Assembly: GCA_026706485.1 (NCBI GenBank)
Contig: JAPOYR010000011.1
Coordinates: 186,001 to 250,000, forward strand
Source: Chloroflexota bacterium
Lineage (GTDB): Bacteria; Chloroflexota; UBA11872
Direction of reading: 5' to 3'
DNA length: 64,000 nt
In this document: positions 1-64,000 of the stretch, in pieces
How the letters are laid out: each line of letters starts with the position of its first letter
Numbering within the stretch: the first letter of the stretch is position 1
The notes under the pieces: generated by a model
The model's database searches: none
Told to the model about the DNA's origin: nothing
What the model saw: only the letters and a program-made list of their open reading frames with translations
Translations under genes and position numbers: made by a program

Positions 1-1050
1 ACGCTGATCCCGGTCGGCCTACTGGAAATCATCGCCGGACTCGGGCTGATCCTAATCGTGGCCGTCGGCGGCAACTGGACACTCGAGGGCATCGTGCCCG
101 TCGCCGACTTGTTCGTGTTCGTGGTGTATCTGGGGATGATCTACCAACCGATCATCCAGGTCGCGGCAATCGGCGAGGACATTCAAAAGGCCATCGCGAG
201 CACCGACCGCATCTTCGCGCTGCTGGACGTGCGCAGCAACATCGTGGACCGTCCCAACGCCCGTCCGCCCGAGAATCCTCGCTGGACCGTGGAGTTCGAC
301 CACGTGGAGTTCGCCTACGACCGCGGCGCGCCGGTGCTGCATGGCGTGGACTTCACCGTGCCGGAGGGATCGCTCGTTGCGCTTGTCGGGCCCACGGGCG
401 CCGGCAAGACCACCTGCACCAGCCTGATCCCGCGCTTCTACGACATTGACGGGGGCGCCGTGCGCATCAGCGGCGTGGACGTGCGCGACCTGCCGCTGGC
501 CTGGCTGCGCTCCAACATCTCGATGGTGCTGCAGGACGTCTTCCTCTTCGAGGGCAGCATTTGGGACAACATCGCCTTCGGCCGACCCGGCGCGAGCGAC
601 GCCGACATCCTGGCAGCCGCGCGGGCGGCCAACGTCGACGAGTTCGCCGAGCGCCTGCCCGGTGGCTACGACGCCCGCGTCGGCGAGCGCGGCGTGCGCC
701 TATCAGGGGGCCAACAGCAACGCATTTCCATTGCGCGGTCCATCCTCAAGGACGCCCCGATCCTCATCCTCGACGAAGCCACCTCGTCGGTGGACACCGA
801 GACGGAAGGCCTGATCCAGGAGTCGTTGTCCCAGCTGACCAAGGGCCGCACCACGATCGTCATCGCCCACCGGCTCTCCACCGTCCGCAGCGCCGACGTC
901 ATCGTGGGGCTGTCGGATGGGACGGTCGCGGAAACGGGCTCACATGAAGGACTCCTCGCGCAGGGCGGCTGGTACGCCCGCATGTTCGAGATTCAGGCAG
1001 GCACGGCGCGCTGGCAGCTTGGCGAGCGCCAGACCGTGCCGCAGGCATGA
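1..1050 (+). CDS. ABC exporter, fused membrane/ATPase half-transporter (5' truncated)
   Basis: The frame is open to the first base, so the N-terminal membrane domain lies outside the window; about 349 residues are visible. The first ~90 hold the last two membrane segments and the coupling region of a type I ABC exporter. A complete nucleotide-binding domain follows: Walker A GPTGAGKTT near residue 130, signature LSGGQQQR near 234, Walker B ILILDEATSSVD near 257 and the switch histidine in IAHRLST. This is the MsbA/LmrA/MdlB architecture; such proteins dimerise and export lipids, drugs or peptides. The substrate cannot be read from the sequence. Such half-transporters often come as heterodimer pairs, so the partner may lie just upstream. 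Confidence 0.93.
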   Translation, partial: TLIPVGLLEIIAGLGLILIVAVGGNWTLEGIVPVADLFVFVVYLGMIYQPIIQVAAIGEDIQKAIASTDRIFALLDVRSNIVDRPNARPPENPRWTVEFDHVEFAYDRGAPVLHGVDFTVPEGSLVALVGPTGAGKTTCTSLIPRFYDIDGGAVRISGVDVRDLPLAWLRSNISMVLQDVFLFEGSIWDNIAFGRPGASDADILAAARAANVDEFAERLPGGYDARVGERGVRLSGGQQQRISIARSILKDAPILILDEATSSVDTETEGLIQESLSQLTKGRTTIVIAHRLSTVRSADVIVGLSDGTVAETGSHEGLLAQGGWYARMFEIQAGTARWQLGERQTVPQA

Positions 1051-1087
1051 GGCAGGCGACCGCGCCTGCGCTCGCGGGGAGGAATCA

Positions 1088-1846
1088 ATGAGCGATCTCT
1101 CAGGACGCGCGGCCGTCGTCACCGGCGCGGGCACGGGGATCGGCGTGGGCATTGCCCGGCGCCTCGCCAAACACGGGGCACGAGTCATCGTCTCGGCATC
1201 GAGCAGCTTCGAGGGCGCCGAGCGTCTGGCGGCCGAGCTCCGCAGTGCGGGCGCCGACGTGCGCGCGGTGCAGTCGGACTTTCGCCGCGCCGCCAACGCC
1301 GCACACGTCGTGGAGGCGGCGCTGGACGCCTTCGGCCAGGTCGACATCCTGGTGAACAACGCCGGTCGCACCATGGTGAAGCCGTTCCACGAGTGCAATG
1401 AGCGGGACTGGGACGACCTGTTCAACGTCAATATCAAGTCCATGTTCGTGACCTGCCAGACCGCGCTCCCGGGCATGCTCGAGCGCGGCTTCGGACGCAT
1501 CATCAACATCAGCTCGGTGCACTCGCAGGTGCACGCGAAGGGCTACGTGATCTACTCGGCCACCAAGGGCGCCATCAACGAGTTCACCCGCAACCTGGCC
1601 GTCGATATCGGGCGCGACAACATCACGGCGAACGTCATCGCGCCGGGAGCCATCCACGTCGAGCGGTACGAGCGGGACAACGTGGACGAGTCGAACATGA
1701 TTCGCGGCATCCCGTCGGCTTCCGTCGGTACGCCCGCCGACATCGCCGGCGCCGCGGCCTTCCTGGCATCCGAGGACGCGCGCTACGTCAACGGCGCGGT
1801 GCTGTTCGTTGACGGCGGCCTCACCGCACGCATGAGCATCGAGTAA
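1088..1846 (+). CDS. SDR family NAD(P)-dependent oxidoreductase
   Basis: A 252-residue classical short-chain dehydrogenase. It has the cofactor motif TGAGTGIG near the N-terminus, the NNAG motif of strand 4, the catalytic Ser in INISS, YSATK for Tyr/Lys, and a normal C-terminal end with VDGG. The ATG at 1088 is chosen because it places the Rossmann motif about 12 residues in and follows a GGGGAGG ribosome-binding site; a longer frame upstream overlaps the ABC exporter and is not family-like. The motifs are those of 3-oxoacyl-ACP reductase/glucose dehydrogenase-type enzymes, but the substrate is not predictable. Confidence 0.92.
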   Translation: MSDLSGRAAVVTGAGTGIGVGIARRLAKHGARVIVSASSSFEGAERLAAELRSAGADVRAVQSDFRRAANAAHVVEAALDAFGQVDILVNNAGRTMVKPFHECNERDWDDLFNVNIKSMFVTCQTALPGMLERGFGRIINISSVHSQVHAKGYVIYSATKGAINEFTRNLAVDIGRDNITANVIAPGAIHVERYERDNVDESNMIRGIPSASVGTPADIAGAAAFLASEDARYVNGAVLFVDGGLTARMSIE

Positions 1847-2064
1847 GGCCGACCCGTCCGGTAGAAAACGGTACATCTCGGGCGGCGGCTGTCGAGTAGC
1901 ATTGGGCAGCCCCTGAAGGCTCACTCAAGCGAGGTCCCGACGACGCCTGACACCGGCTACACACGCGATGGCTTTAGGGCCAGTATTGGTGTATCGGGTA
2001 TGGCATTCAGGCATCCGGTCATCGCCGCATTCGACCAACGGCCGACGCCCGAGCAGTTGCGATC

Positions 2065-3231
2065 ATGAGCCTTCGGCTGGTCGTTCCGCGTGAGCTGCGC
2101 CTGGGCGAATCGCGAGTGGCGCTCGTGCCCGATGCAGTCGCCCAGCTTGTCGACGAGGGCTTTGCCGTCGTGGTCGAACGCGGCGCCGGAGTCCGATCGT
2201 TCGCCGACGACGACGCGTACCGTGCCAACGGTGCGAACGTCATCGACGAGCGAGCCGCGCTGCTTCGTAACGCCGACGTGGTGCTCACGGTGCGCGGGCT
2301 CGGCGGGAGCGACGACGAGTCGTTCACGTGCGACTTGGCGTGTCTCCGACACGGCGCGGCGGTCGTGGGCCTGCTCGATCCCTACAGCGACGAGGACCGC
2401 ATCCAGGCCATGGCTGATCGGGGCGTTCTGGCATTCGCGCTCGAGCGCATGCCGCGCATCACCCGAGCGCAGAGCATGGACGTGCTCAGCTCAATGTCCA
2501 CCATCACCGGCTACCAGGCGGTCCTGCTGGCCGCGCGGACCTCGCCGCGCATGTTTCCCTTGCTGATGACCGCCGCCGGGACGCTGGCCGCGGCCCGCGT
2601 GCTGGTCCTGGGGGCGGGCGTGGCCGGTTTGCAGGCCATCGCGACCGCCCGGCGCCTGGGCGCCCTGGTACAGGCCTACGACGTGCGCCCGGTCGTTCGC
2701 GAGCAGGTCGAGAGCCTGGGCGCCACGTTTGTCTCGTTCGATGGCGAGCACAGCGGCGACACCGCCGGCGGCTACGCCACCGAGCAATCCGAGGTCTTCT
2801 ACGCCCGTGAACGGAAAATGCTGGCCGACGCGCTGCGTGACGTGGATGTCGCCATCACCACCGCGCTCGTGCTGGGACGACGCGCCCCCACGCTCATCAC
2901 GGCCGCCGCCGTGGCGGGGATGCGGCCGGGATCGGTCATCGTCGACCTGGCCGCCGAGCGCGGGGGGAACTGCGAGCTCAGCGAGCCGGGTGAAACCGTC
3001 GTTCGCCACGGCGTATCGATTGCCGCGCCGCTTGACCTGGCGTCGAGCGCGCCGGTCCACGCGAGCCAGATGTACGCCCGCAACGTGTCGACCTTTCTGC
3101 GCCACATCGCATCGCCGCACGGACTAACGCTCGATGCCGACGACGAGATCGTGCGCGAGACCATGGTGACCCCGACCTCGCTCCTCCCCGAGGAGTCTCC
3201 CGCCGACGTGGCCTCGGTAGCGGGAGCGTAG
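2065..3231 (+). CDS. pntAA: NAD(P) transhydrogenase alpha subunit, part 1 (NAD-binding domain I)
   Basis: A 388-residue soluble domain I (dI) of proton-translocating transhydrogenase, related to alanine dehydrogenase. It opens with the family start (PRELRLGESRVALVP) and carries the NAD-binding loop VLGAGVAGLQAIATARRLGA in mid protein, followed by YDVRP. dI transfers hydride from NADH to NADP bound on dIII. The alpha chain is split: the membrane helices are in the next gene, which begins on the base after this stop codon, so the two are certainly co-transcribed. Its role with pntAB and pntB is to make NADPH at the expense of the proton gradient. Confidence 0.95.
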   Translation: MSLRLVVPRELRLGESRVALVPDAVAQLVDEGFAVVVERGAGVRSFADDDAYRANGANVIDERAALLRNADVVLTVRGLGGSDDESFTCDLACLRHGAAVVGLLDPYSDEDRIQAMADRGVLAFALERMPRITRAQSMDVLSSMSTITGYQAVLLAARTSPRMFPLLMTAAGTLAAARVLVLGAGVAGLQAIATARRLGALVQAYDVRPVVREQVESLGATFVSFDGEHSGDTAGGYATEQSEVFYARERKMLADALRDVDVAITTALVLGRRAPTLITAAAVAGMRPGSVIVDLAAERGGNCELSEPGETVVRHGVSIAAPLDLASSAPVHASQMYARNVSTFLRHIASPHGLTLDADDEIVRETMVTPTSLLPEESPADVASVAGA

Positions 3232-3516
3232 ATGGAAGTCTTCATCCTCGCGCTCACGGTGTTCCTGCTCGCCGCGTTCATCGGGTTTGAAGTCATCACC
3301 AAAGTCCCGCCGACCCTGCACACGCCGCTCATGTCCGGCGCCAACGCGATCTCCGGAGTCTCCATCGTCGGAGCCATCATCGCCGCCGGCGCGCAGCAGA
3401 CGACGCTGGCCGCGGCCCTGGGCGTGGCGGCGCTGATCCTGGCCACCGTGAATGTCGTGGGCGGATTCCTGGTCACGCACCGCATGCTCTCGATGTTCCG
3501 GTCGCGGAAGAAGTAG
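3232..3516 (+). CDS. pntAB: NAD(P) transhydrogenase alpha subunit, part 2 (membrane domain)
   Basis: A 94-residue, almost entirely hydrophobic protein with about three membrane helices. It contains the family-specific stretch TPLMSGANAISG in the first loop and VVGGFLVTHRML before a basic end. This is the short membrane piece of the alpha chain as seen in Rhodospirillum and actinobacterial three-gene transhydrogenases. It directly abuts pntAA (stop then ATG) and is followed after 3 bp by pntB. Together with the PntB helices it forms the proton channel. Confidence 0.95.
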   Translation: MEVFILALTVFLLAAFIGFEVITKVPPTLHTPLMSGANAISGVSIVGAIIAAGAQQTTLAAALGVAALILATVNVVGGFLVTHRMLSMFRSRKK

Positions 3517-3519
3517 CGC

Positions 3520-4908
3520 GTGCCCGAGGGCGTCGTCAACGGCGCGTATCTGGTCGCCGCGACGCTATTCATCCTCGGCCTGCGCGGACTGGCGACCATT
3601 CGCGGCGCCCGTCGCGGAAACGTGCTCAGCTCCCTCGGGATGCTGGTGGCCATCGTCGTGACCTTGCTCGACCGCAAGATCATCGGATTCGAGTTGGTGG
3701 CCATTGGCTTGGGCGTCGGCGCGGCCCTCGGCGCCATCCTTGCCCTGCGGGTGCACATGACCGCCATGCCCCAACTGGTCGCGGCATTCAACGGGTTCGG
3801 CGGCGGAGCCTCGGCGCTCGTCGCGGGCAGCGCCATCGCCTCTGGCACGGTGATGACGGCGGCGACGGAGTTGCAAGCCGTGGCGGCGGGAGCGATCAGC
3901 GGTCTGGTCGGCGCGCTGACCTTCGCCGGTAGCGCGGTGGCCTGGGGCAAGCTGCAGGAGGTCCTGCGCTGGCAGCCAGGCAACACGTCCCTCCACCACG
4001 GCATCAATGGGGTCCTGGGCGCAGGGACGCTCGCCCTCGTTGCCCTGGTCATTGTCGACGTCTCGCTGCAATGGCCGTTTTGGGCGCTCGTGGCCGCCGC
4101 GGCGATCTTGGGGGCGCGACTCACCCTGCCCATCGGCGGCGCCGACATGCCGGTGGTGATCGCGCTTCTCAACTCGGCCTCCGGCCTCGCCGCCGCGGCC
4201 ACCGGCTTCGTGCTGAGCAACAACGTGCTGATCATCGGCGGTGCGCTGGTGGGCGCGTCGGGCTTCATCCTCACCACGCTCATGAGCCGCGCCATGAATC
4301 GCTCGGTGCTCAGCGTGTTGTTCGGCACGCTCGGACCCTCCGAGGGCGGTCCGGGCGACGAGATATACGAGGGGCGCATCAAGCGGACGAGCCCCGAGGA
4401 GGCCGCCCTGCTGCTGCGCGACGCCCGCAGCGTCATGATCGTGCCCGGCTACGGCATGGCGGTGGCCCAAGCGCAACACGCCGTGCGCGACCTGTCGGCG
4501 GAGCTCGAGCGGCGCGGCGTGGACGTGAAGTACGCCATCCATCCGGTCGCGGGCCGCATGCCCGGCCACATGAACGTGCTGCTCGCCGAAGCCGACGTGC
4601 CCTACGAGCAGCTCTTCGACTTGGAGCAACTGGTCGGGACCTTTGCGCAGACGGACGTGGCGCTGGTGATCGGCGCCAACGACGTCGTCAATCCGCTGGC
4701 GCGTGAAGACCCCACCAGCCCGATCTACGGCATGCCGATCCTCGACGTCGACAAGGCCCGCACCGTCGTCGTCATCAAGCGCAGCCTGAGTCCGGGATTC
4801 GCGGGAATTCCGAACTCGCTCTTCGCCGCGCCGAACACGGCCATGCTCTTCGGCGACGGCGAGGAGGCGTTGCGAGAGCTGATCGGCGAACTGAAGGCGA
4901 CCGGCTAG
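3520..4908 (+). CDS. pntB: NAD(P) transhydrogenase beta subunit
   Basis: A 462-residue protein with about nine membrane helices in the first ~280 residues, then the soluble NADP-binding domain III. Domain III shows the signature GYGMAVAQAQHAV and the GANDVVNP motif that contacts NADP, and ends with PNTAMLFGDG as in the family. It starts at GTG 3520, 3 bp after pntAB, with no competing start in frame nearby. Last gene of the pnt operon; it converges on the WD40 gene with only 6 bp between the stop codons. Confidence 0.96.
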   Translation: MPEGVVNGAYLVAATLFILGLRGLATIRGARRGNVLSSLGMLVAIVVTLLDRKIIGFELVAIGLGVGAALGAILALRVHMTAMPQLVAAFNGFGGGASALVAGSAIASGTVMTAATELQAVAAGAISGLVGALTFAGSAVAWGKLQEVLRWQPGNTSLHHGINGVLGAGTLALVALVIVDVSLQWPFWALVAAAAILGARLTLPIGGADMPVVIALLNSASGLAAAATGFVLSNNVLIIGGALVGASGFILTTLMSRAMNRSVLSVLFGTLGPSEGGPGDEIYEGRIKRTSPEEAALLLRDARSVMIVPGYGMAVAQAQHAVRDLSAELERRGVDVKYAIHPVAGRMPGHMNVLLAEADVPYEQLFDLEQLVGTFAQTDVALVIGANDVVNPLAREDPTSPIYGMPILDVDKARTVVVIKRSLSPGFAGIPNSLFAAPNTAMLFGDGEEALRELIGELKATG

Positions 4909-4914
4909 AGCAAC

Positions 4915-7900
4915 CTACCCCGGCGCGGCCGCCACGCCCCACAGGCGCGCGGTGCCGTCGAAGGCGGCGCTGGCTGCCAGGTCGCCGGCCGCGCTGAGCT
5001 GGATGTTCACGATCGGGGCACCGTGCCCCTCGTGGACGCGCAGCGGCTCACCCGATGCCGTGTCCCACCAGCGCAGCGTGCCGCTCCGATGTCCTGAAAC
5101 CAACAGCGCGGAAATGGGGCTGAACGCCACGGCCAGCGTGCCGGATTCCGGGCTCTCCAAGCGCCGGATCGACGCGCCCTCCACGCCGTCCCACAGGATG
5201 ACCGCGCCATCATCGAGCGCTCCCGCGATCGGCCCGCCGTTCGCGTGGATCGCAACCGCCCGCACGGGCACGCCATTGGACGGCAACTGGACCGGTGTCA
5301 GGCTGGAGAGATCCCAGAGATTGACCAGACCATCGATATCGGAGGTGACCAGTCGATCCCCTGTGGGAGCGAACTGCAGCGCATCCACCAACGTCGTGTG
5401 CGCGGACAGGGAGGTCACCAGGCTCCATGTTTCCGTGTGCCAAACCCGGACGATGCCGTCGCTCCATCCGGTTGCCAGCAGGCCGCCGTCGGGGCTGAAC
5501 GCGGCGGCGCCGATGGTCGCCTGCGGCAGCGCCTCCGGCGCAAAGCTATCGACCGCGGTGCCGCTGGAGGCGTCCCACATGCGAAGCGGCGGACCGTCCG
5601 CCGAGCCGCCGCTGACGAGCCGCGACCCGTCTGGACTGAACGCCAGCGCGTGCGCCAATCCGGTGTGGTAGTCAATGGACCCGGCGGTGAGCCCGCTCGG
5701 AAGCCCCACCAGCTGGATGGTTCCCGCGGGATGTGATGCCGCCAATTGCCTGGCATCGCTTCGCAACGCGACGCGGGTGGCGTCGCCATAGGCGCCAAGT
5801 CGATGCCGCAGCCGTCCGTCAGGCAGGCTCCACAGCGCCACGGCCAGGTGCCTCACGGCACACGCCAGGGACGCGCCGTCGCCCGTGACCGCCAGCGACC
5901 CGCGACTCACGGCGCCGGCCCGGTCCTGCAAGTCCAGGAGCACCGCGCCCGTGACCGCGTCCCACACGAGGACTCGCTCCGTGCCGTCCGCGGCCGCGAT
6001 CCACCTTCCATCCGGGCCAAAGACCACGTCGTCCGCATCGAACCGGAGTCCGCTCAGCGTGGTTTGGCGCGTCTGGCTGGCCAGGTCCCAAATGCCCACC
6101 GATCCACCGGCCTCGGCGGCAGCCAATAGCGTGCCCGCCGCATTGAACGCCAGCGCGCGAATCGGGCGTGTGGCGTCGCCGAAAGCCGCCTCCACCGTGC
6201 CCTGCCGCACGTCCCAAATCGCAATGTTTCCATCGTCGCCGCCGGCGGCCAGCAGCGGCCGCGCGGGATGGAACGCCACCGCACGCGCGGCCGCGGCTTC
6301 CGGCGCCAGTTGCCGATCGACCGCACCATCGCTTCCCTGCCACACGCCGACCGTCCCAGCGGCCCCCGTGGCCGCCACCGCGGCGCCGGTGTCGTCGATC
6401 GCCAGACCGGTCACCTCGGAGTCGAGTCGAGACGACCACCGACGCATGCCGGTGGAGGCGTCCCAGGCGCTGAGCGTGCCGTCGGAGTGGCCGCTGATCA
6501 GGGCGCCATCACAGGCGGCCAGCGCCGTGACCGCGGAACCGGGCGCATCGTTGGTTCCGGTCGACCAGCGCCGAACTTCTCGGCCTGACTCGCCGTCAAA
6601 GACGCTGATCAAGCCAATGCTGGAGCCAACGGCAATCTCTCCGCCCGGCAACGCCGCCACCGCCTGCGCTTTCCCCAAACCCACGCGATGGAGTTGGGCC
6701 AGGCGGGCCAGGTTGTCCGCGCGTATCGGTTCCAGGTCGGCGGGAAGCGCCTGACTTTCACGATCGAGCGGAAACCGCCCGCCGGCATCCGCCACCGTCA
6801 CCCCGGCCGGAGCCGGAGTAGGCGTCGCCGCCGTTGGCTCCGGCGTCGCTTGTGGGGTCGCCGTGGGCGAGACGGTTGGCGTCGCGGGCGGCTCCGCCGG
6901 ACGCTGCGGCGCCACCTCACGGATGATGGTTCGTGTGACCGGAACCTCACGCACCACGTCACGCGTCACGACGCGATCTACCGTGACGACCTTGACCACT
7001 TCCTGTGGCAGCAGGCGCTCCACCTGCACCACCGGTTGCCGCCGACCCACCAGCACGCCAATCGCCGCGGCCCCGGCGGCGACGGCGGCCCCACCCAGGG
7101 CCGTTGTTGATACCGCCAGAAGCAGTTGGCGGCGCGAAACCGCGCCTCGGGACTCCTCGTGCCCCCGCCGCGGTCCGGCCCGAAACCGGTCGCTTGCGGG
7201 GGCCGGCGCCGCCGGGGCGAGTGCACGCTCCGTGGCCTTGATGTCCTCAATCCGCGCCCGCACCTCGTCGGCCGATGGGGGCCGGTCGTCGGGATCCTTG
7301 GCCAGCAGGTGGAGCATCAGCTGCTCGACAACCGGCGGCACGTCGTCGCGATGCGACGCCAACGGTGGCACGGACGCCCGCCGGTGCAGATCAAGCACCG
7401 CCAGCGGCGTATCGGCCCGGAACGGCGGCACGCCGGCCAGCAACTCGAACAACACCGTGCCCAGCGAATACAGGTCGGCCTGGGCGGTCGCGCGGCGTCC
7501 GGCCGCGCGCTCGGGCGCGATGTAGGCCGTCGCGCCCGACGGGTCGAGCTCATGCTGCGGGGCCGTGCCGGCGTCGAGGATCTTGACCCGGCCGTGCTGG
7601 AGCTTGACGTTCTCGGGCGTCAGATTGCGATGGGAAAGGCCCAGGGCATGCATCGCCGCCAGGCCAGCCGCAATCGACGCGGTGATGTCGAGCGCTTCCG
7701 TCACGCTGATCGGACCGCGAGCTTCCAGGTATTGCCGCAGCGTCAGACCGCCGGCCAACTCCATGACGACGCACCAGCGACCGTCGACTTCTTCGGCGCG
7801 GTGGACCTGCGCCACGCAGGGATGCTCGATGCGCCGGGCGAGTTTGACCTCGCGCTCGAGCTGCGCCATCAGTTCCCGACGCTGCGCGAGATGCTCGTGG

Positions 7901-8025
7901 ACGACGAGCACCGCCACGTCGCCGCTGCCATCGGATCGGGCGGCGCGGAACACGGCGCCGCGTGGACCGGCGCCAATGCTCACGCCGCGCTCGAGACCCT
8001 CGAGCGGCGGCCAGGCGTCAATCAC
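4915..8025 (-). CDS. Membrane-anchored kinase-like protein with 14 WD40 repeats (probable pseudokinase)
   Basis: 1036 residues: a Ser/Thr-kinase fold at ~1-265, a basic/Ala-rich linker, one membrane segment at ~298-326, a Pro/Thr-rich stalk at ~370-410, and a run of fourteen ~40-residue WD40 repeats from ~435 to the end, enough for two seven-bladed propellers. The glycine loop (GAGPRG, 18-23), helix-C Glu59, Asn139, Asp151 and APE (170-172) are kept. However, the strand-3 ATP lysine is Leu40 (AVLVV), HRD reads HRN (Asn134), LKPEN reads LTPEN, and DFG reads DAG. The family normally phosphorylates targets with the propeller as sensor outside the membrane; here catalysis is probably lost or very weak. 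It stands alone on the minus strand next to an ABC exporter operon. Confidence 0.9.
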   Translation of the reverse strand: MIDAWPPLEGLERGVSIGAGPRGAVFRAARSDGSGDVAVLVVHEHLAQRRELMAQLEREVKLARRIEHPCVAQVHRAEEVDGRWCVVMELAGGLTLRQYLEARGPISVTEALDITASIAAGLAAMHALGLSHRNLTPENVKLQHGRVKILDAGTAPQHELDPSGATAYIAPERAAGRRATAQADLYSLGTVLFELLAGVPPFRADTPLAVLDLHRRASVPPLASHRDDVPPVVEQLMLHLLAKDPDDRPPSADEVRARIEDIKATERALAPAAPAPASDRFRAGPRRGHEESRGAVSRRQLLLAVSTTALGGAAVAAGAAAIGVLVGRRQPVVQVERLLPQEVVKVVTVDRVVTRDVVREVPVTRTIIREVAPQRPAEPPATPTVSPTATPQATPEPTAATPTPAPAGVTVADAGGRFPLDRESQALPADLEPIRADNLARLAQLHRVGLGKAQAVAALPGGEIAVGSSIGLISVFDGESGREVRRWSTGTNDAPGSAVTALAACDGALISGHSDGTLSAWDASTGMRRWSSRLDSEVTGLAIDDTGAAVAATGAAGTVGVWQGSDGAVDRQLAPEAAAARAVAFHPARPLLAAGGDDGNIAIWDVRQGTVEAAFGDATRPIRALAFNAAGTLLAAAEAGGSVGIWDLASQTRQTTLSGLRFDADDVVFGPDGRWIAAADGTERVLVWDAVTGAVLLDLQDRAGAVSRGSLAVTGDGASLACAVRHLAVALWSLPDGRLRHRLGAYGDATRVALRSDARQLAASHPAGTIQLVGLPSGLTAGSIDYHTGLAHALAFSPDGSRLVSGGSADGPPLRMWDASSGTAVDSFAPEALPQATIGAAAFSPDGGLLATGWSDGIVRVWHTETWSLVTSLSAHTTLVDALQFAPTGDRLVTSDIDGLVNLWDLSSLTPVQLPSNGVPVRAVAIHANGGPIAGALDDGAVILWDGVEGASIRRLESPESGTLAVAFSPISALLVSGHRSGTLRWWDTASGEPLRVHEGHGAPIVNIQLSAAGDLAASAAFDGTARLWGVAAAPG

Positions 8026-8109
8026 GCCGGCGCCAGGCGCGTTGGCATTGCGGAGTCACAGGTTCCGATTGTAAAGGCGGCTTCACCAACCGCCACGAAA
8101 TCGCGTGCG

Positions 8110-8901
8110 CTAGGAAAGTCGTCGGTACTGCGTGATGGCCACGGTCGAGAACAGCACCACCAAGCCGACGGTCCAGGCGGCCGCCTGCCATAGCGACGGC
8201 ATGATCTCGCCGCCCTGCGACAACCCTCGCAACAGGTCCACCGTCACCGTGATCGGATTGACGCTCGCGAAGGCTTCCAACCACCCAGGCATCGTGTGCA
8301 CCGGCACGAACATCGAGCTCATGAAGGTGAGCGGAAAGATCCAGATGAACCCCGCCACCTGCGCCGTCTCGGCTTCGCGCACCGACACGCCGATCGCCGC
8401 CGAGATCCACGAGAACGCCTGCCCGAAGATCACGAGGATGATTGGAACGGCGATGATCGCCGCCGCGTTCGCATTGAAGCGAAAGCCGATGGCATAGCCC
8501 ACGCCGATCATCAGCAGCACCACGAAGACGTTGCGCACGGTATCGGCGAGGATCCGCCCCGCCATCACCGCGGACCGCGCCATCGGCAGCGAGCGATAGC
8601 GATCGACCATGCCGGACGAGAGGTCCTCGGCCAGGCCAACTCCCGTCTGCACCGCACCGAACACTACTGTCTGCACCAGGATTCCCGGCAGCAGGAAGTC
8701 GATGTAGTTGACCGACCCAACGTCAATGGCCCCGCCGAAGACGTAGGTAAACAGCAGCACGAACATGACGGGGTTGATGGTGGAAAACACCAGCAGCTCG
8801 GGCGACCGCACATAGCGAATGAGGTTGCGCCGAGCCATGGCCAGCGTGTCGGCCAGGGCCCACCGCGCCTCGATGCGCAGCGCCGTCAGGGTGTCATGCA
8901 C
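8110..8901 (-). CDS. ABC-2 type exporter permease (DrrB-like)
   Basis: 263 residues with about six membrane helices and the ABC-2 family layout of DrrB/NodJ proteins: an amphipathic N-terminus (RNLIRYVRSPELL), then helices, with the conserved loop DLSSGMVDRYRSLPM in the middle. It pairs with the ATPase gene 20 bp upstream (8922-9926), so the two form a drug or polyketide-type efflux system related to daunorubicin resistance. The substrate is unknown; no biosynthetic genes for an antibiotic are visible nearby. Confidence 0.92.
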   Translation of the reverse strand: MHDTLTALRIEARWALADTLAMARRNLIRYVRSPELLVFSTINPVMFVLLFTYVFGGAIDVGSVNYIDFLLPGILVQTVVFGAVQTGVGLAEDLSSGMVDRYRSLPMARSAVMAGRILADTVRNVFVVLLMIGVGYAIGFRFNANAAAIIAVPIILVIFGQAFSWISAAIGVSVREAETAQVAGFIWIFPLTFMSSMFVPVHTMPGWLEAFASVNPITVTVDLLRGLSQGGEIMPSLWQAAAWTVGLVVLFSTVAITQYRRLS

Positions 8902-8921
8902 GGCCCAGTCGTCCTTTCGCG

Positions 8922-9926
<1,005 letters not shown>

Positions 9927-9932
9927 GGTCCA

Positions 9933-9939
9933 CCCTCCT
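9933..9939 (-). promoter_or_regulatory. Strong Shine-Dalgarno site that selects a TTG start
   Basis: Read on the minus strand this is AGGAGGG, six bases before TTG 9926 of the DrrA-like ATPase. The first in-frame ATG (9893) has no comparable site, so the TTG is the better start. Confidence 0.6.
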
Positions 9940-10039
9940 GGATTGGGGCGCGCGCGGCGTCAGCGGCCGCGCGGGCGTTCCCCATCTAGGTATAACCGGG
10001 CAGGCGCCCGGCGCCAAGCGCTGTTTTGTGCCGCGGCGC

Positions 10040-11842
10040 CTATCCGTCGGTGACGCGGAAGTTGACCTGGTGCCAGCCCTCGGCGCCGTTCGGCGCCGGA
10101 CTCTTGGGCCCCTTGGCCTGCAGTTCGCCGTCGGAGTCGGTCGCGCGCACCCGGACGAAGTGCGAGCCCGGTGTGAACTCGAATTCGCTCACCCACTGCA
10201 CCCAGGTGTGCTTGCTGATCGGCGAGGAGAGCTTCGCTTCCTTCCACTCACCGTCGCCGTCAAGCTGCACTTCGACCTTGCTGATGCCACGGTTCTGCGC
10301 CCATGCCACGCCCGCAACCGCCTGCAGGCCCGGCGCGGTGTCGAACGAGAACGGCTTCGGCACGTCGATGCGGGATTGCGTCTTGATGGGCCCTTCCTTC
10401 GACCAGCCACGCGGGATCCAGTAGCCGTCGAACCCTTCCCAGGTGGTGAGCTCGATCTCCTGCAACCATTTCGTCGCGGAGACGTAGCCGTAGAGGCCCG
10501 AGACCACCAGGCGCGCCGGAAAGCCGTGCTTGAACGGAAGCGGCTCGCCGTTCATGCCGACGGCGACCAGAACCGGGCGCCCGTCGAACGCCACCTCGCG
10601 CGGAAAGCCGGCCGAAAATCCGTCCACCGACCGACCGACGATCTGGGTGGCCTCATCCTGGATGCCGGCGCGATTGAGCACGTCGGCCAGCGGGATGCCC
10701 TGCCACTTGGCGTTGCCGATCAGACGGCCTCCAACCTCGTTGGACACGCAGCAGAGCGTGACGTAGTCCTCGTCCGTGGCCAGATCGAGCAGCTCGCGGT
10801 AGGTGAGGGAGTAGGGGCTGTCCACCAGGCCGGTGATCTTGAGCTCCCAGTCCTCAACGTCGACGCGCGGAATCGAGAACGCCGTGTCGATGCGATAGAA
10901 GTCTCGGTTTGGCGTGACCAGCGATGAGATGCCGCGCACGTCCAGCATCGTCTCCGAGGGCAGCGAGCCGGTGGCCGCCTCCACCTCGATCGGGGTGGGC
11001 GTGCCGGTCGCGGCGACGGTCGCTTCGGCCGACGCCGCCTCGGGGGCGGCCGGCGTGGCCACGGGGGCCGGAGTCGTCAGCGGAGCCTGAGTGGCGGACG
11101 GCGCGGCCGTTGCCGCCGGCGCCGGGGTTGGCGCGGGAGTCTCGGCGGCGGCAGCCGTCGCCGCTGGCGCCGGAGCGGCCGCGGCCGCTCGGCTGCGCGC
11201 AGGCGGCAGCACAATGTCATCGCGGCTGGCCACGGCAACCTTGGCGCCTTCGATCAGGTTGCGGCCAAGAACCCCGGTGACCACCGCGGCCAGCGCAACC
11301 ACCGCGCCGCTGCCGAGAAAGACTCGGCGCTGGCGCTGAAATTGAAGGTCCGCCGCCTGGTCGCCAGCCGTTGCCGCGACCGGATTCGCGCGGGTGAACC
11401 ACAGGAGCGCCACGATGGCCAGTCCCGCCGAGACTGCCGCCATGGCCACGCCGTGCGCCGGCGTCGACTGTGCGTCAAACCCATTCGCGAAGCCCGCGAG
11501 CAATCCAAACGCTGCAAAGCCCGCCACGGCAATCGGCCGGGACCGGAGGGCCACGACCCCAAGGATGAAGCCGAAGATTCCACTGAGCACGACTAGGAAG
11601 ATGACCAACGCCAGCTTGTCGCTGGTGCCGAACACGCTGATGGCGAACTCCTCCATCGCGCGCGGGCTCAGGTCCACGATCCGTCCGCTCATCGAAACGA
11701 GGAGCGACGGCAAGCCGCCGAAGATTCCGGCGTAGAGTTCGCTCACGCCCACGGCCAGCAACGCGGCCAGCAGCCCCGCCAGTCCGCCGCGTCCCCAGTA
11801 GCTCAACATGCGGGAAAACCTCCCGGCGCTCGCGTCAGCCAT
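10040..11842 (-). CDS. Membrane-anchored molybdopterin-dependent oxidoreductase (sulfite oxidase family)
   Basis: 600 residues. The N-terminal ~250 contain five predicted membrane helices; the fifth is preceded by QRRVFLG, which resembles a twin-arginine signal. A ~90-residue Ala/Pro-rich linker follows, then the sulfite-oxidase-type Mo-cofactor domain (~310-490) and a C-terminal immunoglobulin-like dimerisation domain. The Mo-binding Cys is in TLCCVSNEVGG near residue 364. The catalytic part would lie outside the membrane. Relatives reduce S- or N-oxides or oxidise sulfite; the true substrate is open. moaA at 29-30 kb supplies cofactor biosynthesis but is not linked. Confidence 0.88.
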   Translation of the reverse strand: MADASAGRFSRMLSYWGRGGLAGLLAALLAVGVSELYAGIFGGLPSLLVSMSGRIVDLSPRAMEEFAISVFGTSDKLALVIFLVVLSGIFGFILGVVALRSRPIAVAGFAAFGLLAGFANGFDAQSTPAHGVAMAAVSAGLAIVALLWFTRANPVAATAGDQAADLQFQRQRRVFLGSGAVVALAAVVTGVLGRNLIEGAKVAVASRDDIVLPPARSRAAAAAPAPAATAAAAETPAPTPAPAATAAPSATQAPLTTPAPVATPAAPEAASAEATVAATGTPTPIEVEAATGSLPSETMLDVRGISSLVTPNRDFYRIDTAFSIPRVDVEDWELKITGLVDSPYSLTYRELLDLATDEDYVTLCCVSNEVGGRLIGNAKWQGIPLADVLNRAGIQDEATQIVGRSVDGFSAGFPREVAFDGRPVLVAVGMNGEPLPFKHGFPARLVVSGLYGYVSATKWLQEIELTTWEGFDGYWIPRGWSKEGPIKTQSRIDVPKPFSFDTAPGLQAVAGVAWAQNRGISKVEVQLDGDGEWKEAKLSSPISKHTWVQWVSEFEFTPGSHFVRVRATDSDGELQAKGPKSPAPNGAEGWHQVNFRVTDG

Positions 11843-12137
11843 CCCTATCTCCTATGCAACAAGCTCTCTCGACCATTGATACGTGAATGGAGCCGGGACG
11901 GTTGCCGAATCTGCGAAAGACGTGCGCTGTCCCGGAAGAAGTGACCATCGGCGTCATCCTCGCCCTGCGGCCGCACCGGCGCGGCCATGACCCATTCTAT
12001 GGCGCGAAAGGGTGGTTCCGGCGAGCGCCGGTGCCATATCTCACGCTTGTTGCGGCGCCCGCGCTGGCCGGCGTTGACACCGCCGAGCGTCTTTGGCACG
12101 GTCGCAGCCCGCGGCCAGAGAAAGATCGGGGACTCCT

Positions 12138-12551
12138 GTGTGGACGGCTGAGATCAACTACGCGGCAATGATCGTGGCGGCCCTTGTGCCGCTCGCGGTC
12201 GGCTTCAACTGGTATTCCCTGCGGGTGTTCGGCAAGGCGTGGATGCGCCTGATCGGCAAGACCCAGGAGCAGATCGAGGCCGAGGGGAACATGGTGCGGG
12301 CGCTGGTGGTGAGCAACGTCGGCGCGCTCGTGACCTCATATCTGCTCGCGCAGATCGTGGCCTTCACCGGCGCGGAAGGATTCGGCGAGGGCTTCGTGAT
12401 CGGCATCTGGGGCGCGATTGGTCTCGTGGCCACGGCCTTCGCCTCATCCTACGTCTACGAGAACCGGCCCCGGTCGCTCTACCTGATCAACGTGGGCTAC
12501 CACGTGGTGACGCTGCCGATCATGGCGGGCATTCTGAGCGTTTGGAGCTAG
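12138..12551 (+). CDS. DUF1761 family membrane protein
   Basis: A 137-residue protein with four predicted membrane helices. The start region INYAAMIVAALVPLAVGFNWYS and FGKAWMRLIGKT match the DUF1761 family, whose members begin just before such a stretch and have unknown function. GTG 12138 is chosen on that basis; ATG 12168 is a shorter alternative and an upstream extension is not family-like. It is followed 21 bp later by the RmlD-type reductase, so the two may share a transcript, but I see no functional link. Confidence 0.75.
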   Translation: MWTAEINYAAMIVAALVPLAVGFNWYSLRVFGKAWMRLIGKTQEQIEAEGNMVRALVVSNVGALVTSYLLAQIVAFTGAEGFGEGFVIGIWGAIGLVATAFASSYVYENRPRSLYLINVGYHVVTLPIMAGILSVWS

Positions 12552-12572
12552 GCGGCGGCAGCAGGCGCTTCG

Positions 12573-13469
12573 ATGAGCGGTCGTGACGACGCCGCGCGCA
12601 CTCTGATCACCGGCGGCGGTGGGCAGCTAGCCAGCTATTTGGCCCAGCAGTTGCCGGCCGGCTCAACCGTTGCGCTGCCGCGCGCCGAACTGGACATTAC
12701 CGACGCCCCGGCGGTTGAACGTGCGTTCACAGAACACGCGCCGGCGGTCGTCATCAACACCGCCGCGTACAACCACGTGGACCAGGCTGAGACGGAGTTT
12801 GCTCGCGCGTTCGACGTCAATGCCCAAGGCCCATTGAACCTGGCACGGGCCTGCGCCGCGGCCAACGCCACGCTGGTCCACGTGAGCACCGACTACGTCT
12901 TCGGCGGACAGGCGGCGCGCGAGCCGCTGCCCGAGGACGCCCTGCCGGCGCCCCTGAGCGTCTACGGCTCCTCCAAGCTGGCCGGTGAGCACCTGGTTCG
13001 CGGCACGGGCGTCCGACACCTGATCGTGCGCACCTGCGGGCTCTACGGCTCCCGGGGCTCGGCCGTCAAGGGCGGAAACTTCGTGCGCACGATGCTGCGG
13101 CTGGCGCGGGAAGGCCGTGACCTCCACGTCGTCAACGATCAGCACTGCACCCCCTCGTATGCGCGGGACGTGGCCGAGGGGATCATCGGACTAATCGAGG
13201 CCAACGCCCGGGGAACTTTTCACGTGGTCAACAGCGGGTCCTGCACCTGGTTCGAGTTCGCCGAGGAGATCTTCGCGGCCGCCGGTCTCGCGCCCTCACT
13301 GACGCCGATCACGACGGCTGAATACCCCACGCCGGCCAGACGCCCGCCGTATTCGGTGCTGGCCACGGATCGCATGGTGGCCGTGCGCGGACATCCGCTG
13401 CGGGACTGGCGCGCCGCCGTCCGCGCCTACCTGGCTGAGTTGGGGGAGTTGGCAGACTTCGCCGAATAG
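12573..13469 (+). CDS. rfbD: dTDP-4-dehydrorhamnose reductase family protein
   Basis: 298 residues of the extended SDR/RmlD family. It has the N-terminal glycine motif GGGGQLASYLA, NTAAYNHVDQAE, the STDYVFGG substrate-loop motif, catalytic Tyr/Lys in YGSSKLAGE and VRTCGLYG. RmlD reduces dTDP-4-keto-L-rhamnose to dTDP-L-rhamnose for surface glycans. The rmlA, B and C partners are not in this window, so the gene is either an isolated member of a scattered pathway or a related NDP-sugar or methionine adenosyltransferase-beta-like protein. Confidence 0.85.
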   Translation: MSGRDDAARTLITGGGGQLASYLAQQLPAGSTVALPRAELDITDAPAVERAFTEHAPAVVINTAAYNHVDQAETEFARAFDVNAQGPLNLARACAAANATLVHVSTDYVFGGQAAREPLPEDALPAPLSVYGSSKLAGEHLVRGTGVRHLIVRTCGLYGSRGSAVKGGNFVRTMLRLAREGRDLHVVNDQHCTPSYARDVAEGIIGLIEANARGTFHVVNSGSCTWFEFAEEIFAAAGLAPSLTPITTAEYPTPARRPPYSVLATDRMVAVRGHPLRDWRAAVRAYLAELGELADFAE

Positions 13470-13485
13470 TCGCGCCTTCGGGGAG

Positions 13486-14304
13486 CTATGCGACTCGGAT
13501 GTCCAGCCGGCAGTGGTCGCTTGGCCCCCACTGCTCCGGCTCATTTAGGGCGCGCACACTGACGGAATCCGACAGGTCCCGCGACGCAAAGACATAATCC
13601 AGTTGACGCGTGGCGGTCGCCGGCGTCTGGCGATTCGAGTGAAACGTGGGGACGTTCTTGCTTCCCTTGGGCAATTCATCTGGCCAGGGATCGGCCTGCC
13701 GGCCATGCGGCGCCTGCGGTCCGACCAGCGGCACGCCAAGTGCGCCCATCCGCGTGAACACCGTCTGGTAGCGGGCCGCCCAGTAGACATCGCCATGGGG
13801 GTGATAGCCGTAGAAGCTGTTCAAGTCACCCGCCGCGAGAATCCGATGATCGCGTTCTCCGCCGATGAATGTGGACAAGTCGGAGACGACGCGGTGCGCC
13901 GTGGCGTCCGAGTAGATCCAATTGCCGACCGAAGAGTGGGGATTCTCCCACCAGGCGTACATAGAAAGCACTATGAATGGCTCGCCACCCGGCGGCGTCA
14001 CCGTGGCGGCGCTCAGCGTGCCGGGCCAACTGGCCGCGAACTCACCCCGCTCCGCCTCTGTCAGGGTCGCCGACGAGATCCAATCCACGCGGACCCGATC
14101 CGAGAGTCGGACCACGGCCGTGCGCCAGTTCCACTTTTCTCCGGATATGTCCCAGGGCGCGGGATCAATCTCGACTCGTGCCGCAACCTCCGACGGCGGC
14201 TCCGCAGCCTCCTGCAGGAGCGCCACGTCCGCGTCCATATCAAGCAGCCAACGCCAAGGCTCATTGCGGCGGGCGATGTTCCAGCAGACGATCTTGGTGG
14301 TCAT
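13486..14304 (-). CDS. Endonuclease/exonuclease/phosphatase family protein
   Basis: 272 residues with the EEP (DNase I-like) fold. The metal and catalytic motifs are all visible: CWNIA at the N-terminus, LLQEA for the metal Glu, AAGDLNSFYG for Asp/Asn, and PSDHCRLDI for the terminal Asp-His. ATG 14304 is used; a TTG six bases upstream would also work. It follows lpd by 16 bp on the same strand and is probably the last gene of the pyruvate dehydrogenase transcript, though no role in that complex is known. Substrates of this family range from DNA to phosphoinositides. Confidence 0.85.
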   Translation of the reverse strand: MTTKIVCWNIARRNEPWRWLLDMDADVALLQEAAEPPSEVAARVEIDPAPWDISGEKWNWRTAVVRLSDRVRVDWISSATLTEAERGEFAASWPGTLSAATVTPPGGEPFIVLSMYAWWENPHSSVGNWIYSDATAHRVVSDLSTFIGGERDHRILAAGDLNSFYGYHPHGDVYWAARYQTVFTRMGALGVPLVGPQAPHGRQADPWPDELPKGSKNVPTFHSNRQTPATATRQLDYVFASRDLSDSVSVRALNEPEQWGPSDHCRLDIRVA

Positions 14305-14320
14305 CGGCAAGCGCCCGCGG

Positions 14321-15748
14321 CTATCTCTGGGCCCGCCTTCGCGCCATGAAGTGCGGGCTGTCGTCGTCCAGCAGCGCCGCGGCTTCCATGATGGTTTCGG
14401 AGAGCGTGGGGTGCGGATGGACGCTCAGGGCCAGGTCGTCCGCCGTGGCCCCCATCTCGATGGCGTGGACGCACTCGCCGATCAGGTCGCCGGCGCCGCG
14501 TCCGACGATGCCGGCGCCGAGCACCAGCCGCGTTCGGGGCTCGACGACGAGCTGCGTCAGCCCCTCGATTCCGCCCAGCATGGCCGCGCGTCCCGAGGCC
14601 AGCCACGGGAAGCGGCTGACCTCCACCTCCTGGCCGCGCGCGATGGCCTCGTCTTCGGTCAGACCGCACCAGGCAATCTCCGGATCGGTGAAGACCACCG
14701 CGGGTATCGCCTGCGCGTCGAATGCCGACGCCTCGCCCGCGATCGCCTCCGCGGCCACGTGACCCTCGTGCGTCGCCTTGTGCGCCAGCATCGGCTCGCC
14801 CGCCACGTCGCCGACAGCAAGGATCGTCGGCTCGGCCGTCCGTTGCTGCGCATCGGTCTGGATAAACCCCTTGGCATCGACCTCGACGGCCGTGTGTTCC
14901 AGGCCCAGGTCGCCGCTGTTGGGCGTCCGCCCCACCGCCACCAGCACGCGATCGAACACGCGCCGCGACTGCTCCACCGACGGCCCGCTGAGCTCCACCT
15001 CGACTCGATCCGCCGCCGGTCGCAAGGCGGTGACTCGCGTGTCCAGCAAGACCTCGCGCAGCACGGCGTCCATGTGCGCCGCCAGCGGCTTCACCAGCGC
15101 CCGGTCGACACCCGGCAATAGTCCCGGCGTCATTTCGACCAGCGTCACCTGGGACCCCAGGGCCGCGTAAACCGATCCCAGCTCGAGTCCGATGTAGCCG
15201 CCGCCAACGACCAGCAGCGTGGCAGGCACCTCGTCGACGGCCAGTGCGGCGGTCGAGTCCATGACGAGCGGCGAGTCGCTGCGAAGGCCCTCGGGCGCCG
15301 CGGGCGACGAGCCCGTGGCGATGATCGCGGCGTCGAACTCGATGACTTGCGACGTTTCGCCCGTGACCTCGAGCGAGTGGGCGTCGCGGAAGCGGGCGCG
15401 CCCCTGCACGTGTCGCACTCGACGCGCCCGCGTGAGGCTGGCGAGGCCGCGCGTCTGCTTGACGACCACCTCGTCCTTCCACGCGCGCAGGCGGTCCAGG
15501 TCCACGCGCGGCGCGCCGAACGTCAGCCCCATGGCATCCGCGTCGCTCGCCGCCCGCATCACCTCCGCCGCATGCAGCAGCGCCTTGGAAGGAATGCAGC
15601 CGCGATAGAGGCACACCCCGCCGGGAAGCGCTTCCGGGTCGATCAGCGTCACGCCAAAACCCAGCTTGGCCGCGCGGAACGCCGCGGGATAGCCCCCGGG
15701 TCCGGCGCCAATCACGACGACATGGCGCCGTCCGTCTGAACTGGTCAC
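14321..15748 (-). CDS. lpdA: Dihydrolipoyl dehydrogenase (E3)
   Basis: 475 residues. FAD-binding GAGPGGYPAA at the start, the redox-active disulfide in GGVCLYRGCIPSK (the family more often has CLNVGCIPSK), a central NAD-binding motif VGGGYIGLELG, and the active-site HPHPTLSE near the C-terminus where His/Glu act as base. It reoxidises dihydrolipoamide of E2 with NAD+. The GTG start lies 6 bp after the E2 stop, so it belongs to the aceE-E2-lpd operon and is dedicated to pyruvate dehydrogenase. Confidence 0.95.
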   Translation of the reverse strand: MTSSDGRRHVVVIGAGPGGYPAAFRAAKLGFGVTLIDPEALPGGVCLYRGCIPSKALLHAAEVMRAASDADAMGLTFGAPRVDLDRLRAWKDEVVVKQTRGLASLTRARRVRHVQGRARFRDAHSLEVTGETSQVIEFDAAIIATGSSPAAPEGLRSDSPLVMDSTAALAVDEVPATLLVVGGGYIGLELGSVYAALGSQVTLVEMTPGLLPGVDRALVKPLAAHMDAVLREVLLDTRVTALRPAADRVEVELSGPSVEQSRRVFDRVLVAVGRTPNSGDLGLEHTAVEVDAKGFIQTDAQQRTAEPTILAVGDVAGEPMLAHKATHEGHVAAEAIAGEASAFDAQAIPAVVFTDPEIAWCGLTEDEAIARGQEVEVSRFPWLASGRAAMLGGIEGLTQLVVEPRTRLVLGAGIVGRGAGDLIGECVHAIEMGATADDLALSVHPHPTLSETIMEAAALLDDDSPHFMARRRAQR

Positions 15749-15754
15749 GGCGCC

Positions 15755-17068
15755 CTAGGGCTCCATCGCCAGCATCGTCGGCCGCTGGAGCGCATCGACA
15801 ACCGAGGACAGGAAGCGCGCGCCGTTGGCGCCGTCGAGCGCCCGATGATCGAACGACAGCGAGAGCGGCAGCATGAGGCGTGTTTGCATCGCGTCGTTGT
15901 GAATCGTCGCGCGTGGAACGGCGCGGCCGACGCCCAGGATGCCCACCTCGGGCGGGTTCACGATCGGGGTGAAGAATCCGGTCCCCAGCCCGCCGAGGTT
16001 GCTGATGGTGAAGGTCGCGCCCTGCATCTCGTCCGGCGTCAGCTTGCCGGCGCGCGCCCGCTCGGCAATGCCGGTCAACTCTGCCGCGATTTCGATCACG
16101 CCTTTGGTGTCCACGTCACGGATTACGGGCACCAGCAGCCCGCGCTCGGTATCGGCCGCCACGCCCAGGTGGAAGTAGCCCTTCCGCACGATCTCGCCGG
16201 CGGCCAGGTCCAGGCTGGCGTTGAGCTCGGGATGCGCCTTCAGCGTCGCCGCGACCACCGGCAGGATGAAGGCCGTGATCGTGAGCTTGGCGCCTCGGGC
16301 CGCGGCACGCGCCTTGTACTCGGCGCGCAGCGCCTCGACATCGGTCACGTCGGCCTCTTGGAACAGCGTGACGTGCGGAATCGTGGTCCACGACCGCGAT
16401 AGATTGTCGGCCAGCGTCCGTCGCAGGCGGCTCAGGCGCACGCGCTCGATGGGTCCCCATTGGGCGAAGTCGGGCAGCGGCGGCGCGATGTCCGGCGCGG
16501 GCGCCGCGGGTCGACGGCGCGCATGCGCCTTGACGTCATCCATGGAGATCCGGCCGCCAGGGCCTGAGCCCTCGACCTGGCGCACGTCCACACCGATTTC
16601 CCGCGCGAAGATCCGCACCGACGGCGCCGCGGCCACCGGCCGGCCGTCGGCCTCGACTTCGGCGTCTGCGAAGGGCGGCGCCACGTGAACGTCCGGGCCG
16701 GCGCTTGCCGGCTCCGGTTCGATCCCCGAGCGGCGCGCCGCAGCCTCGGCGCCGTCGGCGGGTGGCCCTGGCGCCTCGTCGACCTGAGGCTGGGCCTCCG
16801 ATGCCGCCTCGGCCGGCGGCGTCTCCGCGCCCTCAGGTTCCAGCGTGAGCACCGGCTCGCCCACGGCGATCGTGTCGCCCGATTTCACGTGAATTCCGGT
16901 GACGGTGCCTGCGGCGTCCGTGGGCACCTCCAACGTGGCCTTCTCGCTCTCGATCTCGATCACCGAGTCGCCGGCGTCCACCACCTGGCCCACACTCACC
17001 AGCACGCTGAGTACGTCGGCTTCTTCGATTCCCTCGCCGAGGTCCGGCAGGCGCAGGTCGACGCTCAT
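15755..17068 (-). CDS. aceF: Pyruvate dehydrogenase E2, dihydrolipoamide acetyltransferase
   Basis: 437 residues with three parts. A single N-terminal lipoyl domain (~1-78) has the lipoylated Lys in EIESEKATLEVPT. An Ala/Pro/Glu linker follows, then a peripheral-subunit-binding domain (~150-185; REIGVDVRQVEGSGPGGRISMDDV), a second linker, and the catalytic acyltransferase core ending with the active-site motif SFDHRALDGANGARFL. It moves the acetyl group from E1 to CoA. It sits between aceE (43 bp upstream) and lpd (6 bp downstream), which supports pyruvate rather than branched-chain keto acids as substrate. Confidence 0.94.
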   Translation of the reverse strand: MSVDLRLPDLGEGIEEADVLSVLVSVGQVVDAGDSVIEIESEKATLEVPTDAAGTVTGIHVKSGDTIAVGEPVLTLEPEGAETPPAEAASEAQPQVDEAPGPPADGAEAAARRSGIEPEPASAGPDVHVAPPFADAEVEADGRPVAAAPSVRIFAREIGVDVRQVEGSGPGGRISMDDVKAHARRRPAAPAPDIAPPLPDFAQWGPIERVRLSRLRRTLADNLSRSWTTIPHVTLFQEADVTDVEALRAEYKARAAARGAKLTITAFILPVVAATLKAHPELNASLDLAAGEIVRKGYFHLGVAADTERGLLVPVIRDVDTKGVIEIAAELTGIAERARAGKLTPDEMQGATFTISNLGGLGTGFFTPIVNPPEVGILGVGRAVPRATIHNDAMQTRLMLPLSLSFDHRALDGANGARFLSSVVDALQRPTMLAMEP

Positions 17069-17111
17069 GGCCGGCGCCGCACGTCGCCCGCACCCGGGTC
17101 TGTCGCTCGCA

Positions 17112-19811
17112 TCAGCTCAGCCGCGGATTCGGTTTCTCGGCGTCGATGCCCAGGTCCTCGATCGCCTCGGATACCAGTTCACTGTCAATTCGGCTTTCTC
17201 GCGCCAGCGCGTGCAGCGTCGCCAGAGTCACGAAGCGAGCATCAACCTCGAAGAAGTCGCGCAGGGCCGCGCGCGTATCGCTGCGCCCGAAACCGTCGGT
17301 GCCCAGCGCCACCAGCCGACCCGGAACCCATTTGGCAATCAGGTCCGGCAGCGACTTCATGTAGTCGGAGGCGGCCACGACCACGTCGGGCGCATTCGCC
17401 AGGCAATTTGCCACGTATGACGTGCGCGGCGTCCGGTCTGGATGCAGCATGTTCCAGCGGTCGGCGTCCAGCGCCTCCCGGCGCAGCTCGGTGTAGCTCG
17501 TCACCGACCACACGTCCGCCGCCACGCCGTAACGCGCCGCCAACATCTCCTGCGCCTCGAGCACCTCGTTGAGGATCGCGCCGCTTCCCAACAGCGTGGC
17601 GCGCGGCTGGCCGGGCGCCGCATCGGCGGCACGCAGGCGATACATGCCCTTGAGAATGCCCTCCCGCACTCCGTCGTCCGCCGGCAGGCTCGGGTGCGGA
17701 TACGCCTCGTTGCCCAGGGTGAGGTAGTAGAACACGTCCTCATCCTGCTCGTGCATGCGGCGGATGCCCTCGCGGATGATCACCGCGATTTCATAGGCAA
17801 ACGCGGGATCGTAGGCCAGGCACGTCGGCACCACCGAAAACAAGAGATGGCTGTGGCCGTCCTGGTGCTGCAAGCCTTCGCCCGCCAACGTCGTCCGTCC
17901 CGCGGTGGCGCCCAACAGGAATCCACGCGTCCTTGCATCGGCCGCGGCCCAGACAAGGTCGCCAACGCGCTGAAAGCCGAACATCGAGTAGTAGATGAAG
18001 AACGGCAATGTAGCGACGCCATAGGTCGCGTGGGAAGTCCCGGCGGCGATAAACGAGCTCATCGCTCCCGCCTCGGCGATCCCTTCCTCCAGGATCTGGC
18101 CGTCGGTGGCCTCCTTGTAGTAGAGGAGCGACGCCGAATCGACCGGCTCATAGAGCTGTCCCACGGCCGAGTAGATGCCGACCTGACGGAACAGCGCCTC
18201 CATGCCGAAGGTGCGGGCTTCGTCGGGCACGATCGGAACGACGCGCGGACCCAGCGCCGGATCGCGCAGCAGTTTGGACAGCATGCGCACGAACGCCATG
18301 GTCGTGGAGGCGGGCCGCTCGCTCCCGGCCTCGAATTCGGCGAAGCCGTCTGCCGGCGGAGTCGAGATCTGGCTCTTCTCCGCCCGGCGCATGGGCATGA
18401 ATCCGCCGAGCTCCTCGCGGCGGACGGTCAGATAGCGGACTTCGCGACTGTCGGGCCCCGGGCGGTAAAGCGGGGCGCGACCGAGGTCCTCATCGGAAAT
18501 CGGGATCTTGAAACGATCGCGGAACGTCAGCAGCTCGTCCTCGTTCAGCTGCTTCTGCTGATGCGTCACGTTGCGGCCTTCGCCGGCCTCGCCGAGCCCG
18601 TAGCCCTTGATCGTGCGGGCCAGCACGACCGTCGGGGCGCCCTTATGGCGCACGGCCGCATTGAAGGCTGCGTAGACCTTGCGCGCGTCGTGTCCGCCAA
18701 GGTTCATTCGCACCAGCTCGTCGTCGCTGCGGTCGGCCACCATGGCCAACAGCCGCTCATCCACCCCGTAGAAGTTCTCGCGGATGTAGGCCCCGCCGGC
18801 CACGCTGTATTTCTGGTACTCACCGTCGACGATTTGACCCGCGCGGCGGGTGAGCAGGCCGTCGCGATCGTTCGCGAACAGCTCGTCCCAATCGCGGCCC
18901 CACAGGACCTTGATCACGTTCCAGCCGGCGCCGCGAAACAGCCCTTCCAACTCCTGCACGATGTTGCCATTGCCGCGCACCGGGCCGTCCAGACGCTGCA
19001 GGTTGCAGTTGACCACCCAGGTGAGGTTGTCCAGGTACTCGCGCCCGGCGAGGGAGATTGCCGCGATGGTCTCCGGCGCGTCGGCTTCGCCGTCGCCCAC
19101 GAAGGCCCACACCCGCTGGTCGGAGGGCTGCTTCAGCCCCCGATCCTCCAGGTAGCGCATGAACCGCGCCTGGTAGATCGACATCAGCGGGCCCAAGCCC
19201 ATGGACACTGTGGGGAACTGCCAGAAATCGGGCATGAGCCAGGGATGCGGGTACGACGAGACGCCGCCGCTGGGCATGAGCTCACGCCGAAAGTCGTGGA
19301 TTTGCTCGGCGGTCAGTCGACCCTCGAGATACGCCCGCGCATAGATGCCCGGCGCCGCGTGGCCCTGGAAATAGATGATGTCCGGCCCCTCGGGGTGATC
19401 CGGCCCGCGGAAGAAGTGGTTGAAGCCGACCTCGTAGAGCGTCGCCGCCGACGCATAGGTGGAGATGTGCCCGCCGATGCCGTCTGCCTCGCGATTCGCG
19501 GCCACCACCATGGCCATCGCGTTCCAGCGAATGATGCTGCGAATCTGCCATTCGAGCGCCTCATCGCCGGGATAGGCCGGCTCGCGCTCCGGCGGAATGG
19601 AGTTGGCATAGGGCGTGCGCGCGGTGACCGGTAGCACGCCGCCGGCTCGCTGCGCGTGGATCTGCAACTCGCGCAGCAACTCACGCACGCGCTCGTTGCC
19701 GGATAGCCGCCGCACGTCGTGCAGCGCGTCCAGCCAGTCTCGCGTCTCGACCGCGTCAGCGCCCTGACCGCCGTTCAAGACGCCGTCGCGGTGGGTGTCT
19801 AGCTGTGCCAT
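17112..19811 (-). CDS. aceE: Pyruvate dehydrogenase E1, homodimeric type
   Basis: 899 residues, the usual length of the single-chain E. coli-type E1. It has the ThDP/Mg motif GDGEADAPETIAAIS...NCNLQRLDGPVRGN in the first half, the early RWNAMAMVVAANR region and the GEGLQHQDGHSH loop in the second half. It decarboxylates pyruvate and acetylates the lipoyl arm of E2. Head of the aceE-E2-lpd block; lipA and lipB, needed to lipoylate E2, lie directly upstream on the same strand, separated by 155 bp that may carry a promoter. Confidence 0.97.
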   Translation of the reverse strand: MAQLDTHRDGVLNGGQGADAVETRDWLDALHDVRRLSGNERVRELLRELQIHAQRAGGVLPVTARTPYANSIPPEREPAYPGDEALEWQIRSIIRWNAMAMVVAANREADGIGGHISTYASAATLYEVGFNHFFRGPDHPEGPDIIYFQGHAAPGIYARAYLEGRLTAEQIHDFRRELMPSGGVSSYPHPWLMPDFWQFPTVSMGLGPLMSIYQARFMRYLEDRGLKQPSDQRVWAFVGDGEADAPETIAAISLAGREYLDNLTWVVNCNLQRLDGPVRGNGNIVQELEGLFRGAGWNVIKVLWGRDWDELFANDRDGLLTRRAGQIVDGEYQKYSVAGGAYIRENFYGVDERLLAMVADRSDDELVRMNLGGHDARKVYAAFNAAVRHKGAPTVVLARTIKGYGLGEAGEGRNVTHQQKQLNEDELLTFRDRFKIPISDEDLGRAPLYRPGPDSREVRYLTVRREELGGFMPMRRAEKSQISTPPADGFAEFEAGSERPASTTMAFVRMLSKLLRDPALGPRVVPIVPDEARTFGMEALFRQVGIYSAVGQLYEPVDSASLLYYKEATDGQILEEGIAEAGAMSSFIAAGTSHATYGVATLPFFIYYSMFGFQRVGDLVWAAADARTRGFLLGATAGRTTLAGEGLQHQDGHSHLLFSVVPTCLAYDPAFAYEIAVIIREGIRRMHEQDEDVFYYLTLGNEAYPHPSLPADDGVREGILKGMYRLRAADAAPGQPRATLLGSGAILNEVLEAQEMLAARYGVAADVWSVTSYTELRREALDADRWNMLHPDRTPRTSYVANCLANAPDVVVAASDYMKSLPDLIAKWVPGRLVALGTDGFGRSDTRAALRDFFEVDARFVTLATLHALARESRIDSELVSEAIEDLGIDAEKPNPRLS

Positions 19812-19966
19812 GGGCTCCGCCTAGAGACTACGCAAGGGTAGTACGCCCGGCGCTGGGCGCTTTGCGAACTGCCAGACGGTCGGCATTGGCCTGGCGCTTC
19901 ACGCGGCCGCTCGGCCGCAGCGAGGCGCCTCCGGCGGGACAAGCGTGCCACGCCGGGCTCGGTTGT

Positions 19967-20852
<886 letters not shown>

Positions 20853-20863
<11 letters not shown>

Positions 20864-21539
20864 TGGCAAGGGCCTTGTCCGCGGCAACGTCCCGCAACGC
20901 TACATCGAACGTCTGCGCGAAGGCGGTGATGAATGCCTCCTTGGCGGCCTCGTGATCGGGCGCGGCCCCACAGTAGCGCTCCACGGACGTGATGCCCGCG
21001 TCCTGGATGCCGCAGGGCACGATGGCCTCGAAGGCCGCCAGGTCCGGCGCGAGGTTGAGCGCGATGCCGTGCATGCTCACCCCGCCGCGTACGTGCACCC
21101 CCAGCGCGGCGATCTTGTCGTTGCCCACCCACACGCCGGGCAGGCTCTTCCGCGGCGCCGCGGGCACGCCGAGCGCGGCCAGGGTGGTCACCAGCGTTTG
21201 CTCCAGGCCCCGAACGAAGCTGATCGGGTAGATGCCGCGGCGGCGCAGGTCCAGGATCGGATAGGCCACCAGCTGGCCCGGACCGTGATAGGTCACGTCG
21301 CCCCCGCGTTCGACGTCAACGACCTCGACCCCCTGGGCCGCCAGCCGCTCCGGCAACGCCAGCAAGTTCGCCGGGTCGCTGCGGCGGCCGCAGGTGTACA
21401 CCGGCGGATGCTCCAGCAGCGCAAGCGCCTCCGCCGCCGTGCCGGCGCGAACGTCGTCCGCGCGCGCCTGCTGCCAGGCCCACGCGTCGCGATAGGCCAC
21501 CCGGCCCGGTCGGTGCACATCGACGGTGGTCGACACCAT
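20853..21539 (-). CDS. lipB: Octanoyl-[acyl carrier protein]:protein N-octanoyltransferase
   Basis: 228 residues. Family motifs are YTCGRRSD, RGGDVTYHGPGQLVAYPILDL and GVWVGNDKIAALGVHV, with the active-site Lys in DKIAA and the Cys in VPCGIQDAGITS. LipB moves octanoate from ACP to the lipoyl domain; LipA then completes the cofactor. ATG 21539 puts the first conserved residues near the N-terminus; a longer frame starting at 21584 is not needed. First gene of the lipB-lipA pair. Confidence 0.94.
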
Positions 21540-21618
21540 GACCCGAGCGTACCCACCACGTCGAACCGATCCAAGCCCCGCCAAGGTCTCGAATTACGGC
21601 AAGTGAAGCGGGCGGGCG

Positions 21619-23031
21619 CTAAATCCCCGCCAACTGCGCGAATTGCAGCTCCGTCGGCTCGGCGCAGCAGAACCAGGCCTCGGTGAGCCTTGGCCGCGCC
21701 GCCGCGCGCTCGGCGTTGACGAGGACGTCGCGCGCACGTCCGTCGGCGGCTGCTCCGGCAGCGTCGATCACAGCCGCCCGCACGGCGGCATAGGACGTGG
21801 CAATATCCGTGTCCTCGTCGGCAAGGTTCGCCACCAACGTCGCGAGCTCTGCCTGGAGCGCATCGACCGCCGGGTCGGCCGCCTGCCACGTATAGCTGAG
21901 CTGCGCCTCGTCGTACGCCCCCAGGTGGCGTTGCATGTCGGGCAGATCGAGCAGCAGCGACCCCTTGGGCAGCAAGAGCCGAATGCTGTACTGCACCGGA
22001 TCGACGTTCCCCACGAGGTCGTGCCGCGCGACGAAATCGAGAATGTCCAGCACGTCGGTGAAGGTCGTCCATGGCGTGAACGGCAGCCAGGAGGGCCGCG
22101 TCTCGATGCCATGGCGGCGAAGCAGGGTGATCGCCTGCTCGGCCTCGGCGGCCACGTGACCCTTGTCCAGGCACTCCAGGATCTCGTCGTTGAGCGACTC
22201 GAACGCCGAGATGACGAACAGGCACCCCGCGTCGGCGAATTCGGGCCACACTTGGGCGTGCTCCAGGATGTGCTCGACCTTGGTCGTGCAATCGAATGTG
22301 AGTTCCGGAAACCGCGCGTGCATGGTGCGCACCACCTTGCGCGAGTGGCGCCAGCCGTTGAGGAAGTCCGGATCGCCGAAGGTGATGTGGCGCGCGCCCG
22401 CATCGACCAGCCGCGCAATGTCGTCCAGCACGGTGTCCGCGCCGACGATGCGAATGCGTCCGTCATAGACCACCGGCACCGGACAGTGGCGGCACTTGTG
22501 GACGCAGCCGTGACTGGCCTCGACATAGCCCGCCAGACGCTCTTCGCCGTCCACGGCAAGCCGCGCATAGCGGTCGATCGGCGGCAGCAGCTCGCGCGCC
22601 GGGGCGTGAAAGTCGTGTTTGGTGAGTTGGATGACCTCCGGGACAACGCTGGGCGTCCCGTTCGCGCCCGCCAGGGCATCCACCCAGGCGACGAGCTCCG
22701 GCTCGTACTCCCCGGCAAGCGCGCGGTCCATGGAATGGCTCGGGTCCAGCGCCGGCGCCATCTCGCCATAGAGGCCGTAGAAGCAAATGGGAACGTCCGG
22801 GTGCGTGCGACGCGCCGCCTGCGCGGCGCTCACGGCAATGCGCATGGCCGTGTGCATCGGAACGGAAAACGCCAGCGCGTCGATGCCGTCCAGCGCGTCC
22901 GGGTCCCACATCTCGACGGCCAGATCCATCGCGTGCACCTGATGACCCGCCGCCTGCAGCGCCGCGGCCGGCGACGCCGCATGCACGGGCTGGTGCCCGA
23001 GCTCGTAGGTCGAGACGATCAACACCCGCAT
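21619..23031 (-). CDS. B12-binding/radical SAM protein with a CCAEP tail
   Basis: 470 residues: an N-terminal cobalamin-binding-like Rossmann domain (~1-150; starts MRVLIVSTYELGHQPVH), a radical SAM domain with CVHKCRHC as the 4Fe-4S motif in mid protein, and a C-terminal end with WFCCAEP at residues 453-459. From memory this matches a family known as CUAEP/CCAEP-tail radical SAM proteins, in which some members have selenocysteine in the tail; the function is unknown. The start ATG overlaps the stop of the upstream ATP-grasp gene (ATGA), so the two are translationally coupled and likely act on one substrate. Confidence 0.85.
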   Translation of the reverse strand: MRVLIVSTYELGHQPVHAASPAAALQAAGHQVHAMDLAVEMWDPDALDGIDALAFSVPMHTAMRIAVSAAQAARRTHPDVPICFYGLYGEMAPALDPSHSMDRALAGEYEPELVAWVDALAGANGTPSVVPEVIQLTKHDFHAPARELLPPIDRYARLAVDGEERLAGYVEASHGCVHKCRHCPVPVVYDGRIRIVGADTVLDDIARLVDAGARHITFGDPDFLNGWRHSRKVVRTMHARFPELTFDCTTKVEHILEHAQVWPEFADAGCLFVISAFESLNDEILECLDKGHVAAEAEQAITLLRRHGIETRPSWLPFTPWTTFTDVLDILDFVARHDLVGNVDPVQYSIRLLLPKGSLLLDLPDMQRHLGAYDEAQLSYTWQAADPAVDALQAELATLVANLADEDTDIATSYAAVRAAVIDAAGAAADGRARDVLVNAERAAARPRLTEAWFCCAEPTELQFAQLAGI

Positions 23032-24299
23032 CAGCGTCCCGCCTCCGAAGCCTCCGTGCCGCGCCGCCTCGGCGCGCGGTCCGGATCGATCTCAACCTCA
23101 AGCTTCGCATGCGCGCGCCGCAGGGCCGACTCGACGGCATCGGGAGTGTCACCCCGAGCAAACATGAAGCCAAGATAGCGGTCGCCCTCCGGCAGCGGCT
23201 CGACCCAGCCGCCCGGCGCGATCGTGATCTCCAGCCCCACGATGCCGGGAAGATCCAGCGCCGCCTCGCGCCCGCGCACCTCGACCAGCACGCCGGCCCG
23301 GGGAATGAGCAGCATCATCACGCCCGACGCGGCGTGCGCGGCCGTGGTGTCTCGCAGCGGCAGGTTCAGCGCGTGGCGCAGGATCAGCGACTCCAGCGAC
23401 ACGCCCAGCCCGAATCGCAGCGATCGCGCGCAGAGGCCGCCGATGGAGCGCGCGGCAACCTCGATCACTGTGGCGGCGTCGCCGTCCACACGAATCTCGG
23501 CATGAACCGGACCTTCGGTCAGGCCCAGCCCCACGACGGCCGCGCTCGTCACTTCCTCAACCGCACGCTGAACCTCGCCGGGGAGGCGAGATGGCGTGAT
23601 GTAAAGCGTTTCCTCGAAGTAGGGGCCGTCGAGCGGATCCGGCTTGTCGAAGATGGCCAGCGTATGCAGTGTCCCCCGTCGCAACAGACCCTCAACTGCG
23701 ATCTCCACCCCCGGCGCGAAGCGCTCGACCAGCAACGGCGCGGGCAGGCCGTCATCAGACCCGCCCAGCATCCGGCGAATTCTGGCCGCGGCGGCCGCCG
23801 CATCTGCCGGCGTGTCCGCGCGGATCACGCCGCGACTGGCTGACAACGTCAGGGGTTTGAGCACTACCGGAAATCCGAGTTCCGCCGCCGCGGCCACCGG
23901 ATCCTCGTCACCGTCAACGAGCGCAAACGCCGGCTGCAGCACGCCGGCCTGCGCCAACCGCCGGCGCATGGCGGCCTTGTCCCGCGTGAGCGCCGTCGCC
24001 GCGGGCGGACTGTGCGCCAGACCCAAACGCTCCGCCGCGAGCGACGCGGCCGCGACTCCCGCGTCATCCACCGGCACGATGGCGTTGAGCGGCGCCTCAT
24101 CCGCAAACTCCACGATGGCGTCCGCTGCGATCTCGGGGCGGTTCAGCGGCAGCTCGATCACGCGCGATGCCATCACGTCATCCAACGCGTGACGTTGCTC
24201 GGCGCCGACGACGACCTCCACGCCAAGCTCCCGCGCGGCTTCGAGAAAGTCGCTCGCGCGGTAAGCCCGTGTCGGCAGCAGTAGGAGAACCCGGCGCAT
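23031..24299 (-). CDS. ATP-grasp domain protein (carboxylate-amine ligase type)
   Basis: 422 residues of the ATP-grasp superfamily in the carbamoyl-phosphate synthase/PurK/biotin carboxylase style. It has a Rossmann-like N-domain, the central GFPVVLKPLTLSASRGV Lys strand, LVERFAPGVEIAVEG, and the Mg-binding HAEIRVDGDAATVIEVAARSIGG. Such enzymes join a carboxylate to an amine or other nucleophile through an acyl phosphate. The CCAEP-tail radical SAM gene begins inside its stop codon. ATG 24299 is used because it starts the first beta strand (RRVLLLLP). It is divergent from the Nfu gene with a 56 bp spacer. Confidence 0.85.
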   Translation of the reverse strand: MRRVLLLLPTRAYRASDFLEAARELGVEVVVGAEQRHALDDVMASRVIELPLNRPEIAADAIVEFADEAPLNAIVPVDDAGVAAASLAAERLGLAHSPPAATALTRDKAAMRRRLAQAGVLQPAFALVDGDEDPVAAAAELGFPVVLKPLTLSASRGVIRADTPADAAAAAARIRRMLGGSDDGLPAPLLVERFAPGVEIAVEGLLRRGTLHTLAIFDKPDPLDGPYFEETLYITPSRLPGEVQRAVEEVTSAAVVGLGLTEGPVHAEIRVDGDAATVIEVAARSIGGLCARSLRFGLGVSLESLILRHALNLPLRDTTAAHAASGVMMLLIPRAGVLVEVRGREAALDLPGIVGLEITIAPGGWVEPLPEGDRYLGFMFARGDTPDAVESALRRAHAKLEVEIDPDRAPRRRGTEASEAGR

Positions 24300-24355
24300 C
24301 GTCCTATGATGAACCACGAACGGACGACGCGCCGCATGCCCGCCGGATGGGGAAC

Positions 24356-25009
24356 ATGACCCTGGAACACGACACCGAAGTCTTCATAAGCGACGCCGCG
24401 CGCGACTTGGTCCTCGACTTTCGCGCGCGCTCCGACCGGCCCGACAAGGACGACCTCGCCATGTGGATCGAGGTCACCGGCATTTCGGGCGCGAGCTTCA
24501 GCTACGACATGTATCTGAAGAGCTCGAGCGACGCCGGACCCCAGGACGCGGTTGTGGAGGTCGCCGACGGGCTCAATGTGGTCGTTCCCGCCGGGAGCAC
24601 CGACCAGCTCGACGGCGCCACCATCGACTATCGCTCCGCCCCGAATGGCGGCGGCCTGTTCGTCGACAACCCCAACACCCCGAGCCCGGTTGCCGGACCG
24701 GCTGCCCGTGACGTCCCCGCGCCGCAGCTCAGCGGCGCAGTGGCGGATCAGGTCGCGCAGATTCTGGAGCAGCAGATCAATCCCGCCATCGCCGCGCACG
24801 GCGGGCACGCCGAGCTCGTCTCCGTCGAGGACGGCGCGGCCTACCTGCGGCTCAGCGGCGGTTGCCAGGGGTGCGGCATGGCGTCCGTGACCCTGACCCA
24901 GGGCATCGAGGTCGCGATTCGCGAGGCCGTGCCCGAAGTCACGCGGGTGATCGACGTGACCGATCACGCCTCGGGCACCAATCCATACTTCGAGGCGTCG
25001 AAGAAGTAG
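24356..25009 (+). CDS. Nfu-type iron-sulfur cluster carrier (degenerate A-type domain + NifU domain)
   Basis: 217 residues. The N-terminal ~105 resemble the HesB/IscA fold as in NfuA (ATIDYRS, then GLFVDNPNTPSP) but lack the A-type cysteines. The C-terminal ~80 form a NifU domain with the cluster-binding CQGC. It would deliver 4Fe-4S clusters to client enzymes; lipA and the radical SAM protein next door are plausible clients, by inference. ATG 24356 is preferred; an in-frame ATG at 24347 adds three residues. Divergent from the ATP-grasp/radical SAM pair. Confidence 0.88.
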   Translation: MTLEHDTEVFISDAARDLVLDFRARSDRPDKDDLAMWIEVTGISGASFSYDMYLKSSSDAGPQDAVVEVADGLNVVVPAGSTDQLDGATIDYRSAPNGGGLFVDNPNTPSPVAGPAARDVPAPQLSGAVADQVAQILEQQINPAIAAHGGHAELVSVEDGAAYLRLSGGCQGCGMASVTLTQGIEVAIREAVPEVTRVIDVTDHASGTNPYFEASKK

Positions 25010-25022
25010 GTCGGCGCGGCCG

Positions 25023-25814
25023 CTAGTCGGTCCTCCCGAGCGTCCGGTCGCTCGAAGGTGCGCTCCGTCCCGGATGCGGCACGAACGGCACGCCCTTGAG
25101 CCTGAGTCGCAGCGCCTGCCAGTAGATCGCCGCGGTCACGCGCGCCGTCATCAACGGATAGCGAATCAGCGCGCCATTGAGCGCGCGCGCAGTCATGGGT
25201 CGGCGGCGGAGCGAAAGGGCGGCTTCGAAAAGTGGCGCCGAGTCCCGGATCGCCGCCATCCGCACGTCAAGGTCTTGGCCGGGGGCCGTCGCCGACAGCC
25301 GATATTCCAAATCCATGGTCATGAAGGGCGAAACGTGCAGGGCCTTTGAGAAGCGCGCTCGAAGCTGGGCGCCCTCGCCAGCAGGCTCCGGCGCCACCAC
25401 GTAGACGTGACGCTCGCCCCACGGGGTATTCGTGACCTCGGCCACCAGCGCTTCGAGTCGCTCGCCGCCCGGCGTGAAGCAGTAGTAGACGCTGATCGGA
25501 TTGAAGACATAGCCGAAGTAGCGTAGGTGGGTGAGCAGCCGGACGGGGCCTTCAGGCCGGTTTCCAGTCGCCTCGTGGACGTGCCGCCGCACGGCTTCGT
25601 CCAGCGGCAGCGCCGGATCGCCAAAGTGATCGCCTCGGCGAAACCACGCCAGCGCCGGTCGCCGCGCCGACCAGAGCCAATGCCCATCGAACACTCCGGG
25701 CAACTCCGCCAGGTCGACGTAGGCCATGAAGAGCGGGAAGCGAAACTCATGCGCGACCGGGCTCCGGCGCCGGTGCATCACGACGCCGGTGTAGAGGCAG
25801 CTCGCGACGCTCAC
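25023..25814 (-). CDS. DUF1365 family protein
   Basis: 263 residues of the DUF1365 family. It begins [12 protein letters not shown], which is the family's typical start, and has [17 protein letters not shown] in mid protein and [11 protein letters not shown] further on. The function is not established. The GTG start at 25814 overlaps the stop of the upstream flavoprotein (GTGA). In many bacteria it sits with an amine-oxidase-like flavoprotein and a CFA-type methyltransferase, as here, so a role in modifying membrane fatty acids is likely. Confidence 0.88.
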
Positions 25815-27052
25815 GCGCCGGCCTCGATCGCCCGCGCCACCCGCAGGCCGCTCACCACACCGTCCTCGTGGAAGCCATAGCCCCAGTAGGCGCCCGCGTA
25901 CCAGGTCCGGCGCCGGCCGTTTACCTCGGACCACCGGCGCTGGGCGGCGAATGCCGCGCGATTGAGCGTCGGGTGGTGGTAGGTCATGCGGGCGATCACG
26001 GCCGCGTCGTCAATGCGCTCGTCCTGGTTGAGCGTCACGCAGAAGGTCTCCGGCGCGTCCAATCGCTGCAGGCGGTTCATGTTGTATGTCGTCGCCACCC
26101 GGCCCCCGCCGTCCGGGGCAATGTAGTAGTTCCACGCCGCCCAGGCGCGGCGCCGCCGGGGAAGCAGGCTCGTATCGGTGTGCATCACGACGCTGTTGGC
26201 CTGGTAGTCGATAGCCCCAAGGACGGCGCGTTCCTCGGGGCTGGGATCGGCAAGCAGGCGCAGCGCCTGATCGCTATGGGTCGCGAGCACGACCTGGTCA
26301 AACTGTGCGACATGCCCACCGGCCACGGTGACGTCGACGTGGTCGTCCGCTCGCCGCACGCGGGTCACGGGCGCACGGGTATGAATTCGGTCTCGAAATG
26401 GCCGAGCCAGCGCCTGCACGTACTCGCGGGCGCCGCCGGTGATTGAGTACCACTGCGGCTTGCCCCGGATCCCCAGCAGTCCGTGGTTGTGAAAGAAACG
26501 CACGAACGAGCGAATCGGCATCTGGCCGAAGCGCGCGGGATCGGTCGACCAGATGGCGGCGCCCATGGGCACCAGATACAGCTCACGGAAAACGCGCGAG
26601 AAGTCCGCGCCTTCCAGGTAGTCGTCCAGCGTGAGCCGCCCGTCGGCCTCCAGCAGCTTTGGCGCCTGACGATTGAATCGCAGGTAGTCGCGCACCAGCC
26701 GCAAGAACGTGGGGCGCGCCAGATTGCGGCGCTGGGCGAACACGGCGTTCAACGACGCCCCGCTGTACTCGATGCCCGTGCGGTCGCAACGCACGGAGAA
26801 GCTCATTTCGGACCGCTGTGTCGGGACGCGGAGGTCATCGAGGATGCGCAGGAACTCCGGATACGTGCGGTCGTTGAAGACCACGAAGCCGGTATCGACC
26901 GCGAAGGTGCGGCCACCGCGAGACACGTCAAGCGTGCGCGAGTGTCCGCCCGGTTCGTCGCCTGCCTCGAAGACCGTGACGTCATGGTGCGCATGCAGCC
27001 GGCGCGCCACGACGAGGCCCGACACCCCGGCGCCAATGACGGCGATTCTCAT
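25811..27052 (-). CDS. FAD-dependent amine-oxidase-like protein (COG2907 type)
   Basis: 413 residues. FAD motif [13 protein letters not shown], then [28 protein letters not shown] and a C-terminal ending with [14 protein letters not shown], all typical of the COG2907 flavoproteins that accompany CFA-synthase-like genes. It probably desaturates or oxidises a fatty acyl chain rather than an amine; this is inferred from its constant neighbours. Third gene of the four-gene leftward operon, 71 bp after the methyltransferase and coupled to DUF1365. Confidence 0.88.
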
Positions 27053-27123
27053 GTGTTGCGGCGTCTCACCTCAGCGACCTGGCTTGGCGGTCGCTCGCGA
27101 TAACTCTTGGTGCGTTTGACACG

Positions 27124-28173
27124 CTAGGCGATCCGCCGCGCCTGGGCTTCCCCGACCCTGGCGGGGGCGAACAGATGGTGCGCCACTACCCACTCTCGCC
27201 CGCCCCGATAGGCGAATAGCTCCTCGCAGGCGATGAAAAAGAGCCGCCACCGCGTCAGCCAGAGGCACGCCGCCTCGTCGCCGTAGACGCCCCGAAAGAG
27301 CTCAACGATCTGCGGGCGGCGCTTGTCGACGTTTCCCAACCACGTGCCCAACGTCCGGGCATAGTGCCGGCCATTCACGACCCAGCGGTCGACGGTGCGC
27401 ACGGCCGGCGCGCACTCGTCAAAGAGGTCGAGGCTCGGCATCGTCCCACCGCTGAAGAACCAGCGCGCCATCCAGCCGTCCTCGGGCTCGAAGGCGTAGG
27501 CGTGCCGCACGTGGCTGAAGACGTGGACAAAGATCCGGCCATCCGGGTCCAGCCGATCGGCCAGGCGGGCCAGCAGCGCGCCGTGATCGCGGATGTGCTC
27601 CAACATCTCGATGCTCACGATCCGGTCGAAACGACCCGGAATCTCGTCCACGGCGGCATTGGCGTGCAACACGTCCAGGTTGGCCAAGCCGCGCGCCCGC
27701 GACTCGCCGACGATGTGGTCGCGCTGCGTGCGTGAGTTGGTCACGGCGGTGATCGTCGATCTCGGATATCGCTCGGCAGCCCACAGCGCAAATGAACCCC
27801 AGCCGCATCCCAGGTCGAGCACGCGCTGGCCGTCGGCGAGATCGGCGCGCTGCGCGCAAAGATCCAGCATGGCGTCCTCGGCCTCCACGAGCGTCTCGAC
27901 GCCCGCAGGCCAAAGGCAGCTGCTGTATTTGAGCCTCGGACCGAGGATCAGGCGAAAGAACTCGGTCGGCACCTCGTAGTGCTGCCGATTGGCGGCGTCC
28001 GTGGCAACCGCCGTTGGCCCGTTGCGCAAGGCGCGAAAGCGCTCTTGGGGTTCGCCGCGTCGCAGCGCCCGCAGCCGTCGACGCAAGGCCATCCGCACAC
28101 CAAGGCGCAGGACGCCGTCGGGAACCATCCCCCGCGCCGCCAGCCGCTCGAACCAGGCCGATTGGCTATCCAC
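27124..28173 (-). CDS. Cyclopropane-fatty-acyl-phospholipid synthase family methyltransferase
   Basis: 349 residues. SAM-binding motif VLDLGCGWGSFALWAAE, SIEMLEHIRDH, then FVHVFSHVRHAYAFE and FFSGGTMPS, which place it in the CFA-synthase family but in the subgroup found with DUF1295/DUF1365 rather than the classical Cfa. It would methylate or methylenate the double bond of an unsaturated phospholipid chain. Its start overlaps the end of the DUF1295 gene by 8 bp. Confidence 0.9.
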   Translation of the reverse strand: MDSQSAWFERLAARGMVPDGVLRLGVRMALRRRLRALRRGEPQERFRALRNGPTAVATDAANRQHYEVPTEFFRLILGPRLKYSSCLWPAGVETLVEAEDAMLDLCAQRADLADGQRVLDLGCGWGSFALWAAERYPRSTITAVTNSRTQRDHIVGESRARGLANLDVLHANAAVDEIPGRFDRIVSIEMLEHIRDHGALLARLADRLDPDGRIFVHVFSHVRHAYAFEPEDGWMARWFFSGGTMPSLDLFDECAPAVRTVDRWVVNGRHYARTLGTWLGNVDKRRPQIVELFRGVYGDEAACLWLTRWRLFFIACEELFAYRGGREWVVAHHLFAPARVGEAQARRIA

Positions 28174-28957
28174 GTGGTCCCAGGAAGGGGATTCGCGGGA
28201 AGAACGCCGGCGTGGATTCCACGTACTCGCGATAGCCCGGCTTGCTTTCGATCATGCTGCGCTCGAGCAGCGTCACGCCCGACACTCGCGCCAGCAGCAC
28301 CGTCATGACGAGCGGGCCGATAAGCGTCCACCACGCGCCGACGGCCAGTCCCAAGCAACCGAGTCCCCACCACACCACGGCGTCGCCGAAGTAGTTCGGG
28401 TGTCGCGTCAGCCCCCAGAACCCGGTGGCGAGCACCCGCCCTCGATTGGCCGGGTTGGCCTTGAACCGCGCCAATTGCAGGTCGCCGCCCGCCTCGAAGG
28501 CCAAGCCGATGGCCCAGAGCGCGATGGCCGCCACGTCCCACGCGGTCGGCAGGGACGGCTGCGGCTCGCCCAGCGCCGCCAGCAACGGCAGCGCGACCAC
28601 CCACATCACCACGCCCTGGAGCAGGAAGACGGTGAAGTAGCTGCGCCACCAGAAGGCGCTCCCGGCGTTGGCGCGGAACTTCTGATAACGCGAATCCTCG
28701 GGCTTGCCGTGATTGCGCCAGCCGATGTGACCGGCCAGGCGCAAGCCCCACACCGCCACCAATACCAGGAGCAGCGCGGAGCGCCCGGCATCGCCCGATC
28801 CCAGCCACGCGGCTAGCGCCCCGGTCACGATGAACCCCAGTCCCCAAAACACGTCAACGATTGACGCGTCGCGCAGCAGCAGGCTCAACAGCCACACCAG
28901 CGTCATGAAGACGCCGATAGTCGCGGCGGCATATCCCAGGAGGCCAGGATCGGCCAT
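28166..28957 (-). CDS. DUF1295 membrane protein (steroid 5-alpha-reductase fold)
   Basis: 263 residues, seven or so hydrophobic helices. The diagnostic C-terminal half includes GLTRHPNYFGDAVVWWG and a basic end, as in DUF1295/isoprenylcysteine methyltransferase/steroid reductase membrane enzymes. NADPH-dependent reduction of a lipid double bond is the usual guess for the family. It is the first gene of the lipid-modification operon. Confidence 0.9.
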   Translation of the reverse strand: MADPGLLGYAAATIGVFMTLVWLLSLLLRDASIVDVFWGLGFIVTGALAAWLGSGDAGRSALLLVLVAVWGLRLAGHIGWRNHGKPEDSRYQKFRANAGSAFWWRSYFTVFLLQGVVMWVVALPLLAALGEPQPSLPTAWDVAAIALWAIGLAFEAGGDLQLARFKANPANRGRVLATGFWGLTRHPNYFGDAVVWWGLGCLGLAVGAWWTLIGPLVMTVLLARVSGVTLLERSMIESKPGYREYVESTPAFFPRIPFLGPRG

Positions 28958-29006
28958 TAGCTCGATTGGAGCGGAGCTTGGCGGACGTCGTGGTCCCGCA
29001 CAGGCG

Positions 29007-30056
29007 CTAGCCGCCGATCTGGAACATCTCGACCTTTTGCACGTCCGGTCCGTGGCCGTCGTCGCTGATCAGGCCCGCGCGCGCCTCCGAATAGCGGTCG
29101 CGGCGGACCTGCCACACGCCGCCGATCAGCTGGCGCAGCTCGGCGTCCGTGGCGCCCTCGCGCATCGGCGTCCGCAGATCCGTGCCGCCAAACGCAAACA
29201 GGCACGTCAGCAGGTGACCGTCGGTCGACAGCCGCGCGCGCGTGCAGGCCCCGCAGAAGGGCTGGCTCACCGACGCGATGACGCCGATCTCGCCGCCGCC
29301 GTCACGGTAGCGAAAGCGACTCGCCACCTCGCCCGGATAGTTCGGCGGCAGCGGCTCCAGCGGGAATTCGGCCCCGATACGCTCCACGATCTCATCGGCC
29401 GTCACGACCTCATCCACCTGCCACTGGTTGAGGTTGCCGACGTCCATGTACTCGATGAATCGCACCGTGTGCCCCGTGCCGCGATAGCGCCGCGCGAGAT
29501 CGACGATGGTGTGGTCGTTCACGCCGCGCACCACCACGCAGTTCAGCTTGATGGGCGACAGGCCAACGCGCTCAGCGGCCGCGATGCCCTCCAAGGTCGC
29601 GTCCACGCCGAAGCCCCGCCCGTTCATGGCGCGGAACACCACGTCGTCCAGGCTGTCCAGGCTCACCGTCACGCGCTGCAGTCCGGCCTCGGCCAGCGAC
29701 TCGGCGTGCCGCGCGAGCAGGTGGGCGTTGGTCGTGAGCGCCAGGTCCTCGACCGGCAGGGCCGCCAGCATCGACACCAGGTTCGGCAGGTCCGCCCGCA
29801 GCAATGGCTCGCCCCCGGTCAGCCGCAGCTTTTGCACGCCAAGCTCGACGAAGATGCCCGCCAACCGCGTGATCTCCTCGAACGTGAGGATCTGGGACTT
29901 CGGCAAGAACGTGTAGTGCTCGCCGTAGACCTCAGCCGGCATGCAGTAGGGACAGCGAAAATTGCACCGGTCCGTTACCGAAATGCGCAGATCGCGCATG
30001 TGGCGGCCAAGCGTGTCGACGGGCGTGGTGGCGATGGCGGCAGGCACGCGGGGCAT
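29007..30056 (-). CDS. moaA: GTP 3',8-cyclase (molybdenum cofactor biosynthesis)
   Basis: 349 residues. Radical SAM motif CNFRCPYC near the N-terminus, the GGEPLLR motif, a second cluster motif beginning CGACTRARLS with a further Cys in LLTCLF, and a C-terminal GG (FQIGG) that MoaA needs for activity. It makes 3',8-cyclo-7,8-dihydro-GTP, the first step of molybdopterin synthesis. ATG 30056 gives a family-like N-terminus; frames extending to 30161 overlap the divergent gene. No other moa genes are close; the molybdoenzyme at 10-11.8 kb is a likely user. Confidence 0.95.
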   Translation of the reverse strand: MPRVPAAIATTPVDTLGRHMRDLRISVTDRCNFRCPYCMPAEVYGEHYTFLPKSQILTFEEITRLAGIFVELGVQKLRLTGGEPLLRADLPNLVSMLAALPVEDLALTTNAHLLARHAESLAEAGLQRVTVSLDSLDDVVFRAMNGRGFGVDATLEGIAAAERVGLSPIKLNCVVVRGVNDHTIVDLARRYRGTGHTVRFIEYMDVGNLNQWQVDEVVTADEIVERIGAEFPLEPLPPNYPGEVASRFRYRDGGGEIGVIASVSQPFCGACTRARLSTDGHLLTCLFAFGGTDLRTPMREGATDAELRQLIGGVWQVRRDRYSEARAGLISDDGHGPDVQKVEMFQIGG

Positions 30057-30154
30057 GAGTCTCGGGTTCGCCTTCACCCTGAGTTTACGCAGTGGGCGGC
30101 CCCAATCCGCGTCAGGTACCGTGAGCGACCAGACACTCATCGAGGGCGCGCACC

Positions 30155-31024
30155 ATGCCACTACGCGATGTGTCCGAGGTCGAGACGGTCGCCGGCGACT
30201 TCAACGACGGCCTGGACCACCCCGAAGGCGTCACCTGGGGCCCGGATGGGCAGCTCTACGCCGGCGGCGAGGCTGGCCAAATCTATCGCGTCGATCCCGA
30301 CAGCGGGGCCATCACCCAGATCGCCCAGCACGAGGGATTCCTGGGCGGCGTCGCCTGCGACGCCGAGGCGAATGTCTACGTCTGCGCCGCGTATGGCGGC
30401 TCGGTGGTGCGCGCCAACGCTGACGGCAGCGTCACTGAGATCACCCGCGGCACCCCCGACCAGCCCATGGAAACGCCCAACTATCCCTGCTTCCATCCCT
30501 CCGGCGACCTCTACGTCTCCGACTCCGGCGAATGGGACCACGACACCGGCCGGATCTACCGCGTGCGGCCCGACGGGTCCACGGACCTGGTGAGCGAGGC
30601 GCCGCGCTACTTCGCCAACGGCATGTGCGTCGACGCCTCCGGCGAGTGGCTCTACGTCGTGGAGTCGCAAATGCCCGGCGTCAGCCGCCTGCGCGTGCTG
30701 TCAGACGGCATGCTCGGCGAGCGCCAGGTCGTGGCCACCCTCCCCGGCGACGTGCCCGACGGCGTGCAATTCGACGTCGAGGGCACGCTCTACATCACCC
30801 TCTACACCCCCAGCCGCATCTACCGGCTCGAACCCGCCGGACGCATCCAGGTCCTCGTGGACGACCCCAACCACACGCAGCTTTCGTCCCCCACCAACAT
30901 CGTCTTCGGCGGCCCCAACCTCACCGACCTCTTCACTGCAAACCTCGGCCGCTGGCACCTCAACCGCCTGCGCATGCCCGTGCCAGGAATTCCGCTGGCG
31001 TATCCGCCGCCGATCGCGATGTAG
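30155..31024 (+). CDS. SMP-30/gluconolactonase-like beta-propeller protein
   Basis: 289 residues of repeated beta-propeller blades. The opening HPEGVTWGPDGQLYAGGEAGQIYRVD carries the metal Glu, and later blades include VSDSGEWDHDTGRIYRV, FANGMCVDASGEWLYVVES and the metal-site Asp in DGVQFDVEGTLYITLY. Family members hydrolyse sugar lactones or strictosidine-like substrates with a bound divalent metal. No signal peptide is evident, so it should be cytoplasmic. It could supply the lactonase step to the sugar-acid cluster at 39-45 kb, but it is 8 kb away, so that is a guess. Confidence 0.85.
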   Translation: MPLRDVSEVETVAGDFNDGLDHPEGVTWGPDGQLYAGGEAGQIYRVDPDSGAITQIAQHEGFLGGVACDAEANVYVCAAYGGSVVRANADGSVTEITRGTPDQPMETPNYPCFHPSGDLYVSDSGEWDHDTGRIYRVRPDGSTDLVSEAPRYFANGMCVDASGEWLYVVESQMPGVSRLRVLSDGMLGERQVVATLPGDVPDGVQFDVEGTLYITLYTPSRIYRLEPAGRIQVLVDDPNHTQLSSPTNIVFGGPNLTDLFTANLGRWHLNRLRMPVPGIPLAYPPPIAM

Positions 31025-31043
31025 AGAGTCCCTGCCCGAACCC

Positions 31044-31063
31044 TTTCCCCCTGACAGGGGGAA
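31044..31063. repeat. Palindromic intergenic repeat (CCCCCT/AGGGGG type)
   Basis: TTCCCCCTG and CAGGGGGAA form a 9 bp stem with a two-base loop, followed by GGCTGGGGTGGGG. A close relative with the same tail (GGTTGGGATGGGGG) is at 38664-38686. It lies just after the SMP-30 gene and may double as a transcription terminator. Confidence 0.75.
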
Positions 31064-31173
31064 GGCTGGGGTGGGGATCCTGCATAGATGTCTTCGGTGT
31101 GGCGGCTCGGCGTCCTACCGCCGCTCCACGCGACGCCCCGCCGTGTCGTATCCTTTAGATGTCCTGATTGATC

Positions 31174-31263
<90 letters not shown>

Positions 31264-31281
31264 CGTTCACCGCGTTGGCTG

Positions 31282-31316
31282 CCGCAGGTTCCACCGAATC
31301 TGCGGTCTTTTTGTTA
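31282..31316 (+). terminator. Riboswitch-controlled intrinsic terminator
   Basis: CCGCAGGTT (31282-31290) pairs with AATCTGCGG (31297-31305) around a six-base loop (one G-T pair), followed by TCTTTTTGTT. Its 5' arm can instead pair with GTGGAACCTG of the riboswitch core (31230-31239) through CAGGTTCCAC (31285-31294), ten perfect pairs. Ligand-free RNA would therefore read through, and TPP-bound RNA would terminate. Confidence 0.9.
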
Positions 31317-31330
31317 ATGGCGGTGAACGA

Positions 31331-31636
31331 ATGCCCCGGGCGACGCTGGCTCTCCAGGTATTGCCGCTGAACGCGCCCGACGCGATGGCGGCCGTTGACG
31401 CCGCGATTGCGGTGATCCAGGACAGCGGCGTCTCGCATGAGGTCGGCCCGATGGAGACCACCATCGAGGGCGACTCGCTGCGCGAGCTGCTCGACGTCGC
31501 AGCGCGGGCGCACGACGCCGCGGTAACGCTGGCCGGCGGCCCCGTCCAGACCAACATCCGCATGATCGAAAGCCCGGCGGGCATCGCCTCGATGCACGAG
31601 AAGACGGCGCCGTTTCGCGAGGAGACGTCAGGGTGA
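31331..31636 (+). CDS. Thiamine-binding protein (YkoF/MTH1187 family)
   Basis: 101 residues of the small YkoF-like (DUF77) family: an N-terminal ALQVLPLN strand, VIQDSGVSHEVGPMETTIEG in the middle and a C-terminal amphipathic helix. Family members bind thiamine or its hydroxymethylpyrimidine part and occur beside thiamine ABC transporters. It is the first gene behind the TPP riboswitch, which fits. The next gene of the operon starts 325 bp downstream beyond an array of repeats. Confidence 0.9.
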   Translation: MPRATLALQVLPLNAPDAMAAVDAAIAVIQDSGVSHEVGPMETTIEGDSLRELLDVAARAHDAAVTLAGGPVQTNIRMIESPAGIASMHEKTAPFREETSG

Positions 31637-31673
31637 ACAAGCCCGGCACACAGCAACTGCGCCACACCGGCAA

Positions 31674-31693
31674 GGGCGGTTCGCGAACCGCCC
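31674..31693. repeat. Perfect 20 bp palindrome, GGGCGG...CCGCCC type
   Basis: GGGCGGTTCG followed by its exact reverse complement CGAACCGCCC, then CCTAC. A variant with a three-base loop, preceded by GTAG, is at 34753-34774, so this is a dispersed family. Confidence 0.8.
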
Positions 31694-31723
31694 CTACAGC
31701 CTCGTCATTTCGCCCCACCTCCC

Positions 31724-31751
31724 TGTCATTCCGAGCGCAGCGAGGAATCTC
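31724..31751. repeat. TGTCATTCCGAGCGCAGCGAGGAATCTC-type element
   Basis: ATTCC (31728-31732) and GGAAT (31744-31748) flank the GAGCGCAGCGA core as an imperfect hairpin. Elements of this form are dispersed in several bacterial lineages; only this copy is clear here. Confidence 0.6.
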
Positions 31752-31804
31752 AAGCGCGGGGAACGAGCAACAGCGTCCAAATGTTCCTCACACCGGGACT
31801 CCCT

Positions 31805-31879
31805 TGAACGCATGGTCGACATCCCACACCTATGCCTCGAATGACCCTCACCCTAACCCTCTCCCTTCCAGGGAGAGGG
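31805..31879. repeat. Extended palindromic repeat, copy 1 (inverted relative to 54338-54413)
   Basis: The hairpin CCCTCTCCCT/AGGGAGAGGG at 31857-31879 plus the TCACCCTAA extension (31848-31856) matches 54338-54369 in reverse complement at 31 of 32 positions. Farther out, GGTCGACATCCCAC (31814-31827) is the exact reverse complement of 54384-54397. Confidence 0.85.
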
Positions 31880-31961
31880 GACCGGACCCGCTCCCCAGTC
31901 CCTTCTGCCGGGATGCTGCAAAGGACTCCAGGGGCGGAAATCCCGCCAGAAGGCACCCGGC

Positions 31962-32756
31962 GTGAAACCACGCCTGCCGCGCAAAGTGACCCGCCAGGTA
32001 CGCGACTTTGCACCGGCGCTGATCCTGATCGCCGGCCTGCTGGCGCTGTGGGAAGTCGTGTCCCGGGCGGTGGAGATGCCGGATTGGCTGCTCCCCGCGC
32101 CCTCGGACATCGCCGCGTCGTTCGGCGAGGCCGCGCCCCTGCTCGGCCCGCACGTGGCCGCCACCGTCACCGCCGCCGCCGCCGGATACGCTCTGGCCCT
32201 GGCGTCGGCCATCGTGCTGGCCGCGGCCATCGACCGCTGGGGCCTTGCCCGCCGCGCGATCTACCCGCTGCTCGTGACCTCGCAGACCATCCCCACGTTC
32301 GCGCTGGCCCCGCTGCTGGCCATCTGGTTCGGATTCGGCCTGCTGCCCAAGGTGCTGGTCGTGGCGCTGGTGTGCTTCTTCCCCATCGTCGTGGCGACGG
32401 TCGGCGGCCTGCGCGCGGCCGACAAGGAGATGCTGGATCTGGTGCGCGGCATGGGCGCCAGCGACCGGCAACTCTTCTTAAAAGTGCGCCTGCCGGCCGC
32501 GGTGCCGTCCGTTATCTCGGGCATGAAGATCGCCGCCACCTACAGCGTGATCGGCGCCGTCATCGCCGAGTGGACCGGGGCCAGCCAGGGATTGGGGCTC
32601 TATCTGCTGCGGGCGTCGAACTCGTTTCAGACCGACCAGGTTTTTGCCGTGATTGCCGTCATCGCGCTGCTCAGCATCGCGCTGTTCGGCTGCGTTGAGC
32701 TTGTGGGCCGCACCGTCGCACCGTGGACGGCGGCCAAGGAGGAGACCTCACGATGA
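31962..32756 (+). CDS. thiX: ABC importer permease, thiamine-precursor type (ThiX-like)
   Basis: 264 residues with about six membrane helices. It is of the SsuC/TauC/ThiX permease family with the EAA-loop LRAADKEMLDLVRGMGASDRQLF and its downstream gly motif. The TPP riboswitch upstream and the THI5-like binding protein downstream point to a pyrimidine precursor of thiamine as cargo. GTG 31962 is the start. The stop overlaps the next gene's ATG (ATGA). Confidence 0.85.
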   Translation: MKPRLPRKVTRQVRDFAPALILIAGLLALWEVVSRAVEMPDWLLPAPSDIAASFGEAAPLLGPHVAATVTAAAAGYALALASAIVLAAAIDRWGLARRAIYPLLVTSQTIPTFALAPLLAIWFGFGLLPKVLVVALVCFFPIVVATVGGLRAADKEMLDLVRGMGASDRQLFLKVRLPAAVPSVISGMKIAATYSVIGAVIAEWTGASQGLGLYLLRASNSFQTDQVFAVIAVIALLSIALFGCVELVGRTVAPWTAAKEETSR

Positions 32757-33745
32757 TGATTTCGCGACGCCGGACATTGGGGCTGATGCTCGGAGCCGCC
32801 GCCGTGCCGCTGGTGGGCGCCTGCGGCGAGGAGGCCAAGGAGCCGGCATCGGTCACGTTGATGCTGGACTGGGTCCCCAACACCAATCACACGGGGATCT
32901 ATGTCGCCCGCGACTTTGGCTTCTATGACGACGAGAACCTGCAAGTCTCGATCGTCGAGCCGGGCGTATCGGGCGTGGCGCAGGCCGTGGCGGGCGGGGC
33001 CGCCGAGTTCGGCATCAGCTTTCAGGAAGAGGTGACGCTAGCGCGCTCGGAGGACGTGCCGCTGGTGTCGGTGGCGGCCATCATCCAGCACAACACGTCG
33101 GGCTTCGCCTCGCCGGCGGACCGCAAGATCCGCCGCCCGCGTGACTTCGCCGGCAAGAAATACGGGGCGTTTGGCTGGGGTCCCGAGCGCCAGGTGCTGA
33201 CGGCGCTGATGCAGTGCGACGGCGGCGACGTCAACCAGATCGAATTCGTGGACATCGGGGCCGTGGACTACTTCGTCGCCTGGGAGCGCGGCGACGTGGA
33301 CTTCGTGTGGATCTTCGAGGCCTGGGACGGCATTCGGGCCCAGCTGCAGGGCTTCGAGCTCGACTACATCCGCCTGACCGACCTCGACTGCATCCCGGAC
33401 TACTACACGCCGGTGCTGGCGACCAGCGAGGCGATGATCGCCGAGAACCCGGACGTGGTACAGCGCTTCGTGCGCGCCACGGCCCGCGGCTACGAGCTGG
33501 CCATCGACGAGCCGTCGCGCGGCGCGGACACGCTGATCAAGGCCGTGGACGGCATCGACGCCGACCTCGTGCGCGCCAGCCAGGACTGGCTCAGCCCGCG
33601 CTACGCGGAGGACGTCGACACGTGGGGCTGGCAGACGCGCGAGACCTGGCAGGGCTACGCCAGTTGGATGGTCAACAACGACCTGCTCGCGAACACGATC
33701 AATCCCTCTAACGCCTTCGACAACTCGTTCATCGAGAACGCCTGA
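32753..33745 (+). CDS. thiY: Substrate-binding lipoprotein of THI5/NMT1 family (ThiY-like)
   Basis: 330 residues. A signal peptide with a basic start (MMISRRR), a hydrophobic core and the lipobox VGAC at about residues 22-25 anchors it on the outside of the membrane. The mature part begins VTLMLDWVPNTNHTGIYVARDFGFY, the hallmark of THI5/ThiY proteins that bind formylamino- or hydroxymethyl-pyrimidine. Later motifs include FGISFQEEV and YGAFGWGPERQ. The start ATG overlaps the permease stop by four bases; the ATPase gene follows after 16 bp. Confidence 0.92.
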   Translation: MMISRRRTLGLMLGAAAVPLVGACGEEAKEPASVTLMLDWVPNTNHTGIYVARDFGFYDDENLQVSIVEPGVSGVAQAVAGGAAEFGISFQEEVTLARSEDVPLVSVAAIIQHNTSGFASPADRKIRRPRDFAGKKYGAFGWGPERQVLTALMQCDGGDVNQIEFVDIGAVDYFVAWERGDVDFVWIFEAWDGIRAQLQGFELDYIRLTDLDCIPDYYTPVLATSEAMIAENPDVVQRFVRATARGYELAIDEPSRGADTLIKAVDGIDADLVRASQDWLSPRYAEDVDTWGWQTRETWQGYASWMVNNDLLANTINPSNAFDNSFIENA

Positions 33746-33761
33746 GGCCATAGAGGCCGTC

Positions 33762-34550
33762 ATGCGTCCGCCGCCCGATAGCGCCGCGGCGAGCCCGGCT
33801 GTGGCGCTGCGCGGCGTTCAGGCGACGTATCTCGAGCGCGGGCTGCGCGTTGAGGCGTTGCATGACGTCAACTTGACTGTCGCGCGTGGTGAGTTCGTCT
33901 CGGTGATCGGACCGAGCGGCTGTGGCAAGAGCACCATGCTCAACCTCATCGCGGGCATCGACCGCCCGAGCGGCGGCGAGATTGCGGTCGACGGCCGCTC
34001 CGCGATCGGCCGCACGGGCCTGGTGGCCCACATGCCCCAGCGCGACCTGCTGCTCCCCTGGCGCACCACGTTGCAGAACGCCGTGCTCGGACCCGAGCTG
34101 CGCGGCGAACCAGACCGCGAGGCGCGCGCGCTGGCGCAATTGGATCGATTCGGCCTGGAGGGCTTCGCCAACGCCTATCCGCACATGCTGTCGGGGGGCA
34201 TGCGCCAGCGCGCGGCCATCCTGCGCACGATCCTGCTGGACCGCGACACCCTGCTACTCGACGAGCCGTTCGGCGCGCTGGACGCCCTGACGCGCGGCGA
34301 GATGCAGGAGTGGCTGCTGGGCATCTGGTCCGAGCTGGCCAAGACGGTGCTGTTCGTCACCCACGACATCGAGGAGGCGATCTTTCTGTCCGACCGCGTG
34401 TACGTGATGACCCGCCGCCCCGGCACGATGAAGCTGGAGCTGGCGATCGACCTGCCGCGCCCACGAGAACGCGAGATGACCACGTCGCCGGCGTTCGTGG
34501 ACGCCAAGCGCACGCTGCTGCACGCGCTTCTGGCCGAGACGCAGCGGTAA
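33762..34550 (+). CDS. thiZ: ABC importer ATP-binding protein (ThiZ-like)
   Basis: 262 residues. Walker [11 protein letters not shown]-loop in [13 protein letters not shown], signature [13 protein letters not shown], Walker [12 protein letters not shown] and the switch His in VTHDIEEA. This is the SsuB/TauB/ThiZ branch with the typical LPWRT after the Q-loop. It powers the ThiX-ThiY importer and completes the riboswitch-controlled operon. Downstream there are only repeats. Confidence 0.9.
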
Positions 34551-34579
34551 TCCGGGCCGGGTCGCGTGCTCGTCGAGCC

Positions 34580-34602
34580 CCTTCTCCCCTTGCGGGAGAA
34601 GG
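34580..34602. repeat. Palindromic repeat CCTTCTCCC/GGGAGAAGG
   Basis: A 9 bp stem with a short loop, followed by ACAGGATGAGGGG. The layout (hairpin plus A/GGGTGAGGG tail) is the same as in the elements at 31805 and 54338, so it looks like a diverged member of that family. Confidence 0.75.
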
Positions 34603-34752
34603 ACAGGATGAGGGGTTAGCCAACAGGCGCGGGATCGCGTAGTGGTGATTTGAGATGGCACGTGGTTGCGCCCGTGGCACCCTCACCCCCTTATCGAGGA
34701 CGGGGCAGGCTCTAACCCTCTCCCACCAAGAGACCCTTTCAGAGTCCGGTAG

Positions 34753-34774
34753 GGGCGGGTCTGCGACCCGCCCG
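34753..34774. repeat. Palindromic repeat GGGCGGGTC/GACCCGCCC
   Basis: Perfect stem with loop TGC, preceded by GTAG; a variant of the perfect palindrome at 31674-31693. Confidence 0.75.
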
Positions 34775-34810
34775 ACGCCAAGCATCCGGCACGCCCCCTC
34801 AGATCCCACC

Positions 34811-34842
34811 GGACTGGATTCCGGCCTCCGCCGGTATGACGG
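34811..34842. repeat. GGACTGGATTCCGGC...GACGG repeat, copy 1
   Basis: GGACTGGATTCCGGCCT then CCGCCGGTATGACGG; matches 46428-46460 with few changes. The ATTCCGGC/GCCGG part forms a hairpin. Confidence 0.8.
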
Positions 34843-34920
34843 AAGGGTTGCGCAAGAGTCTGTCGTTGCGGCGTCCACCGGCGCTTTCTATGCTCCGGTC
34901 GGCAACCGACCCACACCTCG

Positions 34921-35544
34921 ATGGAGCATCAGATGGCGCAAGTCTCGGCCGACCGACGGATCCCCGGATATCCCAACGACCCCGTGCGCGAGAAGCGCGA
35001 GCTCATGCTCAGGACCTATGAGTACGAGTTCCCGTTCAACTACCCCAACGTCGACGTCGATCGCGTGTGGATCGGCGGCGAGCGGCACGGCATGGAGCTG
35101 TTTCCGATCAAGACGACCGACGGCTCCACGGCGTCGACCCAGACGCCATCCGACTGGATCGTGATCCACGAGGACGAGCCGATGGTTCGAGTGGCCGTTA
35201 TGGGCAGCGCCTGTACGCCGCCGGGATCGATTCTGCTCGAGGCCGATCCGATTCCCGGATTCCGCCACGACGGCGAGGTCGAGCACGCCCTGCCGGTGCG
35301 GTATCGCATCGATAACCTCTGGGGCATGCACCTGCGCGCCGATCTGCTGGAGCAGGGCGGTCGCTCGGAAGCGCTGCCCATAGCCGGCATGAGCTGCGCC
35401 GTGATCGAGATTCCCCCGTCCAAGACGGTGCGCGTCGCCGGTCTGGGCGCGATTCCGGCGTGGGCGACCGACTCCTGGCCCGACGACACGCACTATTCGG
35501 TGCGCTACATCCGCACCACCGTCGCCGAGGGCTACGAAATCTAG
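34921..35544 (+). CDS. Hypothetical protein
   Basis: 207 residues, not recognised. It is soluble in appearance with no signal peptide, membrane segment or cysteine cluster. It is rich in Asp/Glu/Pro and beta-forming stretches, for example IGGERHGMELFPIKT, DWIVIHEDEPMVRVAVMGSA and CAVIEIPPSKTVRVAGLGA. Start at ATG 34921; ATG 34933 is possible. Coding bias matches its neighbours. It converges on the creatininase-family gene, with a strong hairpin between them. Confidence 0.65.
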   Translation: MEHQMAQVSADRRIPGYPNDPVREKRELMLRTYEYEFPFNYPNVDVDRVWIGGERHGMELFPIKTTDGSTASTQTPSDWIVIHEDEPMVRVAVMGSACTPPGSILLEADPIPGFRHDGEVEHALPVRYRIDNLWGMHLRADLLEQGGRSEALPIAGMSCAVIEIPPSKTVRVAGLGAIPAWATDSWPDDTHYSVRYIRTTVAEGYEI

Positions 35545-35553
35545 CGATATGGA

Positions 35554-35586
35554 GTCCCGCCGGGCGCTTGTACTGCCCGGCGGGAC
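35554..35586. terminator. Hairpin between convergent genes (probable two-way terminator)
   Basis: GTCCCGCCGGGC (35554-35565) pairs perfectly with GCCCGGCGGGAC (35575-35586) across a nine-base loop, placed exactly between two convergent stop codons. There is no T-run, so termination efficiency is uncertain. Confidence 0.65.
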
Positions 35587-35592
35587 CTCACG

Positions 35593-36438
35593 CTAGCCCG
35601 GCGGGCTGAATGTGGGCGGCGTGACGTGGTGGTCCACGCGCGGGCACATCTCGCGTGCGGCGAACTCCTCGGCGAACTCGACGATGTTGTTCACCGACTC
35701 CTCGAAGATCCGCCGGCCCTTCTCCGCGGTCGCGAGGGTGGGCGTGCCCTGCGTGCCGTCGGTGGTGTAGGTGCTGGTCCAGCTATCCATCCGCACCGGA
35801 CCGGTGGCCCACAGGTCGACCCAGTGGTACTTGGACTTGCGCTGGTTTGTCTCGGTGATCTGGTCCTTGGCGAGATCCATGTACACCATGTCGGGATCGA
35901 AGAAGAGCGCCAGTGACGTCTCGGCCTCGCCGGCGTGAGCGCAGCCGCCGGGAAACTCGGACTCGCGCCAGGTCGACATGAAGTCGGGATCGGCGGCCAT
36001 GAAATGCCACCAGCCGCCGATGCCCACCCAGGCGTCGCTCTCCAGCATGGCGCGCCTCGCGGCAAGCTCCAGCGGATTGATGTTGGAGCCATGTCCGTTG
36101 ACCATGATGATCTTCTTGAATCCCTGGTAGGCCAGGCTCTTCAGGATGTCCACCACGTAGCGAATGAACGTCTCATGATGGATGGTCACGGTGCCGGGAA
36201 AGTCCATCACGTGTGACGTGTAGCCGTAGCTGACGGACGGCATGACCATGATGCGGCCGTTGGATCGCCGGGCCGCCTCCTCGCAGATCTCGGTGGAGGT
36301 CCAGTTGTCGATCTTGACCGGCAGGTGGTGCCCGTGCTGCTCGACGGTGCCGACCGGCAGCAGCGGGATGACGCCGCGGCTGACGGCCTCGTTGACCTCC
36401 GGCCAGGTCATGTCCTGGAATCTGTGCGTGACGGCCAT
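35593..36438 (-). CDS. Creatininase family amidohydrolase
   Basis: 281 residues. Metal-site motifs of the family are all visible: VGTVEQHGHHLPVKID (Glu/His/Asp), MVNGHGSN and the late HAGEAETSL (Glu). Members hydrolyse creatinine, N-formylated or lactam substrates, or act in cofactor pathways such as MftE and FAPy deformylase; no partner for those is present. ATG 36438 follows a GAGGA site at good spacing; a TTG six bases upstream is the alternative. Confidence 0.9.
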   Translation of the reverse strand: MAVTHRFQDMTWPEVNEAVSRGVIPLLPVGTVEQHGHHLPVKIDNWTSTEICEEAARRSNGRIMVMPSVSYGYTSHVMDFPGTVTIHHETFIRYVVDILKSLAYQGFKKIIMVNGHGSNINPLELAARRAMLESDAWVGIGGWWHFMAADPDFMSTWRESEFPGGCAHAGEAETSLALFFDPDMVYMDLAKDQITETNQRKSKYHWVDLWATGPVRMDSWTSTYTTDGTQGTPTLATAEKGRRIFEESVNNIVEFAEEFAAREMCPRVDHHVTPPTFSPPG

Positions 36439-36483
36439 GTTCAATCCTCGGGAGCGGGAAGCGGTTCATAGTACGCGCCCAAA

Positions 36484-36570
36484 CCGTTCGCCCCTTCGGT
36501 GAACTCAGGGCAGGCTCTGAACTTGTCGAAGGGCGCCGGTCGTGGTTCGACAAGCTCACCACGAACGGGA
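36484..36570. repeat. CTTGTCGAA / TTCGACAAG inverted repeat block
   Basis: AACTTGTCGAAGGG (36520-36533) and GGTTCGACAAGCTCACC (36544-36560) are inverted relative to each other. They are framed by GTTCGCCCCTTCGGTGAAC and CCACGAACGGG, which also face each other. This composite of two facing copies of one dispersed element fills the promoter region of the deacetylase-like gene. Confidence 0.75.
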
Positions 36571-36650
36571 CCACGCTCACCGCGGACAGGGCAGGCGCCG
36601 AGCCGGCCAACCGGGTACCTTCCACAGGCGCTGGAGACGCGGAGACCGCA

Positions 36651-37577
36651 ATGCAGGTTCGCGTGGAGCTGCCCGAGGGCGTGCGCTGCGCGATGGCGCT
36701 GAGCTACGACCTCGAAATGTGCGCCGGCTATTCCCCGGTGCTGGTCAACCATGGCCGAATCATGCCGCCGCTGCGCGACTACACCCTGCGGCTGTGCACT
36801 ACGGCGGAAGACTTCGGCGTGCAGTTGCACTTCTTCTACGTGGTCAACGGCCTCGAAGACCCCGACATCGACTACCTGCGCGAAATCCTGCGGCGCGGCC
36901 ACGTGATCGACAACCACACCTACAGCCACATGCTGCTGAACTATGCCGACCCGGCGCAGCTCGGCTGGGAGCTGACCACGGCCAACCGCGAGCTGGATGT
37001 CAAGCTTGGCGTGCAATCGACCGTGCTGCGTGGCCCGGGCGGACTGCCGGCCGGCCTGGACCGCCTCCTGCCCAACCAGCGGACCATCCTCGACAGCGGC
37101 TTTCGCTGGGTGAGCAGCCACATGGAATCGACCATGGGCAAGTACGGCTGGGCGCACGATGTCGCGGCGCCGTCGCGCTTGCAGCCCTACGTCTATCCCA
37201 CCGGCCTGATCGAGATTCCCATCCAGGGCTGGATGGACCGCCTGTTCTTCGACTTCGAGCGCAACCGCGACAACGACGCGATGGAAGCGTGGCGCATTTC
37301 AGAAGGCCACCAGCCCGTGCCGGACGGCTGGGAGTGCCCCTGGACCGACGCCGCGGCCCTGGACGACTGGATTGCCTACAACCTGGCCGCGCTCGATCAC
37401 GCCTACGACCACGGCCTGCTCTGGGTGCCGACGTGGCATCCCTACACCCACTACCTGCACGACCCGGCCAACCGCGCCCTGCCGGCGCTACTGGCCCACG
37501 CGCGCTCCAAGCCAGAGCCGGTGGCCGTGTGCACGGTGCGCGACGCCGCCGCCATGTTGCGCGTCGAGGACGGCTGA
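36651..37577 (+). CDS. Polysaccharide deacetylase family protein
   Basis: 308 residues with the NodB-type fold. The motif-1 Asp is in ALSYDLEMCAG, the metal-binding His pair in HVIDNHTYSHM, and motif 3 is RGPGG. The C-terminal half contains WVPTWHPYTHYLHD in place of the usual LLxxH end. It has no signal peptide, so it is probably cytoplasmic and acts on a small N-acyl or cyclic amide substrate (as allantoinase-like relatives do) rather than on cell-wall glycan. Start at ATG 36651. Confidence 0.85.
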   Translation: MQVRVELPEGVRCAMALSYDLEMCAGYSPVLVNHGRIMPPLRDYTLRLCTTAEDFGVQLHFFYVVNGLEDPDIDYLREILRRGHVIDNHTYSHMLLNYADPAQLGWELTTANRELDVKLGVQSTVLRGPGGLPAGLDRLLPNQRTILDSGFRWVSSHMESTMGKYGWAHDVAAPSRLQPYVYPTGLIEIPIQGWMDRLFFDFERNRDNDAMEAWRISEGHQPVPDGWECPWTDAAALDDWIAYNLAALDHAYDHGLLWVPTWHPYTHYLHDPANRALPALLAHARSKPEPVAVCTVRDAAAMLRVEDG

Positions 37578-37606
37578 CCGGGCGACTCAGGACGCGCCGG
37601 CTGAGG

Positions 37607-38578
37607 CTACGTCGGCGACCGGTCGATGGGCTTTCCGGAAGCGCCCAGCGGCACCGATGAAGACTCTGGGATGCCTCGGATCAACTCGAGCTCGTCCGCC
37701 GTCAGCGCCACGTCCGCCGCGGCGGCGTTGCCCCGCGCCTGGTCGGGCGTCTTCATGCCGGGAATCACGGACGTCACCGCCGGTTGCGCCAGCAGATAGG
37801 CCAGCGAGACCTGCGTCATGCTGCGCCGCGCGTTCGTTAGCGGTCGCATTTGCTCCGCAGCGTCCAGCTGCGCCAGGAACTCTGCCCGCGCGGCCTCGTT
37901 CCAGGCCGACCGGTTCATGTCGTCGAAGACAGTGTCCCGGTCGAACTTCCCGGTGAGGATGCCGCGCTCCAGCGGCACGCGCACCAGCGTCCCGATATCC
38001 CGCTCGGCGCACAGCGGCAGCAACTCGCGCTCCGCCGCGCGATTGAGGGCGCTGTATCCGAGCTGGCAGACACCGTTGCCGCCGCGCTCGTCGAAGGCCC
38101 GCAGGACCGCCGGGTCGTCCGTCGAGACGCCGTAGGACCGGATCTTCCCGGCCTGGATCAGCTGCTCGAAGGCCTCCACCAGCACTTCCGGGTGCGCCGG
38201 ATTGGGCTGGTGGCACTGGTAGATGTCGATCACGTCGGTGCCCAGGCGGTAGAGGCTGGCGTCGCAGCAGTTGTGGACGTGCTCCACCGACTCGTAGCTG
38301 AGCAAGTGCCCCGTGTTCCAGCCGATTTGGCCCACCTTGGTCGCGATTAGCACCTCGTCGCGCACGCCGCGCAGCGCCTTGCCGAGCATCAGCTCACTCA
38401 GGCGAGGGCCGTAGGCGTCGGCGGTATCGAACAGCGTCACGCCCGCGTCGATGGCCGCGTGTACCGTCGCATTGGCCTGCGCCTGCGACACGTGGCCCAA
38501 CCCGCCGCTGAGACCCCAGCAGCCCATGCCCACGACGGACACTTCGAGTCCGGTCTTGCCCAACCGTCGATATTCCAC
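37607..38578 (-). CDS. Aldo/keto reductase
   Basis: 323 residues. It begins with the typical EYRRLGKTGLEVSVVGMGCWG. The catalytic tetrad is visible: Asp in FDTADAYG, Tyr in the same motif, Lys in IATKVGQ and His in YQCHQPN. The NADPH site includes LLAQPAVTSVIPG. GTG 38578 is the start, with GAGGGGG upstream. The substrate is probably a sugar aldehyde or ketone given the surroundings. Confidence 0.92.
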   Translation of the reverse strand: MEYRRLGKTGLEVSVVGMGCWGLSGGLGHVSQAQANATVHAAIDAGVTLFDTADAYGPRLSELMLGKALRGVRDEVLIATKVGQIGWNTGHLLSYESVEHVHNCCDASLYRLGTDVIDIYQCHQPNPAHPEVLVEAFEQLIQAGKIRSYGVSTDDPAVLRAFDERGGNGVCQLGYSALNRAAERELLPLCAERDIGTLVRVPLERGILTGKFDRDTVFDDMNRSAWNEAARAEFLAQLDAAEQMRPLTNARRSMTQVSLAYLLAQPAVTSVIPGMKTPDQARGNAAAADVALTADELELIRGIPESSSVPLGASGKPIDRSPT

Positions 38579-38663
38579 GTGGGATCCCCCTCGGTCAGCC
38601 GCCAACCTGACAATAGCGCGACACCGGCAGGCGCGTATCTCCCAGGCAATCCCAGTCCGAGCC

Positions 38664-38686
38664 CCTTCCCCCTAGCAGGGGGAAGG
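38664..38686. repeat. Palindromic intergenic repeat (CCCCCT/AGGGGG type), copy 2
   Basis: CCTTCCCCCT and AGGGGGAAGG form a 10 bp stem around a three-base loop; the tail GTTGGGATGGGGG corresponds to that of the copy at 31044-31063. Confidence 0.8.
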
Positions 38687-38821
38687 TTGGGATGGGGGTC
38701 AACGGCTGACGGCTCAACTCGCTCGACCGGCCGCACCGGCGCCGATACCCCAGCCGCCGCCAGTCGGAGTACGTCAGACCTTTCCTAAACTTCTCCTACC
38801 CACACACCCGCAAGTCATCAC

Positions 38822-39612
38822 ATGCAAGTCTCCCTGGCGATGATGGGATTCGGCTGGACCCAAGACGTGGCCGAGCGCTGCATCGAGGTCGCCGGCGGCC
38901 TCGGCTACGACGGCATTGACCTCTGGAAGCAATACCTCGACACGGCCGATCTCGGCTGGGTCCGCGACGCCTGCGCGGCGCAGAACCTGCAAATCGTGCA
39001 GCTGAGTCCGTATTTCGACTTCACCACCAGCGAGGCGACGGCGGCAGACTCCCTGCGCGAGGCGGCGACATTCGTCGGCTACGCGGAGACGCTGGGCGCT
39101 CCCTACGTGCGCGCCTACACCGGCGTCACGCCCAGCGCCGAAGCCGACGACGCCATGTGGGCGCGCTGCGTCGCGGGACTCCAGGAAGCGTGCGACATGG
39201 CGGCCGCGTCCGACGTGACCCTGCTGCTCGAAACGCACCAGGTCATCCACAGCGGACCGTGCCTCTCCGACACGAGCCCGACAACGATCCGGCTGCTGGA
39301 GCTGGTGGACCGCCCCAACCTCCGCGTCGCGATCCAGACGCCGCTCGTCGGCGAGACGCCCGAGGACAGCGCGCGGCAATTGGGGCGCTACACGGACCAA
39401 ATCCAGGCCCACAACTGGATCGGCGCCACCGAGTCCACCTGGGGCCAACTCACGTTTCTGGACGCCGGCGACCTCGACTTCCGGCGCTACCTCCGCATCC
39501 TGCAGGAGGAAGGCTTCGACGGCTGGATCAGCATCGAGCACGCCAACCACCATCCCTGGGAAGAAACCGCCACCCACGAGATCGCCTACTTGCGCGAACT
39601 GCTCGCCGAGAG

Positions 39613-39616
<4 letters not shown>
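38822..39616 (+). CDS. Sugar phosphate isomerase/epimerase family TIM barrel (1)
   Basis: 264 residues of the AP-endonuclease-2/xylose-isomerase-like TIM barrel. Metal-site residues show in LLLETHQVIHSG (Glu), RVAIQTP, AHNWIGATEST and the terminal ISIEHANHHPWEE. Such enzymes isomerise or epimerise keto sugars or inosose, or act as lyases. Its end overlaps the enolase-superfamily gene on the other strand by 4 bp. Confidence 0.87.
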
Positions 39617-40722
<1,106 letters not shown>

Positions 40723-40775
40723 GGCGAGGTCTCTGGCTGGGGGCGGGGCATTGTGACCGATGCCCCGGCCCGGCG

Positions 40776-41675
40776 TCAGGCGCGCAGCAGCGGCTGCAGG
40801 TTCTCCAGGATGGCGTCCAGCTCCGCATGATCGTGGTCGTCGGGCTGGAGCGCGCCCGGCTGGCGCATGCGCGCCGACGTGAAGACGCCCCGCCGCACCA
40901 GCACTTCCTTCAGCAACGGCGTTTCCAGCAGCACCGACAGGTTGATGAGCGGCAGCAGTTGGTTGAAGACTTCGCGCGCGCCGATCTTATCGCCGCGCTG
41001 CCAGGCATCCCACACCTGCACGTGCACGTCCACGGTGTCGGCGGCGGGCATGAATCCGGTCGCGCCGCGCGCCAGCTCCGAGAGCATCCAGCGGCCGTAG
41101 TAGCCACCGAACACCCCCACCGAGCCCGCCGGCAGCGCCTCCAGCACGCCGCTGATGTAGTGCGCGCTCGGGTGCATTTCCTCTTTGATGTAGTGCACCG
41201 ACTCGATGTCGCGCACCAGGCCGGCCAGGAACTCGGCGTCCATGCCCGCCTGAGAATGCTGCACGAACAGCGGCAGCTCGGCAGCCCGCGCGATGCCGGC
41301 GTAGTAGTCCCGCAGCTCGTCCGGCCGCGCCGGCGACAGGATCGGCGGCAGCGCCATCACGGCGCTGGCGCCGGCGTGCGCGGCGTGCTCGGCGTAGACC
41401 GCCGCCTGCGCGCCGCTGGCGGAGGCGACGCCCGCAACCACGGGAATGGCGCCCGCGGCCGCGGTGACCACTGCCTCCACCCCGGCGCGGCGCTCGTCGT
41501 CCGTCAGGTACTGAAACTCGCTGGCGATGGCCGGGAAGACGACACCGTGAACGCCCGCCCGCCGGCAGAAGTTCACCTCGGCGGCCAGCGCGTCCAAATC
41601 GAGCCGGTCGGCGTCGTCAAAGGGCGACTGCAACACGGGGAACACCCCCCGCAAGCGCGCCTCGTCGCTAGGCAT
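40776..41675 (-). CDS. Dihydrodipicolinate synthase family aldolase (1)
   Basis: 299 residues of the class I DHDPS/N-acetylneuraminate lyase family. FPAIASEFQYLTDDER replaces the usual GTTGE region. The Schiff-base Lys is in VHYIKEEM, and VFGGYYG corresponds to the GxD/GG motif. Because it lacks the DapA-type TTGE and lies beside an enolase-superfamily dehydratase, it more likely cleaves 2-keto-3-deoxy sugar acids than makes lysine. The ATG overlaps the end of the GDSL gene by 8 bp. Confidence 0.88.
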   Translation of the reverse strand: MPSDEARLRGVFPVLQSPFDDADRLDLDALAAEVNFCRRAGVHGVVFPAIASEFQYLTDDERRAGVEAVVTAAAGAIPVVAGVASASGAQAAVYAEHAAHAGASAVMALPPILSPARPDELRDYYAGIARAAELPLFVQHSQAGMDAEFLAGLVRDIESVHYIKEEMHPSAHYISGVLEALPAGSVGVFGGYYGRWMLSELARGATGFMPAADTVDVHVQVWDAWQRGDKIGAREVFNQLLPLINLSVLLETPLLKEVLVRRGVFTSARMRQPGALQPDDHDHAELDAILENLQPLLRA

Positions 41676-42453
41676 CGTCGTCGATTTCGAGCGGCATGGC
41701 TCGCCGACCCTGGTAGCCGTAGTCCGCCATCAGCGTGGACTCGTCGCGCCAGCGCTCGCCGGTGCGCTCCAGCCGCTTGGTGCGGATGGCCAGCCCGGAG
41801 CAATTCTGCGCCAGCGTCTGGAAGATCGTGTGCGCCACCAGCCGGTGCCCCAGGTCGTTGGCGTGCACGCCGTCGTAGTGCACCATCCACGCCGCGCCGC
41901 CGTAGGCGTTGTAAACGTCGCTGAAGAGGCAGTTGGTCGCTCGCGCGACCTGCTCCGTCACGAGGTTGTAGGTCTGGAACACCTCGTGGCTGCCTTCCTG
42001 AAAGTGCTCCCCGAGGCCAAAGTCGGTCATGTAGTACGGCCCCGGCAGCACGATCAGCGGATCGCACCCCGCCCGCACCTGCTCGATCACGCCCGTCATC
42101 TCGGTGCGGAATATCTCGGTCGGCGTGCCGCCGCGCGCGTCGTTGAGGCCGTAGGAAATCACCAGCAGGTCGGGATCGTGGTCGATCACGTGCTTCTGCA
42201 CGCGCTCGTTGGCCGCCGGCTTGCCGGAGTAGGAGTAGCAGGGGACGCGGGTCGAGATGACGTTCGCCCCGATGCCGGTGTTTACCAACTCGACCGGCTC
42301 ATCCTGGAAATCCGAGATCAGCGCCGCCAGGACGTGGGGCCAGCTGCGTTCGCGCACCGAACTCCAACCGCCGGCGGTGGTGCTCTCGCCAAGCGTGACG
42401 AGCTTTCGGAACGGCTCGGGATGCCAATCGCGTGGAGCTTCGTGATGCGACAC
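41668..42453 (-). CDS. SGNH/GDSL-type hydrolase
   Basis: 261 residues. Block I is LVTLGESTTAGG (GES in place of GDS, with the nucleophile Ser), block III is YGLNDARGG and block V is DGVHANDLGH with the Asp-x-x-His pair. It has no signal peptide, so it is a cytoplasmic esterase or deacetylase. GTG 42453 is chosen because GGAGGAGGA precedes it by 8 bp; a frame extending to 42582 would overlap the divergent gene. First gene of the GDSL-DHDPS-dehydratase operon. Confidence 0.85.
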   Translation of the reverse strand: MSHHEAPRDWHPEPFRKLVTLGESTTAGGWSSVRERSWPHVLAALISDFQDEPVELVNTGIGANVISTRVPCYSYSGKPAANERVQKHVIDHDPDLLVISYGLNDARGGTPTEIFRTEMTGVIEQVRAGCDPLIVLPGPYYMTDFGLGEHFQEGSHEVFQTYNLVTEQVARATNCLFSDVYNAYGGAAWMVHYDGVHANDLGHRLVAHTIFQTLAQNCSGLAIRTKRLERTGERWRDESTLMADYGYQGRRAMPLEIDDDA

Positions 42454-42461
42454 GCCAATAG

Positions 42462-42470
42462 TCCTCCTCC
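42462..42470 (-). promoter_or_regulatory. Strong Shine-Dalgarno site fixing a GTG start
   Basis: Minus-strand GGAGGAGGA, eight bases before GTG 42453 of the GDSL hydrolase. The 82 bp between the two divergent starts (42454-42535) must also hold both promoters. Confidence 0.6.
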
Positions 42471-42535
42471 GACGAGCGCGCCGAGTGTGGCACACGCCGT
42501 ACGATGATCCGGCACACCTGGGGAGCTTGCCGGAC

Positions 42536-43399
42536 ATGCTGATCGGTGTCGCAGGCGCATTGCCGGACCGTCCGGCGGACATTTCGCCGGCGGACGTGCG
42601 CCGCCTCGCCGAATTGGGGTTTCAGGGCACGAACGTCAAGCTGGGCGGACCCGGCGAGGCCAGTGACGCAGACCTTCGGCACGCGCGCCGCGTCATTGCC
42701 GACGCGGGCCTGGTCATCGCCCAATCCAACGGCGCGTATGGATCGCTGGTCGGGCACAGTGACGCCGACCGCCGCCGGGGGATCGACGGCCTGAGCGCGC
42801 ACATGCACGCGACGACGGTCCTTGGCGCGCGCACGTGCTACGTCCGGCCCGGCGGGCTCAATCCCAACGGCCCATGGTTTGGCCACCCGGACCATCATTT
42901 GGAGGCCACCTTCGACCGGGCGCTCGACAGCCTGCGCGTTGCCACCCGGGCCGCCGAGGATCTCGGGGTGGTGCTGGCGTTCGAGGGACACGTGCTGTCG
43001 ACGATCGACCGGCCCGAGCGCGTAGCCGCGATTCTCGACGCCATCGACTCGCCGGCCCTCACCTTCAACCTCGATCCGGTGAACTTCATCGGCAGCATCT
43101 GGGATGCTTGGCGGCCCAATGCGGTTTTCGATCGCCTGCTCGACGGTGCGCGAGGCCGGATCGCGGCGGCACACTGGAAGGACTTCACGGTCCGTGAGGA
43201 GCTTGTACTGCACATAGACGAGGTCACGCCCGGTCAGGGCATCGTCGACCACGCGCGCTGGCTGAAGCGGCTCAATGCCACCGAGCCGCACGCATGGGTG
43301 CTGCTGGAGCACCTGACCCTGGACCAGCTCGCGCCCGCCAAGCAGGCCGTTGATGCCGCCATGGCCCTCGCCGGTCTGTCCTGGGACGCGACGCCGTGA
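42536..43399 (+). CDS. Sugar phosphate isomerase/epimerase family TIM barrel (2)
   Basis: 287 residues of the xylose-isomerase-like TIM barrel family. Metal-ligand strands appear in VLAFEGHVLSTI (Glu), TFNLDPVNFIG (Asp), AHWKDF and the C-terminal WVLLEHLT (Glu). It is only loosely similar to the barrel at 38822. ATG 42536 begins the first strand; an upstream frame start at 42485 would run into the divergent promoter region. Its stop codon overlaps the SDR's GTG start (GTGA), so the three genes 42536-45083 form one coupled unit. Confidence 0.87.
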   Translation: MLIGVAGALPDRPADISPADVRRLAELGFQGTNVKLGGPGEASDADLRHARRVIADAGLVIAQSNGAYGSLVGHSDADRRRGIDGLSAHMHATTVLGARTCYVRPGGLNPNGPWFGHPDHHLEATFDRALDSLRVATRAAEDLGVVLAFEGHVLSTIDRPERVAAILDAIDSPALTFNLDPVNFIGSIWDAWRPNAVFDRLLDGARGRIAAAHWKDFTVREELVLHIDEVTPGQGIVDHARWLKRLNATEPHAWVLLEHLTLDQLAPAKQAVDAAMALAGLSWDATP

Positions 43400-44139
43400 C
43401 GTCGCTTGCCGGCCGGGTCGTGGTCATCACCGGCGGCGCGTCGGGTATCGGCGGCGCCACCGCGCGACTCTGCGCGGCCCGCGGCGCGCAAGTTGTGATC
43501 GGCGACGTGGACGACGCCAAGGGCGAAGCCCTGGCGCGCGAGCTCACCGAGCTGGGCCTCTCCGCCGCCTTCGAGCACGTCGACGTCACCGCCGAGGCTG
43601 ACTGCCAGCGCCTGATTCAGGCTGCAATCGCCAGCTACGGGCCGCTCGACGTCCTCATCACCTGCGCCGGAATCCTGCAGGGTGCCTTCGTCGAATTTGC
43701 GGAATTGGAACTCGCCACGTTCGAGCGGGTCCAAGACGTGAACGTGCGCGGCACCTTCCTCTGCATGAAGCATGCCGTGGTGGCCATGGACGACCGCGGC
43801 GGCACGATCCTGCTGGTCGCGTCGGGCGCCGGCGTGACCAGCCGCAGCTCATCCGTGGCCTACGGCACCAGCAAAGCCGCCGTCCACGGCCTGGGCTTCA
43901 TCGCGCCGAATCACCTGGCGGGACGCCCCATCCGCGTCAACACCGTGTGTCCGTCGATCGTTGACACGCCGCTCAAGCGGGCCAACGTCGAGGACGAGGG
44001 GCGGGCGCGCGGATGGTCGCGCGCCGACATTGAAGCCGCCCAGAGCAAACTCCGCGACCCGGAGGGCGTGGCCCGCGTGCTGGCGTTCCTCGCGTCCGAC
44101 GAGGCCGACTTTGTGCGGGGAACCGTGTTCACGGCGTGA
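43396..44139 (+). CDS. SDR family oxidoreductase with shortened C-terminus
   Basis: 247 residues. TGGASGIGGATAR for the cofactor, CAG in place of NNAG, Ser in LLVASGAG and Tyr/Lys in YGTSK. It is complete through FLASDEADFVRGTVFTA but stops there, whereas classical SDRs continue with DGG and a few more residues. The GTG start overlaps the previous stop and the stop overlaps the next GTG. The enzyme probably oxidises or reduces a sugar-derived alcohol; loss of the tail may affect tetramer contacts. Confidence 0.88.
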   Translation: MTSLAGRVVVITGGASGIGGATARLCAARGAQVVIGDVDDAKGEALARELTELGLSAAFEHVDVTAEADCQRLIQAAIASYGPLDVLITCAGILQGAFVEFAELELATFERVQDVNVRGTFLCMKHAVVAMDDRGGTILLVASGAGVTSRSSSVAYGTSKAAVHGLGFIAPNHLAGRPIRVNTVCPSIVDTPLKRANVEDEGRARGWSRADIEAAQSKLRDPEGVARVLAFLASDEADFVRGTVFTA

Positions 44140-45083
44140 AAGAGCTCTATCCGCTCACGGGCGTCGTGCCGATCGTCAACACGCCCTTCACCGAGGACGA
44201 CACGCTCGACGTCGCATCGCTCGAACGCCTGCTCGAGGAAGGCATCGCCGACGGCGTGAGCGGGTTCATCGTGCCGGCCGTGGCGAGCGAGGTCGCCAAG
44301 CTCACACCCGACGAGCGGCACGACTACGTGCGCGAGGTCCTGCGAATCGTGGCCGGGCGCGTCACCGTCGTGGCCGGCGCCAGCGATCCCGACATGCGGC
44401 GCTCCCGCGCCCTGGCCGAGGACGCCGTGGCGCTTGGCGTCGACGGCGTGCTGTGCGCGGTGCCCGTGCCGCTGATCGAGGACCACGACGGCGCCGTGGA
44501 CTACTTCCGCGAGGTCGCCCGCGCCGGCATGCCCATGCTCATGATTCAAGACCTGCACTGGGGCGGCTACGGCATGGCCCGCTACACGCTCATGCAGCTA
44601 TGGGACGAGCTGGAGTCCTTCCGCTGCCTCAAGCTGGAGACTGTGCCGTCGGGCGCCAAGACCAGCGAGCTGATCGACGCGACCGACGACCGGCTCACCA
44701 TCGGTTGCGGCTGGTCCCTGCCACAATTCATCGAGGCCCTCGACCGCGGCACGCACTTCACGACCACCACCGCCATCAACCGGCCCTTCGTCCACGTCTT
44801 TCGGCTGCACCGGGCCGGTCGCCGCGACGAGGCGCGCGAGCTATTCCACCGCGTGGTGCCCTTCCTGGCCTTCGCGCACCAGTACATCGACATCTCGATC
44901 CACTTCTACAAGCGCTACTGCGTCCGCCGCGGCCTATTCGCGACCGCCCGCGTGCGCGAGCCGATCATGCCGTTCGACGCCCACCACGCGCGGGTCGCCG
45001 ACGAGTTGATCGAGTTGATTTGCGAGATCGAGAACGAGCTGGGGCCGGCGGGCGGAGAGCCACCAGCAGATATGTATATGTAG
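44136..45083 (+). CDS. Dihydrodipicolinate synthase family aldolase (2)
   Basis: 315 residues. The opening LTGVVPIVNTPFTEDD, FIVPAVASEVAKLTPDER and the Schiff-base Lys in RCLKLETVPSG identify the DHDPS/NAL family; again the TTGE triad region is altered. It is distinct from the aldolase at 40776, so the cluster carries two. Coupled to the SDR by a GTGA overlap. The IS110 transposase lies 24 bp beyond its stop on the other strand; the C-terminus looks complete. Confidence 0.88.
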   Translation: MKELYPLTGVVPIVNTPFTEDDTLDVASLERLLEEGIADGVSGFIVPAVASEVAKLTPDERHDYVREVLRIVAGRVTVVAGASDPDMRRSRALAEDAVALGVDGVLCAVPVPLIEDHDGAVDYFREVARAGMPMLMIQDLHWGGYGMARYTLMQLWDELESFRCLKLETVPSGAKTSELIDATDDRLTIGCGWSLPQFIEALDRGTHFTTTTAINRPFVHVFRLHRAGRRDEARELFHRVVPFLAFAHQYIDISIHFYKRYCVRRGLFATARVREPIMPFDAHHARVADELIELICEIENELGPAGGEPPADMYM

Positions 45084-46256
<1,173 letters not shown>

Positions 46257-46258
46257 GG

Positions 46259-46276
46259 GGCGACGCATGCGTCGCC
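46259..46276. repeat. Perfect 18 bp palindrome GGCGACGCA/TGCGTCGCC
   Basis: A perfect 18 bp inverted repeat without loop, preceded by AAGGG as in other GGGC(G)-type elements of the window. Confidence 0.75.
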
Positions 46277-46311
46277 GCTCCGCATGCGCAAACAGGCCGA
46301 GCGGCCGCTAG

Positions 46312-46336
46312 ATTCCCGCCTCCGCGGGAATGACGG
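46312..46336. repeat. ATTCCCGC/GCGGGAAT hairpin repeat
   Basis: ATTCCCGC CTCC GCGGGAAT followed by GACGG; related in form to the ATTCCGGC repeats at 34811 and 46428. Confidence 0.75.
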
Positions 46337-46351
46337 AGGGGCGGCAGCGTC

Positions 46352-46400
46352 ACCCCGGCGAAAAGCCTGCCCCGTACTCGATACGGGGCCGGGGTCCAGG
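46352..46400. repeat. ACCCCGGC...GCCGGGGT composite repeat
   Basis: ACCCCGGC at the left is the reverse complement of GCCGGGGT at the right; between them CCCCGTA and TACGGGG form an inner hairpin. The piece AAGCCTGCCCCGTACTCGA resembles the fragment near 34700. Confidence 0.7.
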
Positions 46401-46427
46401 GTCGTTGCCCCGAAGTGAGACTTGACC

Positions 46428-46460
46428 GGACTGGATTCCGGCCTTCGCCGGAATAACGGA
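46428..46460. repeat. GGACTGGATTCCGGC...GACGG repeat, copy 2
   Basis: GGACTGGATTCCGGCCT then TCGCCGGAATAACGGA; ATTCCGGC pairs with GCCGGAAT. Same family as 34811-34842. Confidence 0.8.
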
Positions 46461-46478
46461 GGAGCTTCGCAGGGTCCG

Positions 46479-47804
46479 CTAGCGCGTGACGGGACGGCCC
46501 TGCGCCAGCGCCGTCAAGACGTCGTCGGCGGCCTCCAGCGTGCGGTCGATGTCGCTCTCCGTGTGCGCCGCCGAGATGTGATTGCGCTTGAGGGCCATCG
46601 GCAGCATGTAGAAGCCGCGCTCCAGCATGCCGCGGTGGAAGTCGATGTACATCTCGTCGTCGTTGCGCAGCAGATCGCGGTAGGAGGTCGCCGGCGGGGA
46701 CATGAAGTAGGTCACGAACACCGAGCCGAACTGGCTGGCGAACGCCTCCAGGCCCAGCCGTTGAATGATGTCGTCGAGCCCCCGCCGCATGCGCTCGCCC
46801 AGGTCGAACAGGCGCTCATAGAGCCCCGGCTGCTCGAGCGCCTCGATCGTGGACAGGCAAGCCGCCATCGCCAGCGGGTGCCCGTTGAACGTGCCCGAGA
46901 AGAACACGTCGCCGTCGGACGTGTTGAAGTGCTGCATCAGGTCGCGCCGGCCGCAGATCGCCGCGCAGGGGTAGCCGTTGGCCATGGCCTTGCCCAGCGT
47001 GGTCAGGTCCGGGGTGATGCCGGTGATGGCCTGAAAGCCGCCCAGCGCGTGCCGAAAGCCCGTGACCACCTCGTCGAACACCAGCACGACCCCATGCTCA
47101 CGGGTCAGCGCTCGGAGCTGTGTGAGGAACTCCTGCTCGGGCATGACCACGCCGATCGCGTGGGGAATGGGTTCCAGGATCACAGCCGCGATCTCCTGGC
47201 CGCGCTCGGCCATGAGTTGCTCCAACCCCTCCAGGTCGTTCCACTCCAGCACGATCAGCTCGGCGTGAACGTCCGGCAGGATGCCGGACGACAGCGGGTC
47301 CAGCCGGCCCACGCGGTCCGCGGGCGAGATCACGTTCGCGAGCAGGTGGTCGTGCCAGCCGTGAAAGTGCCCCTGGAACTTCACGATCGCGCGGCGGCCG
47401 GTGGCCCCGCGCGCCACTCGCACCGCGTGGTAGGTGGCCTCGGAGCCCGAGGTGCAAAACAGCACCTGCTCGGCCGAGGGCACGTGCTCCACGACCTTCT
47501 CGGCCGCCTGGATCTCCAGCTCGCTGGTCCCAATTCCCGTGAGGTCCAGCGTGCGCTGTTGCTCGGCCACCCCGGCGGCCACGCCTGGATGCGCGTGCCC
47601 CAGGATGATCGGGCCGAACGCGGCGTTGTAGTCGAGGTAGCTGTTGCCGTCCACGTCGTGGAGGTAGGCGCCCTCCGCGCGGGACCAGACAATCTGCGGC
47701 TCGACCTTCCGCAGCGAGGTGTTGACCCCGCCCGGGATCACCTGTCGCGCGCGATCGAACAGGGCCGCGGATGCGGCGCGAGGCAATGTTGATTCCTGCG
47801 TCAT
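46479..47804 (-). CDS. Class III aminotransferase, glutamate-1-semialdehyde aminomutase-like
   Basis: 441 residues. It begins in family style with IPGGVNTSLRKVEP. It has DVDGNSYLDYNAAFGPIILGHAHP, the PLP phosphate site TSGSEAT, FDEVVTGFR and the PLP Lys in TLGKAMANGYP near residue 272. Overall it resembles HemL but differs at several places (FCTSGSEAT, FHGWHD), and its genomic setting is catabolic, so it may transaminate another amino or keto acid; a heme role is not excluded. ATG 47804 is used; the open frame extends far upstream only as antisense of yebC. Confidence 0.88.
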   Translation of the reverse strand: MTQESTLPRAASAALFDRARQVIPGGVNTSLRKVEPQIVWSRAEGAYLHDVDGNSYLDYNAAFGPIILGHAHPGVAAGVAEQQRTLDLTGIGTSELEIQAAEKVVEHVPSAEQVLFCTSGSEATYHAVRVARGATGRRAIVKFQGHFHGWHDHLLANVISPADRVGRLDPLSSGILPDVHAELIVLEWNDLEGLEQLMAERGQEIAAVILEPIPHAIGVVMPEQEFLTQLRALTREHGVVLVFDEVVTGFRHALGGFQAITGITPDLTTLGKAMANGYPCAAICGRRDLMQHFNTSDGDVFFSGTFNGHPLAMAACLSTIEALEQPGLYERLFDLGERMRRGLDDIIQRLGLEAFASQFGSVFVTYFMSPPATSYRDLLRNDDEMYIDFHRGMLERGFYMLPMALKRNHISAAHTESDIDRTLEAADDVLTALAQGRPVTR

Positions 47805-47893
47805 TGGCTGGGGCTCCGGTGACTCCGCGTCAGCATAGCCCGCGCCCGCCTGCGGTGACGGAAGGCACGCACAAACAGCGAACAACGCTATCC

Positions 47894-47899
47894 TATACT
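47894..47899 (+). promoter_or_regulatory. Possible -10 element upstream of yebC
   Basis: TATACT in an AT-richer patch of the divergent 132 bp spacer, 37 bases before the yebC ATG. No convincing -35 at the right distance. Confidence 0.3.
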
Positions 47900-47936
47900 T
47901 CGAGAAATCCCGCGCGGCTCCATGGGGGTGCAGGCA

Positions 47937-48692
47937 ATGTCCGGCCATTCCAAGTGGTCGCAGATCAAGCGCCAGAAAGCCGCGAACGACGCGAAGCGCG
48001 GGCAGCTGTACACCAAGATCGGGCGCGAGATCACGGTGGCCGTGCAAGACGGCGGCGCCGATCCCACCGGGAACTTCCGGCTCGAGCAGGCGCTCGCCAA
48101 GGCCCGCGCCGCGAACATGCCGAAGGACACGATCGAGCGCTCCATACAGCGGGGTGCCGGCGGCGGCCCGGGTGACGGCGCCTCGCTCATCGAGCTCACC
48201 TACGAGGCCTACGGTCCCGCGGGCGTCGGGCTGCTGATTGAAGTGGTCACCGACAACCGCAATCGCGCCGTCGCGGAGGTTCGCAACGCCGTGGGAAGTC
48301 TCGGGGGCAGGTTTGCCGATTCCGGCTCGGTCGCCTGGCAGTTCGAGGCGCGCGGCAGTCTGGCGGTTGCGGTCGGTGACGCGGATCCGGAGGAGATCGA
48401 GTTGACGGCCATCGACGCCGGCGCCCTGGACGTCGAGGCGGCCAACGGCACCGTGCACGTGTCCACGCCCGCTGCGGACCTGGCGCGCATGCGCCGCGAG
48501 CTCAGCGACGCCGGATACCGGATCACCTCCGCCGATCTCGTCCATGAGCCCACGACCCCCATGCCGCTGGATGCCGGGCAGGCGGCGCGGGCCATGCGCA
48601 TGGCGGAAGCGCTGGAGGAGCTCGACGACGTGCAGCGCGTCTACACCACGTTGGAGATCAGCGACGAGCTGCTCGCGCAGCTGGCCTCCTAG
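47937..48692 (+). CDS. yebC: YebC/PmpR family protein (DNA-binding regulator/translation factor)
   Basis: 251 residues. The diagnostic start is MSGHSKWSQIKRQKAANDAKRG, followed by MPKDTIERSIQRG and YEAYGPAGVGLLIE. YebC proteins have been called transcription regulators and were more recently linked to relief of ribosome stalling on proline runs. ATG 47937 gives the canonical N-terminus. It lies directly upstream of ruvC, an arrangement common in bacteria, and probably heads the operon. Confidence 0.96.
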   Translation: MSGHSKWSQIKRQKAANDAKRGQLYTKIGREITVAVQDGGADPTGNFRLEQALAKARAANMPKDTIERSIQRGAGGGPGDGASLIELTYEAYGPAGVGLLIEVVTDNRNRAVAEVRNAVGSLGGRFADSGSVAWQFEARGSLAVAVGDADPEEIELTAIDAGALDVEAANGTVHVSTPAADLARMRRELSDAGYRITSADLVHEPTTPMPLDAGQAARAMRMAEALEELDDVQRVYTTLEISDELLAQLAS

Positions 48693-48715
48693 CATCCCCA
48701 CACGATTCGGCTTGC

Positions 48716-49225
48716 ATGCCTGATCTGGTGACGCTGGGAATCGATCCCGGGACGGCGCGCTGCGGCTTCGGCATCGTCGCGGGGCCGCACAGTGCAAGGG
48801 CCTTGGACTCGGGCTGTATCACCACGCGGGCCAAAGACCCGCTAGGGACTCGCCTAGCAACCATCCGCGAAGCGCTCGCGGAGCTCATCGAGCGATTTCC
48901 CGTCACCGACATTGCGCTCGAGCGCTTGGGATATGCCCGCCGCCTGACAACCGCCGCCCAGGTCGCCTATGCCACGGGCGTAGTGCACCTGGTGGCGGCC
49001 GACCGTGGGCTGCCGGTGGAAGAGTACGCGCCGAAGGAAATCAAGCTGGCCGTGGCCGGCTATGGCGCCGCCGAGAAGGATGCCGTGCAGGCCATGGTGG
49101 TTCGGCTGCTGCGCATGGCCGCGCCGCCGACCTCCGACCACGCCGCCGACGCGCTGGCGACGGCCATCTGCCACCAGCACTCGATTCGCGCGCGCACGCT
49201 CGAGCGCACCCTGGGCGTCCGATGA
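48716..49225 (+). CDS. ruvC: Crossover junction endodeoxyribonuclease RuvC
   Basis: 169 residues. The four acidic residues are present: Asp in GIDPGTARCG (residue 10), Glu in ALERLGYA, and the two Asp in SDHAADALATA near 141-145. RuvC cuts Holliday junctions that RuvAB has moved. Its stop overlaps the ruvA start (ATGA). Confidence 0.96.
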   Translation: MPDLVTLGIDPGTARCGFGIVAGPHSARALDSGCITTRAKDPLGTRLATIREALAELIERFPVTDIALERLGYARRLTTAAQVAYATGVVHLVAADRGLPVEEYAPKEIKLAVAGYGAAEKDAVQAMVVRLLRMAAPPTSDHAADALATAICHQHSIRARTLERTLGVR

Positions 49226-49800
49226 TCGGGTACCTGGAGGGTCTGGTCATCCGCACCGGCGACGATTCGCTGGTGGTCAAGGTCCACGGCACCGGACTCG
49301 GGTTGGAAGTCGTGGTTCCGGCGCGAGCGCGACGGTCGCCCGGACAGCCGGTGGAACTCCACACGCACACCCACATCGCGTCGGACGGGGCAATCCTCGC
49401 CGGCTTCGGGTCCGCGCAGGAGTTGGAGACGTATCGCCACCTGCTCGACGTGACCGGCGTGGGGCCGCGCATGGCCGTGCGGGTGCTTTCCAGCCATCCG
49501 GTCGACCGCATCGTGCAGGCGCTCGACGACGAAGACCCACGGCCGTTTCAGGCGGTCTCGGGCATCGGGCGCAAGCTGGCCAACCGCATCATTCTCGAGC
49601 TGCGGGGCAAGCTGGTGCCCGAGCCGGGGATTCGACTGGGACTGACGGGAGCCGATGAGGCGCTCGACGCGCTGGTCGGGCTCGGCTACACGCGCGTCGA
49701 GGCGCAGCTCGCGCTCGAGCAGATTGCCGGAGAAGACCTCGACGTGGCGGACCGCATCGCCGCGGCGTTGCGCATCCTCGGCATGCGAGTCACACCGTGA
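49222..49800 (+). CDS. ruvA: Holliday junction branch migration protein RuvA
   Basis: 192 residues: N-terminal OB fold ([13 protein letters not shown]...THTHIASDG), a helix-hairpin-helix pair ([36 protein letters not shown]) and a C-terminal RuvB-binding domain ([18 protein letters not shown]). It forms the tetramer that holds the junction. Overlaps ruvC and ruvB by four bases each. Confidence 0.97.
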
Positions 49801-50831
49801 CCGAACGCATCGTCGCCGCCGACGCCGGCGGTGAGGATCGCAGTCTCGAAACCACGCTCCGCCCCGCCAGCCTGGCGGACGACGAGTTCATCGGGCAGCC
49901 GCGCGTCAAACGCGGTCTGCGCTTGATGATCGCGGCGGCGCGGCAACGCGGCGAGCCCATCGACCACATCCTGCTCGCCGGACCTCCCGGTCTGGGCAAG
50001 ACCACCCTGGCCAACATCATCGCCACCGAGATGGAAGGCCGGCTCCACGTCACGTCGGGTCCGGCTCTCGAACGTCCTGGCGATCTCGCCGCCACCCTGA
50101 GCAGCATGGAACCCGGCGAGGTCTTGTTTATCGATGAGATACACCGGCTTGGAAAGACGGTTGAGGAAATCCTGTATCCCGCCATGGAGGACTTCGCGCT
50201 GGACATCGTGGTCGGCGCGGGCAAGCCGCATGCGCGCACGTATCGGCTCGACCTGCCGCGATTCACCGTCGTTGGCGCCACGACGCGGCACGGCCAGCTC
50301 ACGCCGGCGCTGAGCGATCGTTTCGGCGAGTCCTATCGCCTCGACTTCTATTCGCCCGACGAGTGCGCCCAGATCGTTTCGCGCTCGGCACGCATTCTTG
50401 GCGTCGAGGTCGTGCCGGCCGGGGCCGCCGCCATTGCGCAACGGGCGCGCGGCACGGCGCGCGTCTGCAACCGGCTGCTGCGCCGCGTACGCGACTTTGC
50501 TGAGGTCGAGGCGGACGGCGTGGTGACAAAGGCCGTGGCCAACCAGGCGCTCGAGGACATGGGTGTCGACCCGGAAGGCCTCGACAGCATGGATCGGCGA
50601 ATCCTGACCACCATCATCGAGTCTTACGTCGGCGGGCCGGTGGGGCTGCAATCCCTGGCCGCCACCGTGGCCGAGGAAGTCACCACGCTGGAGTCCCACT
50701 ACGAGCCGTACCTGTTGCAAGCCGGCTTCCTCGCGCGGACGTCCCGTGGTCGCGTCGCCACGCCAAAGGCGTACGAGCACCTGGGTTTCACCCGGGGTGA
50801 CTCCGGGACGCAGCAGGGCTCGTTGCTCTGA
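49797..50831 (+). CDS. ruvB: Holliday junction branch migration ATPase RuvB
   Basis: 344 residues. [20 protein letters not shown] at the N-terminus, Walker [10 protein letters not shown], Walker [12 protein letters not shown], sensor 1 [19 protein letters not shown], and the C-terminal winged helix ending [16 protein letters not shown]. It is the hexameric motor of branch migration. The GTG start overlaps the ruvA stop. Confidence 0.97.
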
Positions 50832-50838
50832 CGCCGCC

Positions 50839-51114
50839 GTGCCCCGCCTTGTCGCGACGGTGTATGGCCGGGTGCAAGGCGTCGCATTTAGATTCTTCGT
50901 CCAAACGCACGGTCGGCGTCTCGGCCTGGGCGGATACGTCCGCAATCGAGCCGACGGCTACTCGGTCGAAGTCTGCGCCGAGGGCCGTCGGGAAGACCTC
51001 GAATCCCTGCTCGGACAGTTGCGCGTCGGCCCGCCCGGTGCCCGCGTGGTGCAGGTGGACGTCGCTTGGCCGTCGGGAACCGGTGAATTCACGGGCTTTA
51101 CGATTCGAACCTAA
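50839..51114 (+). CDS. acyP: Acylphosphatase
   Basis: 91 residues. Active-site loop VYGRVQGVAFRFF with the catalytic Arg, and Asn in GYVRNRADGYSVEV; both needed residues are kept. It hydrolyses acyl phosphates. GTG 50839 is 7 bp after the ruvB stop and starts the first strand (PRLVATVYGRV). Its place between ruvB and a FecR-like gene suggests co-transcription only. Confidence 0.9.
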   Translation: MPRLVATVYGRVQGVAFRFFVQTHGRRLGLGGYVRNRADGYSVEVCAEGRREDLESLLGQLRVGPPGARVVQVDVAWPSGTGEFTGFTIRT

Positions 51115-51123
51115 AATGCGCGA

Positions 51124-52356
51124 ATGCGCACGGAGACGGAAATAGCATCAAGCCCGGCAGTCCGCGAGACTGAGGCCTACCGCGGCATGCAGCGGCTCGC
51201 GTGGGTCGCGCTCGTCGTGTCACTCGTGGTCTTCGTTGCGCTGGCGGTCTTCGTGCCGCGTGGGATTGGCGCGGCGCTTGGCCTGGTGCAAGAAGCGCGG
51301 GGCAGCCAAGCCGTGGTCCTTGAGGGAACCGTGCTCTTCCAGCCGCCGGCAGCCGCCACGTGGCGTCAGCTCGCGCCGACGGCCGACTTGCCCGAGGGAA
51401 CGCGGCTTAGAACCGATGACCGGTCCCGCGTGCTCGTGAGCCTCCCGGATGGCAGCACCCTGCTGCTCTTCAACGAGACCGAGCTGGCCCTCCAGCGCAT
51501 GCAATTCGGACGGTTCAACGAGCGCTCGCAAGACTCGGTCGTGCGCCTGTTCACCGGGCAGGTGCGCATCGGCGTGAGCCGGCACCCGCATATTCCCGAC
51601 CGCGCGATCACCGTGCTCGTCGACGACGGTCGACTGGATCTCAAGGAGGGGAGCTACCTCGTCGAGCGCCCAGGTGAAGGGCCAAACCGCGTGGCGGTTC
51701 GCGTTGGCGAGGCCAGCGTGATCCTTGGCAGCCGCTCGCTTCGCCTGACCAGTCAATCGCGGGCGGAATTCAGCATGACCTCCGGCCTCGTTGGGCCGCT
51801 CCCGATCGAGCGAGACCTGATCCAAGACTCGCTGTTCGCCACCGACATCGGCAACGGGCCGTGGTGGAGTTTCTTCGACACCGAGGCCGGGCCGGCGGGC
51901 CGAGTTGAAGCTCTCGATGGCACGCTGCGCTTCGTGCGCTCCAGCGAGGGCGCTCCGATTGATCGGCACGGCGAGGGTGGCGTCATGCAGCTGCTCGACA
52001 TCGATACGCGTGATCTCATGACCCTGCGGTTGCGCCTGGAAGCGCGCACGGACGCGCAGAGCTTGTCCGGCGGCGGCACGGCGGGCACCGAGTATCCGCT
52101 GATGGTTCGCCTGATCTACGTCGACGATCAGGGCGGCGAGCAGATTTGGGGCGCCGGGTTCTACCACCAGAACGATGAAGGTCTCAGCGTGAAGCTGGGC
52201 CAGCAGGTACCCCGGGGCCAATGGACCACGCTCGAGGTGGACAATCTGCTCGGAGCCCTGCAACCGCCGCCTGTGAAGCTGCGCCGAATCGAGTTGCTCG
52301 GCAGCGGCTGGGAGTACGACTCCTCGATTCGCCGCGTTGAAATAACCGGGCACTGA
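51124..52356 (+). CDS. FecR-domain membrane protein with C-terminal beta-sandwich
   Basis: 410 residues. A short cytoplasmic start, one membrane segment at ~22-45, then a FecR-like domain (LPEGTRLRTDDRSRVLVSLPDGSTLLLFNETEL, in which PEG, T and DGS mark the fold) to about residue 215. A ~180-residue all-beta domain follows, resembling a carbohydrate-binding sandwich (WWSFFDTEAG to RRVEITGH). The extracellular part may sense or bind a ligand. FecR proteins usually work with an ECF sigma factor, but none is encoded nearby. Confidence 0.8.
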   Translation: MRTETEIASSPAVRETEAYRGMQRLAWVALVVSLVVFVALAVFVPRGIGAALGLVQEARGSQAVVLEGTVLFQPPAAATWRQLAPTADLPEGTRLRTDDRSRVLVSLPDGSTLLLFNETELALQRMQFGRFNERSQDSVVRLFTGQVRIGVSRHPHIPDRAITVLVDDGRLDLKEGSYLVERPGEGPNRVAVRVGEASVILGSRSLRLTSQSRAEFSMTSGLVGPLPIERDLIQDSLFATDIGNGPWWSFFDTEAGPAGRVEALDGTLRFVRSSEGAPIDRHGEGGVMQLLDIDTRDLMTLRLRLEARTDAQSLSGGGTAGTEYPLMVRLIYVDDQGGEQIWGAGFYHQNDEGLSVKLGQQVPRGQWTTLEVDNLLGALQPPPVKLRRIELLGSGWEYDSSIRRVEITGH

Positions 52357-52363
52357 GACGACC

Positions 52364-52744
52364 GTGAGCGGCCATCGCGTCCGCACCGGCGTCGACCTGA
52401 TCGAGATCGAGCGCATCCGCCAAGCGCACCGCCGCTACGGCCAGCGGTTTCTCGACCGCATCTATACCGCCGCCGAGCAAGCGAGATGCCGTGGGCGCGC
52501 GGATGAGTTGGCCGCGCGCTTTGCGGCCAAGGAGGCCGTGTCCAAGGCGCTGGGCACGGGCATGCGCGGCGTGCTGTGGAAGGAGATCGAGGTCGTGAAC
52601 GATCCGCGCGGCAAGCCACTCGTGCGCCTCTATGGCGCCGCCGAGCGACGGGCAGCCGAGCTTGGCATCGCCGATCTCGACATCAGCCTCACCCACAGCC
52701 GAGATCTGGCCATCGCCTTCGTCGTGGCGCTCAGCGGTCCGTGA
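52364..52744 (+). CDS. acpS: Holo-[acyl-carrier-protein] synthase
   Basis: 126 residues. GVDLIEIERI with the Mg-binding Asp, FAAKEAVSKALGTG with the Glu and Lys, and SLTHSRDLAIA at the end. It attaches 4'-phosphopantetheine to ACP. The GTG start is 7 bp after the FecR-like gene; the stop overlaps the next GTG (GTGA), a pairing of acpS with the NAD(P)HX repair enzyme seen in many bacteria. Confidence 0.95.
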   Translation: MSGHRVRTGVDLIEIERIRQAHRRYGQRFLDRIYTAAEQARCRGRADELAARFAAKEAVSKALGTGMRGVLWKEIEVVNDPRGKPLVRLYGAAERRAAELGIADLDISLTHSRDLAIAFVVALSGP

Positions 52745-54303
52745 CGCGTCCGCGGGCGGTCGTGAGGACATCGGGAGCGGCCTTCGATCACGTCGTAAAC
52801 GTCGCCGGCATGCGGCGGCTGGAGTCGACGACCGCGCCGGAAATTGACTTGATGCATCGCGCGGGAACCGCGCTTGCCGTCGCGGTTCACCGCCGAGTTG
52901 GCCCGTTGCGTGGGCGCGTGATCGCGGTGCTGGTGGGTCCCGGCGACAACGGCGGCGATGCGCTCATCATGGCGCGCACGCTCGCCCGCGGGGGAGCCGC
53001 CGTCGTCTGCTGGGCATCGCGCGCGCGATCGGCTGATCCGTTGGTGGACGCCGCCGGAGCGGCCGGTGTGCGCTGGCGCGTGTGGTCGGGTAACGCGAGG
53101 CCGTTTGCCCGCGATTTACGCGGGGCAGCCGCTGTCGTGGATGGGCTGCTCGGCATCGGCAGCACGCCGCCGCTTCGCGGCCAGGTCGCGGAGATGCTGC
53201 GCGCGCTGCCGGAGGTTCCCGGCCAGTTGAGGCTCGCCATCGACATTCCGACCGGCGTGGACGCCGACACCGGACAAGCGGATCCCATCGCCTTTCGCGC
53301 GTCCGGCACGCTTGCCACCGGCCCGATCAAGCTCGGCGCCGTGCTGCACCCGGGCATTGACTACGCGGGAGCGGTGGAGGCGCTCGACATCGGCCTTGCA
53401 CCGGAGATCGCCCCGTCGGGCGCCCCTCGGATCATCGATGCGGCCACCGTGCACGAGCTCGTGCCGGCGCGACCGCTCGACGGGCACAAGGGCACGTTTG
53501 GCCGCGTGCTGATCGTGGGCGGATCCGCGACCTATCGCGGCGCGCCCGCCCTGGCGGCCCTGGCGGCTCAGGGCGCCGGAGCCGGCGTCGTGACCGTCGC
53601 TTCGGTGGAAGCGTCGGTTGGCGCCTGCGCGGCCGTGGCGCCCGCGGCCACCTTTCGGGTGCTGCCGACAAGCGCCGACGGCTGCATCGGCGCATCGCTG
53701 GACGCCGTCGAGGCGCTGGGCGAACCGACGGCGCTGCTGGTGGGTCCCGGCCTTAGCCGAAGCCCGAGCAGCGACGCCCTCGCGCGCGATCTGGGGGCGA
53801 ACGCCCGACACGGCGTCCCGACGGTCATCGACGCCGACGGGCTGAACGCGCTCGCCGCTGAGCCCGCCCGGCTCGGGACGCTGGGTCCGAACGCAATTCT
53901 CACCCCGCACCCGGGCGAGATGCGCCGCCTCCTCGACCTCGCCGAAACCCCGCGCGGCGCCGACATGATGCAGGCCACGCGCGAGCTTGCGGCCCTCAGT
54001 GGTGCAGTCGTCGTGGGCAAGGGCTCGCCCACGTTCGTCGCCGCCGACAATCAGCTCTTCCTCCTTGCCCGGCCCAATCCGGCGCTGGCCACAGCCGGGT
54101 CGGGTGACGTGCTCGCCGGCGCCGTGGCCGCGCTCGCCGCGCAGGGCCTTCGCCCGCTTGACGCGGCGCGTCTCGGCGTGTGGCTCCACGCCCGCGCGGG
54201 TGAGCTTGCCGGCAACGGCCAGATGGCGGGGGTGCCCGTCGAGAGCGTGGCGCTCCACCTTGCCGCTGCGCTGGCGGAAACAATTTCCGAAACCCTTGCG
54301 TAA
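52741..54303 (+). CDS. nnr: Bifunctional NAD(P)H-hydrate epimerase/dehydratase
   Basis: 520 residues: a YjeF_N epimerase domain (~1-210; GPGDNGGDALIMARTL, VVDGLLGIGSTPPLRG, IDIPTGVDADTG) and a YjeF_C ribokinase-like dehydratase domain (~225-520; HKGTFGRVLIVGGSATYRGAPALAALAA, LTPHPGEMRRL, GKGSPTF, TAGSGDVLAG). It repairs the damaged hydrates of NADH and NADPH using ADP or ATP. GTG 52741 overlaps the acpS stop. Last gene of the rightward run; a palindromic repeat follows. Confidence 0.95.
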   Translation: MTRPRAVVRTSGAAFDHVVNVAGMRRLESTTAPEIDLMHRAGTALAVAVHRRVGPLRGRVIAVLVGPGDNGGDALIMARTLARGGAAVVCWASRARSADPLVDAAGAAGVRWRVWSGNARPFARDLRGAAAVVDGLLGIGSTPPLRGQVAEMLRALPEVPGQLRLAIDIPTGVDADTGQADPIAFRASGTLATGPIKLGAVLHPGIDYAGAVEALDIGLAPEIAPSGAPRIIDAATVHELVPARPLDGHKGTFGRVLIVGGSATYRGAPALAALAAQGAGAGVVTVASVEASVGACAAVAPAATFRVLPTSADGCIGASLDAVEALGEPTALLVGPGLSRSPSSDALARDLGANARHGVPTVIDADGLNALAAEPARLGTLGPNAILTPHPGEMRRLLDLAETPRGADMMQATRELAALSGAVVVGKGSPTFVAADNQLFLLARPNPALATAGSGDVLAGAVAALAAQGLRPLDAARLGVWLHARAGELAGNGQMAGVPVESVALHLAAALAETISETLA

Positions 54304-54337
54304 CCCATCCACCGGAGATTGAAGTGCAGGTCCTATT

Positions 54338-54413
54338 CCCTCTCCCTTGAAGGGAGAGGGTTAGGGTGAAGGTGATCCGGGTCGTGGGATGTCGACCGCG
54401 TATGCGATGGATT
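54338..54413. repeat. Extended palindromic repeat, copy 2
   Basis: CCCTCTCCCT TGA AGGGAGAGGG then TTAGGGTGA, and 14 bases further GTGGGATGTCGACC (54384-54397). It is an inverted copy of 31805-31879, with the hairpin part 31 of 32 identical. It lies between two convergent genes and may act as a terminator. Confidence 0.85.
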
Positions 54414-54462
54414 CCCAAGGAGAAAACGCCCAGTGGCGCCGTGCCCGGCACCGACGATCGAC

Positions 54463-55137
54463 TCAGCTCAGCGACGACCCTCGATTGCGTCCATTTCGTC
54501 CGCCTATGAGACCGGCCCAGGCCGGCAGCCGTCGCTCCTTACCGGCGACGATCCGTCGCATGTTGTCGATGTGCTGGGTAAACATGAAAAACGCGAGCCC
54601 AGACGCAAGCAGCAAGTCGTAGCCTGTGATCCAACGACCGACGGCGTAGAAGATGACCGCGCTCAAAAGCGCCGTCAGAGAGCCGGTCAGCGACCCCACC
54701 GAAACGTAACGGCTGATCGCCGCTGCCAGCAGACCTGCCGGAAGGGCGATCGCCACCACGATCGGAGCCATCGCCGCCAAGCCGCCGACCGCCGTGACTA
54801 CGCCCCGGCCGCCCCGGAGACGCAAGAAGATGGACCAATTGTGTCCGGCGACCGCCGCCGTCACCGCCAACACCGGCACGATGGAGTCCTCGCCGAAGAT
54901 GATGCGGGCCGCCAGCCCGGGCAGAAATCCCTTCAGCAAGTCGCCGACGATCACGAGCGCGGCCGGTCCGAACCCAACCGCGCGCATGACGTTCGTGGCG
55001 CCCGACCGACGGCTGCCTTGCGCAAACACGTCCACGCCGAATCCGACCCGGCACACCAGGACGCCGAATGGAACCGAGCCGATGAGATAGGCGCCGAGCA
55101 CCATGCCGATCGCGCCCAGGATTTCGCCCATGGACAT
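54463..55137 (-). CDS. plsY: Glycerol-3-phosphate acyltransferase PlsY
   Basis: 224 residues with about five membrane helices. The three PlsY motifs are visible: GSVPFGVLVCR, GSRRSGATNVMRAVG and GHNWSIFLRLRGGRGVVT (the family often has GGKGVAT). It transfers acyl groups from acyl phosphate to glycerol-3-phosphate, the first step of phospholipid synthesis. ATG 55137 is used; 55131 is also possible. 89 bp downstream of der and likely in the same transcript. Confidence 0.93.
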   Translation of the reverse strand: MSMGEILGAIGMVLGAYLIGSVPFGVLVCRVGFGVDVFAQGSRRSGATNVMRAVGFGPAALVIVGDLLKGFLPGLAARIIFGEDSIVPVLAVTAAVAGHNWSIFLRLRGGRGVVTAVGGLAAMAPIVVAIALPAGLLAAAISRYVSVGSLTGSLTALLSAVIFYAVGRWITGYDLLLASGLAFFMFTQHIDNMRRIVAGKERRLPAWAGLIGGRNGRNRGSSLS

Positions 55138-55226
55138 GTGGCAGCCCTCTCCGCCGCGTGGCGCCAAGCTTGAAATGGGGCCCGGTGCCTGTCAACCCGC
55201 CGCCTGGGCGGGCCGGCCGCCGGGTG

Positions 55227-56549
55227 CTAGGACGGCCGCAGCCGGATGACGATCGGCGTTCCGTCGAATCCAAACGCCTCGCGCAACCCGTTTTCCAAGT
55301 AGCGCACATAGGAAGGATGCACGTTCTCGGGCCGCGCGAAGAACGTCACGAAGGACGGGGGACTGACGCCGATCTGCGTGGCGTACTTGAAACGCGCCTG
55401 GCGTCCCTTGCGGCTGGGCGGACCGCGCCGGCCGGCCCAGGCGCGCAGAAACCGATTGAGCGGACCCGTCGCCACGCGTGTTTGCCGGACTTCATGCACC
55501 TGGAGCCCGGCGCTGACGCTCGCCGGCACGCCGCGCCCGGTGAGCGCGGAGGTGTGCAGAAACGGCGCCTCGGGCAGGAAGTGCAAGACCCGCTCGAGGT
55601 GGAAGTCCACCTCTTTGCGGCGCTCCGGGTCCTGGAGCATGTCCCATTTGTTGGCGAGCACGACGATGCCCTTGCCGGCCTCGAGCACGAGCCCGGCCAC
55701 GTGCGCGTCCTGCGCGGTTGCGCCCTCGTGGGCATCAACCACCAGCAGGCCCACGTCGCAGCGCTGAATCGAGCGCACGGCGCGCAACACGCTGTGGTAT
55801 TCGACGCCCGAATCAATGTGACCCCGGCGCCGGATGCCCGCCGTGTCGATGAGCCGGATGGACCGGCCCTCCCACTCCAGCAGGGTGTCGATGCTGTCCC
55901 GCGTCGTGCCCGGCGCGTCGTGCACCAGCGCCCGCGTCTCACCCAGCAGCGCGTTGAGCAGCGACGACTTGCCGACGTTCGGGCGGCCCACAATCGCCAG
56001 GCGGGGCAGCTCATCGGGCTCACCGGTATAGGCCACGGCCGGCAGCCGCGCCGCCACGGCGTCCAGCAAGTCTCCGGTCGCGGTGCCGTGCATCGCGGAG
56101 ATGGCCGCTGGCTCGCCCAGGCCCAGCGCGTAGAACTCCCCGGTGTCCAGCCGGAGATCCATGTGGTCGGCCTTGTTGACCACCAGCAGGTGCGGCCGCT
56201 GCCGTCTCAGCACCTCGCGCGCCACGATGCCGTCCAGTTCCGTCACCCCGGTCTGGACGTCCGTGACCACCAGCACGAGATCCGCTTCGTCGGCGGCGGC
56301 TCTGGCCTGCGCCACGGCGGCCTCGGCCACCGGCGCCGGGTCGTGCCAGGCGATGCCCGCCGTGTCCACGACCGCAAACGCCCGCCCGCGCCACTCCAGC
56401 TCGCCATAGATGCGGTCGCGCGTGGTGCCGGGCTGCGGCTCGACCACCGCCGACCGCTCCCCGACCAGCCGGTTGAACAGGGTGGACTTGCCGACGTTGG
56501 GCCGCCCGATCAGCGCCACCAGCGGAAGCTGTCGATCGCCGTCAGGCAT
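55227..56549 (-). CDS. der: GTPase Der (EngA), ribosome assembly
   Basis: 440 residues with two G domains in tandem (GRPNVGKSTLFN, DTAGIAW, NKADHMD; then GRPNVGKSSLLN, DTAGIRRRG, NKWDML) and a C-terminal KH-like domain (from ~350; FVTFFARPENVHPSYVRYLEN). It helps 50S assembly. ATG 56549 gives a family-like N-terminus; it overlaps the end of plsC by 8 bp. Confidence 0.96.
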   Translation of the reverse strand: MPDGDRQLPLVALIGRPNVGKSTLFNRLVGERSAVVEPQPGTTRDRIYGELEWRGRAFAVVDTAGIAWHDPAPVAEAAVAQARAAADEADLVLVVTDVQTGVTELDGIVAREVLRRQRPHLLVVNKADHMDLRLDTGEFYALGLGEPAAISAMHGTATGDLLDAVAARLPAVAYTGEPDELPRLAIVGRPNVGKSSLLNALLGETRALVHDAPGTTRDSIDTLLEWEGRSIRLIDTAGIRRRGHIDSGVEYHSVLRAVRSIQRCDVGLLVVDAHEGATAQDAHVAGLVLEAGKGIVVLANKWDMLQDPERRKEVDFHLERVLHFLPEAPFLHTSALTGRGVPASVSAGLQVHEVRQTRVATGPLNRFLRAWAGRRGPPSRKGRQARFKYATQIGVSPPSFVTFFARPENVHPSYVRYLENGLREAFGFDGTPIVIRLRPS

Positions 56550-57249
56550 CGGCCGATCCTTCGCTCGTGGCGGCGTAGACTCCTCGCAAGCGTTCCGGCA
56601 GCAGCGCCGCGAGGCGCTGCATGATGTCCTCACCGACCTGGTCGAGCACCTCGCGCGTAACTCGGCCCGTCGGCACGTCCGGCTCCAGCAAGGGACCGAC
56701 GCGCACATCAACCCGTGGCCGACCGCGCACCATCCGTCGCTTGAGATTCAGATCGTCGGCGCCCCAAACGGCCACCGGAAGAACGGGCACGCCGCTCTTC
56801 ACCGCCAGGTACGCCGCGCCGGGCAGGGGCCGCTGCAGGCCCCGTCCGCGGCTGCGCGTGCCCTCGGGAAACATGCCCACCGTGCCGCCCTCCGCCAGGA
56901 TCCGCAGCAACATGCGCAGCGGGCGCATGTCCAGACCGTCGCGGCGAACCAGCACCGCGCCCCACCAATGCCACAGCAGCGCCAGCGGCGCCACCCGGTA
57001 GAGCTCCTGCTTGGCAACGAACGTGGTCGTGCGCGGAACATAGGTCCCCACCAGGATCGGGTCGAAGTTGCTGACGTGGTTGGACGCCAGGATCAACGGG
57101 CCGCCCGACGGCACGTGTTCCAGCCCCCGGACGTGCATGTCGAAGAGCAGCGGAAACAGGACAAAGCGTCCGAAGGCTCTCCCAGAGAGATAGGCCCACA
57201 TCGCCGGGCGTGGCGTGTCACGGGCCTCCCACTCGATTTCAGGCCTCAT
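56542..57249 (-). CDS. plsC: 1-acyl-sn-glycerol-3-phosphate acyltransferase
   Basis: 235 residues. Catalytic block NHVSNFDPI (the HX4D motif), the glycerophosphate-binding block FPEGTRSRGRG and the later VPVLPVAVWG. It makes phosphatidic acid from the product of PlsY, which is encoded two genes downstream. Start and end overlap cmk and der respectively, so cmk-plsC-der are tightly coupled. Confidence 0.94.
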   Translation of the reverse strand: MRPEIEWEARDTPRPAMWAYLSGRAFGRFVLFPLLFDMHVRGLEHVPSGGPLILASNHVSNFDPILVGTYVPRTTTFVAKQELYRVAPLALLWHWWGAVLVRRDGLDMRPLRMLLRILAEGGTVGMFPEGTRSRGRGLQRPLPGAAYLAVKSGVPVLPVAVWGADDLNLKRRMVRGRPRVDVRVGPLLEPDVPTGRVTREVLDQVGEDIMQRLAALLPERLRGVYAATSEGSADA

Positions 57250-57946
57250 GGATCAACCCCCGCTCGGTCATCGACGCCCTGATGGCCTGCACCACCTCGG
57301 TCGGCGCGCAAGCATCGGTGGAAATGATCACGGCGTCAGGCGCGGCCCGCAGCGGCGCGATCGATCGCTGCGAATCGATGCGGTCCCGCGCCAGCAGGTT
57401 CTCGCGGATATCGGCAATGTCCATCCGACCCCCGGCGTCCCGGCGTTCCTTCCAGCGACGCTGCGCCCGCACGTCCGGGCTGGCATCCAGGTAGACCTTG
57501 AGGTCGGCCTCGGGACACACCACGGTCCCGATATCGCGGCCCAGGGCCACGATGCCGCCCTCGCGGAGCGCTTCGCGCTGGGGCTCGAGCATCGCCGCTC
57601 GCACTTCGGGAATCCGCGACACCAGCGACACGGTGCGATCCACCTCGGGGCTGACGAGCGCCTCGGTGATATCGCAGTCCCCGTCGAAGGTCCGCGCCGC
57701 GAACTTCCCGGACGGGTCGGCGGCAAAGCGCAGCCGGAGCGAGCGGGCGGCGGCCAGGGCATCGTCCGCACAGTCCGGATCCCCGTCCGCGCGCACGGTC
57801 GCCAGCGCCACGGCGCGGTAGAACAGCCCGCTGTCCAGGCACAGGTAGCCCAGTGACTCGGCCAGCATGCGCCCGACTGTCGTCTTGCCCACGGCAGCCG
57901 GGCCGTCGATGGTGACAATGGGACCCCGCGCGGCGGGAGCGCTCAT
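57239..57946 (-). CDS. cmk: Cytidylate kinase
   Basis: 235 residues. P-loop DGPAAVGKTTVG, LDSGLFYRAVAL (CMP-binding; usual motif DTGAMYR), SRIPEVRAAMLEPQRE, the GRDIGTVVCPEADLKVYLDAS motif and the LID region RRWKERRDAGG. It phosphorylates CMP and dCMP. ATG 57946 is used; an upstream extension would overlap the divergent spoIID promoter region. First gene of the cmk-plsC-der-plsY run. Confidence 0.95.
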   Translation of the reverse strand: MSAPAARGPIVTIDGPAAVGKTTVGRMLAESLGYLCLDSGLFYRAVALATVRADGDPDCADDALAAARSLRLRFAADPSGKFAARTFDGDCDITEALVSPEVDRTVSLVSRIPEVRAAMLEPQREALREGGIVALGRDIGTVVCPEADLKVYLDASPDVRAQRRWKERRDAGGRMDIADIRENLLARDRIDSQRSIAPLRAAPDAVIISTDACAPTEVVQAIRASMTERGLIHEA

Positions 57947-58091
57947 GGGTGTTTGCCGCTGCGCGACGCCACCCGTGCAGTATATGGGCCGCTGGCGCGG
58001 CCAACGGTCCACCGGGCGTCACGGTCGACCAGGGCCTTTCGTTGCGCATGTGGCTCATCAACGTGCCCGCGGGCCGTACACTCGGTGCTCT

Positions 58092-60008
58092 GTGAGACGA
58101 CACGCCCCCATCTTCCGCTGGTGCCGGGCGGGCCGGCTGGCAGAGGCCCTTGCGGGCCTGGTTGCCGTGACGGCGGTGTTGCTGGCAACCGCGCCAGGCC
58201 GCGCGGCCGCCGTGACCACCGTCGCCATCCCCTTTCATCCCCATGCCACCGTTCGGCTCGAAGGCGCGGGATGGGGCCACGGCGTCGGCATGTCGCAGTG
58301 GGGCGCGCGCGGCCGGGCGCACGCCGGCCAATCCGCGGCGCACATCCTGCAGGCCTACTACCCGGGCACTGCAATCGGCCACGCGGACACCGGCGGCACG
58401 CAGATCCGCGTGCTCATCGACCGTGGGTACCGGCCGCCGGCCGTCGACGGCTCGAGAGGCTCATCCAACGGTCTGCCGGGCGACATCATCGGCGTCGGCG
58501 GAAGCTGGCAAGTCGAGGGCGTCACCGGCCCGCTGCCGGCGGGCGCCCGTCTGCAGATGCTCGAGCAGACCGGCAGCGGCGGTATCACCGTCGGCGTGAT
58601 CAATCCCAGCGGCGTATGGACGCAGGGGTTCCAGCTGCCGAGCGTCTTGGTCATCAAGCCCTTGGATGCCACAACGCGCCTGCGTGCGGTGCACAAGCCC
58701 GCCGGCAAGAGCGAGCACGTCCCAAACGCCTATCTCGATACCTATCGCGGCTCGCTGGTGCTGCACGCCCACGGCGAATCCCTGGTCGACACCGTCAACG
58801 TCCTGCCCATCGAGGACTATCTGCGCGGCGTGGTGCCGGCGGAGATGCCCTATCACTGGCCCGCGGCGGCGCTGCAAGCCCAGGCGATCGCCGCACGTGG
58901 CTACGCCCTCACCGGACTCCGGCCGCAACACCCTCTGTGGGACATCGACGACACGCCGAACCACCAGGCCTACGCGGGCGCCAACCACGAGCGCGAGACG
59001 ACCAATGCGGCGGTCGACGCCACGGCCGGCCAGGTGCTGACCTACGCCGGCCAGAATGTGCGCCCCTACTACTTCAGCACCTCGAACGGCCACACCGAGG
59101 CCAGCAGCGACCAGTTTGGCGGCGCGCCGCTGCCTTATCTGATGGGCATTTCCGACCTCGACCCATCGGGCCGCCCCTGGGACGCCGACTCGCCATTCGG
59201 CACCTGGCGCACCCAGGCCTTCGGCTTGACGGTGCTGGGCGACGCCCTGCGGGCTGCGGCAGGGGTCACCCTGGGCGATATCCAGAGCCTGGAGATCCGC
59301 CGCACGGACGGCGGCCGCACCGTGCGCATCCAGGTCAACGGCACCGCCGGCTCGGCGACCGTGAGCCACCGCGACTTCAGAACCGCGTTCAACCAGCACG
59401 CGGCGCCCCAGGTGGGCGCCATCGCGGGCTCGCACTTCCGCATCGTGCTCGGACATTCGCTCACACGGCCCGTGGTTCCCCTGAACCTGCCCAACAACCA
59501 GTCCCGCTACTACGAGGAAACCGGCCACAACATCGTCTACGGCTTTCTGCGCTACTTCGACGCCAACGGCGGCGTCGAGACCTTCGGGCTGCCGCTCACC
59601 GAGGAGTTCGAACTGGGTGGCCGCACCGTGCAGTATTTCGAAAAGGCCCGCTTCGAATATCACCCCGAGCACGCCGGCACCCGCTACGAGGTCCAACTCG
59701 GCCTGCTGGGCGATGAGCTTACGGCCGCACGGCGGCCCTTCCCGCGCGCCGAGCCGATCCCTCGCGAGCCCAACCACCGCTACTTCCCCGAAACCCGGCA
59801 GGCGGTGCACTTCGCCTTCCTGGCCTATTGGGAGTCGCAAGGCGCGCTCGACCGCTTCGGCTATCCGATTTCCGACGAGATGTCGGAGAACGGGCGCACC
59901 GTGCAGTACTTCCAGCGCGCCCGGTTCGAGTGGTATCCAGAGTTCGGCGAGGTCCGCCTGGGTTCGATCGGCGCCGAGCTGCTACGGCAGCGCGGGCTGC
60001 TGCCATAG
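58092..60008 (+). CDS. Secreted SpoIID/LytB domain protein with two C-terminal repeats
   Basis: 638 residues. A signal peptide occupies ~1-40 (hydrophobic stretch [22 protein letters not shown]). [11 protein letters not shown] with YYPGT follows at ~62-90, and the SpoIID core with [15 protein letters not shown] and the catalytic-type Glu lies at ~237-275, then a SNGHTEAS motif. The last ~165 residues contain two ~80-residue repeats ([31 protein letters not shown] and [22 protein letters not shown]) of a type frequent in secreted Chloroflexota proteins. A lytic transglycosylase or peptidoglycan-binding role is expected. GTG 58092 is the best start for the signal peptide. Confidence 0.87.
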
Positions 60009-60166
60009 CGGTTAAGATTCAAACCGCCAGAGGAAGCACCGCCGGAACCGTCCCCACGCCACGCATCGCGCCCGAGCAGCAGGCCGACATCGCCGAGCAG
60101 CGCGCCCAAGCGCACACTACCCGGCGCACGACGGTCGCGGCGTTGGAAGAGCTCCTTTTCGAGCCT

Positions 60167-60997
60167 GTGCCGGTCCTCGATCACGGCTTCATCCGCGTGG
60201 TCGACTACATGGGCGACGACGAGGCCATCGTGCAGGCGGCGCGCGTCTCCTACGGCCGCGGCAGCAAGCGGCGGCGGCGCGACCGCGGCCTCATTCGCTA
60301 CCTCATGCGCCACTGGCACACCACGCCGTTCGAGATGTGCGAGATCAAGCTGCACGTCAAGCTGCCGATCTTCGTGGCGCGCCAGTGGATCCGTCACCGC
60401 ACCGCCAGCGTGAACGAGTACTCCGCCCGCTACTCCGTGCTCGACCACGAGTTCTACGTCCCCGAGCGCGACCGCCTGCAAGCGCAGTCGACCCTCAACA
60501 GCCAGGGCAGCGGCGACGTGCTGAACGACCACGAGGCCCAGCGCGTCCTCGACCTCCTCACCACCGACGCCGGCCAGGTCTACGAGCACTACGAGGAAAT
60601 GCTGAATCTCGACGCAGAAGGCGAGACGCTCGATGCCGACCGCCAGGGCCTGGCGCGCGAGCTGGCGCGGATGAACCTCTCCCTGAACTTCTACACCCAG
60701 TGGTATTGGAAGATCGACCTGTTCAACCTGCTGCACTTCGTCTGGCTGCGGGCCGACCCTCACGCGCAATACGAAATCCGCGCCTACGCCGACGTGCTGC
60801 TCGACGTCATCCGCCGCTGGGTGCCGCTGACCTACGACGCCTTCATGGACTACCGCATGAACGCCGCCTCGATCTCCGGCCCTGGCCTGGCCGTCCTGCG
60901 CCGCATGCTCAACGGCGAACAGGTCTATCAGGAATCCAGCGGCCTCGCCCCGGCCGAGTGGCGGGAGCTGATGAGGCTTCTAAACAGTGAGTCATGA
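60167..60997 (+). CDS. thyX: FAD-dependent thymidylate synthase
   Basis: From GTG 60167, 276 residues. The ThyX motif [15 protein letters not shown] is present, with [31 protein letters not shown] before it and the FAD-contact [19 protein letters not shown] later. It makes dTMP with methylene-THF and FADH2. The start is uncertain: the protein-like sequence continues upstream in frame ([15 protein letters not shown] region and further) but without any ATG or GTG, only TTG 60143. The stop overlaps the following reading frame. Confidence 0.93.
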
Positions 60998-61036
60998 TTG
61001 GTGCTGAGTCTCCGCCTGGCAATGAATTACCGGCGC

Positions 61037-61042
61037 AAGGAG
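61037..61042 (+). promoter_or_regulatory. Shine-Dalgarno site of the nucleotidyltransferase antitoxin
   Basis: AAGGAG eight bases before GTG 61051, which makes that start better than the in-frame ATG at 60994 that overlaps the thyX stop. Confidence 0.6.
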
Positions 61043-61050
61043 CGCACCGC

Positions 61051-61353
61051 GTGAAGTCGCAAATCGATATTCCGAAGGATCAACTCGCCGCCTTCTGTAG
61101 GGACCACGGGATCAAGCGGCTGGCGATCTTCGGTTCCGCGCTAAGGTCCGACTTCGGACCAGACAGCGATATTGACATGCTTGTCGAGTTTGCGCCGGAC
61201 CGAATTCCCGGCCTGTTTGCATTCGCCGGCATGGAGCTTGAGTTGACCCGAATGCTCGGTCGTAAGGTCGACCTCCGTACTCCAGAGGACTTGAGCCGCT
61301 ACTTTCGCCAAGAAGTGCTCGCCGAGGCGCAAGTTCAATATGCGCAGGAATGA
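61051..61353 (+). CDS. mntA: Minimal nucleotidyltransferase, MntA-type antitoxin
   Basis: 100 residues of the polymerase-beta-like fold. The catalytic motif [20 protein letters not shown] has the GSxxR and DxD, with the third acidic residue in KVDLRT. In MntA/HepT pairs such proteins AMPylate a Tyr of the HEPN toxin to silence it. GTG 61051 is chosen for its AAGGAG site. GC content of this gene and the next is visibly lower than that of neighbours, pointing to transfer. Overlaps hepT by 14 bp. Confidence 0.88.
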
Positions 61354-61684
61354 TGAGATTCGCCTGCGCCACATGCTCGACGCGGCGCATGCGGCGATGC
61401 GGCTCGCGCACGAACGGGTGCGCAGTGACCTCGACGAAGACGAAGGACTAGCGCATTCCATAGTCCGAGTTGTCCAGATCATCGGCGAAGCCGCGAGTCA
61501 CGTAGACGAGTCTGTTCGGGAAGGCAACCCAGGCATACCCTGGTCGCAGATCATCTCCATGCGCAACCGTCTCGTCCACGCGTACCACGACGTCAACATG
61601 GAAATCGTCTGGAAGACCGTGCAGGAAGACCTGCCTCAATTGGTCGAGCGACTCGAGCAGATCTTGCCGTCAGAAGCACGCTAA
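61340..61684 (+). CDS. hepT: HEPN (DUF86) protein, HepT-type toxin RNase
   Basis: 114 residues, mostly helical. The HEPN nuclease motif R-x4-H is seen in [11 protein letters not shown], with the Tyr that MntA modifies in the same motif, and [15 protein letters not shown] is typical of DUF86. Together with the upstream gene it forms a type II/VII toxin-antitoxin pair, with the usual order of antitoxin first and overlapping frames. Such pairs stabilise DNA or defend against phage. Confidence 0.9.
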
Positions 61685-61788
61685 CGCGGCAGGCCTGCTA
61701 GAACCCAACTACCCATCAGCTTGACCTATATGGAACCGACGCCGCACTAAACAATCGCTAGCCAAAGGCTCGCGGAGGCCTGCGCCAC

Positions 61789-62805
61789 CTACCGCGGGGG
61801 TCGCAGGGGCAAATCCCCCAGCTCGTGCACGACCGATTCGGGGCGTTGGTTGCGTTCCACGCGGGCGATGTTTTCGTAGGCGAAGCGGATGCGCTTGGTC
61901 CAGCTTTCGTAGGTCGGGCCTGCGAAGTGCGGCGTCAGCACGACTGAGTCGAGCGCGGCCAGCGCCTGCCCGGCGGGAAACGGCTCTTCGACGAACGCAT
62001 CGAGGCCGGCGCCGCCCAGACGACCTTGCTGCAGCGCATCGACGAGCGCGTCTTCGTCGATCACTCCGCCCCGCGCCGTGTTGATCACGATCGCGTCAGG
62101 CTTCATTTGGGCCAGCTCGGCGGCTCCGATCAGGCCGCGCGTGCTCTCCATCAGCGGCACGTGCAGCGAGACGATGTCCGAAGTCTCCAGCAGTTCGGTC
62201 CACGACACGTGGCGGACCTTCAGGCTCTCGGTCACCTCGCTCGGCGCCTGCACCACGTCGAAGTACTGCAACTCCACGCCGAACGGGTGCAGCCGCTGCG
62301 CGACCTGCCGGCCGATTTGCCCGAAGCCCACCAGCCCAACGGTGCGTCCCTCGAGCTCGTGCGGCTCCCACTCGGGCGTCTTGGCCGCCGTCCAACGGCC
62401 GGACCGCGTATCGCGGTCGATCACCGGCAGCCGCCGCAGCACGGAGAGGATGAGCAGGATGGTGTGCTCGGCCACGGCAACGGCGTTCGCGCCGCCGTTG
62501 GTGGCCAGCAGCTGCCCGGCCGCCCGGCAGCGGTCGAGATCAACCGTGTCGTAGCCCGCGGACAGGAGTTGGATCAGCCGCACACGCCCGTCGGGATCGT
62601 AGATGGCGTCCGGCAAGGGACTGAGCGGCGTGGCGATCACGACCTCGGCGCTGCGGATGATGTCGGCGTCCTCGTCGGTCAGCGAGCCGATGTCAGCGCC
62701 AACGTGCCGCGTTTCGATCAGCTCCCAGCCGGGCGCATCCGGCAGAAGCTCATGGGTCAGGCGCCGGCATCCCTCGCCGAACTCCTGGTAGAGCGCAATT
62801 CTCAT
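61789..62805 (-). CDS. D-isomer-specific 2-hydroxyacid dehydrogenase
   Basis: 338 residues. NAD-binding GLVGFGQIGRQVAQRL in the second half, the catalytic Arg in INTARGGVIDEDAL, Glu in the following strand and His in LTPHFAGPT. Substrates of the family include D-lactate, glycerate and 3-phosphoglycerate. It is shorter than SerA and lacks an ACT domain, so it is not the serine-pathway enzyme. ATG 62805 begins the first strand (MRIALYQEFG); the long upstream extension of the frame is antisense to murE. Confidence 0.92.
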   Translation of the reverse strand: MRIALYQEFGEGCRRLTHELLPDAPGWELIETRHVGADIGSLTDEDADIIRSAEVVIATPLSPLPDAIYDPDGRVRLIQLLSAGYDTVDLDRCRAAGQLLATNGGANAVAVAEHTILLILSVLRRLPVIDRDTRSGRWTAAKTPEWEPHELEGRTVGLVGFGQIGRQVAQRLHPFGVELQYFDVVQAPSEVTESLKVRHVSWTELLETSDIVSLHVPLMESTRGLIGAAELAQMKPDAIVINTARGGVIDEDALVDALQQGRLGGAGLDAFVEEPFPAGQALAALDSVVLTPHFAGPTYESWTKRIRFAYENIARVERNQRPESVVHELGDLPLRPPR

Positions 62806-62878
62806 CGGGCGGTTTCTCGCGGCTAATCCGGTGGTGCGGTCACGTCGCGGGCATACCCTAGCAGCCGCGAGGCGGCGG

Positions 62879-64000
62879 CTACGGCGCCGGGTAGCCGGCG
62901 GCCGCCAGCGCTGCCCGCGCCACCGCGGATTCGTCCCACGCAATGGTGCGGTCGGCGTAGGCGATGCTGGTTTCGTGGCCCTTGCCCGCCAGCAAGACCG
63001 TGTCGCCCGCATTGGCCTCGGCGATGGCCGCCTGAATGGCCATCCGTCGATCCAGCACGATGTCGATCCAGATGTCGGGCCGTACTTCCCTGGCGCCGGC
63101 AACGACCGCCTCGGCGATGGCTTGGGGATCTTCGCTTCGGGGATCCTCGTCGGCCACCAGGACCCAGTCGGCCAGCTCGGCGGCCGCGCGACCCAGCAGT
63201 GGCCGCTTGCTCCGATCCTGATCGCCCGCGCTGCCAAAAAGGGCGATGAGCCGACCTGGAGTTTGCGGACGCAGCGCCCGCAGACAGGCCTCCAGCGCCG
63301 CCGGCGTGTGCGCGAAATCCACGATGACCCGGAACGGCTGACCGCAGTCGATTGCCTGCATGCGCCCCGGAACCGATGCGATGCTCGGCAGCGCCGCGAT
63401 TGCATTGTCGAGACTGCCGCAAATCGACCCCACGCACGCCGCGGCGGCGGCAATGTTGGCGGCATTCCAGGGGCCCACGAGGTTGGTCGGGACGGTCCAG
63501 CAGCCCCAGGGGGAGCTCAGCGTCACTTTAGGGCGCCCGTCGTCGAGTTCGACCCACTCCGACTGCACATCGGCGGTCGGCTGCCGGCCAAACGTGATCA
63601 CGTCGCTGCGGGTATGGCGTGCAAATCCGGCTACCACCGGATCGTCGGCGTTGAGAATGGCCGCCCGACCCCGGTCGGTGGCGGGAGTCGCGTCGAGCAG
63701 ATCGAGCAGCCGGCGCTTTGCCCGGCGGTAGCCCTCGATGCTGCCGTGAAGGTCGAGATGCTCGTGGGTCACGTTTGTAATTACCGCGCGGTCGAAGCTG
63801 AAGCCGTCCACGCGCCGGAGCTCCAGCGCGTGCGACGCCACCTCGAGCACCGCCCAGTCGGTCCCCGCATCCACCAGTTCCCGCAGCTGCCGAGCGATCA
63901 CCGGCGGCTCGGGTGTCGTCAGCCGCCCGGCCGCGGGCAGCCATTCGCCAGAAAGCCACGTGCCCACGGTGGTCATGGCGCCGGCGGCGTGTCCTTGCGA
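62879..64000 (-). CDS. murE: UDP-N-acetylmuramoyl-tripeptide synthetase MurE (5' truncated)
   Basis: About 374 residues are in the window; the frame is open at 64000, so the N-terminal domain and the GKTTT P-loop are outside. Visible Mur ligase motifs are TTPEPP, EVASHALELRRVDG, ITNVTHEHLDLHGS with the following Lys-bearing YRRAKRRLLD, the uridine-region strands and AGKGHE near the end. The third-amino-acid loop reads DEDPRSEDP, where meso-DAP enzymes have DNPR; the Arg is kept but Asn is Asp. It adds the third residue of the peptidoglycan stem; the exact diamino acid is uncertain. Confidence 0.94.
   Translation of the reverse strand, partial: SQGHAAGAMTTVGTWLSGEWLPAAGRLTTPEPPVIARQLRELVDAGTDWAVLEVASHALELRRVDGFSFDRAVITNVTHEHLDLHGSIEGYRRAKRRLLDLLDATPATDRGRAAILNADDPVVAGFARHTRSDVITFGRQPTADVQSEWVELDDGRPKVTLSSPWGCWTVPTNLVGPWNAANIAAAAACVGSICGSLDNAIAALPSIASVPGRMQAIDCGQPFRVIVDFAHTPAALEACLRALRPQTPGRLIALFGSAGDQDRSKRPLLGRAAAELADWVLVADEDPRSEDPQAIAEAVVAGAREVRPDIWIDIVLDRRMAIQAAIAEANAGDTVLLAGKGHETSIAYADRTIAWDESAVARAALAAAGYPAP

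Follow-up and report, generated by a model that had tools for sequence, protein, structure and literature searches.

Arsinothricin is an arsenic antibiotic. In E. coli, the radical SAM enzyme ArsL has been found to convert As(III) to hydroxyarsinothricin on its own (PMC8552651). The proposal is that SAM is cleaved to a 3-amino-3-carboxypropyl (ACP) radical which then attacks As(III) (PMC8552651; JACS 2024 cited in PMC12159101). ACP radicals are likewise used by Dph1-Dph2 in diphthamide formation (PMC11048331). Among the L-amino acid ligases, BL00235 has Met-Gly and Met-Met as its products (PMC6920838). The initial annotation of the locus described here overlooked that the radical SAM protein is homologous to ArsL, that the ATP-grasp protein is of the L-amino acid ligase type and that plasmids bear parallel clusters with ArsL and an ATP-grasp gene.

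The window, a stretch of 64,000 nucleotides from a Chloroflexota bacterium, was found to possess a radical SAM gene of 470 amino acids (21619–23031, minus strand) preceded by an ATP-grasp gene (23031–24299, minus strand). The TGA of the latter and the ATG of the former have one base in common (TGATG, 23029–23033, minus strand), as read from the sequence. At its longest the ATP-grasp ORF begins at GTG 24317, with ATG 24299 being the start backed by homologues. An intergenic region of 56 bp (24300–24355), where both promoters are presumed to lie, separates it from a divergent gene for an Nfu-like Fe-S carrier (24356–25009, plus strand), whose start at ATG 24356 is also backed by homologues; the divergent ligase–Nfu pair recurs in unlinked loci. 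This layout agrees with that given in the initial annotation. The Nfu-like protein has a degenerate A-type domain and a NifU C-terminal domain (PF01106, 81 bits, above cut-off) and scores 102.7 bits against the NfuA model TIGR03341, where the cut-off is 269. Each enzyme is encoded by a single copy in the genome, the second-best matches being remote family members (radical SAM protein, 23.5 bits; ligase, 31 bits). The nearest loci elsewhere belong to MAGs labelled Chloroflexi or Chloroflexota. The genes lipB and lipA lie downstream of the radical SAM gene, and the order nfu, ligase, radical SAM, lipB, lipA, PDH E1, PDH E2 (window 15755–25009) is kept in the same Chloroflexota family. Lying next to the lipoate genes, nfu may also be relevant to lipoyl synthase.

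The radical SAM protein belongs to NF040546, the family with a CUAEP/CCAEP tail, on the basis of a full-length match (561.4 bits against a cut-off of 500, residues 3–465) and of its WFCCAEP tail (residues 453–459; 21655–21675, minus strand), with no difference in kind from the family; its C-terminus reads ...EAWFCCAEPTELQFAQLAGI. The NCBIfam entry assigns no product, and neither family nor tail is named by any paper in the literature searched. The second match is ArsL (NF040542, 289 bits over residues 3–398), all remaining radical SAM models reaching at most 42 bits. This score is below the ArsL cut-off of 450 and the window tail differs from the RCCLKC of ArsL, so that the protein is not an ArsL member; it probably works like ArsL, as judged by homology over about 400 residues to the ArsL of the arsQML cluster (PMC8552651). 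When 51 CUAEP-family proteins were aligned with two ArsL proteins, 26 columns were invariant, including the cysteines C176, C180 and C183 of the CX3CX2C [4Fe-4S] motif (CVHKCRHC, residues 176–183; 22483–22506, minus strand) and the vicinal pair C455-C456 of the tail, which aligns with the CC of RCCLKC near the C-terminus of ArsL. As no further cysteine is invariant in these 53 sequences, a single cluster is expected, with no sign of an auxiliary one. However, the family differs from ArsL in ending with AEP and not LKC, in having selenocysteine variants, and at about nine otherwise conserved positions (residues 59–62, 182, 184, 292, 353, and 355) which are conserved inside the CUAEP family and consistently unlike ArsL. 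These differences agree with a related reaction that uses another acceptor; either the acceptor or the chemistry may differ.

The AlphaFold model of the protein (pLDDT 94, pTM 0.93) has a Rossmann domain and a radical SAM barrel, and its nearest structures are AprD4 (6fd2), followed by OxsB and TsrM. The overall fold is common to all of these (TM 0.55–0.66), but they share only 12–18% identity with the protein and catalyze different reactions, with OxsB and TsrM binding cobalamin. The fold is thus near both AprD4 and B12 binders. The initial description of the enzyme as B12-type holds for the fold only, with the B12-binding domain PF02310 reaching 25.6 bits where 32.1 is the gathering score. 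Cobalamin dependence was set aside, neither motif nor score supporting it. E. coli is a host without de novo B12 synthesis. Since ArsL makes hydroxyarsinothricin in this host, cobalamin is probably not needed.

Selenocysteine variants of the tail, as the initial annotation had stated for this family without an assigned product, are real. CUAEP, with UGA at the second tail cysteine (C456 in the window protein), was identified in 19 fetched loci. The scan of genome contigs, which had the peptide EAWFCCAE among its patterns, under-samples such versions. A SECIS-like hairpin, present only in the UGA versions, lies at a fixed distance past the UGA, where columns 16–22 pair with 28–34. Pairing was observed in 89% of cells in the 19 UGA versions versus 39% in 92 Cys versions, and fell to 28–52% when the partner side was slid by 1–3 bases; several changes on both sides (covariation) were seen in the UGA versions. 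A tRNA-Sec above the cut-off was detected in 33 of 34 genomes tested, the window's own genome among them (70 bits). From the UGA loci, the hairpin and the tRNA-Sec taken together it follows that the tail exchanges Cys for Sec. The window has the Cys form, although its genome appears to be Sec-capable. The tRNA-Sec of this genome lies outside the window, on the minus strand (G000:C12:93331-93424).

The ATP-grasp protein is predicted to be an L-amino acid ligase-like enzyme and a dipeptide ligase. It matches ATP-grasp_4 (94.3 bits) and LAL_C2 (69.7 bits), both above the Pfam gathering scores, and a profile of its family finds BL00235 (3vot, E 1.4e-66) and BacD (3vmm, E 1e-33), both L-amino acid ligases, as the nearest solved relatives. 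The domain order is the same as in these two enzymes, and the motifs GPYFEE...P..L and E-V-(A/G)-A-R are held in common; the window ligase differs in belonging to a subfamily of its own which is tied to the radical SAM gene. Methionine is itself an ACP thioether.

The two enzymes may form a pathway to a small amide metabolite in which ACP transfer is followed by ligase coupling, a reading to which slightly less than an even chance is given. The radical SAM enzyme, with one [4Fe-4S] cluster and no cobalamin, would convert SAM to the 3-amino-3-carboxypropyl radical, this chemistry being assigned because the nearest named family is ArsL. The target of this radical would be a soft atom or a small molecule held by the two adjacent residues (Cys-Cys or Cys-Sec) near the C-terminus, and the product a 2-aminobutyrate substituted at the gamma position, i.e., an amino acid resembling Met or Glu. 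By homology to its ligase relatives, the ATP-grasp enzyme would then activate the carboxylate of an amino acid as an acyl phosphate and join the Met/Glu-like amino acid to a second one. Nfu, or a YggX-type protein in other Chloroflexota, would supply or repair the iron-sulfur cluster. Against this pathway stand the approximately 30% identity to ArsL across which the ACP chemistry is carried over, the equal nearness of the fold to enzymes of quite different reactions (AprD4, TsrM, OxsB) and the occurrence of the ligase without a recognized radical SAM partner in 15 of 149 genomes of the Acidimicrobiia-class sample.

The pair is real, conserved and undescribed in the literature searched. The gene arrangement recurs at 85–94% identity in congeners and at 35–62% in other lineages and phyla, which is more than chance would give. 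Of the 51 CUAEP loci for which 1.4 kb or more of upstream sequence was available, 44 have the ligase in the same fetched stretch, mostly immediately upstream on the same strand, and the ligase is encoded elsewhere in 13 of the 18 genomes whose fetched radical SAM stretch was without it. Forty one relatives divide into 20 with both genes, one with the radical SAM gene alone (the draft genome G023, which has a contig of 4.4 kb), none with the ligase alone and 20 with neither. For the 149 Acidimicrobiia-class genomes the corresponding counts are 54, 1, 15, and 79 (Fisher p = 1.6e-25, a value which, as in all these co-occurrence tests, ignores shared ancestry, most genomes sampled being draft MAGs). 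The association survives both the unlinking of the genes and the reduction of genomes to about 1 Mb, six of 16 such genomes carrying both genes and 10 neither. These counts strongly indicate a single pathway, one that even a minimal genome has reason to retain, and the functional coupling put forward in the initial annotation, along with the conservation on which it would stand or fall, is borne out. The spread of the pair over many distantly related bacteria points to a real small amino-acid or dipeptide metabolite. The six genomes of about 1 Mb with both genes (G076, G084, G088, G092, G104, and G116) keep them unlinked, and in three examined (L197–L199) the ligase adjoins Nfu.

The order of the steps could be the opposite, with the ligase acting first and the radical SAM enzyme then altering the dipeptide, whether through ACP transfer, through methylation or through some other radical reaction. 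The overlapping order in the window, ligase then radical SAM, would suit this, as would the fold held in common with TsrM, MgmA and OxsB, which modify finished substrates. However, several phyla have the genes the other way round (L063, L066, L161), the substrate of ArsL is a free inorganic compound, and methylation lacks the support of a B12 motif, which makes the ligase-first order improbable.

Arsenite as the acceptor is possible and not favored by the context. Vicinal thiols bind As(III). The vicinal-Cys tail common to ArsL, the standing of ArsL as the closest characterized family, ArsB-like genes near three Ktedonobacteria-type loci, and the existence of arsenic-regulated plasmid clusters with ArsR, ArsM, an ArsL-type enzyme and an ATP-grasp protein all speak for an arsinothricin-like amino acid and its dipeptide, made for detoxification or as a bialaphos-like antibiotic. 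However, the CUAEP loci differ from those of ArsL in having Nfu and DUF169 partners and no ars genes: apart from two weak class-I methyltransferase-like matches, no homologue of arsM, arsN1, arsQ, arsC, arsH, or ArsR was found near window-type loci in the first fetched set. Arsenite efflux (acr3) was also uncorrelated with the radical SAM gene (10/55 vs 22/94 genomes, p = 0.54), and with neither an acr3 link nor an ars operon near the loci a co-occurrence with arsenic genes was rejected. Nor does an antibiotic cluster typically persist for long in genomes of about 1 Mb or stay syntenic with housekeeping genes, as this unit does. On balance the arsenite reading is considered rather unlikely.

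ArsL-type plasmid clusters which, like the window, carry an ATP-grasp gene were identified in Priestia, Pantoea, Klebsiella and Alicyclobacillus (L217, L218, L219, and L090), where its neighbors are either ArsM plus an MFS transporter or ArsR plus an aquaporin; the ArsL cluster of Pseudomonas amygdali is without one. The Alicyclobacillus ATP-grasp protein shares 26% identity with the window ligase (103 bits, BLASTP), and that of Priestia has BL00235 as its best PDB match. That an ArsL-type enzyme and an amino-acid ligase occur together in two separate families is the strongest reason for thinking that the ligase acts on what the radical SAM enzyme produces. It also suggests that the plasmid clusters make arsinothricin peptides, the prediction being that some arsinothricin clusters yield these and not the free amino acid. 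The four clusters also have a CobW-type or GTP-binding protein in common.

The Nfu association reported in the initial annotation recurs across orientations and phyla. Nfu adjoins either enzyme in several orientations (L063, L163, L164, L167, and L187) and stays with the ligase also in genomes whose radical SAM gene lies at another locus. The explanation of Nfu as a mere lipA neighbor was rejected because it stays with the ligase or the radical SAM gene also when lipA is not close by and when the orientation has changed. In Ktedonobacteria- and Chloroflexus-like loci, YggX and a formyltransferase take the place of Nfu. Both Nfu and YggX serve iron-sulfur or iron handling, which would suit a radical SAM enzyme that is sensitive to oxygen and works in aerobic hosts. 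A formyltransferase is found at the Chloroflexota CUAEP loci L150, L151, L154, L156–L159, L161, L162, and L169, several of which have a YggX-type iron protein and no Nfu.

These partners, recurring in different orientations and phyla in the case of Nfu and in other Chloroflexota in that of YggX, together with the retention of the unit in streamlined genomes, could indicate a low-molecular-weight thiol, selenol or iron-binding metabolite which supports Fe-S clusters and replaces mycothiol, bacillithiol or glutathione. However, MshC is also present in 27 of the 55 radical SAM genomes (p = 0.50), so there is no mutual exclusion and replacement of mycothiol was rejected; the negative association between the ligase and MshC is weak (p = 0.002, uncorrected for ancestry). 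Such a metabolite is thought quite improbable. Less probable still is the modification of a protein, e.g., of the linked Nfu, in a diphthamide-like manner by ACP transfer and then ATP-dependent amidation. Nfu is the most stable neighbor of the ligase and Dph1-Dph2 provides a precedent for ACP radicals (PMC11048331), but many Chloroflexota loci are without Nfu, the ligase matches free-amino-acid ligases and not protein-modifying ones, and no precursor peptide conserved across phyla was found.

The latter result comes from a search for conserved small ORFs beside copies in different phyla, in which the small ORFs seen either were confined to a single lineage of Actinobacteria or were pieces of known genes. 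A RiPP precursor-peptide system was rejected on this ground, and the initial annotation is upheld in seeing no peptide precursor; the substrate is likely to be a small molecule in free form, as it had suggested. Its wider proposal of a unit making a small amide or peptide metabolite stands as to the coupling of both enzymes and the small-molecule substrate and is unsupported as to cobalamin.

With ACP transfer followed by ligation as the preferred reading, a function-less selenoprotein family gains a near-obligate partner as well as a reaction that can be tested. The groups concerned, Chloroflexota and deep Actinobacteria, are ones whose small-molecule metabolism is little understood. A fuller version, which is regarded as doubtful, would have a widespread and long-retained pathway, kept even in Acidimicrobiia-class genomes of about 1 Mb, in which radical ACP transfer to a new acceptor, aided by a Cys-Sec tail, yields a non-proteinogenic amino acid that the ligase turns into a dipeptide for physiology and not antibiosis. 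If the preferred reading is right, radical ACP transfer would reach beyond arsenic and diphthamide and a new class of dipeptides is predicted.

Several further neighbors were observed. DUF169, for which the literature searched held nothing useful, occurs in 25 loci of Chloroflexota, Acidimicrobiia-type and Nitrospirae MAGs, and lies between both enzymes in L066. A Cys-rich protein of about 270 amino acids with no Pfam match is encoded directly downstream of the radical SAM gene in L014 (6672–7490) and 18 similar Acidimicrobiia-type loci. A convergent small ORF of about 80 amino acids with a CAECG motif, restricted to one lineage, lies 1 kb downstream in L013 and 26 other Acidimicrobiia-type loci. 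In the window itself, a TPP riboswitch (Rfam RF00059, 73.6 bits) is predicted at 31165–31280 on the plus strand.
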